Shown here: in pieces, positions 1-62,790 of the stretch
Layout: each line of letters begins with the position of its first letter
How positions within the stretch are numbered: position 1 is the first letter of the stretch
DNA from: Rhizomucor pusillus
Lineage: Eukaryota; Mucoromycota; Mucoromycetes; Mucorales; Lichtheimiaceae
NCBI GenBank assembly: GCA_900175165.2
Contig: FWWN02000293.1
Location: 1 to 62,790, forward strand
Length of the DNA stretch: 62,790 nucleotides
Reading direction: 5' to 3'
The notes under the pieces: generated by a model
Database searches by the model: none
Seen by the model: only the letters and a program-made list of their open reading frames with translations
What the model was told of the DNA's origin: nothing
Translations under genes and position numbers: made by a program

Positions 1-490
1 GAGCCATATCTGATCAGCACACAGAGGTGGCATGTTGGCTCGTGAAGGGCATACGACCGTCAATTAGGTTAATGGTACTTAGAAAGAATTGAGAAGTTAC
101 ATTTAATACAGTGTACGTACCTCTTGACGGACATTATACAGCTTTATCATAAATCGATACATACAGTATATGCATAAATACCCTGGACGTTGATGGTAAA
201 ACATTGTTGCAAAATTGCACAGAACTGAATGCAGTACGAAACTAAAGGGTGATTCCTATTTGATAATCGTAGTGGTCAACATCTGAAACTGAGCCAATGG
301 CCTCTCCTAGAAGCGTTTTCTAAAAGGCTCCAAATGCATTTCTAAGCGCAAAGCTGGGGACGCTTCTTATAACGATGTATCCGGCGAGAACTATTATGTC
401 TATTTTTTTACAGTAGTTCTAAAATGGGCTGCTATTGGCGCAAATCAGTAAGAGCACAGCGCAAAACAATGTCTCCACTAGCGCAAATTA

Positions 491-1139
491 TTAGGAGAAA
501 TCCTGTAATATTAGAGACATCTGGTGTGGCCCGGCCAAAGCTAGGCGTCGAAGTTTATGTTCCATGCCCGAAGTTCCCAATGCGGTTTCTTCTCGAGAAC
601 GCATTGATTGAGAAAGCGCTAGACTGGATTGCTCTCTTTCACGAGGAAACCTGGCGATCGTAGCTTCTGTAATACCTTGCGAGTATGGGATTGGGAAGTT
701 GGGAAGTCTTTTGCAACGATTAGTAAATCGTCGAGGTAAGCGGACAACCGGATACCCTTGCGGCGTGCCCATTTGAGGACTGGACGGTGAAAACGAAGGG
801 GACAGGGACATGCCAAGTGGAAGTACTCGGAACTGGAAGAGCTTGTTGCACCATTCGAATTGTAGATATCTTCGAGAAGAAAGATTTACTAGGATATGCA
901 AGAAAGCGTCAGTCAAGTCGATGCTGGTCAAGTAGTCTCCTCGATTGATCATGTTGCGTATTGTTTCCATTTTGAAGTGTTTTGTTAAATGTATTGGTTG
1001 AGAGGGCGAAGACTGAGAACTGGACATCGCTCTCCAGTTCCCCTGGGATTGTAAAAAGGCATGACCGAAAGCCTGGGAAGTCGGGTGGAACTTCTTCGAT
1101 GGCTCGATGGCTGAGACTAAGTTTGCTCAGAACACGCAT
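491..1139 (-). pseudogene. DIRS-like retrotransposon reverse transcriptase fragment, frameshifted
   Basis: This is a broken reverse transcriptase read on the minus strand in at least two frames. One frame (491-1027) contains YLTSIDLTDAFLH, then YLQFEW and LPLGMSLSP, the palm pattern typical of DIRS-type tyrosine-recombinase retrotransposons. The next piece (619-816) is in another frame and has WARRKGIRLSAYLDDLL, whose YLDD is the catalytic polymerase motif. The ORF at 909-1139 carries the adjoining upstream part in a third reading. The frame changes mean it cannot make one polypeptide. No RNase H domain, tyrosine recombinase or split repeats were recognised, and the window edge may cut the element. 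A Ty3-like origin is less likely, given the SIDLTDAFLHI and SLSP context. Confidence 0.72.
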
Positions 1140-2242
1140 CTAGAGTAATTAGGGAAAAAAATTACTAGATGGTCATTCATGCCTTCTTCGATATCTGCTC
1201 CATGTCCTCACAAGCATCTTCATTTAACCTCTCCACTGTCACCAATCGCCTTTTCTCAACTCCAACCTGAGATAGCTGAGAATGCCCAAAAATATTCCTC
1301 GCATAGGAAAATCCTTCAAGAGGTACCTTTCATTTCGGGTTTTTGTTTTCACATGAGCACAGACTTATGCATTCTTATCGGGAGTTATCGTCCGCGGAAC
1401 AATAAAGCGCTTGTGTCTACCCAATCTACTGCTCATTCCAAGAAGTCCATGGCCTTGAAAAATCAAACTTTAAGTTGCTTTACATTTTTGCACTTCAATC
1501 ACAAAGATCTTGAGTTGGACCATACCTTAAACCGATTATGAACCCTGCACATTGAAGTAACTCTAGAATTTCGCCTCTAATTATGCCACAAATCCAGGAA
1601 CACGACAACCCTGGATAATGCTACGCTGGACAGTCAGAATATGAACAGCGCGGAATCACGTATAATTTGAGATCGAAGACTGACTGAAGAACAAGTGATA
1701 AAGAATCTTCGCGGTCTTTGCCGTGGACGATGTAGATACTCGACATGACTTTTGATACCAATGATAGTGATAAAGATGTCTCGCATTGGTCGCGATCAAT
1801 GGCACAGGTGTTGAGTGCATGACCTGGCTCTAGCGTGTAAATCTACACAGACGTGAAGCACGTGATACTTCGCCCCTCGCAGTGGAAGGCATTCATTGAT
1901 GTAGCAAAATGCAACGACAGGTCGCGACAACGCATTTGAACGAGAGTGTTGACTAGGGACTCTAGCTTATCTCCAAGTAAAGATGCAAACGCAATGTTAT
2001 TCTTGTAGGAGAAAGAGATGATCCGTGAAATATGATCACTGGACTTAAGGCGTATGTTTTAGCCATTAAATGTTTAGCCTTTGAAGGTAGCTTGTAATTT
2101 AAGTGGCCAGGAGAAGAACGATCCGTGCGAAAGCTTCACAAGAATGTGAAAAGCTCACGATTGTAAATTAGCATGTATTTATAGTTCGGTGCTACAGCAA
2201 TAACAATGCCTTTTGTAAAGCTTTTATCTCTTCCTGTTTACA
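1140..2242. other. Intergenic, no supported gene
   Basis: This stretch lies between the reverse transcriptase relic and the IML2-like gene. The longest open frame (1179-1541, plus) has low-complexity composition and no recognisable motif, so I do not call it a gene. The last few hundred bases are presumably the promoter of the gene starting at 2243; I see no clear TATA element. Confidence 0.5.
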
Positions 2243-4451
2243 ATGTCTGTAGCGACTGTAGACAACCAAGCTCATGTTGCCAGTGCAACGATTAACGATC
2301 TCGGCTCCTCAGCAGAGGAGAAGCAAGCCTTCCTCGTCACGCCTTCGACGTCTACTGCAAGTTCTCACTCAGCAACGTGTGCTACTACATCAGCAGAGTC
2401 GTCAGTTGCAGACCAGGACAACAATAATAATATTTACTGCCGCGACCGAGAAGACGCAGACATGATGGCAGATATTGAGGCTTGTCGACGTGCTTTGGAT
2501 TTGTTTCTCGACTCAAAGATTGCAGAAGCTGAGCTGATCCTCAGACCGCATTTGTGTCAGGCATCCATGTACTACGCCTTAGGCAAATCAACTATGCTTT
2601 GCCTCAAAAGCATGATGACATTTCAGCATTCAGATATGGAAGAAGCAATTGATATGCTCAAGCATACCAACCATCTAGCCAACCAAGTACGCAAGGCAGG
2701 CAGCAAGTCAGCTGGTACTGGCTGGCTGTCGTGGGTTCGAGACGGTGGACGTTTGACGGTCGACCATTTGAAGAAAATGAAGCGTGTATATTTGCACGCG
2801 GTATGTAACACAAAGCGGGGAAGGAAGGCAACACATTTTTGAGTCTAACTTTATTTTACCATCAGGAACTCGTGCACGCTGAAGCTTACATGCTTAAAGC
2901 GTTGCTATGCGTCGTACATGATGAAAGCCTCATCTCTCTGCTGCGGGAGGGTATTCACGTTCGCAGCGCATATCAGACATTTTCACTGTTGGAAAAGTAC
3001 GTAGAATCTGTGCGTGAGGAGGAGGCGCAAGGCAAGGACGTGAGTGCATACAAATTGGATAAGCATTTTGTATCCGGAGTCAATTTCGGCATGGGCACAT
3101 TCCAAGTCATGCTTTCTTTACTTCCCGGTTTCGTGCTCAAGGTACTCGAGGTTATTGGCATGAGCGGCTCTCGGGAACATGGAATGTGCCTGATCGAATC
3201 CACCGGAGGCTGGGACAAGTACAAGGAAACTGGGATTGCACCTGCTCGACAAGGTCCGGACGAAGCATTGCGGCGGCAATTTTGCGATATACTCCTCATT
3301 GGCTATCACGTTTTGCTGGCAAAACTTGTTCCTGTCTCGGATGCAGACGATGATCTTGGGGATCGGGTACTTGCGTACAACTTGGCATTGTATCCAAAGG
3401 GCGTTTTCTTTTTATATTTCCGTGGTCGGCAGCTGTTTTCACTTACAAAGCTCCGGGAAGCCAAGGAAAAATACATTGAGGCCATTGAGACCCAAAAGGA
3501 TTGGGCACAGCTGCAGCACATGTGCTTTTGGGAACAAGGTCTCATTGCTACTTTGGAACACGACTGGGCTACCGCTGCAGACATGTTTGATACTCTCTTT
3601 CAGGAGAGCAACTGGTCCAAAGCTGTGTATACGTACTTCAGAGCAGTGGCTCTGTACATGATGGCGCAAGAAGCAGATAGCAAGAAGAAGGAACGCTTGA
3701 TGACTCAAGTTATATTCATGATGAAACGTGTGCCTAATTTTTTACAAAAGATTGCCGGAAAATCGATTCCTCTGGAGGTAATTTTCTATCCATTCAAAAT
3801 CTATGCGTATATGCTAATTGTTTGCATTTTATATAGAAATTCGTTTCACGCAAGTCTCGCAAATTTGTTCAACAAGGCAATCGATTGTTCCTGCCTGATC
3901 TGGAGATTGCTCAAGCATTTAGTGCATGCGACTATATTCCTTTGAACATCTTGAAAATTAACTTGGATCGCATCGAGCGTGAGCTTGCAGCACTGGATCG
4001 GTCAAACGAGACGTACTACGACGATCTTTGTTTAGCACATTATCTTCGGGCAATGATGGCACGTTTGATCCTTATCAAGGTCGATACTGAAAAGGATAAG
4101 CTGCGAAGTATTCATTGTGAGTCAATGGAGACTGTATTTACCAATGCACAAAACGTCGTATACGACCATTATCTTTACTACCACGCCCGGTACGAAAATG
4201 CGCGCATGCTCATGCTGGATGATCGACTCGACGACGCTGCTCGGGAAATCCAAGTTATCACTGTCGCCCACGAAAAAGGCAAATACAACGTCGGTGCCGG
4301 TCACCGTGCAAAGTCAAAGTATTCTCTCGAGAGCGTTTTGCTCTTCAAATGCCACAATTGTCGAGCTGAAATAGAAACACTCAAGAAAGAGCAAAAGAAT
4401 GACTCAAGATCTTCCATCTCCTCCAAATCATCAGACTATCGTTCTTTATAA
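2243..4451 (+). CDS. IML2: IML2/TTC39-family tetratricopeptide protein
   Basis: Three exons (2243-2800, 2866-3777, 3837-4451) join in frame to about 694 residues. The introns are 65 and 59 nt with GT...AG ends. The protein matches the Iml2/TTC39 family. After a Ser/Thr-rich N-terminus comes ACRRALDLFLDSKIAEAE, the conserved entry helix, then GWDKYKETG, the central FYFRGRQL-like helices and the C-terminal CHNCRAEIETL segment. In yeast, Iml2 associates with mitochondria and the nucleus and is linked to clearance of protein inclusions through lipid-droplet and sterol metabolism; that role here is family inference. The start ATG at 2243 precedes the only open N-terminal frame. The gene converges on the GST-like locus, whose end is 55 nt away. 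Confidence 0.85.
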
Positions 4452-4506
4452 TCGAAAGTGTAATTTATTATATAACAACATTCTCGTAATAAGAAAGCAT
4501 GCCTTT

Positions 4507-5483
4507 CTAATCAAGTGCATGCACTTTCGGTACGTTGGTGTTAATTTCATGGAGATATTCCTTCAGATTTGGTCTCGATTCCATTGCTTCAACGAACCGT
4601 TGTAGGTTCGGCATTTCCTGTGAAGAAAGCAGTTATCAATACGCATGAATATGCTGAATGGAATTTGATTTTAGCAAACTGTACCTGCAATCTTTCTCTT
4701 GCCTTGTCCTGGTAGATCATTTGAGACAAAAAAATTGGCGAGTGTGATCTATATGTGTGCTAAGTAGCTGTTGTGAACTTTGTGAATGTATTGTAATTTG
4801 CGAGTTTACCTCATGGCCAGCAGCGTATGGACCTTCGTAGTGTGCATAAATTACATCCATATGCTTTGCATGCCGGACTGAGCCGTTTTCAAGATAATCT
4901 CTACGAAGCTCCTAACAGCACATGTTGATAAGTATTCAAAAATTAGTACGGTTGAGTAAATCATATGTAGCTAACCTCTGACGCAAAGTATTTACGTGTC
5001 CATTCCGCGTGCCAGTCGTTGGCCAAATCAATCACTGCTTCCGAAAAGTAAGCAGCATCTTGATCAGAAGCTTTATATCGTCCTATAGGAAATAACGTTT
5101 TATTTAGTCAGAATATATCTTGGACTGAAGGATTACAGATAAACAAACCCAGCTCATCGGACAGAGCACGCATAATAGGCATCGTTGTGTTATAGTGCTT
5201 GCCGTCAACTGTTTCAATCATCGGCAACACTCCAAAAGGACATTTCCCTGCTTTGACGAATTCTTCTTTAATGCCTGCGTACTATTCTTTGAATGTGTAA
5301 CGATTGTCTTGGAATGGAATAGCAGCATCAACAAGTAACAACCGAACAATCTGGCCGCGACCTTCAGCTAAACATGATGGTAGCCATGTATCAATATCTT
5401 CAGCAAATAAACAGATGATCCCTTATAATTTGGTCCTTACCTCCAGCATCAAAGTAATGCAACCTGAAATTTGGTAAGATCAT
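4507..5483 (-). pseudogene. Glutathione S-transferase with in-frame TAG
   Basis: Six minus-strand exons can be joined in frame: 5483-5441, 5367-5149, 5082-4976, 4911-4810, 4759-4685 and 4617-4507. The product resembles a sigma-class-like GST. The N-terminal thioredoxin fold has LHYFDAG with the likely catalytic Tyr, then GRGQIVRLLLVDAAI, FGVLPMIE and the glutathione-binding region TMPIMRALSDELG. The helical C-terminal domain ends in LQRFVEAMESRPNLKEYL. All five introns have GT...AG ends and keep phase. The single defect is a TAG at codon 43 (5284-5282), where the family normally has Trp before the conserved Pro-loop. It is a one-base change from TGG, so this is a recent nonsense allele, a base-call error or a read-through codon. 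I label it a pseudogene conservatively. Its start lies 348 nt from the divergent ISC1 gene. Confidence 0.75.
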
Positions 5484-5831
5484 TTTTAAAGCGAGAAATA
5501 AAACAATACAGAGGATTCCTCAATCCCTTTTATAATCGCGTGTGTGGTCCTATATGTCGGAGAGGAGTTGGTCAACAAGGACGCGCGTCCTTTCACAAAC
5601 TATGTTTCTCACCAGCTATGGAATTAGCTGCGATGTACGCCAGCATGATGTTAGCATGCAACTTTGTCAAAAAGAGCCATACATGCAGCTTCGCCTCCAG
5701 CAAAAGGTTTAGAGTTTTGGAAAACACGAGAAGATGGCGTTGCTAAGGATTGTATCCCCGGCTTTGGGACCTGGTTGCACAGGATGCTCATATAATAAAA
5801 TTCCCGCTGTCTGTGCTCAACTTTGCAGAAC

Positions 5832-7459
5832 ATGAACGTCAATGAGTTGTCTGTGCTTTCCCTTAATTGCTGGTAAGCTGTTTTGATCTAACATTCTAGT
5901 GGGCAAAGAAATGAATGCGAAGTGGTTTACCCAGGGGACTGTTTTTGGTTTCTAAGGAACGAGAATTCCGGTTACGAGCAATTGCAGATGCAATCAGCCA
6001 TTCCAAATATGATATCGTCACGCTGCAAGAGATATGGATGTGGAATGACTTTGAGTATCTAAAGACGAAGGTGCAGTCCATGCTGCCATTCTCCCAATAC
6101 TTTTACAGGTACTCGAATAGCATGGCATATTCTCGTACGATGACAAATTGTTACTAATTTATGCATTGTCAGCGGTGCATTAGGCAGCGGATTAGCGATT
6201 CTCTCACGGTATCCTATCGTCTCGACATCATATTTTCGCTACACGCTTGCAGGAAGACCTCTAAAAATCTTTCACGGCGACTTTTATGTCGGAAAAGGAT
6301 GTGCATCTGCATGTATTGACCATCCCGAAGCTGGTCTGATCGAAGTGTTCACTACTCATGTAAGTTTGTTTTTAATGGCTCACGATAACATCGAGAATAT
6401 TCTAAATTGTCACTTACAGTTGCATGCAAATTACGGGGATATCAATGAGTACGAAGGACATCGCGTTTCTGAGTGCTGGGAACTCGCTGGCCGACTACGT
6501 GCATCAGCAGCGCAGGGAAGACAGATCATTGTGGTAAATATCCCATCAGTAGGAACCATACGCAAAGCCCTAGACTCACACGATGCCTCAAGACGGGAGA
6601 TTTCAACAGTATACCCACCAGCTACAACTATGAACTGCTCAAGTCGCATGCTTTCGTCACAGACTCTTGGCTAGAAATCCACAAGAACGACATACAAAAC
6701 GATCCGGTTGATATGCAAGATGCAGATGTTATCCAGCGATTTGGTATAACATGCGATTCACCTCACAACTCTTGGACGATACGAAAGCTTAAGCAGGAAG
6801 CGTACGCCAAAACCATTGGTGACAGACTGGATTATATATTTTACCGACGTACTCCTCAATTATCCTGCATCCAGTCCAGAGTCGTCTTGACAGAGTGTAT
6901 ACCCGGTACACAGATGAGCTATTCAGACCATTTTGGCGTGCATTCTGTATTTGCAGTCTACACTGAATCATCAGCCCCTGCCATGGCAAGTGGAGATTTC
7001 GCGCCACAGGCGCAGCAGCTCATGGATCCTCGGTTTTCAAAACTGAACCTGTCGGTGATACACGAGATTTTGGAACTTTTGCAACGTGATCACGTTGCGA
7101 CTAGAAAGACTGCAAACTCGCTGCTGGCATCCTTTGTATTTTCTGTGTTTGTCGTCATTGCTCTTTGCGCTACAATCCCCATCCCTGCGATCTGGCCGGT
7201 AGACCAACGATCAGGGTTTATGCCCCTCTTTGTGGTTATCTTGGCTGAATTATTGCTTGTCATGATGGCCGTCGTTGCCGTTATATGTCTGATTGTAGGA
7301 TTCGTTTTCGGTCGCACAGAACAAAAGGCATTACGACAATTTATCAGCGAGGTGGAAACGCTGCTGGCATCCTTGCAACCAGAGTCCCCGCCCTCCCGTC
7401 ATGATTCTATTTCCTCAGATACATCGTTGCTGGCTCAAAATGACAGACTAGGATGGTAG
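5832..7459 (+). CDS. ISC1: Inositol phosphosphingolipid phospholipase C (neutral sphingomyelinase family)
   Basis: Five exons (5832-5872, 5935-6108, 6173-6359, 6420-6533, 6593-7459) give about 460 residues, close to fungal Isc1. The DNase I-like metal-dependent phosphodiesterase signature is complete: LSLNCWG, TLQEIW with the metal-binding Glu, GSGLAILSRYPI, FTTHLHA, TGDFNS, DYIFYR and the terminal catalytic SDHFGVHS. After the catalytic domain are two hydrophobic segments (about residues 350-375 and 385-415), as in Isc1, which is anchored in ER/mitochondrial membranes. The enzyme hydrolyses inositol phosphosphingolipids or sphingomyelin to ceramide. The first exon is short and ends inside the Trp codon. 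The start was chosen because it places the ELSVLSLNCW strand immediately at the N-terminus, as in the family. Confidence 0.9.
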
Positions 7460-8602
7460 AACACACTATCGAGCGTTTTGAATTCTACAATACTGCGGTG
7501 CTTTTAAGGGCGTTGCTATGATATAAAAATTGACAATATTAATCTAGAATATCTTTACATCTGTGGCTATTGCCATGAGCTGTGTTATAGTGATATAGAT
7601 ATTAGGGATCAATTTACCTCTCTAACGCCTGCAAAGATTTTTTGGTTTTCTTCGGAGTTCCATCTGGACATTATAAATACCAGCACGAGTGGATTTTCTG
7701 GTTTTCTTCTTTGTCTTTCTCAAGGGTGAGGATTACTCAAGTGAGGTTCCTACTGATGGGTAATTGCCAATCCCAACAATTTATTTATGACCAGTGTACC
7801 TATCGGTCACTGGTCAATTTTTTGACGCCCTTCGGGGTAAGCTATACTAAAAAACGAAAATGAAGAAGTGCTTTTTTGATATCAAGGATTACGCACTGTT
7901 GGAGACGTTCGGGAAGCGGTAGCAAAAGATACATGGCTTGACTTACGACTTATTGCTATGTAAGACTTTTAAAAAATCAAGCATGAGATATCGCCTTGCC
8001 GTATTGAAAGTGTGCCGCCCCTGGCAAGTTTCAAGTCGGAAAGACGAAGTGGTCAATGATTATCCTTCAAGGGTAGATATGCCAGCTTGGATATCCTTTA
8101 CATCGATTGGTAAAGCTTCTGTAGTATCAGATAGCGCTCGAAGCGCAGGTAGCTTGCGCAGATATCCTGTCGTCAATAAAGATTAGCGACGGTTCTTGGC
8201 ATTGTTCTCTTTTTCAAAGTACAGACGGCATAACTGAGTCACTGTGTACAATACTACGATGTTGCTTTGCATAGCTTCCTCCATAATTAATGATCCATCG
8301 AGCAGCAATCAATACCAAGAAGTTATCTCCTGGAAATCCGCCAACTATTGATGAAGAATTGGAGCAATTCGCTTGTTTTCAACCGTTCGTGAGTAGCTCG
8401 TCGAAGCAACAAGCCTTTCTAATAATCTATTGTAGCCTATACGCAGAAACCGATCTCCCGTATGTCATATTCCTTCCTATGCGTGGATTTGCCACAGTGA
8501 TCACAGCTGGTGCTTGAGCTGACTTTTTGACACAAAATGAAAATTTGAGATTGAAGCATCACTTGCACTCTCCAAAGGCACCGCACGCACAGCTTCGTTG
8601 CA
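7460..8602. other. Intergenic, no supported gene
   Basis: Short open frames exist here (7642-7863, 7938-8186, 8290-8517, all plus), but none contains a recognisable domain or a splice-linked continuation. I see no RNA gene. The stretch presumably holds the ISC1 3' region and the BDP1 promoter. Confidence 0.45.
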
Positions 8603-10621
8603 ATGTCGTCCTTGACATCCTTAAGCATCAGTAAGCTGCTTGATTGTTTTGACGGATCAACTGTTTATTGAGCGTTAAACCCTCTGTAGATAAGAACAGC
8701 ACTCGATTTACACCCAAGTTAGGCGCAAAAAAGCGCACTGCACGGAAACCAGTAGTAGTACCAGCAGGACAGTCAACGGTAGTGGCAACAGCGGAAGCAA
8801 GTAGCAGCAACGATGTACGACCAGAAACACCAGCGACATTGCCAGAACCTGCGATTGAGAGATCTACCGAGCCCCCAAATGTAGCTCAAGCAACAACAGC
8901 TGCACAGAATATACCCCCACCATTACGTCCGGCTAGCCACATCCCAAGGGTTCCAGTGATAGCAGAAAGCACGAGCGTTACTCCAGTAGTAGAAGAGTCG
9001 AACGAAGGCATCTTGATGGATGAGGATAAATCTTTGCCTCTTAAAAAGAGAAAACGACGTAGACTGGTACCCGAAGAAGAACAGGCTATCCAGCAAGAAA
9101 GCTCGCACAGCATGACTGCTGAAGAACACGGAGTATTCGCCAAAGAGAATGAAGTAGAAACTCACGAAGAAGACGAGATGCAGATCGATGATGAAGACGA
9201 AAAGACCAAAGGATCACGGAAGAAGCGTAAAGAAGCAGACGACGAAGTTATTGAGATACCCAAAACACCCAAAACGCCCAAAACGCCCGGAACGGACGAA
9301 GAAGAACCCGAGAGAGAACCGCCTGTTGCAACTAAGAAGAGAAGAGCAAAATCAGCCAAAGGTAGATGGGACGAGGAGGAATATGTTGACGGTGCTGTCG
9401 CACCAGGTTTCAAAAAGCGCGGAAAGAAGAGGACGGGTGCTCAAGAGGAAAGTGAGGAGGAAGATGACGCAGCAAAGCAAGACGGCGAAGAAGCCAACCG
9501 GAAGCCCAAAAAGAGACGAAAAGGTAAACAGAAAGCAACTGCTGTTGGCACGCCTATCGCTACACCTATCGCTACGCCAATCGATACTCCTGGACAATTT
9601 CAAGATGAAAACAGCAAGCCTGCAGACGAATCGAACCAGAAGAAGGAGCAAACAGAGGAATATGACCCATCAAAGTTGGAAACCCTGGACGATATCAACT
9701 ATGATCCAGCACGAGAGGAGTATCTCGATAAGCCAATATCATACTTCCTGAAAGATACTGGACAGGGTATTGTCTCCAAGGCTTTCAAGGAATATGAGAT
9801 GGAACGAGTTCTGAAAAAGAAAGCGGCGCAAAAGGAGGACGGATCTGGCAATGACCCAGACAGCGAGAGAATAACAAAAGAACTGGAAGCAGCAAAGAAG
9901 AAGAAGGAAGAGGAAGCTCGAATGAAACAAGAGGAAGAAAAGAGACGACAGGAAACAGCAACTAATGTATTACAGGAGACGTTAGTATTTTGCATGTTAA
10001 TCCATATGGAAAAAAAGAACGCATTCTAACGGTTCATAAATCAATCTAGTTCAAATGCACCGCAATTCCGCATGATCAACGGCGAGATCGTTCTGGATAC
10101 CGAGTCCCTGGTCATTGGCGGCCGTCGAGAACCGGAAGAACCTGTTGATATGGAAGGGCTAGAAGTGGTCGAGGAAACAGGCATGACCAAACGCGTGAAC
10201 AGTGCCACGCATGGTAGAAAGAAGCAAAGTGCAAGATGGACCAAGATAGAGACCGAAAAGTTTTACGAAGCAAGTAGAATTATAGCAGCTCTGGTTCGCT
10301 TTTTGCTAACTGGATGAACTAGGCACTGGCTCAGTTTGGCACCGACTTCCAAATGATGTGTTATTTGCTGCCTGGCCGGACGAGAGCCCAGATCCGCACA
10401 AAATTCAATCGTGAAGAACGAATCAACCCGGAAAAGATCAAGGATTACTTGATTGGCAAGAAGCAAAAGATTGGTGAGTTTTGCGCTCGTTCAGCAAAAT
10501 TTTGGATGAGAGTCTGACTATTGCAACCATAGATTTACAAAAATTGCAGGAAGCTACTGGAGAGCAGTTTGCTGAAGCACCCGAAGGATTCGAGTTACCA
10601 GGAGCACATGAAAAAGAATAG
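8603..10621 (+). CDS. BDP1: TFIIIB B'' subunit BDP1
   Basis: Five exons (8603-8630, 8690-9980, 10050-10269, 10323-10473, 10533-10621) join in frame to about 592 residues. The tiny first exon supplies MSSLTSLSI, which splices to NKNSTRFTPKLGAKKRTARKP, the conserved basic BDP1 N-terminus. A long charged, disordered region follows, with KTPKTPKTP-type repeats, then PQFRMINGEIVLD and a SANT/Myb-like domain (about residues 500-550; SARWTKIETEKFYE, AQFGTDF, FNREERINPEKI). BDP1 clamps TBP-BRF1 on Pol III promoters in the nucleus. The third intron (10270-10322) starts with GCAAGT rather than GT. Only this GC-AG junction restores FYE-ALAQFG, the normal SANT sequence. The tRNA-Leu gene downstream in this window is one plausible target. 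Confidence 0.9.
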
Positions 10622-12807
10622 AAACCGAAACGAATAAAGCATTGCAGCATGTAAATATTGTTATACTAACAATGACTGATGACGGAGCTTGGAGGCACAG
10701 GTTTCATATGCATTTATTAGTCAAACCTTTTGAGTCAAACCTTTCTGCACAAAGGAATGTTCTATGTGTCTGCTGTAGCAAAAGTGCATGGACTGGCTGT
10801 CAGATGGAGTGATCAGCATTCTTAAATTCCAGAATTCATAGACTGCATCAAAGTCAATAAGCGTTTCCACAGGATGCTTATTCAGGTACAAAATCGCAGT
10901 GGTGATCTCATGCTTGCCATATAGCTATTCGCAGTTTTTGCAAAAAAAAAAAAAAAACCATACATGGTAGGGGACACTAAAGGAGTCTGTGTTGCCTCAA
11001 CAACGTTGTTTCAGTTTTGGAGATGCTTTCATGGGATATGCTCGCCCATATGAAAGAGAAGAGCAACCGGCGGCGCTATCTTTTAATCGTCAGAGGTTTG
11101 GGAAACTTTCCAATCCTGCGTTTTCTTTGCAAAAAGGTAACGCCCACGAAATCTGTGGGTTCATGGTTCATGTTGCCAATGATACTCCACTGAACTCGTC
11201 CAGATTGCAGTAACTTGACACTATAACACTTTGCAGGGCAGCTGATCATGACATTTTTTGCCCTTTGACGTTTCCTCTGTCTCTCGCCGTTAACTGCAAA
11301 TATCCACTGCACTGATGAGGGGGCAGCTACCAGATGACAATAGAAGATGCTAGAGGTTTCCGCTGTTCGTTTCCAGGCTTGTATCTTGACCACTCGACGC
11401 ACTTCCCATACTAACAAAAAAAAAGGGACAAAAGAGCAATTCTGCGAGAATCTGACGTAGCTCTTTATTGATGCGAACTCGTAGAGCTTTATACACTTTT
11501 CCCAAAAGTAATGTCGCATTTTGTGAAATTTTATAATACATTTATACACCATAACGACAAATCGCAGCGACATTAATTTTTGGAAAAGGTGTATATGTTA
11601 TGTTCATTTAAATTAAAGTTTAAGAGAGAGTTGCTAAAAGAAGACTTTGTTATTGTTACGCGCAGATCCATAATAGGCGTAATGCGCACTTGAAAGTTTC
11701 TCTTTTATTCCAAGTCGGCAATTCTTCCGTTCGTGATGTCAGTCTTAAGCAAACTGGGAAGAAACGTGAGCACAGGCGCCAAATTTATTGGCAAGCAACA
11801 CTCGCACTTTTTTTTCTTAAAGCCGCCATTTATTTCTGGATGCACTGTATGATACGATAAAGGAACGTGTGTGACCACGTACAATGTCATCGCTAACTGA
11901 GAAAATGGAACGGACGGAACAGTCAAACTATCTTGTGATGGTCCGGGAAATAGTGGTAGGTTCTCGGCCTACGGTCTCAGCCGAAGAATCAACTATTTTT
12001 GATATACTACATAGTGGTCAACAACTGTAGGTATAGTAAATTATAGTCATCACCAAGTCAGAATCAACGATGGTATATATGCAGAAACTAGACTTGATTA
12101 CTCGCGCGCTGTAGGATTATCTCGTAACTAACATGTCGGCCTGAAGGATTCAGCTGGTAACTCAAGCTATGAATGCGACTTCGCTCAGAACATCCATGTG
12201 TCTGTTACGGCTTCCGAGATGCTGCACAGCATACTACAGATATAGTAGCAAAGTACAGTACGTCGCTCGTTAGGTTCTTCTGATTTCCTTCTTTGCACTT
12301 GCGGGCGTATGTTTCTTGATAAACTTTGTTCTGGTTGATCGTCCTTTCTATAAACAGCCAATGGGTGTTACTCCCCCCGATTTTGTGCTTAGAGAGTGTG
12401 GGTACATCGCCAACAAAAAATCTGCAACAATCTTTTCGTCTTCAATCTTTATTCTTTTCATGTTTCTTTTTACGAAACTTGACAAGAGTATCATTATCAA
12501 CATAACCATTTGCAAATTGAAATCTTCTTCCAATAATTTCTGTTAAGTATACCTAAACTCGACAAAATGATAGACACGGCTGCTGATACCTTATGTTTAG
12601 CAACAAGCTCTATTGTAAGCTTAAACGAGGTCAATCGTTATGTCACGTACTCATATCCTACTGGTATCCAAAACAAGAAACAATACAAGTTTATCCAAAA
12701 AAAAATAATACACGTTATCTCGAGCTGAGACGCTCGAGCAACATCTGTGAGTATTTAAAGTACCCTAGTTGCATTATATACTACAGTATACCATATTTCG
12801 TAGTTGA
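10622..12807. other. Long AT-rich intergenic region with a miniature TIR element
   Basis: No gene is supported between BDP1 and the FEN1-like locus. The region contains an A-run (about 10942-10957) and the miniature inverted-repeat element at 11490-11595. The ORF at 11076-11573 (minus) runs into that element and is not coding-like. Several short ORFs near 12316-12820 are AT-rich and unrecognised. This marks the left flank of the accessory block. Confidence 0.5.
11490..11595. mobile_element. Miniature inverted-repeat element (MITE), copy 1
   Basis: A 106-nt unit begins TATACACTTTTCCCAAAAG and ends with the inverted complement, GGAAAAGGTGTATA. The terminal inverted repeats are about 28 nt and imperfect; both reach the inner motif AATGTCGC/GCGACATT. 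The outer TA/TA is consistent with a Tc1/mariner-type target duplication. The internal 50 nt carries no coding capacity. A second copy about 90 percent identical lies at 18580-18684, so it is a dispersed repeat and not a chance palindrome. No autonomous mariner transposase is visible in the window. Confidence 0.75.
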
Positions 12808-14116
12808 ATGGATCTTATAGGACTACATGCATACCTACGACGAACACGAACGACAGAAGGGCGCCACATGGCTTCTTATCTCCGACAAAACGACTGTCTA
12901 CATCGATTTTTGCTGCGATTTCTTCCGGTTGCTTCAGGAGTACGCTGTAGGATTCTTGCGCGTTACCAGTTCCCGCCGAGAAGCACTTCAACAGCAAGAT
13001 CACTACACTGACATCGTCAGGCTTTTCGTGCTTCGTGAGATGGACAAATTGAACGCCTTTGCCAATCAAAGCGGCGTTACCAAAATCTGCCTGGTCTTCG
13101 ACGGAGCTCGGCTGCAAGCCAAGAAAAGTCTGGCTTTCAAGAAGGCACAGCGGCCGAACGAAGAATTGAACCGCAGCTTCAATGCACTGAAGCATCGTCT
13201 CCGCGAAAAGTACGCCAGGCAATGGGTGAGCTTTACCCCAGCCATCAAACACGCAATCATCCAGCAGTTGGATGCCAGGCGAGACCCTCGACGCTACACT
13301 TGTGATTTCGCCGACGAGGATGCTACCATATTCATACACGAGGCTCCGTTTGAGGCTGATCCAGAAATCGTGTATTTATGCAACAGCATCCGTTCTGCCA
13401 TTATGTCCCGAGATGGCGATTTATTCGCATATCAAGGCGCCCTGGACGTTCCGGTAACTGTAGAATGAAATAGCTTGTATTCTTTTTCAACGCTTGTATG
13501 CTGACTGATCTTTTTGTTGCCTTCTAGCGTATAACAAAGATGAACTGGCGCGAAGGTCCTCAACGGCATCACGGGACAGTATCAACCAAACGGAGTCTTT
13601 TAACGGCTTTCATGGGGCTGCAAGCTAGAATTACAGACGATCAAGCCATAAATGTAAGGTTTTCAATTGTTACTGGTTTGATTGCATTTACTGATACACT
13701 GAGTTACAGGCTGAAATCCGGTTTGTCGTCTTGGCAGTTACCTGTGGCAATGACTATGCCAGAAATCTTCGAGGGTGAAAGCAGCCGATGCGCTCCTGTT
13801 AACCTTGATGAACAATATCGGCGCTGAAATATCAGACTTTGAATTGCAAAGATTCAGAGTTGCGCTCCACCAGTTCTGCCGCCCTCTGGTCTCTGGAATT
13901 CACACTGGCCAAGCACCAATCCATTATGGTGGCATCCATCTCCATCAAGTGGATCAACAGATTCTTGAAGGCCTTGAACGTGCTGCTGCAAGAACAACCC
14001 CGCAGAGATCCAACCAAAACCCTGATCACGGAAGTCGTTACAGGTTGATCGCTCCAGCACCTGAACTTGATGAAGATGTGACCGAAGAAGAACACGTTGG
14101 ACGGCATGCCCCGTAA
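12808..14116 (+). pseudogene. FEN1/XPG-like structure-specific nuclease, frameshifted
   Basis: This is a FEN1/XPG-type PIN nuclease. The possible N-terminus at 12808 reads MDLIGLHAYLRR, like the XPG-N start; the rest runs in another frame from about 12827. The conserved acidic residues of FEN1 can be placed: VYIDFCCDFF (Asp, 12905), LVFDGARL (Asp, 13100), FEADPEIVYL (13352-13366), SRDGDLFAYQG (13412-13420) and the helix-turn-helix region TCGNDYARNLRG (Asp, 13752). Two GT-AG introns (13454-13527, 13654-13709) keep the frame. Translation breaks at a GGG run at 13773-13775, where one missing G would explain the shift into KAADALLLTLMNN. It ends at a TAA near 14114, after which the same frame continues as a Lys-rich linker into the Fanzor-like region. 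It was either a separate upstream gene or the N-terminal half of a fusion. It is distinct from housekeeping FEN1, which lacks such a partner. Confidence 0.7.
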
Positions 14117-17100
14117 GATACAGGTGCTTCAAAAAGCAGCGAGAAGAAGACCAAGAGCGTCAAAAAAGGCAAAGCTAAGCGTACTGTGGCTGTAACAAAA
14201 CGGCTAGCACAATTTATCAAGGATACTGCAAGCGGTGAAATCAAGGATGCTTCCCCGGAAAAGATTACTTACAAAGATCCTGACACCGGAAAGCACATCA
14301 ACCTTCATCAAAAATCCAGATATGTTGCAACTGTGGATGCTGGTCTCTATTCATCTATACTCGCTGCCGCTGTCGATCGAGCAAGGAGGGATCAAAAACC
14401 AGATCATGAAGGCGTAGCTGAGGCATCGCTCATCAACAAGGTTATCGACAAGGTAGTTGATGAGATGTCTCGTGTCCGATATGTGGGCAATCATATCGCC
14501 AACATGGCCATACGCGAGGCATACTATTGGGACAGTGACGCAATGCTGGAATTCTACGAGCTCTTCTTCCAAGATGGCAAGAAGGCGGCTCAGGATATAT
14601 GACGACATATCTTCTATTGTGCAACGAACTATGAGCCCATGACAAGACATGGATCAGGCCCAAGCAGCTGAAGCAGCTGCCTTTATACCAGGCTCGGAGA
14701 TCTTGGGAAACAGATGGCCGACTACGTGGAGGAGATGAAGACCAACAGATCTCTTCAAGGCGTTTGCAGCAGACACTGCTTTCCGCTCTTTGTCTGCAAT
14801 GATGACGAGAAATTTGGAGCGAAACATCCTGCTGAAGGCAAGGAAAAAATGGTATGAAGAGTGTTCCGCTGAGATGTGCACGGCACCAAATACGGCGCAC
14901 ATGTGTACTATGGTCACCGAAATCGCCAATACCTCCAGTGTTGATTTTTCGCAAAAACATCGTCTACAACTTCAAAGATCGTTACTGCGATTATCTTCGG
15001 TCGCGTCTCAGGGAAATGGCTCAAGTTCCAATTGCATGGCCTACACCCAACAACGACAGATTCGGTGAATTTATCCAAGACATCGTCGATTCTGTTCGTG
15101 ACAGAATTCAGCGCGCAGATACACCGCGGATGACTGCCGCTGGTACCCCAACTCCAGGACAAAGGTTCGATTACATTGCAGACGGTACCGTTCGCGATCA
15201 AGTCGTCAGGTTTATAACCAGGATGGTACATCGCTACAGGAACTCTGCTAAACCTTTTGATGGAGCAAAGTGCAGACTTGAAGTTGAAAACAACGCGACG
15301 GTACCCTCAGGATGGCCGAGAAACAAGACCAAGCTTGTCGCTGCGTTGTTTCAAAGAATTTTGGGGATGTCACTTGAACCTAGCGAAGCTGGTGCTGACC
15401 AAGAAGATCAAGAAGACGGAGATCTTGAAGAACAAGAACAAGAAGGGCAAGAATCCAGCGATGTACTTGCAGGCTTGGCACGCAACAACAGATTGAAAAC
15501 TTTATCAACACCGAGCATAATCTTGAAGTGAAAGGTGTCCGTGTTTCTGATATCGATCTGTTCGAATGTCTCCATCAAGACGATCAATCTGCTCAGATTG
15601 GAAGCAGCAGTATGGATGAAGAAGGCGACAATGAGGAAGATGACGAGGATGACGAGGACAATGCACTGCATAGGAAACACAGAGGCAAACTTTCCAAAGC
15701 AGATGGTGCAAGCTGATTCCACTCTTGATTCACTTTCGGGAAAGGCGTGAAGGACGCACACAGTCTTTTGCTTTGTGTCCTCTCCAAGCATGTCATCGAA
15801 TTGCTCTCCTTTTCAATATTTCATTTACAAGAGATTTGCTCAACAACATCGATGTTCTGGCTCGCCCATTAATTCAGCAATTGGAGCAAGAAGATGAAAG
15901 TACTCGAAATGTAGAACGGATTGCTGAATTGAGAAGAAGTACATAGGAATTATTATCCGTATGTAGTTCGGCAAAGATAACTTATGTTACAACTTTAGAG
16001 CGAAATAATTTACAAAATGCATGTGCAAGACTCAAGGGCATCAACAAAATCGATCCGTTCCGCGTACTTTTTGACATACGGCGCCAAGCTACCATCCAAC
16101 GAGATGGGAATGTGGAGATACGAGACAGAGGCTATATGCGTTGGTTAAGCCAAACAATACCAGGTACAGGTAATGAAAACAAGCTCCGTTTTTCGAGGCG
16201 TCGTATTTTTCGTACTGACGGAATTCGCCTATACTGCTTATACAATGACTGGCTGAGATCACGTCATGGAAATACTACATGCAAGTATTTGACGGAGCTG
16301 AGGCGAACTACGAGGGAAACCTTGAAAGACGTATGGGAACACAACTCGTCCGGAAACCAGTTCAATTATTTGCAGCATTACGATGGTGTCCTTGGTCTGG
16401 ATTTCGGAGAGGTCTGTGCTGTTGCAAGCGTGTCCCAACCAACGGAGCCTGGAATAAAAGTTCACAGCTCATCATCAAGCGAGGCTACTTGTATGGCCGA
16501 ACTATCCCAAATCGCGACTGGCTTGAGACTCGCAGGTCCGTTAACAACATTGATGATATCGAGGCCGCCTTGAGCGAAGGATCAACCCGAAGTACTTATG
16601 CCAGATATCAGACGTACCTGCAAACTCTCAAGGCAAACGACAACAGCCTCCGGTTGTGGAACTTTTACTCGAATCGATCCGTACGTCGCAGGGTCTGGGA
16701 CAATGCAATATCACAGAGATTGTGTCTTGACAAGGCTTGCTATCTCGTCATGAATCAAGCCAACAACACTTTGCTATGAGGCAACAAATGCATCCAGAAA
16801 GTATGATTCAGCGTACCAACCGCCCTCTTGTCTATGGTTTCGGCCTGGACGGAATGAGCAGGAAATCGAGAAAGGGAGCTCTTGCACCGATGGATCACAA
16901 GCTTGCCAACGCTCTGTACCGGAAAATCAAGCAACGTAACCGTCGTCGTGATAGCACGAACGCCGATATAGCCACAAGAGTCGATGAGTACCTCTCCTCA
17001 AAAATGTGCTGCTATTGCACCAAGCAAGGTCGGGAGCAACGAGTCGATTTTCTGCAGCGAACCCCTGTGGTACCAGTACGAGACGCGGCTCGATTGGACG

Positions 17101-17499
17101 ATGGTCATGAAAAGGTTCCAAGTGGTTACTTGCCAGAATTGCAACCGTGTATTTCATCGGGATGGTAACACTGCAGACAATCTGGCGTCTATTACACAGT
17201 ACATGCTACGGTTCCAAGACCGCCCGCGCTGGTTCATCCGGCCATCAAGACGTCAAAGAACAGATAGTGACAGAGGGATTACGGCGACTTCCGGTTCCCG
17301 AGGACGTCGTGGCGAAAGAGAGATTACGACGTCATCCGGTGCTCCACGACGGAAAAGGACCGCTAGCGAAACGGAGACAATGGTCGAACCATCCTGGTCT
17401 CCGCAACAAGAAACACCAGAATCGTCCAGTGCACCGCTGAGACGATGCAAAAGGTTGCGCTCCAAACCAAAAAGATGGATCCACGAGTCAGGTGGATAG
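14117..17499 (+). pseudogene. Fanzor (eukaryotic TnpB-like RNA-guided nuclease), multiply frameshifted
   Basis: The C-terminal third has TnpB/Fanzor architecture. RuvC-I is GVLGLDFGEV (Asp codon 16400-16402). A helical segment follows with YQTYLQTLKANDNSLRLW and RRRVWDNAISQR. VYGFGLDG comes next, then RVDEYLSSKMCCYC, with a Glu just before the first zinc-ribbon pair. The second pair is CQNC, and RuvC-III is FHRDGNTADN (Asp codon 17161-17163). Fanzor proteins are reported to use a relocated catalytic Glu rather than the canonical RuvC-II one, and VDEYLSS fits that. The N-terminal half (14186-15500) is helical, Lys/Arg-rich and unrecognised, with RYVATVDAGLYSS and KGKNPAMYLQAWHA. Frame changes occur near 14610, 14935 (T-run), 15400-15490, 15715-16110, 16455, 16740 and 17030, so the copy is decayed. 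A basic, disordered tail follows RuvC-III. Confidence 0.72.
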
Positions 17500-17518
17500 G
17501 GCCTTGCGCCCGGTATCC
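17494..17518 (+). other. Hairpin overlapping the Fanzor stop codon (possible guide-RNA scaffold)
   Basis: GGATAGGGC pairs with GCCC(GG)TATCC around a CTTGC loop, directly across the TAG at 17497-17499. TnpB and Fanzor guide RNAs are typically transcribed from the 3' end of the nuclease gene and the sequence beyond it, so this is the expected position for a scaffold stem. The functional assignment is inference only; a hairpin this short can occur by chance. Confidence 0.3.
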
Positions 17519-18389
17519 AGTAAGTGTCATTCTTTCCTATAATATGTTCTTAATGCTCACCATATGAACTATGCACCGCGGCTTGAGGAGCTCGGCATGG
17601 CTTTGTCACATTTCTAGACAGGTTTGTGAAATGTGTCAATATCAAAACTACTGCAACGCGACAACTAATGTCGTTTATTAGCGTCATGCTTAGCTTCGCA
17701 AGTCCGCCAAATGCATCTGCAAAACGTGACTTTATTTTTCGGAAATACAGTACTTCAGTCCATTGAAAAGACGATTGATTGAAGTCTGAGTAGTCGGCCT
17801 AATAACAATTCAACGAATACTTCTTGATGCCGTGCTTATAATTCTATTCCAGCTTATGTCAGACACGACAAAAGGATACAATATCTTTACTGGCGAATTC
17901 GATGTTGCTGGAATATTCCTCCGAGCCAGCCAATCAGACACGCCTTCGGCGTAATGGTTTTGCCGGATTATTGATTACTGACCTGAAGCGCATTCGAGGT
18001 TTCTGATCCCGGACGAAAATGTCGGGGCTGTCCCCAAGCATAGGCGTTTCATGCCCAGAGAAATCCCGGTCGACCAAAAAAAGGAAACCAAGACTGCGGA
18101 GTTGAGTAATCCAAATTAGGAAGTTCAAAGAAACTCCGAGAACAGCAGGAACAAGCTTGAATATCCAAGTGTATAGGTTGAGCATTTCTAGTTACTTCTA
18201 GGACCATCCCATTAGAAAAGTAGATATACAACCAGTTGAATAGAATAAAGAAGAAGCTCTTTAATTGAGAACATCCTCTGCCTATTTTATTCGGATTTCA
18301 CTCGGTATAACTGCTAGATTGAACCCGGTTCGAGGAAATATCAAAGTACTAGACATTTAGGAAAGAATAATTCGACAAGTGCACCAGCT
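17519..18389. other. Intergenic between Fanzor relic and tRNA
   Basis: No supported gene. An 83-codon minus frame (17934-18185) has a hydrophobic start and a charged end, but no domain I know and stops on both sides. If the Fanzor element had a right boundary or guide-RNA segment it should lie in the first few hundred bases here; I could not define an end. Confidence 0.4.
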
Positions 18390-18472
18390 GGTAACATGGC
18401 CGAGTTGGTCTAAGGCGCCAGACTCAAGTTCTGGTCTCGCAAGAGGCGTGAGTTCGAATCTCACTGTTACCA
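18390..18472 (+). tRNA. tRNA-Leu (anticodon CAA)
   Basis: The 83-nt gene folds into a class II tRNA. The acceptor stem is GGTAACA/TGTTACC, the D arm contains the A-box-like TGGCCGAGTTGG, the anticodon stem CCAGA/TCTGG encloses CTCAAGT with anticodon CAA, a long variable arm (TCTCGCAAGAGGC) follows, and the T arm is GTGAG-TTCGAAT-CTCAC with the B box. The discriminator base is A. The long variable arm and CAA anticodon identify leucine. No intron interrupts the anticodon loop, although this isoacceptor is often intron-bearing in other fungi. It appears fully functional and sits between decayed elements. Confidence 0.95.
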
Positions 18473-18497
18473 ATTGATATTCAGCTTTGTATCGGTC

Positions 18498-18502
18498 TTT
18501 TT
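18498..18502 (+). terminator. Pol III T-run terminator of tRNA-Leu
   Basis: Five consecutive T residues lie 26 nt after the tRNA 3' end, a standard RNA polymerase III stop signal. No earlier run of four T was seen between the tRNA and this point. Confidence 0.6.
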
Positions 18503-18579
18503 GCGTTTTCTGCCATGGACTTCGTACCTTCCTTTTCTTGATACTTTTTTCATATACTTATCCATCTCACAAACATTGA

Positions 18580-18684
18580 TATACACTCTTTCCAGAAAGT
18601 AATGTCGCATTTTGTGAAATTTATAACACATTTATACACCAAAACGACTAATTGCAGCGACATTAATTTTTGGAAAAAGTGTAT
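18580..18684. mobile_element. Miniature inverted-repeat element (MITE), copy 2
   Basis: This unit begins TATACACTCTTTCCAGAAAG, has the inner AATGTCGC motif, and ends GCGACATTAATTTTTGGAAA followed by AAGTGTAT. It aligns over its whole length with the copy at 11490-11595, with about ten scattered differences, and in the same orientation. TIRs are about 28 nt. A TA lies at the left end; the right outer bases have changed to TT. The short ORF that overlaps it (18550-18750, minus) is a shadow of the repeat. Confidence 0.75.
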
Positions 18685-18907
18685 TTTAGCCATTCCCTCT
18701 GTTATCATAAAGCCGAAGTTGTAGAAAGATATAAATACCCTAGAAGTCAAAAGAATATATCAAACTTAACTACCTTCTGTCTTCGTGGTCTTCTCCTTTC
18801 CTCTCTGTGTGATCTCGTAACGCAAAACAAGAAGCATTACGACACTTGGAAATTTGAGCATGTTTCAAGGTGGGTGCACCTCAAAGGGATGAGGTGACAA
18901 TTTCAAA

Positions 18908-21016
18908 CATGACTGCTCAATTTTTATACGAAGATGGACAAGGAAATGTTGTCGATGAGAACGGTAGACCTGAGCCCATGGACTACATCGTTAACCAGGA
19001 GCAATTTGCACTTGAGACGATTAGTTCTCATACTCAGTATTTGCAAAAGCCTGCGGAGAAATCTGGAGCTATTCCGATCGGTCCATTAATGTACGAGTTT
19101 TTGACCAATAAACGCACGTTCCAAACTTAGGCATCTGAAATTTATTTCTATGGTGTGGTTTGCTTGCAACGTCGACTCCCCTTTCTCATTAGCCTTTGGG
19201 TCTTAGTTGATCGCGCTATCGCAAAGAACTTTTTCGTAATGCCCCCTGCTTTACCATTGTTAGCCGTAAACGCGCGTGTATCCGTTGCTCCACGCTACTT
19301 GCGCACGACACCGGTCTATGAGCTCCTGCGCAGTCTCGTTGTTCTCGATGCGCCAAGAATTCGACTTCATAGTGTCATTCTGCAGGAAACAGTCCTCGAT
19401 GGAAAGCCTGCTTGGACCGTCAAGCTAGATCGATTGCTCGATCTACCAGTTGATCTTTTGGGAATAAGCCAGCGAGGCATTCCAAGGTCGTGCGCAGCTG
19501 CATATCTCAGTTAAGGAATATGCGTTTCCAATGAGCATGCAGTTTCTGTCATGGCAAACTTTGAACCTTTCACGTACTCTGAGTACTTGATTTGGATAAG
19601 TTTCTTCATTTTGATGGCAACAGTGTCGATAACATTAAGACGTACCGGCATGAGGGTCCATTAGCAAACCTACTGCTTATCGACTTCAGACAATACATGA
19701 ACAGACAAAGATTCGACTTTATCATGCAAATGCATATCTATTACCGGCCTGGTGCAGCTAGGTGATCTATTCCTTACGTGAAGTGATTGTATTTTGTCAA
19801 TGCAACTATGTTTCATTAGAGGCGAAGAGAAACCTTTCTATCAATTTCGAGACTTCGTCAAAACCTATAATGACAATTTTGCCGATGCTTTGACTCCAGG
19901 CAGATATCTTTGCGTTGATGAAAGTATGTGTCAATGGCTGGGAAAGAGAGTGCCCTTCTTGAAAAAGGTGGTCCGTAAGCCTCATCCGGTCGACCAGGAG
20001 TATAAAACTCTAGCTGATGCGGCAACAAACTGCATCATTCGCGTTGATGTCAATGGAGATACTGTGCCGCAAGAGTTTGACGATATTTTCAGCATGAAAA
20101 CCGTTGTCTCGGTCGCCAAGCTTACAAAGCCTTGGTTTATTCTGGCAGAACAGTAATTGCAGATTCGTGGTTTGGATCACCAACGATGGTCCGAGAACTG
20201 AAAGTATTCGGCTTGTATTCCTTTATGCAAGTGAAAAAAAAAAGGAGATATTGGCCAAGAGAAATGCCTGAAAACGATATCTTAAACGACCTGGGATCGA
20301 CGTTTGGCAGCTTTGTTTGCAGCAAGTCTACAATAGACGATGTTTATGTGACAGCATTGCGCGCTCGCCAGCCAATGGTTATGATCAGCAATTGCAGTGT
20401 TACGGCGCACAGTGACTGAGAGATAAAACGATATCTTCGGAAAGTGGTATGAACACGATGAAAAGGCCAATTGTGTTCGATGAGTACGAAGCAAACAAAG
20501 GTAAATATAAGCTGTAAAGGTGATGACAGCATATGCAAATAATAATCTTTCGTGTGTTACAGGAGCCGTCGATATCGCAAACAATAAACGGGACAATCTG
20601 ACTTCTTTCCATGATGTTATGCGGTCTTATAGATGGGAAGTCAGAATTTTAGCATTCTTCTTGCCTATTGCAGAAGCCAACGCATTTTCTGCATATCCTC
20701 TTTTCGCTCAGGACGGGCATGACACCCTTCATGGGGATTTCAGATATAGGTTGGGCATGATATTACTTTCGCATGCCCAAACTCTTCAGCAAGGCCAACA
20801 ACCAGTGTCAGGTATTGGGACCAGATCCGAGAGTGGCCGAATCGATCACAAACGTGTCTCTTTGGGGCACGACAAGAAGGGCCATTATCGAAAGCGTATC
20901 TGTCTTGAGCTTGGATGCCGCAAGAAATCTTCGCTTAGGTGCGCCTGTGGCTCCGACATTGTCTTTTGTCGAGAACATCTGGACAGGCACTTACTAGATC
21001 AAGGCAAAAAACCTTA
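18908..21016 (+). pseudogene. piggyBac-like transposase, decayed
   Basis: The catalytic region resembles piggyBac (DDE_Tnp_1_7) transposases. GRYLCVDESMCQWLG holds the first Asp, KPHPVDQEYKTLAD and CIIRVDVNGD the second, and SGRTVIADSWFGSPTMV the third. QVKKKRRYWP follows. The C-terminal cysteine-rich domain (C-x4-C-x6-CAC, then C-x2-H-x3-H) is at 20905-20990. Upstream, 18908-19127 encodes an acidic leader and 19155-19514 a domain containing ARVSVAPRYLRTTPVYELLR. Several stops lie between 19514 and 19790, the frame breaks again near 20150 and a stop falls near 20419, so it cannot make an intact enzyme. TTAA occurs nearby, but terminal repeats could not be defined. A domesticated transposase is unlikely because the catalytic core itself is broken. 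Confidence 0.75.
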
Positions 21017-23824
21017 ATATATAAAAAGCTACAGATGCTACAGCACCATTTCTGAAAATCTCGTTTGTTTTTGTCGAAAAAAACCTTTGTTTTGGAAAGA
21101 GTCTTTGCGGTCCATTAATGGATCGCTAGAAAATTCCGCAAACTTGGCATCTTTCAACAGCCGTAACTCGATGTGTATCCATCCCCATATGCCGAGATTA
21201 TTTTTCTAGATACTGATACCACAGATACGTGTCTTTTATACTTTAAAAAATGGTTTTATTATCAGTAATATGGAGGAGCTGCACGCGTTTGAAGTCTGTC
21301 TATTATTGTCGGAATATTACCCATTAATTAAGAATGCGACAGGTAGTTTTCATCACTTTTTGGGTCGATGGAGACGCCAGGCGAGGCATTCCAGGTGGGA
21401 ATTGAAATTCCGCTGTAGGTCGATCAGCACCCCCAGGTGACTGAATTTTAACCACATCCGAGTTGCGGTCGCCTACTTCGCTAGTTCTGGGGCTTTTCCG
21501 CACTCACCACTCTCCATCTGCCCGCAACTGCCTTTCCCCCCTCCCCAACATGGTGGATTGAAGAAGCAATAAGAAGCCCTTATAATTTTGCATGGCTATT
21601 ACTTCGCTTCAGGCTCTTGAAGATTTAATGACCCTTATTCTCAGCTACTTTGCGCGCTGCAACGATCTCATCTTGGCAACCATTATTTCATTTCTGAAAT
21701 ATTGCAATGTGCTGCAATTCATGCTGTCTTCATAGTTATGAGCCTCCTCGCTCTCTTTACAACTCAATTCTTCTCCTCCTTCCTCTTTGTCTTCGGCATC
21801 TATATACAGTTCTGAGGTCTCCTCGTCCAGATCTTCAGAATCCTCGTCCATTGGAAGCTCTGGCTCCAGTTCGGCGCCAAGCAGATCTGTTAAGACACTG
21901 GCTATTCTACGCAGCAATTCTGCGACTTTAAGCTTCTTGCTTATAAGGCAGCGTCGACCTGCATGCTCTTCGATGTCCTGTGCTACTTCGAGCTGTAGAC
22001 ACACTTCTAGTTGCTTTTACTCTGCCTATACAGTATCATTGGTTTGCATCAGTTGGAAGCACTCCAATCGATAGTGTTACAATCAATTACATACTTCGAG
22101 AAGCTTTAACTCTTCTTCAGCACGAAGCTTCTTTGAGTACTCTTGTAGTGCTTGGTAGTCAGGATCATCATTTCAATCCAGAAGCTGCTGGAGCGAAGAT
22201 TGCTTATATCGCTGAATTCGCTGATGGGTCAAGGTCGCGACAAGCTTCATTGTACTGCTTTAGCCAATGTCGAGCTACTTTTCCAGAGTTGGCTATAGAT
22301 GTGCCTATCCGCTTGGATAGTGGACAGTGGACAGTGGATGGGCGCTTTTGGCACTCAAATTAATTTTTATCTGAGCGCTGCAAGGGCTGCTCTCCAAAGG
22401 GATGAAGTGGTGCAACGTTGTTACGAGCTTACCGTTTTGCGCTACGGACAAGATCACGCACGAAAAGACCATCACGATCGGAGGAATCCAAGGCTATTTT
22501 TGCTATTTCTCGCTCAGGCTGCTATGTATATCTTTTTTTATTTTCCAAAAAGAGGCACGATACATTTGGTTGTGCAAAGTATATTAAACTCACAGCGCAT
22601 GCTTTGTCAACAGTAATTATGGAATATACCAATTATGTAAAGGTAGAAAGATTAGCTTACGAACAAGGAGTTATATAGAAACATCGTATCTATTCGATTG
22701 TTTCATTTCTATCTTCTTTACTATTGTAACTTCAATGTCAAGAAAATGAAGATAAATGACGGTAACTCATAAATGATCATGTCTGCTGGAAGCAATTTGA
22801 GAGAATGTGCAATTGTTTTCAGGATAAGTTTTTTGAAGAAAGCGGACGTGATCGTCGGCTTGTTTTTGAATAATTATCTTGCTTCTCACCTGCATATCTC
22901 ATTTTCTAAGCATTTACTATCTCTGTAAATAAGGTTGTGTCCGAGTAAGGCAGCATTCATTCTTTGGATTGCTTTCTCAGGAGGTATGCAATTGGATAAC
23001 TGTAATGTATGTACCTAGTTCTCGTTCATGTTTGTGATTCACGATTATATCATGACCTGAACTCACCAAGCTCTGTAGAAAACTATTCGTAGTTTGTAAG
23101 TGTAGTTATTGCTTTTTAAGAACGTTCTTCATCGTGTAGTAACCCTTCCAACAAACGGGGAAAGCCTTCTCCTCAATTGTTATATAAGTTGTTTTTTATA
23201 TCATTCAATATCATCAACTCCTCCTTGCTTTCAACATGCCATCAAATATTCTCTTTTGTCTCACTATGTGTTACTGTTTTGCTTCCTGCTCGGGTGTACA
23301 GGCGTTACAAGTAGCCACATGAACAATGAGCGCTTAGATTGCTACAATCCTTAAATAGCATTTCCAGCAACCTGTTATCAGAAATCGGGTTTCCCATATT
23401 ATTTAATACCGTCATGGCTGATGCTGATCAAGTAGGCAGAATGAAATGCTAACTGAAGCCTGGTCACAGACTGTTATCAAGACATCTTACTGATCGAGGT
23501 TGCTGCAGCAAAAATATACTTCCGTTGTTCTTGCGGATATCCCCTTGAAAAATCATGTGCCCTCGTGACAACAATTGGCAGCAGTCCATTTTCAGCAGAT
23601 GACTTTAGGGATACGCGAGTTTGCACATTACTTTAGTAATTTTAATTCTTTACGAAACAATGCATTGTAGCTGGCTTCAAGGTGATATCCCGTCGCCCAG
23701 AGCAACCTCCGACGACGTGTTAATAGAGACAACCTCGAAAGTTTCAGGTTTCTTCTTCTGAACCAACGCTTCTTCCTCCTGTCATCTGCTGCTGCTGCTA
23801 CTGCCGCTGCTGCTTTGCACTGCC
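21017..23824. other. Gene-poor region; one acidic ORF of unknown status
   Basis: This is the 2.8 kb between the piggyBac relic and VMA5. A 119-codon minus frame at 21645-22004 is strongly acidic in its C-terminal half (repeated Glu/Asp) and starts with a helical LISKKLKVAELLRRIASVL stretch. I recognise no family and it has no supported flanking exons, so it may be an element remnant. The opposite strand (21980-22680) is open in pieces but frame-broken. From 22700 to 23700 I see nothing beyond AT-rich sequence. Confidence 0.4.
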
Positions 23825-25291
23825 ATGAAGTATACTCTCATCTCGGTTCCGGCGCTCGGCCAGAAGCAAAATGTGCTTTTGAACATCAAGAGCAAACTGG
23901 CGTCGCATGCCGAAACACATCCCTTTAATGTTCCCGAGTTCAAGGTACGGTCGGCGTATAACAGTGAATAGGGCATATGGCATTTTAACCGGGCTGTATA
24001 GATTGGCACGCTCGATTCGCTTGTGCTTCTGTCTGATGAGCTTGCAAAACACGATACTGCGAGCGAGCAAGCCGTAAATAAGACGGCGGACGTTCTAGCG
24101 ACGCTTGTCAAGGAGCAACCGGACGCCTTGGTGCAGGATTTCCTACTTGTCAATGACAGTACGTTTCTTTTCTTTTTCGGCGCGATAGCATATCAATACA
24201 GAGGTTGTAAAGCGAGTTTGTAGAAACGGTTGATCAGTATATCAGTACTTTTCAGTGGAACAGCATGAAATACCGCACAGACAAATCGCTGCAAGAGATA
24301 ACAGCGTTGCTAACTCAGGTCAGCATCCTCGAAACATCTTATCTACAATTGACATCTCACGTTTATCGTGGTGCCTTCACAGGAAATCACATCCATGGAC
24401 AACGTTATCAAGAACAAACTGAATGCTTATACCCAAAACAAGAACGCGCTCCAAACACTCCAACGTAAACAAACGTTAGTAGACATCTAGTCAAACAGAC
24501 ATAATCAAGACTGTTGTTTAATCGTATCTTTGTAGCGGCAACTTGTCAGTAAAGAATCTGAACGGCATCGTCAAGAAGGAACACTGCGTGCTCAACTCTG
24601 AGTATCTGACCACATTGTTCGTCGCGGTACCAAAGTAAGTTGCAGCCGTGCGATGGATGAAAGGAAAGAAAGACTTATGTTGTTATTCAGGAACCTATAC
24701 AAGCAATGGAACAATTCGTACGAGACAATGACCTCCATGGTGGTTCCACGTTCATCCGTCAAGGTAGCAGAAGACGATGAATTTGGCCTGTTTTCAGTGA
24801 CTTTATTCCAGCGCGTTGTCGATGAGTTTTCAGCCAAGGCACGTGAGCAAAAGTTCATTGTACGCGATTTCCACTACGATGAATCAGCGGTGCAAGCGCA
24901 AGAACGTGAGCTTCGGGAAGCTGAAGCGATTGAACGCGAGCAGCAAGCGGAACTCATACGTCTAGCACGCACAAACTTTGGAGAAATGTTCTCATCGTGG
25001 GTGCATCTAAAGGCGTTGCGCGTATACGTAGAATCCGTACTGCGATACGGATTACCGCCTGATTTCGCTACCGTCTCCATCTCGACGGAACCCAAGTATG
25101 AAGCTAAAGTCGATGAAACTTTGCTTGCAGAATACGGACATTTGGGAGGCGTGCACGGTGCAGCCAACACAAAGAATACAGACAAGGAACAGCAGGACGA
25201 GATCCTGGATCACGAATTACTGTCAGTTAGCGGCAAAGAATACAGGCCGTACGTTCAGTTTGTACTGGATTTTGATTTGGCTCGTAGATAG
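23825..25291 (+). CDS. VMA5: V-type proton ATPase subunit C
   Basis: Six exons (23825-23944, 24002-24158, 24224-24318, 24383-24474, 24536-24634, 24691-25291) give 387 residues, the normal size of Vma5. Conserved blocks are LISVPALG at the N-terminus, VPEFKIGTLDSLV, the QWNSMKYRTDKSL helix, SEYLTTLFVAVPK, WNNSYETMTSMVVPRS and the C-terminal WVHLKALRVYVESVLRYGLPP and YRPYVQFVLDFDL. Subunit C bridges the V1 and Vo sectors and controls their reversible dissociation on vacuolar and endosomal membranes. The ATG lies in a context without an upstream alternative; only CTG/GCT repeats precede it. It converges on the MIX17-like gene, 272 nt away. Confidence 0.95.
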
Positions 25292-25350
25292 ATTTTTGGA
25301 TTCCCATAAGAGAATGCATGTTTCTTTGCAAGCATTTTTATTTTGTACGG

Positions 25351-25410
25351 GTGTGTGTGTGTGTGTGTATCTGTGTATCTGTGTACGTTTGTGAATTCAT
25401 TGTGTGTGTG
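25351..25410. repeat. TG-rich microsatellite
   Basis: Runs of (GT)n at 25351-25368 and 25401-25410, separated by imperfect TGTATCTG units, lie between two convergent 3' ends. It is a simple sequence repeat likely to vary in length and has no evident function. Confidence 0.8.
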
Positions 25411-25563
25411 TCGGGGGAGGGGGGAATGGAGAGGAATATGTAGTTTTTGGTGGTTTTTTTACACGTGATCAATATAGATAGATATATAAGATCTTTCTGT
25501 TTCTCGCTTTGTTGTTCGCTCGCTAGCTAACAAACAACGCAGAGTATGAGGGATCTGTACTCT

Positions 25564-26169
25564 CTAATACTGAGAAGCCATTTGCTGGCAGGCCTTGAGG
25601 GCATCGAGGTACCATTGGCAGGCGGAGACATCGTTGTTGCTGTTCTCCAGGCACTTTGTAAATGCCTTGGCATCAGCTTCGCACGAGGCAGCGCCGGGTT
25701 GGGGAGCAACCTGCTGCTGGATGGGTTGCTGGTACTGGTACTGCTGGGGCTGCTCGGCGGGTTTGTCGTCACTGCTGCTGCCGCTGAACAAGCTGGAGAT
25801 ACCGTTTGCCATGGTGTGGCCAACAGCAGAGCCGACAGCAACGCCTGCAGCGGTCGAAGCCATTTGAGCGAACAAACCGGGCTGCTGAGGCTGCGGGTGA
25901 GCAACGGCAGGAGTGGCAGGTGCAGGCTGAGCAGTCATGGCATGTTGCTGCTGCTGCTGCTGAGGAGGAGGTTGGTGATGCTGCTGAGGAGCAGGGGCAG
26001 CGGCAGGTCTAGGAGGCTGTTGCGGGGGAGGAGCCTGGCGCGTAGGCATGGTGTGTGCCTGACGAGTCTGTTGAGCGGGAGCAGAGCGGCGGGTCTGCAA
26101 GCATTCGTGTTAGACATGTCTTTGGAGAAATTAGTGAGATCAATGGCGATAACTTACTTGACGGGGCAT
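25564..26169 (-). CDS. MIX17: Twin-CX9C mitochondrial protein, MIX17/CHCHD2-like
   Basis: Two exons (26169-26158 and 26094-25564) make 180 residues; the first exon encodes only MPRQ. The protein has a basic, Pro/Gln-rich N-terminus of about 70 residues, a central Ala/Gly hydrophobic segment (STAAGVAVGSAVGHTMA) and a C-terminal CHCH domain with C-x9-C pairs at about residues 142/152 and 163/173. This is the layout of CHCHD2, CHCHD10 and yeast Mix17, small proteins imported into the intermembrane space and oxidised by Mia40. The fungal role is linked to respiration. The poly-Gln tract is encoded by CTG/TTG repeats on the plus strand and may vary between strains. Confidence 0.88.
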
Positions 26170-26629
26170 GTTTTTTGTTTTGGTGAGAAACTTGTGGAAG
26201 CCAGCCCGCATGCAAATTTATAAAAAAATGTCGGAGTTCCTACCGGAAGCAAGATGGACCGGCCCGGCAAACCAATGACTCAAAAACCATCAAGGTACGA
26301 CTTGTTCAGCTGAAATTTACGACGATTACTGAGCATCTGCCGCTGGAACGCTTGGATTACAACGTGCAAAGCATGACAAGGTAATCAACCCCATTGCCAT
26401 CTTGGCTTTCTCCAGCCGGCCAACGTTCTTATTGACATGACGATTCCAAGTAGGATTATCAAGTGCTTTGCAAGATAAATACCTGAGAAATTTACTGGAT
26501 ATTTTGCTACAGCAAAATAGTAAAGTGTTGCAGATTTTTAATTATAAAGAGAGAGGAAGTGAGTGCATGTGTAGCAGGGGTATATGTGGGGATCTATGAC
26601 AGAGCTAGTGGGAGATTATGCACAAGGGA
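26170..26629. other. Intergenic between MIX17-like and RIM15
   Basis: This 460-nt stretch holds the MIX17-like promoter and the RIM15 3' region. No ORF or RNA gene is evident. Confidence 0.5.
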
Positions 26630-29600
26630 TTAGGCTTGTATTTTGTTGTTATTGTTGTTGCGACTTGATGCAGAAGATGCATTAGAGAGTGTTTGCAAGA
26701 TACAAGTTGGCCGTTGAGAATTACAAAATTGCTCTAGCCGTTCACGAATAATGTTCTTCGTCACGGGCTTGCTCAGTATATCATCAAAAGCGCCTGCAAG
26801 CTGCACTGTTCTTTCGTACGCTGTCACTGCAATTATCGGCGTATCACGATTCGCATTGTTGGTGGATTTAATCATTCGAGCAGCTGCTTCGCCGTCAACT
26901 TGAAAAGTAGAAACATGTTAGCACCAAAGAAATCTGATAATATCAGCCGCTCATCCTACTTACTTATAGGCATGCGTATGTCCATAAAGATAATGTCGAA
27001 TTTAACTTCACCCACGGCGCACCGGATGGCCTGAGCGCCATTTCTCACAACCACGCAACGGCAATTCAGGGTCTGAAGTATAGTCTCAAGAATCTTGCAG
27101 CTGATGGGATTATCGTCCACAACAAGGCAGTCTAAAGGTTTCACTACCTTGGCGACGCTGGCGCTACCCGTCGATCCACGGTGTTCCTCAAACACGGATG
27201 GTTTCCGTTCAACGACCCTATCATCAGGTGAAGACGCTGAGCGTGATCGACCACCGCCAACTTCTGGTCCTTTCTGTTGTTGTTGTTGTTGTTGTTGGCG
27301 CTGTTGCGCGGCGCCGGTGGCAGTATCCATGGGCGGCTTCCTATTAGTCGTCATGGAAACAGAGGGTGACAGCTTGAGCGGTGAGGAGCTCTGCGACGAC
27401 GATTGTCCTCCTTCTAACGAAACACTGCCTTGTCGCCTAGGTATTATTGACCGCCGTACAGGGCTACCGCTACCTGGACTGCTGCCAGTAGTGCTACCAC
27501 CAGCTTCACCTCCAGCTGCAATGCTGTCGTGACGTATCTTGCGGATAGCATCCTCGTTTGCCTTCTCCAGGACAGGCAGGTTCTTGTACACAAAGGTTCC
27601 AAACTCGTTTCCAGATGCGTCGTTGTCGTCCTGCAAACTAGCGGAACTGATCTGGAAATTGTTGCCTTGTTGCATAATGTTTTCTGGATTTTGTTCGTGA
27701 ATAATGGCCTTGGCATGCTCGACCTGCTGCTTGTCGCTTTCGTGCAGATCATCAGCGTCGTTCGGCTCCAAAGCATCGGTGAGCATCTGCGCACCGCGCA
27801 AGTCAAAGTACTCGGTATCTTCAGCGTCAGCCGGCTGAGGTACAAACGAAGGCGCTTCTGTCAGCAGCGTATCCCAATTGATATCTTTGAAGAAAGGATG
27901 GTTCTTCACTTCGTCTGCACCGTTGTAGCCCAGTCGCTTCTGAGGATCAAGCGTCATTAGGCGTTCCATGAAATCACGCGCTTCCGGTGAGATATCCACG
28001 ACGTCTTCGTGCCAGTCGATTCGTCGAGACAAGATGTTTTCAAAGACCTTGTCGGGTGTGTCGGCGTGGAAGGGCGGATATCCGTACAAGAATTCGTAAC
28101 AAATAACACCGAGCGCCCACCAGTCTACCATGATATCTTGGCTTGTGCCGAGAATGCTTTCTGGAGCGAGGTAGTCCGGTGTACCCACAGCCTTGCGCGG
28201 TGTATCGTTGCGATCGCATTGCATGTAGCCAGGTGTCGCCCAGCCGGGAGTAGTGATATCGGAAATAGGAGTCTTGGCTACCGATGATGACTGATGCAAA
28301 TCAGCTGCTTTCGCTTCAGGATCAACGCTGGTGATGGCAGCGCTGTTGGAAGCACTGCTGGATACAGAGCTGCGTCGGCCTTCATCAAACAAAAGACTGA
28401 AGTACGAGTGCCGGAACGGATTGGATGATGTTTCGGGTGTTTCTGGCGAAGGATGTGGTGAACTAGGCACGTTCGCTGCCGCTGCCACTGCCGAGTTGGC
28501 TGTCAATTCGTCTCGCACCTGACGGTTCAAAAATCCGATTCTCGACAAACCAAAATCGGTCAGCTTCAAGTGGCCATTCTGATCTATAAGCAAGTTGTCC
28601 GGTTTCAAATCTCTGTATATAGAAAACAACGTTAGGGTTTTCCTTTAAAACTTGCCAAATTATCTACTTGCCTGTGGATAATGTTTCGATCATGCAAGTA
28701 AGCCAAACCCAATGTCACTTCTGCGAGGTAATTCCGGGCCCAATCCTCGGGCAAGCTACCAAGCACCTTGACTAGTGCAGAGCAGTCTCCACCGTTCAGA
28801 TATTCCAGCACTAGGTACAGGTAATCCTTGGACTGGAATGTATAATAGAGTTTGGTCACAAACGGACTATCAGTCTGCGTCATGAGGATCATTCGCTCGG
28901 CCTTCACGTTGGTCACTTGATTCTTTGCAATCATGTCTGATTTTTTCAAAAATTTGATTGCATAATAGTCGCCTGTTGCACGCTTCTTTGCCAAAAACAC
29001 AGATCCAAAAGCGCCTTTGCTGATCGGTTTAATGATATCAAAGTCCTTGATACTCGGAGGCGTCGGCCGGCCAGGAATGAATGCCTGAAGTGGAGATAAC
29101 GGCGATTTGCCTGTTGAACCAGAAGCAGCAGCACTTGGAGAAGACGAGGACAAGTCTTTGGACCGCTGAGGTCGCAGTCCAGGAGAACCAACTGGTGTAT
29201 CAATAATTTCAGCTTCCACAATGGAGCCTGGCTCCTTTGAAGGCGATGGCATGTTACTGCTATTTGATTGAGTCTTCCTCCGCTGCCGTCTCGATAACTT
29301 CTCTACACCTTTGGTTTTCCACGAACGCAGCCGGCTGAGCAATCCCTTCTTTTGTTGTTGTTGTTGGGGCTGCTGCTGTTGTTGTTGCTGTTGCTGCTGT
29401 TGCTGAGATTGTTTGTTGCTGCTTTCGGGAGGACAAGTGTCGTCTTTTGCGCATACAAACTCGCTCCAATCTGCATCCTGCTGCATCGTCTTTTGGAAAT
29501 CGTTCCGTGCACGCTCGTTGTATTCGAGGCGGTCTCGCATACGGTTTACTGCATCCACCTTGGCCCTGGCTGCTTTTTCAACTTCACGAACCAACGACGT

Positions 29601-32600
29601 CGTGTTAGAATTATCTGCTGCTGGCGGTCGCCAATACAGAATTTGAACCATCTTGGTTTTCGATCTCGGCGACTGAAGCGATCGACATTTGCCGTTCTCC
29701 TCCTGCTCTTCTTGATCCATTTCATTCTCTTCTTCATCGTATCGTCCCGGCATAGATATACTCAATGCGACATCCAGAATCTCCACCAAGTCTGCGTATA
29801 CTTCCAAATCCGCTCGTTTCTTGTCCTTTTCTGACATTTCCTCTTCCAGAGGCATCTTTTCCTCTCCAAAGATAGAATCGCGTTCACCATCGTCGTTTTC
29901 TCCTCCTCCTCCTTCTTGCTGCTGCTGCTGCTGCTGCTGCTTCTCAGTCGATACATCCTGTGCCTTGTCTCCTGGCTTGGTATTGTTTTCTTCCTGCTCA
30001 AGTTCTGCTTTTGTGCCGTCCGTGAGTTCAAGAATGTGATGCCTGAGGTCACGGAGACTGTCGTTACAAATATTAACATCCATTTCGGTACGATGAATCT
30101 CGATGCAGAGTTCTGAGTGCTGTTCAAAGAATGCAGCTACCACCCATCGTTCGCATACGTGACAGAGCACAGGTGGAAGAGACATGAGCGTATTTGGCGA
30201 TATGTATTCGTGATCTCGATTTTCACCGGGCGCTGCCTCCTCGGGACTCGGAAGAGAAGTCAAATCCTTCGAATAAGGAGGTTCCGAAAATGAGCGATTT
30301 CGACCACCACCCATTGTTTCTTTCAGCGACTCATCCATTGCATTCGATTCGAGCTGTTGTTTCTCTTCCGCGCGACCTGTAGAGCTAGTGGGCGATGGCT
30401 GTAATTTTTCGATAATCGACCATCTCCGAGAATTCGCAGGTTTGATCACCCACATTGTATGGCTTGGTTCGCTCGTCACCCGATTGTACATGAGCATGCC
30501 TTTGCCTTCCATCTCAACATCGCCTTGCGAAGTTGTCACGTTGAACCGAACTTCTATCGTCCTCGATTCGTCCGCCAGTAACTCTTCCGTCGCTTCTGTA
30601 AAAGTACGCTGATCTTCTGGTGCAAGGAAACGAGAGATGCTTGACCCGACTACAGATTGGATATCGGCAGATCTAAAGCAAAGTTATCCATTGTTAGCAT
30701 GAACTCCGTTGCTAACTCGTAATCTACAGCCTACCCAATCACATCTAGCCAGACAGGGCTCACATACTGGATAGCCGTTGTGCCTAGACTGAGTTCCATG
30801 ATGATTGTGCTATTCTGGCTTCTCTCCGCAATCTGTTGTAGCTGCATCTCATCTGTTGTCAGCTGAACTTGATCATCCTGCGTATACAACGAGGACGTTT
30901 CAGCATCATTCTTGGGAGGTACGATACTGCTATCCATCTGGATGCCGTCGCTGCTGCTACCCGTCGCTAATCTCTGTCGTCCCGCAACATCGACGTCTCC
31001 TCCGTACTCGCTGCTTTCATCCATTTTCGACATTCCACTGACAGATTCCATATCAGTGGTTGCACCGCCATCAGTGTCGCTTGTTGTTGTCGTCGTCGTG
31101 ACAGGCGTAGGACCCCACGATGACGCCCAAAAGCCCTTTTCTGCTTGCCACCAGTCAAGAACTCTGTTGAGCGCTGCGACGCCAAGTAGCAGGCGCACGT
31201 ACCACTCTCGACACGGCCACTCTGGATGTATATCCCACTTCACACCAACCGCTTGGATCTTGGAGACAAGTTCGGCACACAATCCATGGTGGTCCAAAAA
31301 CATGTCCAGCGACGTATCCATGACGCTCTGCGCCAAAGTAATGAGATCTTGCAGCGTCAAAATAAATGGGGTCGGCAGATACGAATCTTCCGTGATCATC
31401 GTCACCATATTGCTCACTTGCGACGATGTATCTTCAAAGTAATCCTGTCTAGCGCTGTCGTGATGACGGGGCGTCTTGACATCCTCCGTTTCTTCTTTTT
31501 CCTCGATATCGTGCAACGTGCGGACCTCAGCAGGCGGTATGCTATTTCGAGAACGAACATTGGCGTTGCTGTAAACCTGTTCGCCCTCCTCGTAATCGCT
31601 TTGATGATCTGCTGTGTCTCCTTCTTCTTCGCTGCTCATTTCATGCACTCCTTGTTCCAAAATCTCGTCCATGTTTTCCACATATTGCAATCCTCGCTCA
31701 ACGTATTCGTTTAAGCCATCAATGATATATCGCATTTCCGCGTCGCATGCGTCCTTGGCATACTGAAGCCTCGACCGAATCGTGCTCTGCATATTGGCAC
31801 TGCTTGATCTATCATCACCTTCACTCGTTGACCCAAAAATACGTCCGAGTCGACCGAATAGACCCATACGATAGTTTGGATGAAAGAATCTGTATCCGAC
31901 GTTTGTACCAGCTGCGGCAGTCAAGCTTTTTCTCGACGACGATTTCGTTGCTGCAACGGCAAGTGGTGAGCCCTGCTGTCTGAAACTTTGGTCAAATCGA
32001 GGCGAGTTTTGGCCAGAACTGATATTTTCGTCGCTGTCTTCAATTGTTGTAAAGCATCGTCGCATGTGCTGTTTCGAAGGAACATTGTCGCTGTCATCCG
32101 CCGCAGATCGTCTCTTCTCGGGCACAGATGTCGTTGACGTTGGTGGGCTAGCAGCAGCATTGTTGCGATCGAAGCTTTTCCCTGGTTGTGCTGCAGGCTC
32201 TTTTTCGTCGACATCTTTTCCATCAAAACTACTGTGACGCCGCATTACAGGGAACAATCGTCTGTGCGACGTATAGTGCTCTGCGTTCGTCTTGACTATA
32301 CTCCACCAGTTTGTGAGCCGGTGATCAATGTGCCGTTTCGCGGCACTGGACTCGTCTGGAATCGATTGCCGTCGCTTCATCTCGGCATTCTTGGCCATTT
32401 TATATTCCTCGAGCCAGTCAACCCAAGGGACATCATTGACGATATTTAGCTTATCTACCATGCTGGGTGCCAGTGTACCATCGCCAACGTCGTCGCATGC
32501 AGTTGGAGATGCTGCTTCGTCGCTCGTGACAAGAATCGTCGGCATAGCACGGTCATTTTCTCTAGTTCGAGTGAACCGCGCTGCATGGTGTTGGTGGTGA

Positions 32601-34960
32601 TGCTGCTCCGTGTCCTTATCGTTCGATGGTTGATCCTCTATCCGCAAGGAGCACCATCGTTTAATCTTTGCTGATCGAGACATGTACAGCTTTTCGCCGT
32701 ACGCTTCATCCGACACTGAGCCGTTGCGCATCGAAAACATTGATGAACTATCTGGAATATCCTCGGTATCTCGCTCGGGTACTAAGCGCCGTTGATTAGA
32801 AATGATAACCTCCAAAGTGTATCCTCGTTGATAATACTTACTATCTTCTTGCTTGAAGAGAGGTCCAAAGTAATCATCAGCCATGGTGTGATCCCATCTG
32901 CTTAAATCAGGCGCTGAGGTGCTCGTTCCCATTGGCGGTAGAAATGAGACAAGCTCGCTCTCTGTGCTCAGATCAAAATCGCTTTGAGTAGCGTTCAGCA
33001 GCAAAGCAGGATACACGGGCGTTTGAACAGCAGTTGGATGGTGATCCATAGTAGTCGACGAAGAGAGGTGGTAAGGAGAACGAGAACTGTTGGAGCTGTT
33101 CAAGTCGATTTCGACAACATCCTTGTCTGCTTCGTTCTTGCAAGATTGCGGGTTCGCAGCTGTTGTTGATGATGATCGCTTTTCTGATACATCGAGAGCC
33201 GGCAAGGATCGACGGTTCGATTTGCGCTTATTTGATAACTGTCTGCGGAGCAACGAATGTAGCGAATGTTGATATGCAGAGACACCTCCGCCGCTGCTTT
33301 TGCTGGTCTCCAATATCGGCCGTTGCGGAGCAGCTGGCGACGGTTTGTTGCTGTTACTGCCGCTGCAGATATCGTGATCCATTGTCGGCGCATCCACGAC
33401 TGGGTTAGGCAGCTGGCCGCTTACAATGTTGGCAAGTTCAGTGTTTGAAATGTTTTTAAGCATGCTCATTGACGAACGCCGTCTGGCACGCTGCATCAAA
33501 AGAGACGAGCTAACTGAACCGGTAGGCTGATTGTACGAGCTAGAAACTGAGGACGCGACGGATGCTGAATCTTTCAAGCTGCTTTTATCTAGGTATCAGA
33601 TTAGTACATGTGAAATATCTCTCTTACTCATTAGAGAATACTAACGTCTTTCCGTGGGTATCTGGAGAGGACTTCCTGTCCTCGGCGAAGAAGATGGAGA
33701 ATAGTATTCGTCCGTCATGCTGGAATCGGTCACAATGGAAGATATGGAGGATGTACGTCGTCCATGATTCTGTGCCATTGGATGCTGTGGATTGCCTTGC
33801 TGGTTGCGCAGGTTAAACCAATGAAAATACGATGCATTCGGGTAATCGGTAGATGATGACGGTAGTGTCAGGACATCTTCCGCCGCCGCTGCTGCGTCGG
33901 AATCATTGCAGGAAGTACGTTTGGCTGTCCGCATAATATTTCTTTCCAAAGCATCTGCTGCCGACGACGACGAGTATGAGGGAGGTGTGCCTTGATGATG
34001 GTGTTCGACGTTGGTGTCTCTGGTCAGTGCTGCTCGATTCTCACGCAACTTTGAGATTGATCCTGATCTGTGCATCGTGGCTGTGGTTGGATCATAATAA
34101 TAATCAGCAGCAGATCGTTTTCCAACAATGGTTGCTGCCGTTTTTGGAGATCCAGCAGGTGAAGAGGACAAGGACGATGGATTCGTAGTGCTCAAGCCTT
34201 CGACGACTGAGCTTTTTCGACTTTTAGCCAGGCGTTCTGAATATCCAACAGGTGTGGAGGGTGTACTGGGTGTGCTGCTACCCTCGTTCGATGTTGTTGT
34301 TGGTAGCGGATGCTGATGCGCTGTTGCTATGGCCGCGGCTGCCGACGAAGACGCAGCAGCGCTCGCATCGATCCAGCTCGCGCGTTTCGACTTAACCATG
34401 TATTTTCCACCGCTGCCTGCAGGTGGACTAGCATATCTCGGTGAAAAGACTGCCTGCTGCTGTGGGGAGCGCGGGACAGCTGGATGCGGTGAAACCACGA
34501 GCCGTGCAGAGGAGCTTTCGACTTCGCTTCCCGGACTGCTGCTATAGTCAACATCCAGCTTTTTATTCAGTGGCGATTCAGATCCAGTGGGAGATAGCTG
34601 CTGTTGCTGCATCGTAGGCGGCAGTTGGGAGGACTGACGATATGGACTATGCTGCTGCTGCTGCTTCCCACTCAAGGGGTCTGGGTAGTCGTCGCCACTG
34701 GAGATGGAGGATCGGCTAGCGTGTTTCTTTAGCAAGAGAGGCTGCGGTATAGGAACACTTCTGAGCCTAGAGGATGAAGTCGATGGTTGAGAGCTGCTAG
34801 TTTCTGAGGCAGGATTAACTGGACTGGCAGTAATGGATGCAGGGCGACTGTTGGACTTGTCCGACGGAGAGCCTGGTGGGTGCTGCTGCTGCAACAGCGT
34901 ACCAGTTGACGGCGACGATCCAGCTGACATGTGGTTGTCGCGTTCGCTCGGACTTGCCAT
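26630..34960 (-). CDS. RIM15: Rim15-family AGC kinase with PAS, zinc finger and receiver domains
   Basis: Five exons (34960-33646, 33588-30735, 30672-28672, 28612-26964, 26898-26630) join in frame to about 2695 residues. A long Ser/Pro/Gln-rich disordered N-terminus is followed by a PAS-like fold (about 1365-1420), a C-x2-C-x15-C zinc finger (CHVCERW, near 1560), and the kinase (from about 1932: SKGAFGSVFLAKK, YAIKFLKK, HRDLKPDN, DFGLSRIG, then a large insert before GTPDYLAPES). A C-terminal response-regulator receiver (about 2550-2680) has VVDDNP, IIFMDIRMP and LSKPVTK. Rim15 integrates TORC1/PKA nutrient signals, phosphorylates endosulfines and drives quiescence and stress responses. The third intron (28671-28613) begins GCAAGT, and only this junction yields HRDLKPDN. 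Multiple Gln tracts (27277-27299, 29350-29405, 29917-29940) interrupt the linkers. The start lies 189 nt from divergent POP5. Confidence 0.93.
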
Positions 34961-35149
34961 GAAACAACTTGAGGGTCTTTGAGGTTTGCCAAGTATGTGT
35001 GTGGTCTGCGTGAGTCAAGTGTGTGCGGGGAAAGTCAAAAAAAGGATTCCGCTGCTGTGTCGGGCTTGCTGAAATAATTTGGGAAGCTTGCGTCTTTCTA
35101 TATCCAACCACAAACTTTTTTTTACCTCTTTCTCTCGCCTCTTTTTGCA

Positions 35150-35819
35150 ATGGTTCGCATAAAGAATAGGTGGATACTCTTTGAACTCATTGAAAATCCT
35201 GTCTTTGAAAATGGTGAAGTTGTCTTTCCTCGCACAACATTGGGTCTCACTGAGGAAGACATTGGACGTGCGATCGCTGCAGCGATTAACGCGGATTTTG
35301 GCGATTACGGTCTGGGAATGGCAAAGAGCCTGAATGGTATTTCCACATTGATACATTGCAACGATAACGATCAGTTTAACATGGAAATAAATATCATGCA
35401 GTCAAGTGGTACAATCCAATGACTCGAGTAGGAATAGCACGTATTCCCAGAGAGTACACGGACATGGTGCTGGCAACATTGTTCTTTATGAATAAGATCG
35501 GAAAACAAACCTGCAGCTTTCGCATCCTTCATGTATCAGGTAAGAAAATGAGTCGAATTGTATCAGGAAAGAGAAAGACTCATTTCCAAGACGTTCTACA
35601 GGAACTATCATCAAGGTGCAAAATCAGGCAATCATCCGAGATCGCGATATTTATTTGGAGGAACGGGCCAAAGCAGAAAAGAGAGGTATGCAGTCCGTAA
35701 GTAACAAATTGTCACACAGCATATTCACGGCGTTTACCCTTACAGGTCAGTCATATACAGTGCAAGACAAGATTGAGAAGTCGGCAAGGGAGATCAAGCA
35801 GATCCAGGCCTTCAGTTGA
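35150..35819 (+). CDS. POP5: RNase P/MRP protein subunit POP5
   Basis: Four exons (35150-35336, 35402-35539, 35602-35685, 35746-35819) give 160 residues, typical for Pop5. Landmarks are MVRIKNRWILFELI at the N-terminus, EEDIGRAIAAAINADFGDYG, VKWYNPMTRVGIARIPR and FRILHVSGTIIKVQNQAI. Pop5 belongs to the shared RNase P and RNase MRP core and contacts the catalytic RNA during tRNA 5' maturation and rRNA processing in the nucleus. All introns are 57-65 nt with GT...AG ends. The gene is divergent from RIM15 across 189 nt, so the two probably share a promoter region. Confidence 0.93.
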
Positions 35820-36392
35820 GACACAAAGATGATGGATTAAAAAATCGGACCATGTGCACCCTGGTTGCAAAGTCGGGTGACCCGTGGTATTATGTAATGG
35901 ACAAGGACAAGGGAAAAGATGATTCTTCAAAAATGAAAAAGGGCGGCGGGCACGGACGACACAGCAAAGACGAGAGAAGGAGGGAAAGAGGACAAGATAA
36001 TAGAGTTAGAATAGCGCTGCGCTTCATGCAGCGCTAACACTGCAGAGCACCCGTCGTCCCCAGCCATTTTTTCCCTATGTCTCGCCAAGCTTAGCTTGGC
36101 AGCAATAATAAACAACTGCTGAAACTGTTATTGCGTATTGTCTGTGTATGTGACATTATGGATATATATACACGGGGCAGCCAAGATACCAAGCCATCAG
36201 CAACAAAACAAGGGCAAAAAAGATGATGATAAAAGCAGCAGCAGCAACAAATCCTTTTCGGCTCTTGATCAGAAAATGGGTTCACTTTTTTCGAACCAAA
36301 AAACCCAATTTTTCACCTCCTCTTCTTCCTACCTTTGCTTTTGGTCAAAAACGTCCAAAGGCAAACCTCACCTGTCCACGTTTCCATTCCAA
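35820..36392. other. Intergenic with two perfect hairpins
   Basis: After POP5, an AG-rich stretch is followed by two perfect inverted repeats. TAGCGCTGC (36012-36020) pairs with GCAGCGCTA (36028-36036) over a 7-nt loop, and GCCAAGC (36084-36090) pairs with GCTTGGC (36094-36100) over a 3-nt loop. No long ORF is supported. They could shape the POP5 3' end or belong to an unannotated small RNA; I cannot tell which. Confidence 0.5.
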
Positions 36393-37591
36393 ATGCAACT
36401 CACACGATCACAAATGACCCACTGGTGCCAGTGTATAATGCTCTTACTTATGCTTTGCGGAACAGTCGGCAGCGACGCCGCCGTAATCGTGCTCGTAAGT
36501 TTTAGTGAAACACAGCGATTCGTTGCATGTTTGAATCGTGTGAATTCTTGTTGACAATTTCCTTTCCCCTTATCCAACCAAAGGCTACCAACGAGACGTA
36601 TATTGATCGCATAGCGGCTTTCGGTCCGCGGCTGACGGACGAGGGTGTTGTCGGAAATCTGCTACCTCCAGCAGCGCTCGAAGACAGATATGGTTGCGAA
36701 ATTGTAACTCCTCCGTGCAACGACTGGATTGCATTGATCGAACGGGGCGAGTGCTCGTTCGTCGACAAGGTGCGAGCTATGCAACGGAGCGGCGCAAAGG
36801 CTGCCATAGTCGGAGATAAGCATTACAACGGCTGGATTACGATGTATGCACCAGGTAAATAGGGGGAAGAGGTTGTGTTGTGTGCATAGTCCACATCGTG
36901 TGATTTCCCTCTCACTCACCCTCACTCGCTCGCTCGCTTCAGGTGATACTTCAGACGTGCATATTCCGAGCGTCTTTGTAGCACAGCACCAGTACCAGGC
37001 GCTGTTGCAACTGTCTCGATCCTTTAGAGAACCTATGCAGATCAGGATGGTCAAGGACGATATGCTGACATGGTAAAGACTGTTGTCCAAAAAGGAAAAC
37101 TATTAAGGATGCACGTTTACGCATGAATTGTAGGCCGTTATTGGATATGCTACTTGTCGTCGTACTTTCACCTGCAGTTATGATGCTATTCATATACTTG
37201 ACCTGGAGACTGCGTCAACGACAACGACGTAAGAGCGAGCTGGCACCAACGGATTTTGTTACAAAATTGCCTGTGCGTAAATTTCGGAGGGAAAAGGATC
37301 ACCAAGAACAAGACGATGATCACACAGAGTGTGCCATATGCTTGGAAGATTACGTCGATGATGACACTTTGCGCACCTTACCGTGCCGGCACGAATTCCA
37401 CGCGTCCTGCGTAGATGCATGGCTCACTACACACAAAAAATTTGCAAGTATCGTGCAGAAGGATTTTCAATGCTTTCATATTATTAACTCAATGATCTAC
37501 AACACAGTGTCCTATTTGCAAGCATGATATTTGTCGCAAAGTCCCTGAAAGCTCCACTGAACGTACTCCTCTTTTAGGCACTCTTGTTTAA
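36393..37591 (+). CDS. PA-TM-RING-type E3 ubiquitin ligase
   Basis: Five exons (36393-36494, 36584-36854, 36943-37072, 37134-37443, 37508-37591) give 298 residues. In order they encode a signal peptide (IMLLLMLCGTVGSDA), a protease-associated domain (DWIALIERGECSFVDKVRAMQRSGAKAAIVGD), one membrane span (LLDMLLVVVLSPAVMMLFIYL, about residues 170-193) and a RING-H2 finger (CAICLEDY, CRHEFHASC, WL, CPIC; about 233-275). This is the RNF13/RNF167 layout, membrane-bound ligases of endosomes and vacuoles that ubiquitinate cargo. The last intron (37444-37507) starts GCAAGT. Read with that GC donor, the RING gains its final CPIC pair and the protein ends at TAA 37589. Without splicing the RING is truncated. 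It is convergent with the next gene. Confidence 0.88.
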
Positions 37592-37880
37592 GTCTAGTAT
37601 CCCACGTTTCTATACTCTTTGGCTGTTTTTGTAACCCCATTCTTCCTTCTATCCTTATATTCTCTCTCTGTCTCTCTTTTTTTACTCTTTCCTATTTACT
37701 CCCTTTTTATTTAGGCTGCATATACCTTTAGCATGATCCATAAAGGCGGCTTTCTGCATCATTCCATTTCAGATAATGTAAAAATCATAAAAACGTGATC
37801 GATTAATTTACTCGATGGAATGCAACAAGAAAACAATTATGAAAAAGGGAGACTGATGTGTAGGTTAAAGCGAACGACAG

Positions 37881-39398
37881 TTAATGATTGTCTGGAGTGG
37901 GAGAGCGATGGGGAAGTTCTGCCGTTGAAGGGCGTGACAAGTCGGGGGTGGATCCTCGGGGTAGGTCCACTGTAGAGCTTCGCATTCCCGTTAACGGTGG
38001 AGTGAAGGAGCCAGAGTTTCTGGAAGAAGGTGGTGCTGCAAAGGACGTACGCAATTTGGAAGTAGAAGAGTTTCTCCAGCTGATTGGTCTAGAAGTGCCC
38101 AGAGCGGCAGATTCCTGATAGTCAGGTGTCTGCAGGTACACCATGCTAGTGCGGCTGTCGTGACGACGCGGCGACGCTGCTGGAGGAGGAAGGCGCTGTG
38201 ACGTGTTCGGATCATCGAAAAAGGCGGCTGCGTTTACATCATCGTGTTCGAGCATCGCGTACTTTGCAAACTCTTCATTGTCGCCAAAGAATTTCCTGAT
38301 CTTTTCTCTTTCCTTCTTGGACTGGTATCGATGCAGCACCCACAACATTGCGAGAATCAAGAGTACAAATAAAAACACCGCAACACCTAGGACTGCCCAC
38401 AACCACGCAGGGATCGTGTGGAAAACATCCGGTCCGTTGATGCAACTGCCGGAATTGCTGCAATATTGAGAGATGCACTCGCGGTCTTGCTGGCATGGCG
38501 CTCCGTTGGCTTTTGACGGAATGCAGACCAATCCGTTCCGCTCGTCGCAGTATGTGCCGAGCGTGCAATTGTCACGGATAATTCGTTGCTGAACAGCGTA
38601 TCCTTCCGCGTCGTATGAGATATAGTCCGTTCTTTATCAACATCAAGTAAGGGGACAGGGGTGCGTTAGGGTCAGATTATTATTTTTTTCTTCTTGGCTG
38701 CCGATCGCCCTCTACTTACATATCTGCGCTGCAACGGCCACCCAATGGGGCGGCTTTAATGTAGCACGTCGAATTCAAGCAAATAGGATTTTGGCCGGCA
38801 CATTCATCATCCCTTTGCTGGGTAGCAACCTTTAGTAAACACTATCATCCCTCCCCTGCAGCAGAACACGCTCTACCTACAAGTTCACAGTGACCGCCCG
38901 TTGGGACAAGCGGTTTGCAGCCAGAGTTGTTATCAGGGCAATAAGAAGAGCTGTTGCATCGTTGCGGAAACGGATGAATTCGCGTATCCCAGCTGCAAAA
39001 AGAAAGAAAAACAAGAATAAAAAGAACCATATCAGCAAGGATATAATTCTAGGGATGACCCACTCCCATCCATCACACGTATCCACTCTCCATCTTACCC
39101 TTTCAAGTAATCGCTGTTTGAGCATCCTTTGTAGTTACAGGTGTTGGTTGTTGGATCACAAAAGAGATATACATTCTCGCACGAATCGAGGTACTGCCAG
39201 CTTTCTCTGTTGATAATATATGTTGTTTTTCCATTGTTAGTTTTGCCGTCGCAATATCAATCAAACGTGCGACATTTACGAGTAGTAAGGAAAAGGATCA
39301 CATTGTTCGCCGAATCGAAGAGCAAAGGTAGTACTCGAGAAAAATACTGATGCTAATACGAGGAGATTGGCTGTCACTGAATGCACGCGGCCGCCCAT
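37881..39398 (-). CDS. Cysteine-rich single-pass membrane protein, unknown function
   Basis: Five exons (39398-39280, 39206-39099, 38992-38881, 38817-38720, 38631-37881) give about 395 residues. The protein has a signal peptide (TANLLVLASVFFSSTTFA), about 190 luminal or extracellular residues with many Cys and short repeats of the type C-x5-C-x5-C...GG-x-C (YCPDNNSGCKPLV; ECAGQNPIC; CQQDRECISQYC), one membrane span (WAVLGVAVFLFVLLILAMLWV, about 216-240), a basic stop-transfer and a Ser/Pro-rich cytoplasmic tail. The Cys spacing resembles Dickkopf/EB-like modules, but no family can be named safely. The tail has many Ser-Pro and Thr-Pro sites, so phosphorylation is plausible. The acceptor of exon 4 is ambiguous: CAG gives QRDDEC, while an upstream AAG would add four residues. 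Confidence 0.75.
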
Positions 39399-40709
39399 CC
39401 CACTATTCTTTATATTCACAGGAAAATGTGTTGCAAAGGAAGAAATGGACAAGGAGGAGAGCGCAACAACAAATTTCGAAATGGAGCAAAAAAAGAAACC
39501 GATAGAGCACCCAAAAAAAGGTTCTTCCAACCTGGGTTAGGTAGGTTACACAAATTTTTGCAGACAAACCACGGAAATGCGGGTGCCATACAAGGTGTAA
39601 GAAAAAAAATGCATGCACTTACCGGATGATCTCGCTAAATTCCGAGAATTGTTTTTAAAAGAGGGAATACTACATAAATAGAAAGGATATAAATATACGG
39701 ACTCTTCTGTTATGCCTGCATAATCTGTGAGTGCGATGCAGCCGCGTATAGTACAGAACCAAAGATTCAAAAGTAGTATTACTAGGACGAGACCTTGAGT
39801 CCTCCTCGTTATCCGAGCAACAGGCAACTTTCTCGCGGCTTTCCATCATTTATTGACAACTTGCTAATGTAACACCAGCACCGATTACGCTGCACTTGAG
39901 CCTGTCAGCTAGCTAATCTTACGATAACGAAACCTACTATCGTCTGGTTACTAACGCCTCTACTACAAGCGTTGCTAATTCCATATTGCTTGAAGAACGG
40001 GTCTGTGCGGGAAAACGGCTTACCAACCGACGCGGAGACGCCACCGCCGCGTCGTGTTACTTTCATCCCGAAAACAATGACGACAATGCAGGCTTTTTCC
40101 CTCGTGCTTTGGCGTTGTTAAAAAGTTTGATATTTAGCAACAGCAAGATCTGCATGGGCTCATACTGTCAAACATCGGATACCCAAAGACGATGTATAAA
40201 TGGGCGCGTTCGAGTTTCGTGAGCTTTGTTGTAGCTCTTGCAAAAAGCGAGCTGCAACGTTGGTTTCCTTCAATGATCGTAACAGAGGCCAGTCTACAGC
40301 TGCCATAACCTTGTCATGGTCTGCGTGCAATCCTTGTCCGTCGACTGTGTGTCACTTGCAAACGATTGGCGAAAGTTGTCCGTTGTGAAAGTTACGTGCA
40401 AAGTCTTCCATAATAGCTGATATCCGGTTGTCATCCCGCTGTGTCGGATATTGATTGCTCGTAAAGATTGGGTAGATGAATAAGTGTACGAGTAAAAGAA
40501 AAGAAGACGAACAAGCAAGAAAATAAATTGACTCGATTTTTGTCTTCCAAAACGACGGTACACAAATATCGCTCTCCAAGCAGGCTTATATCACTAAATC
40601 ACTAAGCACAGTCTCTATTAAAAAAAACGAAGGAGCGCCCGAGCCAAGGATTAAGGATTAGGCATTGAATTCGTCTTTCTGCATTAAGCCTTTGTATTCC
40701 CGAAATTCG
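39399..40709. other. Intergenic, no supported gene
   Basis: A 93-codon minus frame at 39546-39827 starts with a signal-peptide-like hydrophobic stretch but then loses composition and overlaps the promoter of the cysteine-rich gene. I do not call it. Other short ORFs (39986-40222, 40294-40563) show no motif. Confidence 0.4.
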
Positions 40710-40745
40710 CTGCGTCTTTGCGCGAAGCGCATCGCCACGACGCAG
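40710..40745. other. Nested perfect hairpin upstream of the Helitron relic
   Basis: An outer stem CTGCGTC/GACGCAG encloses an inner stem TGCGC-GAA-GCGCA, giving a compact branched or cruciform structure. It lies about 0.8 kb upstream of the recognisable Helitron helicase coding remnant and may belong to that element. Function is unknown. Confidence 0.45.
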
Positions 40746-41542
40746 GAACGCCAACAGTAAATCAAGAATTTATTCCATCAAGTGGCGGTCCGGATAAACC
40801 GGAAACTCGATGGCGCTGTGCTTGCAGAAATACCTTACGTGGCAAGTTGTGGCAGCTGCCAAGGTTCCAGACGGGTGTGTATACAGTTAACATGGCAACC
40901 AACGTCTCTCGAGAACAAGCAATTTGCACATTTCTTTTTACGTCGAGTTTAATGAGGAGAATGTATTGAAAAACATGCGTAAGCTCGATGACCTGAATGA
41001 GCTCGAGATTTGTTACAACACCGACCCGCGGCAACCGGTTCTGGTCGCGAAACAGCGCATTCTGGGAGGTCCAGTAACTTGGCGCAAGTATATCTCAAAT
41101 GCTGCTCAGACAACCAACAAGGAAGAAAGCTTGAAAATTGGTAGCCATAGGAAATACACAGAGTGTTGGTCAGATTATTGACATCATTGCTCTACAGTGA
41201 CCAAGGCCCAAGTGAAACTATTTGTCGAGGAAGCGTTCCTCCCAGAGGACCCTGGCAACAGTATCCTTTTCGAGCAACAAGAGCTCGGAACTGGCGATAT
41301 CCATCAGGCGATCCAGCAGCACACCAACCTATTCAGCAAGAAATCGAAAATAAGCTTCACGAAATGGTGTTCCCCAAACCGACTGTCATTTCTACTTGCG
41401 AAGGATCACCGGGCAAACAGCGCGCGATTTAGAAAATTGTATGTCATGCGCCAAGAGTATCATGATTTGTTTGTTAATGTCAGGCATCTCTCGAAAAATC
41501 AACGCTTTGGCCATATTTCCAAGTACTCAAGTTGTCTAAAAC

Positions 41543-42440
41543 ATGTGCGCCCGGCAGCTCCGTAATCAACATGTCGACATTGTCAGTGTACAAAATTTCG
41601 CCGATTATCTATTACGTATTGGAATTGGCAATGAACAACCAATGGAGGGGACTACTGACTGGATAATTCTCCCACCTCAGTGGTGTCGTATAACAGACAA
41701 CAAAACCAACCTGCTGATATTCAGAATTTCGTTAGCTCAGTCAAACGATCAGTAATCCTTACACCGTTCAACAAGACTGTACTGCAAATTAACGAAAGGG
41801 CGACGGATACATTTCCAGGTCACGAGCGGACGTTTCTATCAACGGATAAATCTTCCCTGACGCAGATCGAGAAACCTATCCAGTCGAATACCTGAATTCT
41901 TTAAACCTTTCGAACATGCCACCTCATCGGCTGCACCTCAAACCAAATCAACCAATAATGACTATAGTCAATCTGTCGCCGGAGGAGGGCTTATGCAACG
42001 GTACTAGATTGCTATGTCGCCGGTTCACAAACAACTTGATCGAAGCAGAAATCATGACGGGACGTAATTCAGGTAAGGTCTCTAGGGTCTCTCTAATCGA
42101 TAGTGATTTCTTTCCCTGCTAACCTCATAACTTTCATATGTGTAGGTCGAATCGTCTACATACCGTGCATCACGATAAATTTATCAGGAACCGATGCGCT
42201 ACCATTCCAATTCTCCCGTCACCAGTTCCCTATTCGTCCGTCGTCGCAATGACGGCCAAACAACTTTACGTTGCACTTTCCAGGGCTACCTCACCTGATA
42301 ATATCACAGTCTTCTTCCCTACTTTTCAGCACGAAGACGAGACAGCTAATGTCATAGAGACCAATCTTCGTGCTAACGCCGAATATTCATCCATCAGATA
42401 CATTACACACAACATGGTCTTCAAGCAGATAATGCAATAA
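41543..42440 (+). pseudogene. Helitron RepHel helicase C-terminal remnant
   Basis: The remnant matches the PIF1-like helicase end of Helitron transposases. FADYLLRIGIGNEQP and WIILPPQW come first, then VILTPFNKTVLQINE with STDKSS. MPPHRLHLKPNQPIM and GLCNGTRLLCR follow, then LIEAEIMTGRNSG. A GT...AG intron (42073-42147) splices TGRNSG to GRIVYIPCI and PFQFSRHQFPIRP. After FPIRP the frame shifts, and the next block is AMTAKQLYVALSRATSPDNITVF. The usual motif INKSQGQT and the following strand are missing, so about 30 codons have been deleted. The upstream ORFs 40718-41565 are open in pieces but unrecognised. The Rep nuclease and motifs I-III of the helicase were not seen, so it is non-autonomous. 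Confidence 0.8.
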
Positions 42441-43186
42441 AAATAACTCATATTCTTTTCCCAAGTGCATAAAGTAACTTACTATATGGACTACCCTCCG
42501 CAAGAGCGGGTGTTCTGGAGGGGTAGACCCCCTTCCAAAAAAAGAAAAAAAGGGGTCTATTTTATATCTCTCACCAATGCTTCATGCGAGCGCCGTCGAC
42601 TTGCGGGTTATGAAGGCCAAGCGAGTTTATTCTACAGAGTCGGATCAGCCATGAGCTTTAGCGAATCAAGCGCAGCGAGCGAAGCGAAGCGTAAAGCATT
42701 GTTTTACAAATACGCACAAATTCCCTCGGCTGCAAAGTAGGATAGAGAACAAACGCCAATTTCATTGTTCATAGATACCAGAACCCGAGGAAACTGCCTA
42801 CTGCTTCATCCAATCCCTGATCGAAATTATATCACGTTGCAAAAAGGCAAACTTGCATATGCATTGTGAATCTTGTTTAACCAAACAAAGGAATAGATTT
42901 CGCCAACCTTTTCCCCTTTGGAGGGCAACGGAGGAAGGTTTACATTTTCGCCGGTTTATCTCCCTTTGATGACTTAAATTCCTGAATCTTATTTCCTGAC
43001 GTCGTCGAGTATATCGAGTCAGCAAATTCATTCTTTTCTTTTCTTTATGGCGCCGTTGCTATTCATTCAGGACTTCTGTTCGAGAAAGGCCCAGACATTG
43101 TTAAAGCAATGCTGTAAACGCTTGACACTTTTATTCCATGCCTCGATGGATTTGACACCAGACGATCGTTTATACAACAGACTCTA
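42441..43186. other. Intergenic after Helitron relic, hairpin-rich
   Basis: This stretch lies between the helicase remnant and the YHM2 3' end. Its first 260 nt hold the inverted repeats listed separately. A 91-codon plus frame (42465-42740) runs across these hairpins and is not coding-like. The remainder (42740-43186) shows nothing recognisable. Confidence 0.5.
42491..42697. other. Three consecutive hairpins downstream of the Helitron helicase
   Basis: CTACCCTCC (42491-42499) pairs with GGAGGGGTAG (42517-42526) with one bulge. AGACCCC (42525-42531) pairs perfectly with GGGGTCT (42552-42558). GCTTTA (42655-42660) pairs with TAAAGC (42692-42697) around a GCGAAGC-rich core. Helitrons end with a short 3' hairpin before CTRR, so one of these may be the element end, but no clear CTRR terminus was fixed. 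Confidence 0.4.
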
Positions 43187-44371
43187 CTAGTTTGTACCAA
43201 AGTACTCACGCATAGCATCACCCAGAGTGACCATGCATACAGTTTGCCACATGCCCAGACCGATGCGAGGCACAACACCTTTAAAGAATCCAGATGCTCC
43301 GTTATTCTTGTAGATCCACTTGGCAGCAGTGGCAATGGTCATTTTATCAGGGCGACCGGGTGTCTTGACTTGACTCTGCATCTCAATGCGAATAACTTCA
43401 ATCGGCTGATTCCAGCAGCTCAGAGCTCCGCCCACCATGGATGCAAGGACACGATCCACTGCCATAGGTTTGGCTGTGCTGTCGCCGTGTCTGAACTTTA
43501 CAATTGATTCCTGCGCCCAGCGAGAAATACCGAAACGGCTTGCCCAGTTGGTGCACTGTCTCAGGGCCACAGCATTTACGCCCTTGTTGATGCCACGGAA
43601 ACCTTCCTTTTTGAAAATATCGGAAGCAACTTTCAACGTGGATACCTTGGCGCCTGTTGTTATTTCAGTTACCGTAGCAACAAACAGGAGCAACAATTTT
43701 TGTTACCTGATTTGTGTCGCGTCACTTCAACGGTCTTCATGAATGTACAGAATCCCATGGTCGAATATGCTTGAGCAATACCGCCAGCCATGCCGCCGAT
43801 AAGACCCGCCTAAACGTTACAGCCGTGTGTTCAGCCAGAGAGATCCGATCATCGCATCATCCTATTTCCAACCCCTCCCACACAATTGCTGAGTTTCGTA
43901 CCACGAAAGGCGATGCTCCAGCTGCCCTGGAGCGAAACTCGAACTCGGAAGCAGTAAAAAGCAGAACAGCACCCTTGGTTGATGCTAGAACAATTCAAAG
44001 GTAAGTATCAGAAGTGTCAGTCTATTGAATATGCCTCGTGTATACCTTCGATCCATGCCCACGGAATGAGGCCTTGGTAGAAACCGAGCACACCGCCGCG
44101 CTGCCACACTGCAGACATCGCTGCAAAGATGGATTGCCCACGGTTCGCTGCCATTTGTGTTTTTAAGACCTCAAAGGGTTGGCCTAGCGTTGATACTTCA
44201 AATAGGTTCAAGGCTAGATAGAACAATATGCATTAGCTGACCCTTTCCTATTGGGTAACTCATATTCTTTCTGTTATACTGACTAGCTCCCAGCAAAAGA
44301 TTGTTCCATGACACTGGTTTACGCTGGATAGGTGCGTTTGGGTCTACAGGCTGGACGGTTGCAGGTGCCAT
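43187..44371 (-). CDS. YHM2: Mitochondrial citrate/oxoglutarate carrier
   Basis: Five exons (44371-44284, 44213-44046, 43984-43902, 43809-43707, 43653-43187) give 302 residues, normal for a mitochondrial carrier. The sequence follows yeast Yhm2 closely in pattern: [91 protein letters not shown] and [14 protein letters not shown]. Yhm2 exchanges citrate for oxoglutarate across the inner membrane, supporting cytosolic NADPH and lipid synthesis, and was first linked to mitochondrial DNA maintenance. The start at 44371 gives a short polar N-terminus like yeast; an in-frame upstream ATG (44551) exists but adds an unlike leader. RAT1 lies divergent, 849 nt away. Confidence 0.95.
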
Positions 44372-45220
44372 AGAGAGGGGTGGTTTTACAAAGAAAAGAA
44401 GGTGAGAAAGGAACCAATGTGAAGCTGCTGGGTTACGAACCCGGAAAATAGTCGTCGCAGAACTGCCTCCCACGTGAAGGTTGTCTGGGAGCGAGTCATC
44501 GTCAACATTATTACTACTACTGCCATCATCGCCGTCTCCTGTGATGGTCATCTTTTAGGCATTTAGCTGACTATATCCCTCCTGCTGCAACATTTAAAAT
44601 AATACTGTTCCTCCGTATATGCACTACATGCGATTGTTCGGATTGTTCAATAAAAGAGAGATTCGAAAAAGGCTCTTTTATCCTATTAACTGTATAGCCC
44701 ATATGCCCGATTGCTTTCTGAGAGGCATATTATAGATGCATTGTCCTCCAATCCCGACAGGCTCGTACGAATCGATTTATGCATCATAGATCGTCGCTCC
44801 TAGTTTATATCCCACGTCGAGTTTTTCATTCACTCAAATATCTAAGAGAAATGATGAAAGACAGTTGATATATTCTTGTTATCGACCTTGCTGGGATAAG
44901 GTAACTGTGCTTATCGTCATGTATTAAGGTATATAAACCGCCTGTTGTTTTTATGCATTAACGACGACGATGGTGCTATCCATATCATCTGCTTTCAGGC
45001 ATTCTTTCTATCCATAACTTTGTGCCGATTACGCTGCAAAAGATCTTGCAAAGTACTCGAGAACCGGATTGGGTCTACTAAGCAAGTCGTCGCAAAGCGA
45101 AAAAGGGAGCCAAGAAGCTAAACCGCGCTCTTTGATTTGCTGACGGATTAAAAATGGTCACAATGCAGCCAGCCATTTTTCGCAGAGCAACCCTTTCTTT
45201 CCTTTAAACGTTTTTTTCTC
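44372..45220. other. Divergent promoter region of YHM2 and RAT1
   Basis: 849 nt between two divergent genes. An in-frame 5' extension of YHM2 (to 44551) is open but not family-like. No RNA gene or repeat was recognised. Confidence 0.5.
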
Positions 45221-48200
45221 ATGGGTGTTCCAGCCTTTTTCAGGTAGATCCAGTCGTAGATCGCTTTGAATACTCAGATCTTGACCAAATCGCTGCTATA
45301 GATGGCTTGCGGATAAGTTTCCAAAGGTAGTTTCCCAAGTCGTGGAGGAACATCCCAAAGAGGTGAACGGCGTAGCCGTTCCAGTCGATACGACCAAGCC
45401 GAATCCTAACGGTGAAGAGTTCGACAATCTTTATCTCGACATGAACGGCATTATTCATCCATGCTGTCATCCTGAGAATAAGGTATATATTATCAAAAAA
45501 ATAGATGAATAGTATAAGAGAGACATAACCTGGTATACATAGCCCGCACCCGAAACAGAAGATGACATGATGATCGAAATCTTCAAATACATGGATCGCA
45601 TTGTTGACATGATCCGTCCCCGTCAACTCTTATACTTGGCGATCGGTAATAAGCGTGATCGAATCCTCGAAATTAAAATATGTGGGCTGACTGATGGATG
45701 ATGGATTAGATGGCGTGGCGCCTCGAGCTAAAATGAATCAGCAGCGATCCCGTCGATTCCGTGCTGCGCAACTCGCTCAAGCTGAACGTGAAGCAGAAGA
45801 AAAAGTGTTCAATGAATTAGCTGGTATGTGCAATGTCTCTTTCTTTTTGCCGCTGCTGACTTTGTTGCTCATATGTGGGTCAATTTCATCACTGTAGCCA
45901 TCGGACAGGAACATCAATTGTCAGAGAAAAAAGAGCATTTCGATTCCAATTGTATCACCCCAGGAACGCCTTTTATGGCTCACTTGGCTACATGCCTTCG
46001 CTATCACATTGCATATAAGCAGAATACTGATCCACTATGGAGAAATGTAAGTGGAACATGATCGGATTGAGCTCTAGAATATGTTACTTATCTGTCCCGT
46101 TGTTACAGCTTAAAGTTATCTTGTCCGACGCAACAGTGCCCGGAGAAGGTGAACACAAAATTATGGAGTATATTCGAGTACAGCGGTCTCGCCCACAGCA
46201 CAATCCGAATACTTCTCACGTTATCTATGGACTTGTACGGTTTGAAATGCTTGTATATACTGGCGACAGATATTTAACCATCTCCTGCTTTTTACTAGGA
46301 TGCTGATTTGATTATGCTTGCACTTGGTACCCATGAGCCTAACTTTAAAGTGCTCCGAGAAGACGTTTTTGCGGACGATAAGAAGCGCTGCAAGGCGTGC
46401 GGCAAACCCGGTCACTATGCAGATGACTGTATGCTGAATCGAAGACCAGGAGAACAAGTTGCAGAAGACAAGGGACCTTCCGAGCTGAAGCCATATGTCT
46501 TTCTACATGTCAACATTCTCCGCGAGTACCTAGAGCATGCACTAAAGTTCCATATACCCGGTGTCGAATGGGACTTGGAACGAGCTATCGATGATTGGGT
46601 GTTTATGTGCTTCTTCGTCGGTAACGATTTCTTGCCACACTTGCCATCATTGGAAATTCGTGAAGGTGCAATCAGTACTCTGAGCTTACTGTGGAAAAAA
46701 TGTATGCCAATGATGGGTGGATACATGACTAACAGCGGAGACGTAAGTGCTTGCACTGTTCCTTGTCGAGATATCTATTAATAGCCATAATTCTCTAGGT
46801 CGATCTCAGTAGAGTGCAAATACTCGTCACAGAGCTTGGTGCCATGGAGGACCAGATCTTTGCAGAGAGAAGAGAAAGTATGTCAAGTCGCAAATAACTT
46901 CTCGTTTTTTTATTAGGATTACTGATTTATCTTGCTGTTTCTAGAAGATGAAAGACGAAGTCGGAATGCAAAGAGACGAAAATTGGAGGATGCTGAACGG
47001 CAACAAAACGGCCAGCGATACAATGACATTAATGCGTCTGTTCCTCCAGTCGCTTCTACCTATCCGCTTCAAAGAAATGCATACCGCGGACCTCCTTTGC
47101 CAACACCTGCAGAAGCTGCTCAAAAGACCAGAGCAGCAAATTTGAGTGCAGCGGCAGCGTTGAGAGCAGAGCTCATGAAAGGATTTGAAGATACCGGCAG
47201 CAAAGAGCTTTCTGTCCCTGGTGATAAGCCCGAACGTGGCGTCAAGCGTAAAGCTGAAGAAGTTGAAGAAGAGGAAGAGGAAGATGACAGCATTGTTCCC
47301 GACGGACCAGATAACGCCGAAGATTTGGATCTTGAAGCAAGGGGCAAAGCTATTCTGGAGCGCGTCGCTGCTGACAAGAAGAAGGCACAAGATGCTGCTC
47401 GTGAGCGCGAGCCCGACGATGCCGTCCGGTATGTGGCAGTGAACTTTTGTGTGCAGATTCGTAGTATTCATTCTCGCTTTTATTACAGCTTGTGGGAGAG
47501 CGGCTGGAAAGAACGTTACTATCGGATCAAATTCGGACTGGAGCTTAGTGATCAAGAATCTATCCGACAGTAAGTTTGACAAATCCAGACCCGGAAGTTG
47601 ATGGAAGCATTGCTTACATTTTACATTTAGCATCGTCAAATCTTACGTCGAAGGCCTTGTTTGGGTATTCAAATATTACTATCAGGGATGTGCATCCTGG
47701 TCCTGGTACTATCCATACTACTACGCTCCTATGGCTTCAGATTTTATCAACATCGCTTCCTTTGACATCAAGTTTGAAAAAAGCGCGCCTCTCAGGCCCT
47801 TTGAGCAACTCATGGGTGTCCTTCCACCGGCAAGGTATGTAGAAACTATGTAGAACATACGCCTTTCCAAGATCATTGATCGTTGCGTTTCTAGTCGTCA
47901 ACATATTCCAGCTGCATTCCACTCTCTTATGGTGGATGAATTCTCGCCTATCCTCGATTTCTATCCCACCGATTTCGAAGTGGATATGGATGGCAAGAAA
48001 TGGGAGTGGCAAGGTAATGCCATTTATTTAGCGTGCACTTTTTGCTCCTAATATATATTTTTTGTATTGTAGGTGTCGTAAAGCTACCATTCATTGACAC
48101 AGATAGACTACTGAAAGCAATGAATGAAAAGTACGATCAGCTGACTGAGGAAGAGAAGATGCGGAATACCGTCGGTCCATCGATCCTCTTTGTCTCGCAA

Positions 48201-48872
48201 GGTCACAAACTTTACAACGCATTGAGCTCAGTCTATACCAGACGACCTGACGATGGATTGCTTGCTTTGGATGCCAAGCTCAGCAGCGGCATGACTGGCG
48301 AGCTAGACAGAGATCCCAACTGCATCCCTCAGACCACACTCTATAGCCCACTGCCTAACCATGATCTTCCTGATATCTCGAACGACAAGTCTATCAGTGC
48401 AGTCTACATACTTCCCCGGATACCGGAGAACTATGTTTTCTCTACCAAATTGCTCAGAGGACTGAAGGATTATGTTAACCAGCTCGGCTACGGTGATTTG
48501 CAGCACGCTACATTTGAAAATACTCGTGGCAACAACCGCAACATCAACCAACGAGATCGAGACTATCAGCGTCACGACTACCATCGCCAGCCAAGAAACG
48601 AATACAAACCCCATCACCGAAATAATGGCTACGGCGGCGGCTACGGTGGTGGTTACGGTGGCTACGGTAGCTATGGTGGCTATGGTAATGGCAGCTACGG
48701 CGGTGGTGGCTACGGCGGTGGCTATGGAGGCGGTTACGGCGGCGGTGGCTACGGAGGTTACGGAGGCTACGGAAACTACGGCGGTTACGGCGGCTATGGT
48801 AACTACAATGGAGGCTACAATGGCGGATATGGCTATGGAGGAGGACATGGATACTCCAGACGTGGCTACTAG
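45221..48872 (+). CDS. RAT1: Nuclear 5'-3' exoribonuclease Rat1/Xrn2
   Basis: Thirteen exons (45221-45243, 45302-45482, 45543-45645, 45710-45823, 45898-46046, 46109-46234, 46299-46742, 46799-46877, 46945-47428, 47489-47569, 47631-47834, 47895-48013, 48073-48872) join in frame to about 968 residues. The catalytic XRN domain begins [10 protein letters not shown] and has [45 protein letters not shown] and [23 protein letters not shown] zinc knuckle ([14 protein letters not shown], about 262-275) is typical of Rat1 rather than Xrn1. The second conserved half has [11 protein letters not shown] and [24 protein letters not shown]. The tail (about 888-965) is Gly/Tyr-rich. Rat1 degrades RNA in the nucleus, processes rRNA and snoRNA ends, and acts in Pol II torpedo termination. 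Confidence 0.97.
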
Positions 48873-50005
48873 GATTAGCATTTTACAAGATACTTTCTTT
48901 TTCCAGTTCTTCTCCAAAGAATAAAGCAAGTCGCGAATAACCGCTTGCATTGATCAATGAAATTATCCAGTGATACGGACTGCTCTTTTCCAATTTTTTG
49001 AATTACATGCGATGAGTGCTTCCACGCGAGCTTGGACCTCCCCGAAAACTGTATCAACCTCTTCGCAGATCGACGTCGACTTGTCGAATGGATTCAGATA
49101 TTATAAGCCCAGAAGGGTCTCTAGTAGTACATTAGTTTCTCCTGAGGAAGTTATAAGATGATCGGGATACCATTTGAACTCGCAGTACACGTGGTGAATA
49201 GCTCTACTTGATAAGTTCGCTACTACATACAAAGATTACATGCTTGATTAAGATAACGCTAAGAGCACTTCTGTCTGTTTGATTGAGTGCATATATGAAA
49301 AACCATGAACTGTGATTGGAGTCTAGTTGCTAACTTCTATATTTTCCCCCATATTACAGCCTGTGTTGGCATTTTTCTATTCCATTGTGACATTTATCCC
49401 AGCAACTATGTGAATGAGAAATGAAACCGTAGAAATCGCTCAATCTTAAGCTGCTGCATGCTTCACTGTGGTCACCGAAGACTCTTTTTCCAACCAGAAT
49501 TTTTGTTATGAGCTCTAGATATACAATATCCTTCTGCAAAACTTGTGGTTTGCGCTTTCAAAAAGGACAAGGGAGAAATGTTTTGACAAGGAAGCAAGAA
49601 TAAAAAATGGCTTTTGAACGATATAGGAGGCTGTTACTTCTTGCCTGCGTCAGGATTCATCGCAGCAACCAGAAGTACTAGGAAATGAAAAATATCCTTT
49701 TCTTATTAAAATCAAGGTAGTTTATTATCATATTCAAATATGAAGGCTACTATGAAGAAAAAAAATGTATGTTGACTCCTAACAAAACATGCATGTCAGC
49801 TTGGTGCTCTAGCTCTAAAGTCAAGTGCGCGTAAACAATGCAAACGATGCCACGTTCATTCGTCAGGCTCATTAAATCAGATTTTGAAACCCACACAGCA
49901 GATTAAGGTCAAAAGGTTTTGCATCATTCGATCCTCGCGGCACGTTACATGTTTATTAAGTGGCACGCTACATACCTTTTTGAGGGAAAGAGAACAAGGG
50001 GAACT
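48873..50005. other. Intergenic, no supported gene
   Basis: Between RAT1 and the element remnants at 50 kb. Short AT-rich ORFs only; I see no domain, RNA gene or clear repeat. Confidence 0.5.
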
Positions 50006-50750
50006 CTATTTGCATCTACAAATTTTATAATCGAAATAGCAAGTCACAGTAGAAAAGGGCCTTAGTGGCTTATACATCGATGAAGGCCCGTTACGAATCC
50101 GGTTCGAAAACCTCAGGCACCTCAGGCTACTGGGGATTCCCTTTCCGGAAGGGGCTGGAGACTCCTCCTTGAGCGTGTCACTTACTTTTGGATCTTCATT
50201 CGCACTTGCGGTTTCCTCACTCCTTTTCAACCGATCCTCGGTGTCCTGTAAGGCCTTGGATATCTTTGGAGGTTCATCCTTTAGGCAATCATAAAAATTT
50301 CTCGTACTGCTTTTTGTTCACTTCACAGATCGCTTGCAAAACGTCCATCTTTCATCCTCATCTGTTTTGATCTTTTCAACTATCTCTCTAGCCATCAAGT
50401 ACAATTGTTGAACCGTTGGATCGTCCCATCTTGTTAGGGTCAGAATACATCTTTGTTTATGGGCTAGAAACATCGTGAATGCTACCAGTGGATGCAAGTT
50501 ATTTTCATCCATGCGGCCTAGTATGGTGGATTTCGACAGGACAAGACATCGATTCGCCCAAAATTCACTAGGAATTTCATGCATGAATTGCTACTCTAGA
50601 CACGGCTTGAATGTGACTATTAGACTGTTCGGGGACACATTTTCAACGCAAATAGTCATTGAGATGGGGAGTTTACACCCGATATGCGTGCAGGCAGTGC
50701 TACTGTATAGCGCGGATCATATAATCCTGATTGACCGTGCACTGGATTTC
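50006..50750 (-). pseudogene. Unrecognised ORF with internal stops
   Basis: A minus-strand frame is open from 50584 to 50006 except for one TGA (50320-50318). The first part encodes RCLVLSKSTILGRMDENN, then MFLAHKQRCILTLTRWDD and LMAREIVEKIKTDEDERW. The second part is polar and acidic with EDRLKRSEETASANEDPK. Upstream (to about 50750) the frame stays open apart from one further stop. The helical, charged composition suggests real ancestral coding sequence, but I recognise no family. It may belong to the relic further upstream on the same strand at 51.8-52.6 kb. No splice sites clearly bypass the stops. Confidence 0.4.
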
Positions 50751-51794
50751 AAGTAGGACTGGTCGTAGTTAACCGACGGCAATGCACTTGTCACGTTAAT
50801 CTTTATTCAATGTTGCAGTTTTCTACAGTTACAGTCGTTTCCGGAAGCGTACAAAGTACACTGATTTCATGCTGTGTCTGCTCATTATCTGGCCCGTAAA
50901 ATTCATAAAAATCAAGCATACTGTGAACTTTGTAAAGCCATTCAAGACGTTGAGTCATAAAGATAGTACGGGAAAAGAGATTTATGTCTTCATCAACTAT
51001 CAGAATTCCATAGGTTACGAACTCTTCCTCAGTCTTGATCTTTATCTTTGTATACTTCAGTGTTGCGAGACCAGTAGAAGCACCATCTATCGTGGACAGA
51101 ACAATAAGATCATAAATAAAAAGATCTTAAAAGTGCTGACCCTGGTCTTCCGGAGTGAATTGTCATTAACAGACAAACTCTCTCGAGATGTTTGATCAGT
51201 GTAAATAGCCCTGATCTGTAGATGGGTGCCAGGTTGTTCTGTTCTCAGAATTAAAAAAATCGGATACAGTCTCACTGTACTCTTGCTGTCCGTTTTCTTT
51301 CCGTGCTTGTTCACAATTATAGCACCATCTCTCGTCCATATTCTGGAATCGGCCAACAGAGCAGTCTAAGTCTTGCTTCCTTTCATCCTCAATTGTAACT
51401 GTCGCTTGCAAAGTTCGGCTATCTTTGCACGGTCTTCGTTCGATAATACGTCACATGTTCCAGGAGGTTTTACTTCACCATTCCCAACTTCGATACCATC
51501 CATGATGGAAAAAGCATGTCTGGTCTCCTCTGGTTTATGGCGTAGTTTCCCACTTTATGTGCAAACGACAGGATTATCATAATTAAAGAGTATTAAGTAA
51601 CCTTGACTACTGTCCCATGTAGGCCATACCATTCGATTCGAATTTCGGATTTGAAAGAGAACAACGATTGGAAGAATGACATGACGTGCCTGGCCAAAAA
51701 TCCATTTCGGTTTGGGTTTTGTCAGGCGATGGCTCAAAGTACATTTCGCCGCTGCTCATATCCTATTGAAATTCAGTCTTTATCGCCTTGACGA
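50751..51794. other. Degenerate sequence between two relics
   Basis: Minus frames at 51087-51356 and 51196-51411 contain a CYNCEQARKENGQQ stretch, hinting at a decayed zinc-knuckle or element protein, but stops and frame changes prevent a call. The region probably belongs to the same decayed insertion as its neighbours. Confidence 0.35.
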
Positions 51795-52642
51795 TCAATG
51801 CACTTGTTTCGGCTTTGTTTTGTTTGCTTGATCTGCAGCCAAGGGACCTTGAAACGTATGCACCATGATTTCCAGTACTCGCTCCTGGGAGTACATCTTA
51901 TTTTGGCGCCTTGGACGCAGTGCGAGGCCCTCAATAATTGTACTCCAGCCACATTCACCAATATGACTACATATGGATGCTCCCTGTCTCTCGGTTTGAG
52001 ATTGACATATGTCCCGTTTTGCCTTGAGAACGCACAACGCCTTTGGTGTTGATGAAGTAACGTTCGGGAAAATCTTTGGGTGGCATATCGACCTCCAATT
52101 CCGGAGATGACGGCCGGCGTATCCTAACTCTGGCGAGCGCTGCGAGGTGATATGCCGGAGGTGTACTGTGAAGGCCCGCTTTAGCATGAACACCTGTCAA
52201 CCACTTCATTGATCTATTATTTGCTTACCTAGGCCCGCATCTTGCTCGCTGTTGAGTTCACTTGCGCTGCTTTGCAGTCAAAGTGCGACTTGTACAGTGC
52301 CCTCCCACAGTGCGGTCCAAGACACGCGTATGAACAATACGATCTTCCTGGGACCTAGCTGTAATTTCAACAGTAGGATTGGCCGTGGTTATCTCCATTG
52401 AGACTCGTTTCTGCTACAATGTTCCCCGTAACCTTGATTCCAGGCGTGTCAGGAGCGACAGCGGTGCGGAGAGCCTCCATAACAGGCGTCAACTTCAAAA
52501 AGTGTGGTTTAATAGAGACACGGGCGCCAACAGCCAGATGTAGGAGAAACACCGGGGATGGTAAGAGTGATCGCACTATCAAGATCCTTTGTCGAGAAGA
52601 ATGTAAAAAATATAGATTTAACTCGAGATAATCATATGACAA
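51795..52642 (-). pseudogene. Relic sharing the N-terminal domain of the piggyBac-like element
   Basis: The minus ORF 52642-52367 contains GARVSIKPHFLKLTPVMEALR and a following strand-rich stretch. It aligns with ARVSVAPRYLRTTPVYELLR of the piggyBac-like relic at 19155-19514, including the Pro-Gly/Pro-Arg turn and an ET-x-L-x-G motif. Downstream (52209-51795) open pieces in two frames include LEVDMPPKDFPERYFINTKG. There are several stops and frame changes, and no DDE catalytic block follows. It is interpreted as a truncated, older copy of the same element family. The shared domain's function is unknown to me. Confidence 0.5.
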
Positions 52643-52702
52643 AGTGTTTGTTTATTTAGTACCATTCAGTTCATCATTTTGATTGTTATTGCAAAATTCC
52701 AT

Positions 52703-53637
52703 CTAGAGCTCATAGCCAACAAGGGTAAAGCGGGAGTCTTGACCGTACACAGATGGGTCGACAAGCTGGAACCCGAGGTACATGAATGCACGGAGGATGG
52801 TGTTGCCTGGCGAGAGGAGGAATAGTTAGCTCGTATTGTGACAACAATAACTGAGCAGAAAATGGACTCACTGCTAGTTTGGCGGTCGATTGCGACCACC
52901 AGGTACTCGCTGCCTGTCTTTTCTTCAGCCAGTTCAATGAGATGAGTGATGCTGTGGTGATGTGAAACAGCATTCTTTTAATAAACAAACATTTCATCCA
53001 TCCACCCACGTGGGATAAACTTACCAAGACTGGAACTCACCGTCGTTCCAGTTTGCAAGAACATCGTCGGTTACGGGAGAAGATAGGAAAACGGTATCTC
53101 CGTGGATAAACGCTTGGCAGTGAACCGTCTGGGCGGAACCATGGAACGCTACAGTGGAGATGGACATGAGTTGCTCTACTTGCTGATGCATCTGACTCGT
53201 GTGACCAAAAACAGTGGCTACAAAGTCATCCTTGTCGCGGCGAACGAATGTCACAATATCCTTATCCACATGGGAAGCGCTGCAGTGTTCATGAGGAATG
53301 CTTACAGTGTTAACAGCCTTTTCGTCATCAATGGCGATAGAACGGTTGACATCCCTCTCAGTGTGCCGCGCCGAGAGCGGTTGCTGGAGCACTTGAAGCT
53401 GAATGGCAAGCTCCTTCTTGGCAGGGCTTGCGATAATCATGAAGTGATGCTGCTGCTGCTGTTGCTGACGACTTGAATACAATTACTACTACTACTTATA
53501 TTACTACTACTAAAGGCGTAATTTCCGTCTTTGGTGGCCTTGGAGAAGATGGTGCTGGAGGCGTAAAGAAGAATCACGGTGTTCTTGTCCAGTGCTGCTA
53601 CTTTTTTTCCGGGTGGGCGTTTCACTGGTACAGACAT
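52703..53637 (-). CDS. OAZ1: Ornithine decarboxylase antizyme, expressed by predicted +1 frameshift
   Basis: The C-terminal antizyme fold is clear: HGDTVFLSSPV, HLIELAEEKTGSEYLVVAIDR, NTILRAFMYLGFQLVDP and the final FTLVGYEL. Three downstream exons encode it: 53359-53025 (after the shift), 52951-52872 and 52806-52703. The zero frame starts at ATG 53637 (MSVPVKRPPGKK). Removing a 46-nt GT...AG intron (53510-53465) carries it to 77 codons ending at TGA 53360-53358. Skipping one base there enters the antizyme frame at ERDVNRSIA, giving about 249 residues. Programmed +1 frameshifting stimulated by polyamines is the conserved control of all antizymes, so the split is expected. Antizyme binds ornithine decarboxylase and delivers it to the proteasome. 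The intron in ORF1 is my inference; its exact acceptor among repeated CAG triplets is uncertain. Confidence 0.82.
53358..53363 (-). promoter_or_regulatory. Predicted +1 programmed frameshift site (CAC-TGA)
   Basis: On the minus strand the zero frame reads GCG GCA CAC TGA; advancing one base at the TGA gives GAG AGG GAT in the antizyme frame. Antizyme shift sites normally have a sense codon followed by UGA. CAC is an unusual P-site codon for this, so an upstream site or a different ORF1 structure remains possible. Confidence 0.5.
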
Positions 53638-54401
53638 GTAAGCAAATCAAGACGTACGTGACAGTGTGCTTTGATTCATTGCTTTTTGGCTTTTTACCTG
53701 ATGGAACGCCCCAAATGTAAACCGACGAGAAAAAAAGGGGATAAACCACAAAGTTTTTGAAGTATAAAAGAGAGCGAGCGCTTTAGAGCTGCAAGAGTTA
53801 CAGAGTTGGCTTATTGGCTTATAAATGAGCTTGAATGCGGCCGATGGGCAAAAAGTCCTCCAGAAAGACCAAGGGAAAACACCCCAGGCGGGCACAAACG
53901 ACTCCATATCCCCTCGCTCTCGCGGTTGGCCGCCGATTTCAAATACCGACCGACATCTGGAACCGTCTCACTGATAAGCTGTGAAAGCATAAACGCTTGA
54001 GATGTTGGAAAGGAACGCAATCAATCAAGTATTCAGTTGCCTTGGAATAGTATTTGCGTGGATGTACAGCCAGATTGAAGGGAACAGACTTAGTATACTA
54101 CTTAATGTGGAGGCCTTTGATACAAGCTATGTCAGATATTTGATAAATATTCAGTTCAGTGAGGATAGCATCTGTCTAGAATTGCTGTCGACCGTCATAT
54201 TGATTTGTTCTAAGCCGTTCAAAATCTCGGTGGTTATATTCGGTCCACCTGCAGTAGATGAATTGCTCCGCTGACATTCGCTGCATCTCTGTCATGCATG
54301 GCTGCCGCTCCTGCAGCCCAGAAGCCAATTCTTTTTCGCCTCACTCACCTTTGTTCTCCTGCGGTTGCTCTTCCAACTGTCCCTCCTTTATATATCCTAC
54401 A
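53638..54401. other. Intergenic between antizyme and MFS copy 1
   Basis: The divergent upstream region of the antizyme gene and of the first MFS copy. Short ORFs (54002-54274 plus, 53647-53907 minus) are unrecognised. A pyrimidine-rich leader runs up to the MFS start codon. Confidence 0.5.
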
Positions 54402-56091
54402 ATGTCGAACGAAAAAGGTCAAGAAATATACGATGCGACTGCGATAGAGGCGACATTAGTCCGCAAGATAAACTGGACAGCTATCCCGTTGTTGAATATA
54501 ATTCAGACCATACAGGTAAAGGGAAAATACTTGAATGCATGCTGACGGCACGAAGGCCATGCTAAGTAAGTGGATAGATAATTGACAAGGCCATGCTCAG
54601 TTATTCGGCGATGCTGGGGATATTCCGAGACACCGGTACCACGATCGAGCAGTTTGGCTGGCTAGGTGCTGTATTCTACATTGGATACCTTGTTGCACAG
54701 GCAAGCACAGACTAGTAGTATCAATAAGCTTGTCTAGTCTTAGCAATGAAAACATGCTCTTGGTTTACAAGTAGATCTTCTTTGTTGTTTTAGATACCAA
54801 ATTCCCTCGCAATGCAGCGTTTTGAGATATCAAAATACCTAGGTCTTGTTTTGATCGGTCTAGGCATTGTGCTCGGAAGCACTGCACTGTGCAAAACGTT
54901 CCCACAGCTGCTTGGGGCCCGAATCCTGCTTGGTGCGTTCGAGGCAGCCGTGTATCCTTGCATATTCCTAATGATTAGTACACTGTATCGACGCTCGGAG
55001 CAAGTCATCTGGTTCTCAAGCATTTTCATGACAGATGAACTAGCTATCATTGCAAGCAGTTTGATCATGTACAGTTTGGGATACATCGACGGCGCTGTCG
55101 GCATCAGTGCATGGCAATGGTAATTAGAAGCAAATATTTTCCAGGGTTTTCCAATAACCGCATCATCGTCATTCTTGTAAAAAGGGGCATGATACTGTGG
55201 GGCAGTGCCACAGTAGTCGTAGGTCTGGTAGCCTTTTTCTTTTTACCGGATAAGCCAACATCAAGGTGGTTTCGGCTGTCGCCCATCGAAAGGAAGGTTG
55301 TCGAGGACCGCATACGGGACAACACTGTCGTGCGAGACACGACCTTCAAGTGGACGCATGTTCGAGAATTTCAGAGCCACGATTTTATTCTTATTTGGTA
55401 GTATCTGTTTGTATCAACCTACTTAACGGATGCTTTACTGTGTTTCAATCGCAAATCATCAGCGACATGGGATTCACGGTGTGTTACTTGGTTAGTCCTG
55501 AAGGTGACATTTAAAAGGCTCATATTCTTTCAGGATCTAGATGCGCTGCTACTCAACATACCACCAACCATCACCGACATGGCAATAATGGCATTAGCTA
55601 TCTGGCTGAGCCATAGATATTCTGAGGTCTCGTATCTAGCTGCACTGTTCCAGTTGATACCATTTGCAGGCATTGTTCTACTGCTAACGCTGCCTAGTGG
55701 AGGATCGCAGCTGGTCGGATTATATTTCGCTTACTGCACGGCACCCACCTACTCTTTTCTTTTTACATCTGTCTCTAACAACGTGGCTGGATACACGAAG
55801 AAAATATTTTACAACGCGAGCCTCGTGGTAGCTTACTCTGTTGGAAACTTCGTCGGACCGCTATTGATCCTGCAGCAAGAAAGACCGAGATACCTGAGTG
55901 CTATGGTTACGTACGCGGCAGCCGCTCTATTGTGCTCGATCTCATTTCTTTGTATACGATGGGACATAGTGCGTCGAAATCAATACAGAGAAGAGCTGCG
56001 TCGCACAGGCGAGCTCCCTCCCACACCAGAAAACAGACAGGAACTGGATCTCACAGACAAAGAAGACCTGAATTTTGTTTATCGTACCTAA
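54402..56091 (+). pseudogene. MFS anion:cation symporter (allantoate permease type), copy 1, 4-nt deletion
   Basis: Five exons correspond to those of copy 3: 54402-54515, 54578-54700, 54794-55119, 55185-55478 and 55534-56091. The product is a DAL5/ACS-family major facilitator with IPNSLAMQRFEISKYLG, RILLGAFEAAVYPCIF, LYRRSEQVIWFSS, LPDKPTSRWFRLSPIERKVVEDRIRDNT and a second six-helix half. Exon 4 is 294 nt against 298 in copies 2 and 3. After VRE the bases corresponding to GCAA/GCGA are missing (near 55368), so the frame runs into a stop at IW. The rest remains open, suggesting recent inactivation. The second intron has a GC donor (54701). Substrate is unknown; the family includes allantoate, nicotinate and other organic-anion carriers. 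Confidence 0.82.
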
Positions 56092-56405
56092 AAATTGTAT
56101 ATAAATAGCTTCTAATGCAACTGGTATCATTAAGTACCTAAAGAATATAAACAAGTAGCAATATGTTATCTAGAGGGATTTACTTCTTCAATTTTTTGCC
56201 ACCAGATCGATATCCAACAAGTTCACTGTACATTTAGTGCATTGCATAACGTCTAATTCAAATTAGCAATAGGGACGGAGCATGAGTTTAAACATTCTCC
56301 ACCCTCATTTCTTTCATGCATGATAAGTGCAGCAGACGATATCCAGTTGCATATGTTGGTTTTCTACACATTATTCTTTTTCCTTGCTTATTGCACTGCT
56401 TTATC

Positions 56406-58094
56406 ATGTTGGTCAAACGAGATCAAGAAACGAATACCGCAGATGAGGCTCGGTTGGTTCGCAAGATAAACTGGACTAGTATACCTCTGCTGGACATGGC
56501 ACAAGCGTTGCAGGTGAAGGGAAACAGTCATACGTCCACGCAAAAGAAGATATGTTAAATGTGTGGATAGATAATCGATAAGATGCTTCTCAGCTATTCT
56601 GCAATTTGGGAATATTTCGATATACCGGCATTACGATGGAGCAGTTTGGCTGGCTAGGTGCCATATTCTATGTTGGATATTTGCTTGCACAGGTAAGCAC
56701 CAATGTAAACCCGTAGCAGATAAATGAAAAAGTAAGATTATGGAGTCTTACAAATGGAGGAAAACTATTGCCTTGTAGATACCAAACTCGCTCGCGATGC
56801 AGCGTTTTGAGATCTCAAAATATTTCGGTGCCATTTTGATTTGTTTGGTCATAGTACTCGGATGCACTGCACTGTGCCGAACGTTCGCGCAGCTGGTTGC
56901 ACTTCGGATTTTGCTTGCTGTGTTCGAGGCGGGTATATATCCTTGCATATTCCTTCTTATCAGCACATTGTATCGACGCTCCGAGCAAGTCACGTGGTTC
57001 TCAAGTGTTTTCATTGTAAATCAGGCAGCACTTGTAGTGTGCAGTCTGGTCATGTACAGCTTGGGCTACATTGATGGGGCTTCAGGTGTCAGTGCCTGGA
57101 AATGGTAACTAGCAAAAAAAATGTTTATAATTTCCAAACCTCTCCAGTAACAGCATCAATGCTCTTTTTCGCCAAAAAGGGGCATGATTCTCTGGGGTAG
57201 TATCACAGTACTGCTAGGTCTAGTATCCTTTGTCTTTCTGCCCGACAAACCGACATCAAGGTGGTTTCGGCTGTCGCCGATTGAGAAGAAAATAGTCGAG
57301 AACCGCACACGGGATAACACGGTCGTGCGAGATACGACGTTCAAATGGACGCATGTTCTAGAAGCGATTTCAGAGCCACGATTTTACTCTTATTTGGTAG
57401 TCTCTGTTTGTATCAACCTACTTAACGGATGCTTTTCTGTATTTCAATCGCAAATTATCAGCAATCTAGGATTTTCGGTGTGTTATACGAATACTGAACG
57501 ATAAGACGATTGAGCTAAATATTTATGTCTTTGTAGGATCTAGTCGCGGTACTACTCAACATACCACCATGCATAATCGACATTGCAGTGACGGTATTAG
57601 CTATCTGGTTGAGCCATCGATACTCTGAAATTTTGTACCTCGCTTCACTCTTTCAGCTCCTGCCATTTCTGGGCACAGTGCTATTGCTGGCATTGCCTTC
57701 TGGAGGACTGCAACTCGTCGGATTATACCTGGCGTGCTGCACTGCCCCCACCTACTCTTTTCTTTTCACATCTGTCTCAAAAAACGTGACAGGATACACC
57801 AAGAAGATATTTTACAATGCAGGTCTGGTAGTAGCTTACTGCGTTGGCAATTTTGTCGGACCGCTGCTGATCCTGGAACGAGAAAGACCAAGATACCCGA
57901 GTGCTATGGTTGCATACGCAGTGGCGACTCTGTTGACCTCGATCTTGTTTCTTTACATACGCTGGGATATAACGAGACAAAATCGCCATAGAGAGGAATT
58001 GCATCGTACCGGTGATATCCCACCTCCTCCAAAAAACAGAGAGGAGCTGGACCTGACAGACCAGGAAGACTTAAATTTTGTTTATCTCCCCTAA
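56406..58094 (+). pseudogene. MFS anion:cation symporter, copy 2, 1-nt deletion
   Basis: Exons are 56406-56513, 56571-56692, 56779-57104, 57180-57477 and 57537-58094. Exon 2 is 122 nt rather than 123. In the SYSA(M/I)LG region (56601-56610) copies 1 and 3 have GCGATG followed by CTG or TTG, while copy 2 has GCAATTTGG, one base short. Translation therefore shifts before the first large transmembrane block. Exons 3 to 5 are fully open and retain the family motifs ALCRTFAQL, LYRRSEQVTWFSS and LPDKPTSRWFRLSP. The start differs from its siblings (MLVKRDQ instead of MSNEK). The second intron keeps a GT donor where copies 1 and 3 have GC. A base-call error could also explain a single-nucleotide lesion. 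Confidence 0.8.
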
Positions 58095-59528
58095 AAGTAA
58101 CATGTATGAACAGAGGAAAAGCATCAGCTTATCTAGAAATAATGAGAGTAATCATCACCGACTTGGAAAGATTATGGAAGCAATCCGGGAAAAAGCTTTC
58201 TATATCCTGTGGAGCTGTAGCACATGAATCAATCATCAGCTTTATACAATAAAGAGAACTATAATCCATCCCATTAATTATGAAATAAGATATTACGATT
58301 AGTCTCATGATTGAGCGAAAAGGATAAGTGCCCTGGCCGCTAAGTGTGTCGTATCTGAACTTCCCTGTTATACATAGCAGTTCCAAATTACATGAATATT
58401 TGCGGGTCTGGAATTTATGGATAGAGTTTCCTCCAAAGCATGCAGGAGGTACCACCATTGCTGCGAGTTTCTGACTGCTATACAGCAAGGTCGCAGCCTC
58501 TGACATTTCTTCCTTGTACATTCGTAAGGTCTCCAGTAGCGATTTGTTGTTAATGGTTTTCTGCATTCACCCTGCCTACTTCTGTTAGTAAAGTGCACAG
58601 TTAGCATATGACAGTATTTTCTATTTATTTCGTTTGCCTACCGAGACTTTCCCGAAGCAAATCCCCGAATTTGGGCTGACACGCCGCCGAGTGTACTACT
58701 GCATTCGTCTGTCAGATCAAGAGCATAAATCGAGACCAAGATTTTAGTTCTTTGGATTGGGTCCATCTCGTGGATGTGAGAAAGCGACTAGTCCATTTGA
58801 GCTTCAAGCTTAAAGTGGTAGTCTTGCCAAGGACCTTGTCAAAGATATGATGAATCAAGTCGCAAAGATTAGATGTTGCTGATCCGTTCTTCTAGTTTGG
58901 AAAAAAAGAATCCAAGGCTGTTGGGCCTTTAAGCTTGCGCTGGAGACACATATTTGGATATTTCCTGTGTATCTTCTTTGTAATCATTTCGTATTCAACC
59001 AATGTGGAATGAATTGTGGCGCCAAGCAGGCTCCTCATTTGGAATATTAAAGTGCGTGTATTTTATTAAGACTCCACCAGGAAACAAGGAGCGTCGTTGT
59101 CTAATAGAGAGTGTTTCATTGTATTCAGCAATTTAGGCTGTAGTTAATAACGTGACTGATTCTTTCATTGCCTATTACTTGCACTCATTTCAGTGTTAGC
59201 ACTGACCTAGAGCTGCCGACAATCATAGATAAATAAGGCTTGGAGAACTAAACGAAGATCTCATATTCAGGACAGAGATCATACGCTGAGGAATCAATGC
59301 TAACTTCTGGCGGATATCAATGTACAGCATCATCTGTGAAGCACATCAGACTGCAGCGCACCTGCTTCATCTGCACTGAAAGGATGGACCCCTTCAGCTT
59401 ACACGTACTCTTTCCATGCTCGGTATGTTAGCAAATAAGCAGTCAAGCAAGCAAAAGCAAACACTTTTACGCCTACGCTTTATTCCTGTGATCGTTCTTG
59501 ACCTTTTTTTCCATCCTTTTATCCTACA
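58095..59528. other. Spacer between MFS copies 2 and 3, with an unassigned ORF
   Basis: This spacer is much longer than the one between copies 1 and 2. A 145-codon minus frame (58129-58566) reads plausibly (EEMSEAATLLYSSQKLAAMVV near its start) but has no family I recognise. The adjacent upstream sequence to 58960 is open only in pieces. It may be an older decayed gene or insertion. A short pyrimidine-rich leader precedes copy 3. Confidence 0.4.
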
Positions 59529-61225
59529 ATGTCGAACGAAAAGCACCAGGAAATAAATGACGCCGATGAGGCAAGACTAATTCGCAAGATAACCTGGGCT
59601 GCTATTCCATTGCTGAACATGACACAAGCCGTGCAGGTAGAAGAAAACGGTTATGTGTGTGCCAAATAGTGTTCTAAATGAGTGGATAGGAGGTCGACAA
59701 GACCACGCTTAACCATTCGGCGATGTTGGGACTATTTCGAGATACCGGGATTACGATAGAGCAGTTTGGTTGGATAGCTGCCATGTTTTATGTGGGGTAT
59801 TTGATTGTCCAGGCAAGTAATGGCTAGCAGAACAGATTCTCTTGTGGTCCTAGCAGTAAAAATGTATAATCTGAGCTGACAATGGGGAAACAATGCTCTT
59901 AGATACCAAACTCACTCGCATTGCAGCGTTTTCACACATCAAAGTATCTCGGTACCATCTTGATTGGTCTAGGGTTTGTAGTTGGATGCAATGCACTGTG
60001 TCAAACATACGCACAGTTGGTTGGACTTCGAATCCTGCTGGGTGCATTCGCGGCAGCTGTGTATCCTTGCATATTTCTACTGATCAGCACACTGTATCGC
60101 CGCTCAGAGCAAGTCATTTGGTTCTCAAGCATCTATATAACAGACGCAATAGCTGTGATTGTGAACAGCTTGATCATGTACAGTTTGGGATACATCGACG
60201 ATACTGCAGGTGTAAGCGCTTGGCAATGGTAACTAGCAATAAGAGTCTGTGATCTCCTGAAAATTTTCCAATCAATATTAATACGTACTTTATTGCCAAA
60301 AGGGGTATGATACTTTGGGGTGCTATCACAATGCTGCTAGGTCTAGTGTGCTTTGTCTTTTTGCCCGACAAACCGACATCAAGATGGTTTCGATTGTCGC
60401 CCATCGAAAAGAAGATAGTCGAGGAGCGCATACGGGATAACACTGTGGTGCAAACGAGGACGTTCAAATGGACGCATGTTCGAGAAGCAATTTCGGAGCC
60501 ACGATTTTACTGTTACTTGGTTATATGTGTTTGTTTTAACCTCCTTAACGGATGCTTCACTGTGTTTCAATCACAGGTTATCAGCGAGATGGGATTTAAG
60601 GTATGTTAACCGGATAATAGTGCTAGAAGAACGAAACTATGTCACTTAGAAGTTCATCCTTTAATAGGATCTAGATGCGATACTACTCAACATACCATCA
60701 TATGCAGCCGATATAGTAGCAATGGCGACAGCTGCCTGGATGAGCCGAAAGTATTCTGAGATTTCGTATCTCGCTTCACTCTTCCAGCTGCTGCCATTTG
60801 GAGGCATTATTCTGTTACTAATGCTGCCCGCTGGTGGTGTACAGCTGGCAGGATTGTATCTCACGTTTTGCAATGGTCCTATCTACTCTTTCCTTTCCAC
60901 ATCTGTCTCAAACAACGTGACTGGATATACCAAGAAGATATTTTACAATGCAAGTCTCGTGGTAGCTTACTCTGTTGGCAATTTTGTCGGGCCTTTGCTG
61001 ATCCTGGACCGAGAGAGACCAAGATACCCGAGTGCTATGGTCACGTACGCAACAGCAACTCTTTTGACTTCAATCTTGTTTCTTTACATACGCTGGGATA
61101 TAGTACGACGAAACCAACGCAGAGAGGAACTGCGTCGTACCAGCGGCCTCACACTTCCTCCGGAAAACAGAGAAGAACTGGACCTAACAGACAAGGAAGA
61201 CTTGTATTTTGTTTATCTCCCCTGA
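59529..61225 (+). CDS. MFS anion:cation symporter (allantoate permease type), copy 3, intact
   Basis: Five exons (59529-59636, 59690-59812, 59903-60228, 60303-60600, 60668-61225) join without interruption to about 470 residues, the normal size for 12-helix ACS-family major facilitators such as Dal5. Motifs include RKITWAAIPLLN at the cytoplasmic N-terminus, IEQFGWIAAMFYVGYL, LRILLGAFAAAVYPCIF, LYRRSEQVIWFSS, the central loop LPDKPTSRWFRLSPIEKKIVEERIRDNT, and NNVTGYTKKIFYNASLVVAYSVGNFVGP in helices 10-11. It is a plasma-membrane uptake carrier for an organic anion; the substrate cannot be read from sequence. The second intron begins GCAAGT. The third intron boundary (W-GMILWG) is chosen for frame and is less certain. 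This is the only working copy of the tandem array. Confidence 0.85.
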
Positions 61226-62461
61226 GAACTGACGACTATGGATAAAAGCAGACCGAAGGAGTAGAAACTTACCAGCGTTGTATATTTCTCCCCAAATCTA
61301 AGCAATACAACATCTTGATATTATTTTTTCACTTTTTCGCAGGGAGACGCATCCACCTGAGTGGATATCTTCTTTTTTTCTATCCCTGGGCTTGTTTTAC
61401 ACGGATTGGATGCATTCGATACATAGAGAGCCTTTTGGATTGCCACCAGGAGTGGAGCCAAAACTAGTGTGTCTAGAAAAGGTAATTTCATACGTAAATA
61501 AACAATTTGTGAATCAAAATTTAGGACATTCTCGATATATTGACACGTTTAACTAGCATTGTAATGGTTCAATCATTCATTGGTGGTGGCCAAATAACGA
61601 AAGATTGGCTACTCTAATAGAATGGGAAAAGAACGGTTTATTCCGGTTTCAAAAAGGCAAATTCGTTTATCAAATGTTACGGTTTCGGATACTACCCGGT
61701 TCTACTGCGTTTTCGTCACTGTACCTTGTATTATTATTGCTGCAATGCATTCCGTGGATAGGCAAAGCACCAGGGATTTGTTTGGATGAATCGGATTCAA
61801 GACCTTGTTTCCAACGCGTTTCACCGGCACGCACAAACAAGCAAAAGCTCAGATAATCTGACAGTGCTCGACATTTGTTTCCACGATATTCCGAGACTTC
61901 TGGAGGCATTGATAGATAAGATCCCTCCTATGACGCTGTCCGTGCACCCTATCCTTGGTTCTCATTGCCTGGAGAAACCGGCACATGACGCGTAGATAAG
62001 GAAGATTTACTCGTCATAATAGGCAACAGATACGAGCGTGCATTGCAAACTGTTTCAAACATTAGGCCCAGCTGGCCCACCTTCAGGATATCTTTATCCC
62101 TGTTTCTGGCGGATGATGGCACCATCTGAGGAATCAGCGCAGCAGAGTCTGCCAGCGGAGTTGCCGCGAACGGAAGTTTTCAGTTTTTTCGGGAAAACAT
62201 TGCGGAGAAGCCTGGCTACGAAAGGCAATTCTGTCCCCTTTCCTGCTGCGTCTCTATAATCCTCTTCGACAAAGATGACACAATTATTGGATCGTCTCAC
62301 GTGGAAGAAGGATAATCCCTCCCACCCCGTGTGACATGGTGTGAGTTGATAAGCTTGCTTGCTTACTCCCTTTGTATAAAAAGTCCCACAAGACACAGCT
62401 TCTTTGAACAGTTCGCCTCCTTCTTTCCGCTTTTCCTCCCCGATTCGCTCCTACGACGACT
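61226..62461. other. Intergenic, no supported gene
   Basis: Between MFS copy 3 and the last gene. The plus frame 61605-61856 and the minus frames 61670-61909 and 62094-62396 show no domain and are short. The final 150 nt are presumably the promoter and leader of the gene starting at 62462 (TATAAAAAG at about 62376). Confidence 0.45.
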
Positions 62462-62764
62462 ATGCTCTCAACAATAAGAGCGTCGGCAAAGTTTACAGAA
62501 GAGTTGGACAACATACTGTTTCTCAGTATATCCTCAGAGAAGGAAGAATATGAAAGACGCGCAAAAGAAATCAGGGCACGGTCGCCTGTACCTTACGGCA
62601 CAATACCAAAACACAAACCTCGCAGACGACGAAAATCATCGCTGCCAGCAGTAACAGAAGAGCAACAACAAAGCGGCGACACGCACAGTGCCCAAAATAA
62701 TGCTGATACAAAGAATAATAATAGTAATAACAATAAGATCTCTACTGCTGCTGCTGCCACCATT
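62462..62764 (+). CDS. First exon of an unidentified gene, cut by the window edge
   Basis: The ATG at 62462 opens a 101-codon exon ending in ACC ATT followed by GTAAGT, a strong donor at 62765. The peptide begins MLSTIRASAKFTEELDN, continues with a charged helix (SSEKEEYERRAKEIRARS), a basic KHKPRRRRKSS patch that could act as a nuclear signal, and an Asn/Gln/Ala-rich tail. A TATA-like element lies about 85 nt upstream. No family can be assigned from this exon alone; the rest lies outside the window. Confidence 0.6.
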
Positions 62765-62790
62765 GTAAGTTTTGTTGTTTCTTTTTTTTT

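Follow-up and report, generated by a model that had tools for sequence, protein, structure and literature searches.

Analysis of a 62,790-nucleotide stretch of Rhizomucor pusillus DNA (contig FWWN02000293.1, hereafter the window) suggests that a mobile element of several Mucorales moulds codes for a single long protein in which a FEN1/EXO1-type nuclease is followed by a Fanzor-like nuclease. In our preferred reading, to which we assign a probability of about 0.5, the window contains a degenerate copy of such an element, encoding a FEN1/EXO1-linker-Fanzor-like protein that would combine a guided cut with processing of the cut ends. The fusion gene is the only gene detected in the element. The preliminary description of this DNA knew of no FEN1-Fanzor system, and we likewise found none in the literature searched, the coverage of which is incomplete. 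The features of the copy are as follows.

12774-17753, + strand: mobile-element copy with the fusion gene, from matching copies elsewhere in the genome
12808-13453, + strand: FEN1/EXO1-like exon 1, holding six catalytic acids; frame change near 12890
13454-13527, + strand: intron 1, GT..AG, keeps the frame (from sequence; the same exons are joined in P0003, a R. pusillus gene model)
13528-13653, + strand: FEN1-like exon 2 (alignment to relatives)
13654-13709, + strand: intron 2, GT..AG, keeps the frame (from sequence)
13710-14113, + strand: FEN1-like exon 3, with the seventh catalytic acid in GNDYA and the following stretch; frame change near 13777
14114-14116, + strand: TAA in frame, separating the halves of this copy; P0005 and P0006 read through
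14117-14230 (approximate limits), + strand: Lys-rich linker; basic linkers also in P0001, P0002, P0006 and C165 (by eye)
14231-16380 (approximate limits), + strand: N-terminal/REC-like region of the Fanzor-like half, with several frame breaks; collinear with P0002 and P0001
16381-16480, + strand: RuvC-I, GLDFGE; D codon 16400-16402
16809-17175, + strand: RuvC-II, zinc ribbon and RuvC-III (motifs, alignment, C-terminal profile)
17497-17499, + strand: stop TAG of the Fanzor-like frame (open reading frame)
17512-17753, + strand: conserved, structured, non-coding right end with the terminus CGGAAATACAGTAC; candidate scaffold of an omega-RNA, common to transposase-type elements

The two nuclease halves

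The N-terminal part is a FEN1/EXO1-type (XPG/Rad2) nuclease as judged by its motifs and modelled fold, and its enzymatic activity is predicted. The motifs VYIDF, FDG, APFEAD, SRDGDLFA and GNDYA follow one another in this order, which agrees with the FEN1-type PIN nuclease with ordered acidic residues recognized earlier, and the two frame-preserving introns reported with it are both present. The six acids of exon 1 are the counterparts of D37, D103, E191, D193, D213 and D215 in P0002, a predicted protein of Lichtheimia hyalospora (1416 aa). P0002 has all seven active-site acids, and every row that covers these positions is acidic there, P0012 alone deviating, at the seventh; none of the 21 other acidic positions of the same alignment is acidic in all rows. 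We take the seven acids to correspond to those of EXO1 in its numbering, six of the seven being covered by the alignment to EXO1, which also aligns with the stretch following the seventh acid. The predicted fold of this half is EXO1/FEN1-like, that is the PIN-like fold of the XPG/Rad2 family, with EXO1 and FEN1 as the closest matches. With Pfam XPG_I, exon 1 of the window scores 20.4 bits (E 0.00068); it lies below the cut-off of 24.9, as do P0001, P0002 and P0004, and the cut-off is exceeded by P0009 (26.4 bits) and by C165, a divergent R. pusillus locus (27.6 bits). Seven of the nine XPG_I matches of the genome sit on contigs without any of its 28 zinc-ribbon matches. dN/dS is below 1 in the FEN1 half and in the Fanzor half.

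The C-terminal part appears to be a Fanzor-like nuclease of the TnpB superfamily, with weak similarity scores and predicted RNA-guided activity. The Fanzor/TnpB pattern of Bao and Jurka, D-X(125,275)-[TS][TS]XX-[C4 zinc finger]-X(5,50)-RD, is present, with a gap of 198 in P0002 and in the window read-through alike. The zinc ribbon (17007-17142) reads CCYC...CQNC in the window, the second CxxC being a degenerate CEHN in P0002, and HRD has its D codon at 17161-17163. The alternative RuvC-II Glu (DEY, codon 16986-16988) stands six residues ahead of the zinc finger (DEYMTSQTC / DEYLSSKMC), as in the fingerprint of Yoon et al., and is invariant across the seven rows of the C-terminal alignment A5. 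RuvC-I reads DFG in P0002, P0001 and the window, in place of the DPG in the fingerprint of Yoon et al.; DPG is present in C285, a cousin in the same genome. Because RuvC-I has DFG and not DPG, we name this half Fanzor-like. The RuvC D, the alternative E, the zinc ribbon and RD are kept, and RuvC-I deviates in its DFG.

Profile searches of this half gave weak scores. With Pfam TNB (cut-off 26.3 bits) the window alone reaches 14.2 bits, P0015 18.1 and P0002 22.7, and the sister copy P0008, the same gene as the C67 copy (27.9 bits in the genome search), passes the cut-off with 27.5. No NCBIfam TnpB model reaches its cut-off on P0008, where the best is IS607_TnpB with 16.8 bits against 350. A C-terminal profile built from the window row and its relatives, cousins included, has five PDB matches at E<=10, all TnpB/Fanzor-type chains (best 0.0067), in keeping with the family placement made earlier; a profile spanning the entire Fanzor half (alignment A2) has no PDB match at E<=10. 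A protein search with residues 440-1416 of P0002 returned P0002 itself only, among 3,023 candidates, and it missed P0001 and is therefore insensitive. Structure prediction, proposed earlier for both halves, was informative for the FEN1 half; for the Fanzor half, AF2 gave a model (pLDDT 41) that is unusable for fold comparison.

Joining of the halves

In the window the frame 13754-14116 closes with the TAA and resumes in the same frame (14117-14602) with the Lys-rich linker, as the preliminary description had it. The composition of this linker makes it a possible nuclear-localisation signal. The copy is frame-broken to a greater extent than was noted at that time, since the translated read-through has frame changes or stops near 12890, 13777 and 14600, with several others as far as about 17110. 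Among the R. pusillus loci examined, it alone extends from the FEN1 part through to the zinc ribbon with no large deletion; all others are partial.

Related proteins turn the pairing in the window into a fusion, and an unbroken relative exists. P0002 carries both halves in one predicted protein, in the order of the window (12872-17250); the pairing or fusion, within a mobile element, of a flap-type and a Fanzor-like nuclease, as initially put forward, is thereby supported, and a FEN1-like gene does occur with a Fanzor partner. The FEN1 and Fanzor parts are also joined in P0001 and P0006 (Apophysomyces) and in C165. It could be argued that neighbouring FEN1-like and Fanzor-like genes were merged by gene prediction in Lichtheimia and blurred by decay here, as P0002 and P0001 are predicted gene models known at the protein level, a stop separates the halves in the window and P0009 (Fennellomyces, 388 aa) is a FEN1-like half alone. 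However, the join lies within one reading frame in P0005 (8 member sequences, 7 contigs) and in P0006, single-piece alignments of P0001 (13784-14581) and P0002 (13784-14647) cross the window TAA unbroken, and an open frame of C165 (L052 3377-4222) spans the linker and the Fanzor N-part and, by eye only, the final ~50 residues of the FEN1 C-part. We consider two separate genes quite unlikely. That nested insertions brought FEN1 and Fanzor fragments together by chance would suit a region rich in repeats, in which copies are frequently partial or rearranged, but the same order of halves in two other genera (33-54% identity) and in the divergent C165 makes this very improbable; P0002, P0001 and C165 all oppose it unless all three are artefacts. 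At two cousin Fanzor loci, no FEN1 match was found within the 4.5 kb examined.

Element ends and possible role of the fusion

The right limit of the element is sharp, 17 of 44 matches in the genome copy search ending exactly at 17752-17753, and the bases following this shared end differ between copies. The left limit (12774) is the point where sister-copy similarity ceases and not an established end; sister copies have extra 5' blocks which are absent from the window copy. No left end or TAM was established for the element, and a search by eye and by pattern established neither terminal inverted repeats nor a TA target-site duplication; the right end does not recur upstream in inverted orientation. 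Rfam at the gathering threshold gave tRNA only in 12000-19000, and none of 42 pattern matches in viral contigs was confirmed.

The right-end segment before the terminus is 242 bp long. In both copies tested it folds more stably than shuffled sequences (z -2.18 for 17500-17753 and z -2.96 for L066); one subfamily B sister right end is unstructured (z +1.19). Covariation was seen in 1 of 43 predicted pairs, which is uninformative because the copies are too similar. The right end is common to Tc1/mariner-type elements (transposase DDE_3, 71.5 bits) and resembles the reported 'ghost' omega-RNA loci. We also considered 17512-17753 as an independent short transposon; all 11 further sampled copies share the left flank of L058, a transposase-type copy, and none is solo, and a shared element end is therefore more likely. 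Alternatively, the shared right end may stem from one old insertion per family.

In the mechanism that we favour, the right end would give an omega-RNA with flanking DNA as the guide, and the Fanzor half would cut the matching element-free site. The FEN1/EXO1 half would then trim, in cis, 5' ends or flaps at this break, and trimming would steer repair toward copying the element from the sister or homologue. That the Fanzor-like half is naturally fused to an end-processing nuclease whose active site is strictly conserved hints at such a step after cutting. It is conceivable, though we hold it only tentatively, that a eukaryotic RNA-guided nuclease with its own end-processing module in the same chain, which would resect or trim the break after guided cleavage, acts as a 'cut, process and copy' homing machine complete in itself. 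Fanzor-less Tc1/mariner-type elements with the same right end might be served by it as well. If true, this would be a natural design for genome editors biasing repair after cutting, and separate active-site mutants allow a direct test of the coupling.

Other roles for a genuine fusion can be envisaged. 5' flaps are recognised by enzymes of the FEN1 family, some of which cleave flaps that contain RNA; with the structured right end, this would be consistent with a FEN1-like half that matures the omega-RNA or removes RNA/R-loop flaps and does not act on target DNA. EXO1 and FEN1, to which the fold is closest, have DNA ends and flaps as substrates, and although the present data do not separate RNA from DNA substrates, we regard such a role as unlikely. 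The FEN1-like half could also be a transposition partner, the fusion aiding a Tc1/mariner transposase that is supplied in trans or encoded by the same composite element, for instance through clean-up of the gaps that excision leaves. The common right end argues for this, as do a transposase gene (C155) and transposase fragments, one of them inverted (C72), upstream of the FEN1-Fanzor spacer, and a mariner element with a transposase, a separate endonuclease and a Fanzor, represented by PGv-1 and relatives, has been described (Bao and Jurka 2013, PMC3627910). However, no complete composite of transposase and FEN1-Fanzor was found among the loci examined, and 12774-17753 has no DDE transposase, the nearest trace being a short N-terminal fragment outside the element (18897-19064); a transposition partner seems rather unlikely.

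Comparison with known systems

The role of Fanzors for eukaryotic transposons is unknown according to Saito 2023 (PMC10432273). The Fanzor1 proteins SpuFz1, PpFz1 and GtFz1 (PMC10432273, PMC11423790, PMC10711439) share with the present protein the TnpB-type C-terminus with RuvC D, alternative E and RD, the glutamate standing in both at six residues ahead of the zinc ribbon. Like it, they are large, fungal and located on transposons, and the stretch from the stop to the right end is conserved and also occurs in Fanzor-less elements. Sequence similarity is low (SpuFz1 profile E 0.0069). Unlike Fanzor1, the fusion has an N-terminal FEN1/EXO1-type nuclease, and DFG in place of the DPG which is a Fanzor fingerprint nearly always present in RuvC-I (Yoon 2023, PMC10711439). 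The add-on of PpFz1 is an FRI domain insertion, distinct from the FEN1/EXO1 module.

PGv-1 is similar in its Tc1/mariner context and in combining a Fanzor with a second endonuclease, but that endonuclease is of the GIY-YIG type and a separate protein, whereas the present one is of the FEN1/EXO1 type and shares its chain with the Fanzor-like half (PMC3627910 for PGv-1). The main text of that paper has no occurrence of 'XPG', 'flap' or 'FEN'. The Fanzor elements MCi-2 and ROr-4/PBl-3/MCi-4 described there are from Mucorales, the order of the present host, and copies of MCi-2 have common 3' parts and differing 5' parts. With EXO1 and FEN1 of the XPG/Rad2 family, the FEN1-like half has in common the fold and the seven acidic residues; in contrast to them, it belongs to a transposon gene and forms a portion of a larger chain.

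Gene structure and fusion in relatives

Examination of 12808-17499 in every reading frame reveals that the FEN1-like part consists of three exons, separated by two introns:

13454-13527 (+), GT..AG intron, frame-preserving
13654-13709 (+), GT..AG intron, frame-preserving

Both had been proposed in the preliminary description and are confirmed here, and in the Rhizomucor pusillus gene model P0003 (99% identity, covering 66% of the query) these exons are joined in the same way. R. pusillus or a near relative is therefore the probable source of the DNA. The single TAA followed by the same frame, also described there, was recovered: TAA 14114-14116 closes the frame in which the FEN1-like part ends, and past it this frame continues as far as 14602. 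That description had further called the copy frame-broken; additional frame changes are present and therefore the window copy, as read from its sequence, is non-functional. The DNA upstream of the gene contains a short inverted repeat at 12720-12760; its arms are different in the related locus L039 yet still pair (by eye), hinting at a conserved hairpin.

A search with the window read-through covered ~5.8 billion proteins, and among the best 7,989 candidates by shared words, which were scored, two proteins were found, both with FEN1 and Fanzor sequence. P0002 from Lichtheimia hyalospora (1416 residues) shows 33% identity over 96% of the query and P0001 from Apophysomyces ossiformis (1036 residues) 54% over 75%, the annotation of the latter starting within the FEN1 half and ending after RuvC-I. 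In tblastn, P0002 is collinear with window 12872-17250 and P0001 matches 13115-16620, with one alignment piece of each crossing the window TAA. The FEN1 half alone as query found 10 proteins. P0006 (Apophysomyces) extends from GNDYA into the Fanzor N-part, and P0005 does so from a point just past GNDYA; P0005 has 8 member sequences from 7 contigs, and its source tag 'lgn' is taken to mean assembled reads. P0007 comprises the FEN1 C-part and linker, P0009 (Fennellomyces, 388 aa) the FEN1-like half only, and P0003, P0004, P0010 and P0012 pieces of the FEN1 part, while P0008 and P0011 come from R. pusillus and are shortened. All four genera (Lichtheimia, Apophysomyces, Rhizomucor, Fennellomyces) belong to the Mucorales. 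Where a pairing or fusion had been proposed, the relatives give a fusion and not mere neighbourhood, as P0001 and P0002 carry both halves. The halves, each with its motif set, are thus joined at the sequence level, and we put the probability that the fusion, taken alone, is a real gene at about 0.85.

Identity of the Fanzor-like half

The Bao-Jurka motif is present in P0002 and in the window alike, its gap measuring 198 in each, and the glutamate occupies the alternative-E position given by Yoon et al. (PMC10711439). Placement in the TnpB/Fanzor family by profile held for the C-terminal profile (7 rows, cousins included), which matched five PDB sequences at E<=10, 5/5 of TnpB/Fanzor type, but not for the whole half, whose profile had no match in the PDB. 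The five are LaTranC, which we take to be kin of TnpB (twice, E 0.0067 and 0.0094), SpuFz1 (E 0.0069, spanning E, zinc ribbon, RD and the final RP..F.R), TnpB (E 0.17) and a TnpB-like protein (E 0.35).

RuvC-I reads DFG; DPG is near-exclusive in Fanzor RuvC-I according to Yoon et al. (PMC10711439). Pfam zinc-ribbon scores lie under the cut-off in P0002, P0015 and the window, an NCBIfam scan gave no TnpB model above cut-off, and structure prediction of this half gave no usable fold. Because of these results and the missing whole-half PDB match, we call it Fanzor-like, that is, a putative TnpB-superfamily nuclease with alternative E, and not Fanzor by the Yoon fingerprint.

Copies, selection and the shared right end

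The searched genome (24.45 Mb, 353 contigs) contains nine XPG_I matches, two of them in Fanzor-bearing loci, namely the window and contig C165. The other seven lie on contigs without any of the genome's 28 zinc-ribbon matches; two of these contigs (C283, C23) carry part of the shared right end, though far from the XPG_I match. The XPG_I piece of C165 is only 45% identical to that of the window. P0002 residues 1-784 align in order to C165. An open frame of 282 codons there (L052 3377-4222) takes in the Lys-rich linker and the beginning of the Fanzor half; judged only by eye, it also includes the ~50 terminal residues of the FEN1 C-part. The FEN1 core is in different frames or exons, and C165 lacks the C-terminal end.

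By DNA similarity, 6 of 20 fetched loci contain FEN1-part sequence, 14 Fanzor-part sequence and three both (L039, L040, L042); L052 (C165) was assigned both by protein comparison. L057 retains only the last ~90 bp of the Fanzor part and L058 only the right end. L039 and L040 share an internal deletion joining 13372 to 16887, and the frame of L039 stays open. Most copies are therefore partial. At this junction the FEN1 N-part abuts the Fanzor zinc-ribbon part (L039 3476-4348 on C67; L040 2599-4112 on C78), and the gene models P0008 and P0011 are annotated short proteins of this type. Such copies may represent elements that are non-autonomous or have been domesticated. No FEN1 match was found in two cousin Fanzor loci (L061, L064; 4.5 kb each), which weakly suggests that the pairing is confined to one subfamily.

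Between copies, point estimates of dN/dS are 0.09-0.65, below 1 in 11/11 codon comparisons of 73-157 codons each (FEN1 half, n=4; linker/Fanzor N-part, n=1; Fanzor half, n=6). Decay after insertion pushes dN/dS upward.

The right end is sharp, with 17 of 44 regional matches stopping exactly at 17752-17753 and 22 within 17752-17758. Copies were chosen by end pattern (13/14 sources fit, L046 not), so that their common last bases are partly a selection effect; the bases beyond vary. The shared segment starts 12 bp past the Fanzor stop and measures 239-259 bp in 10 copies; three others are shortened, at 189-220 bp. Its fold is better than shuffles in 2/2 copies tested (z -2.96 and -2.18). The copies are too similar to one another for more than a trace of covariation. 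A sister Fanzor subfamily (L044, L050, L053) has another right end with terminus CAGATAC, which in the one copy tested showed no stable fold (not better than shuffles, z +1.19).

The segment also occurs in elements with a Tc1/mariner-type transposase (DDE_3, 71.5 bits). This transposase subfamily with the FEN1-Fanzor right end was seen at L058 1930-3367 (C40), L065-L068 and L069-L079. Among 24 right-end copies read leftwards, Fanzor coding sequence precedes 8, and the other 16 show the L058 transposase-type flank, 11 of these judged on about 200 bp. Most matches of that transposase family, among the best 40 of 265 candidates, end earlier than the shared right end. A transposase gene (C155) and transposase fragments, one inverted (C72), precede the FEN1-Fanzor spacer, which suggests a composite ancestor. 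Neighbouring features of the window are:

11490-11594, ~105-bp repeat with ~28-bp inverted ends, flanking the element
18580-18684, its second copy (91.5% identity), on the other side
18897-19064, transposase N-terminus-like fragment just past the element, similar to L041 3779-3948 and L058
19782-20153, transposase fragment DDE_Tnp_1_7 (48 bits), presumably of piggyBac kinship

Further away, 54790-61225 holds three tandem similar ORF sets, membrane-transporter-like by eye; two of these ORFs, when scanned, had no Pfam match at E<=0.001.

Proposed mechanism and known systems

The Fanzor-like half would be guided by RNA, which would also set the choice of target, and the FEN1/EXO1 module would work on the cut DNA. 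We consider the entire chain from fusion to mechanism an even bet. No FEN1- or XPG-Fanzor system was found in the literature searched. The pattern of shared right ends is similar to that of the Spizellomyces ghost loci, in which Fanzor-less elements have the stretch from stop codon to right end in common; an omega-RNA is here only a candidate. The nearest precedent among the papers examined is the mariner element described by Bao and Jurka (PMC3627910), which carries a transposase, an endonuclease and Fanzor, the endonuclease there, unlike the FEN1 half, being separate and of GIY-YIG type.
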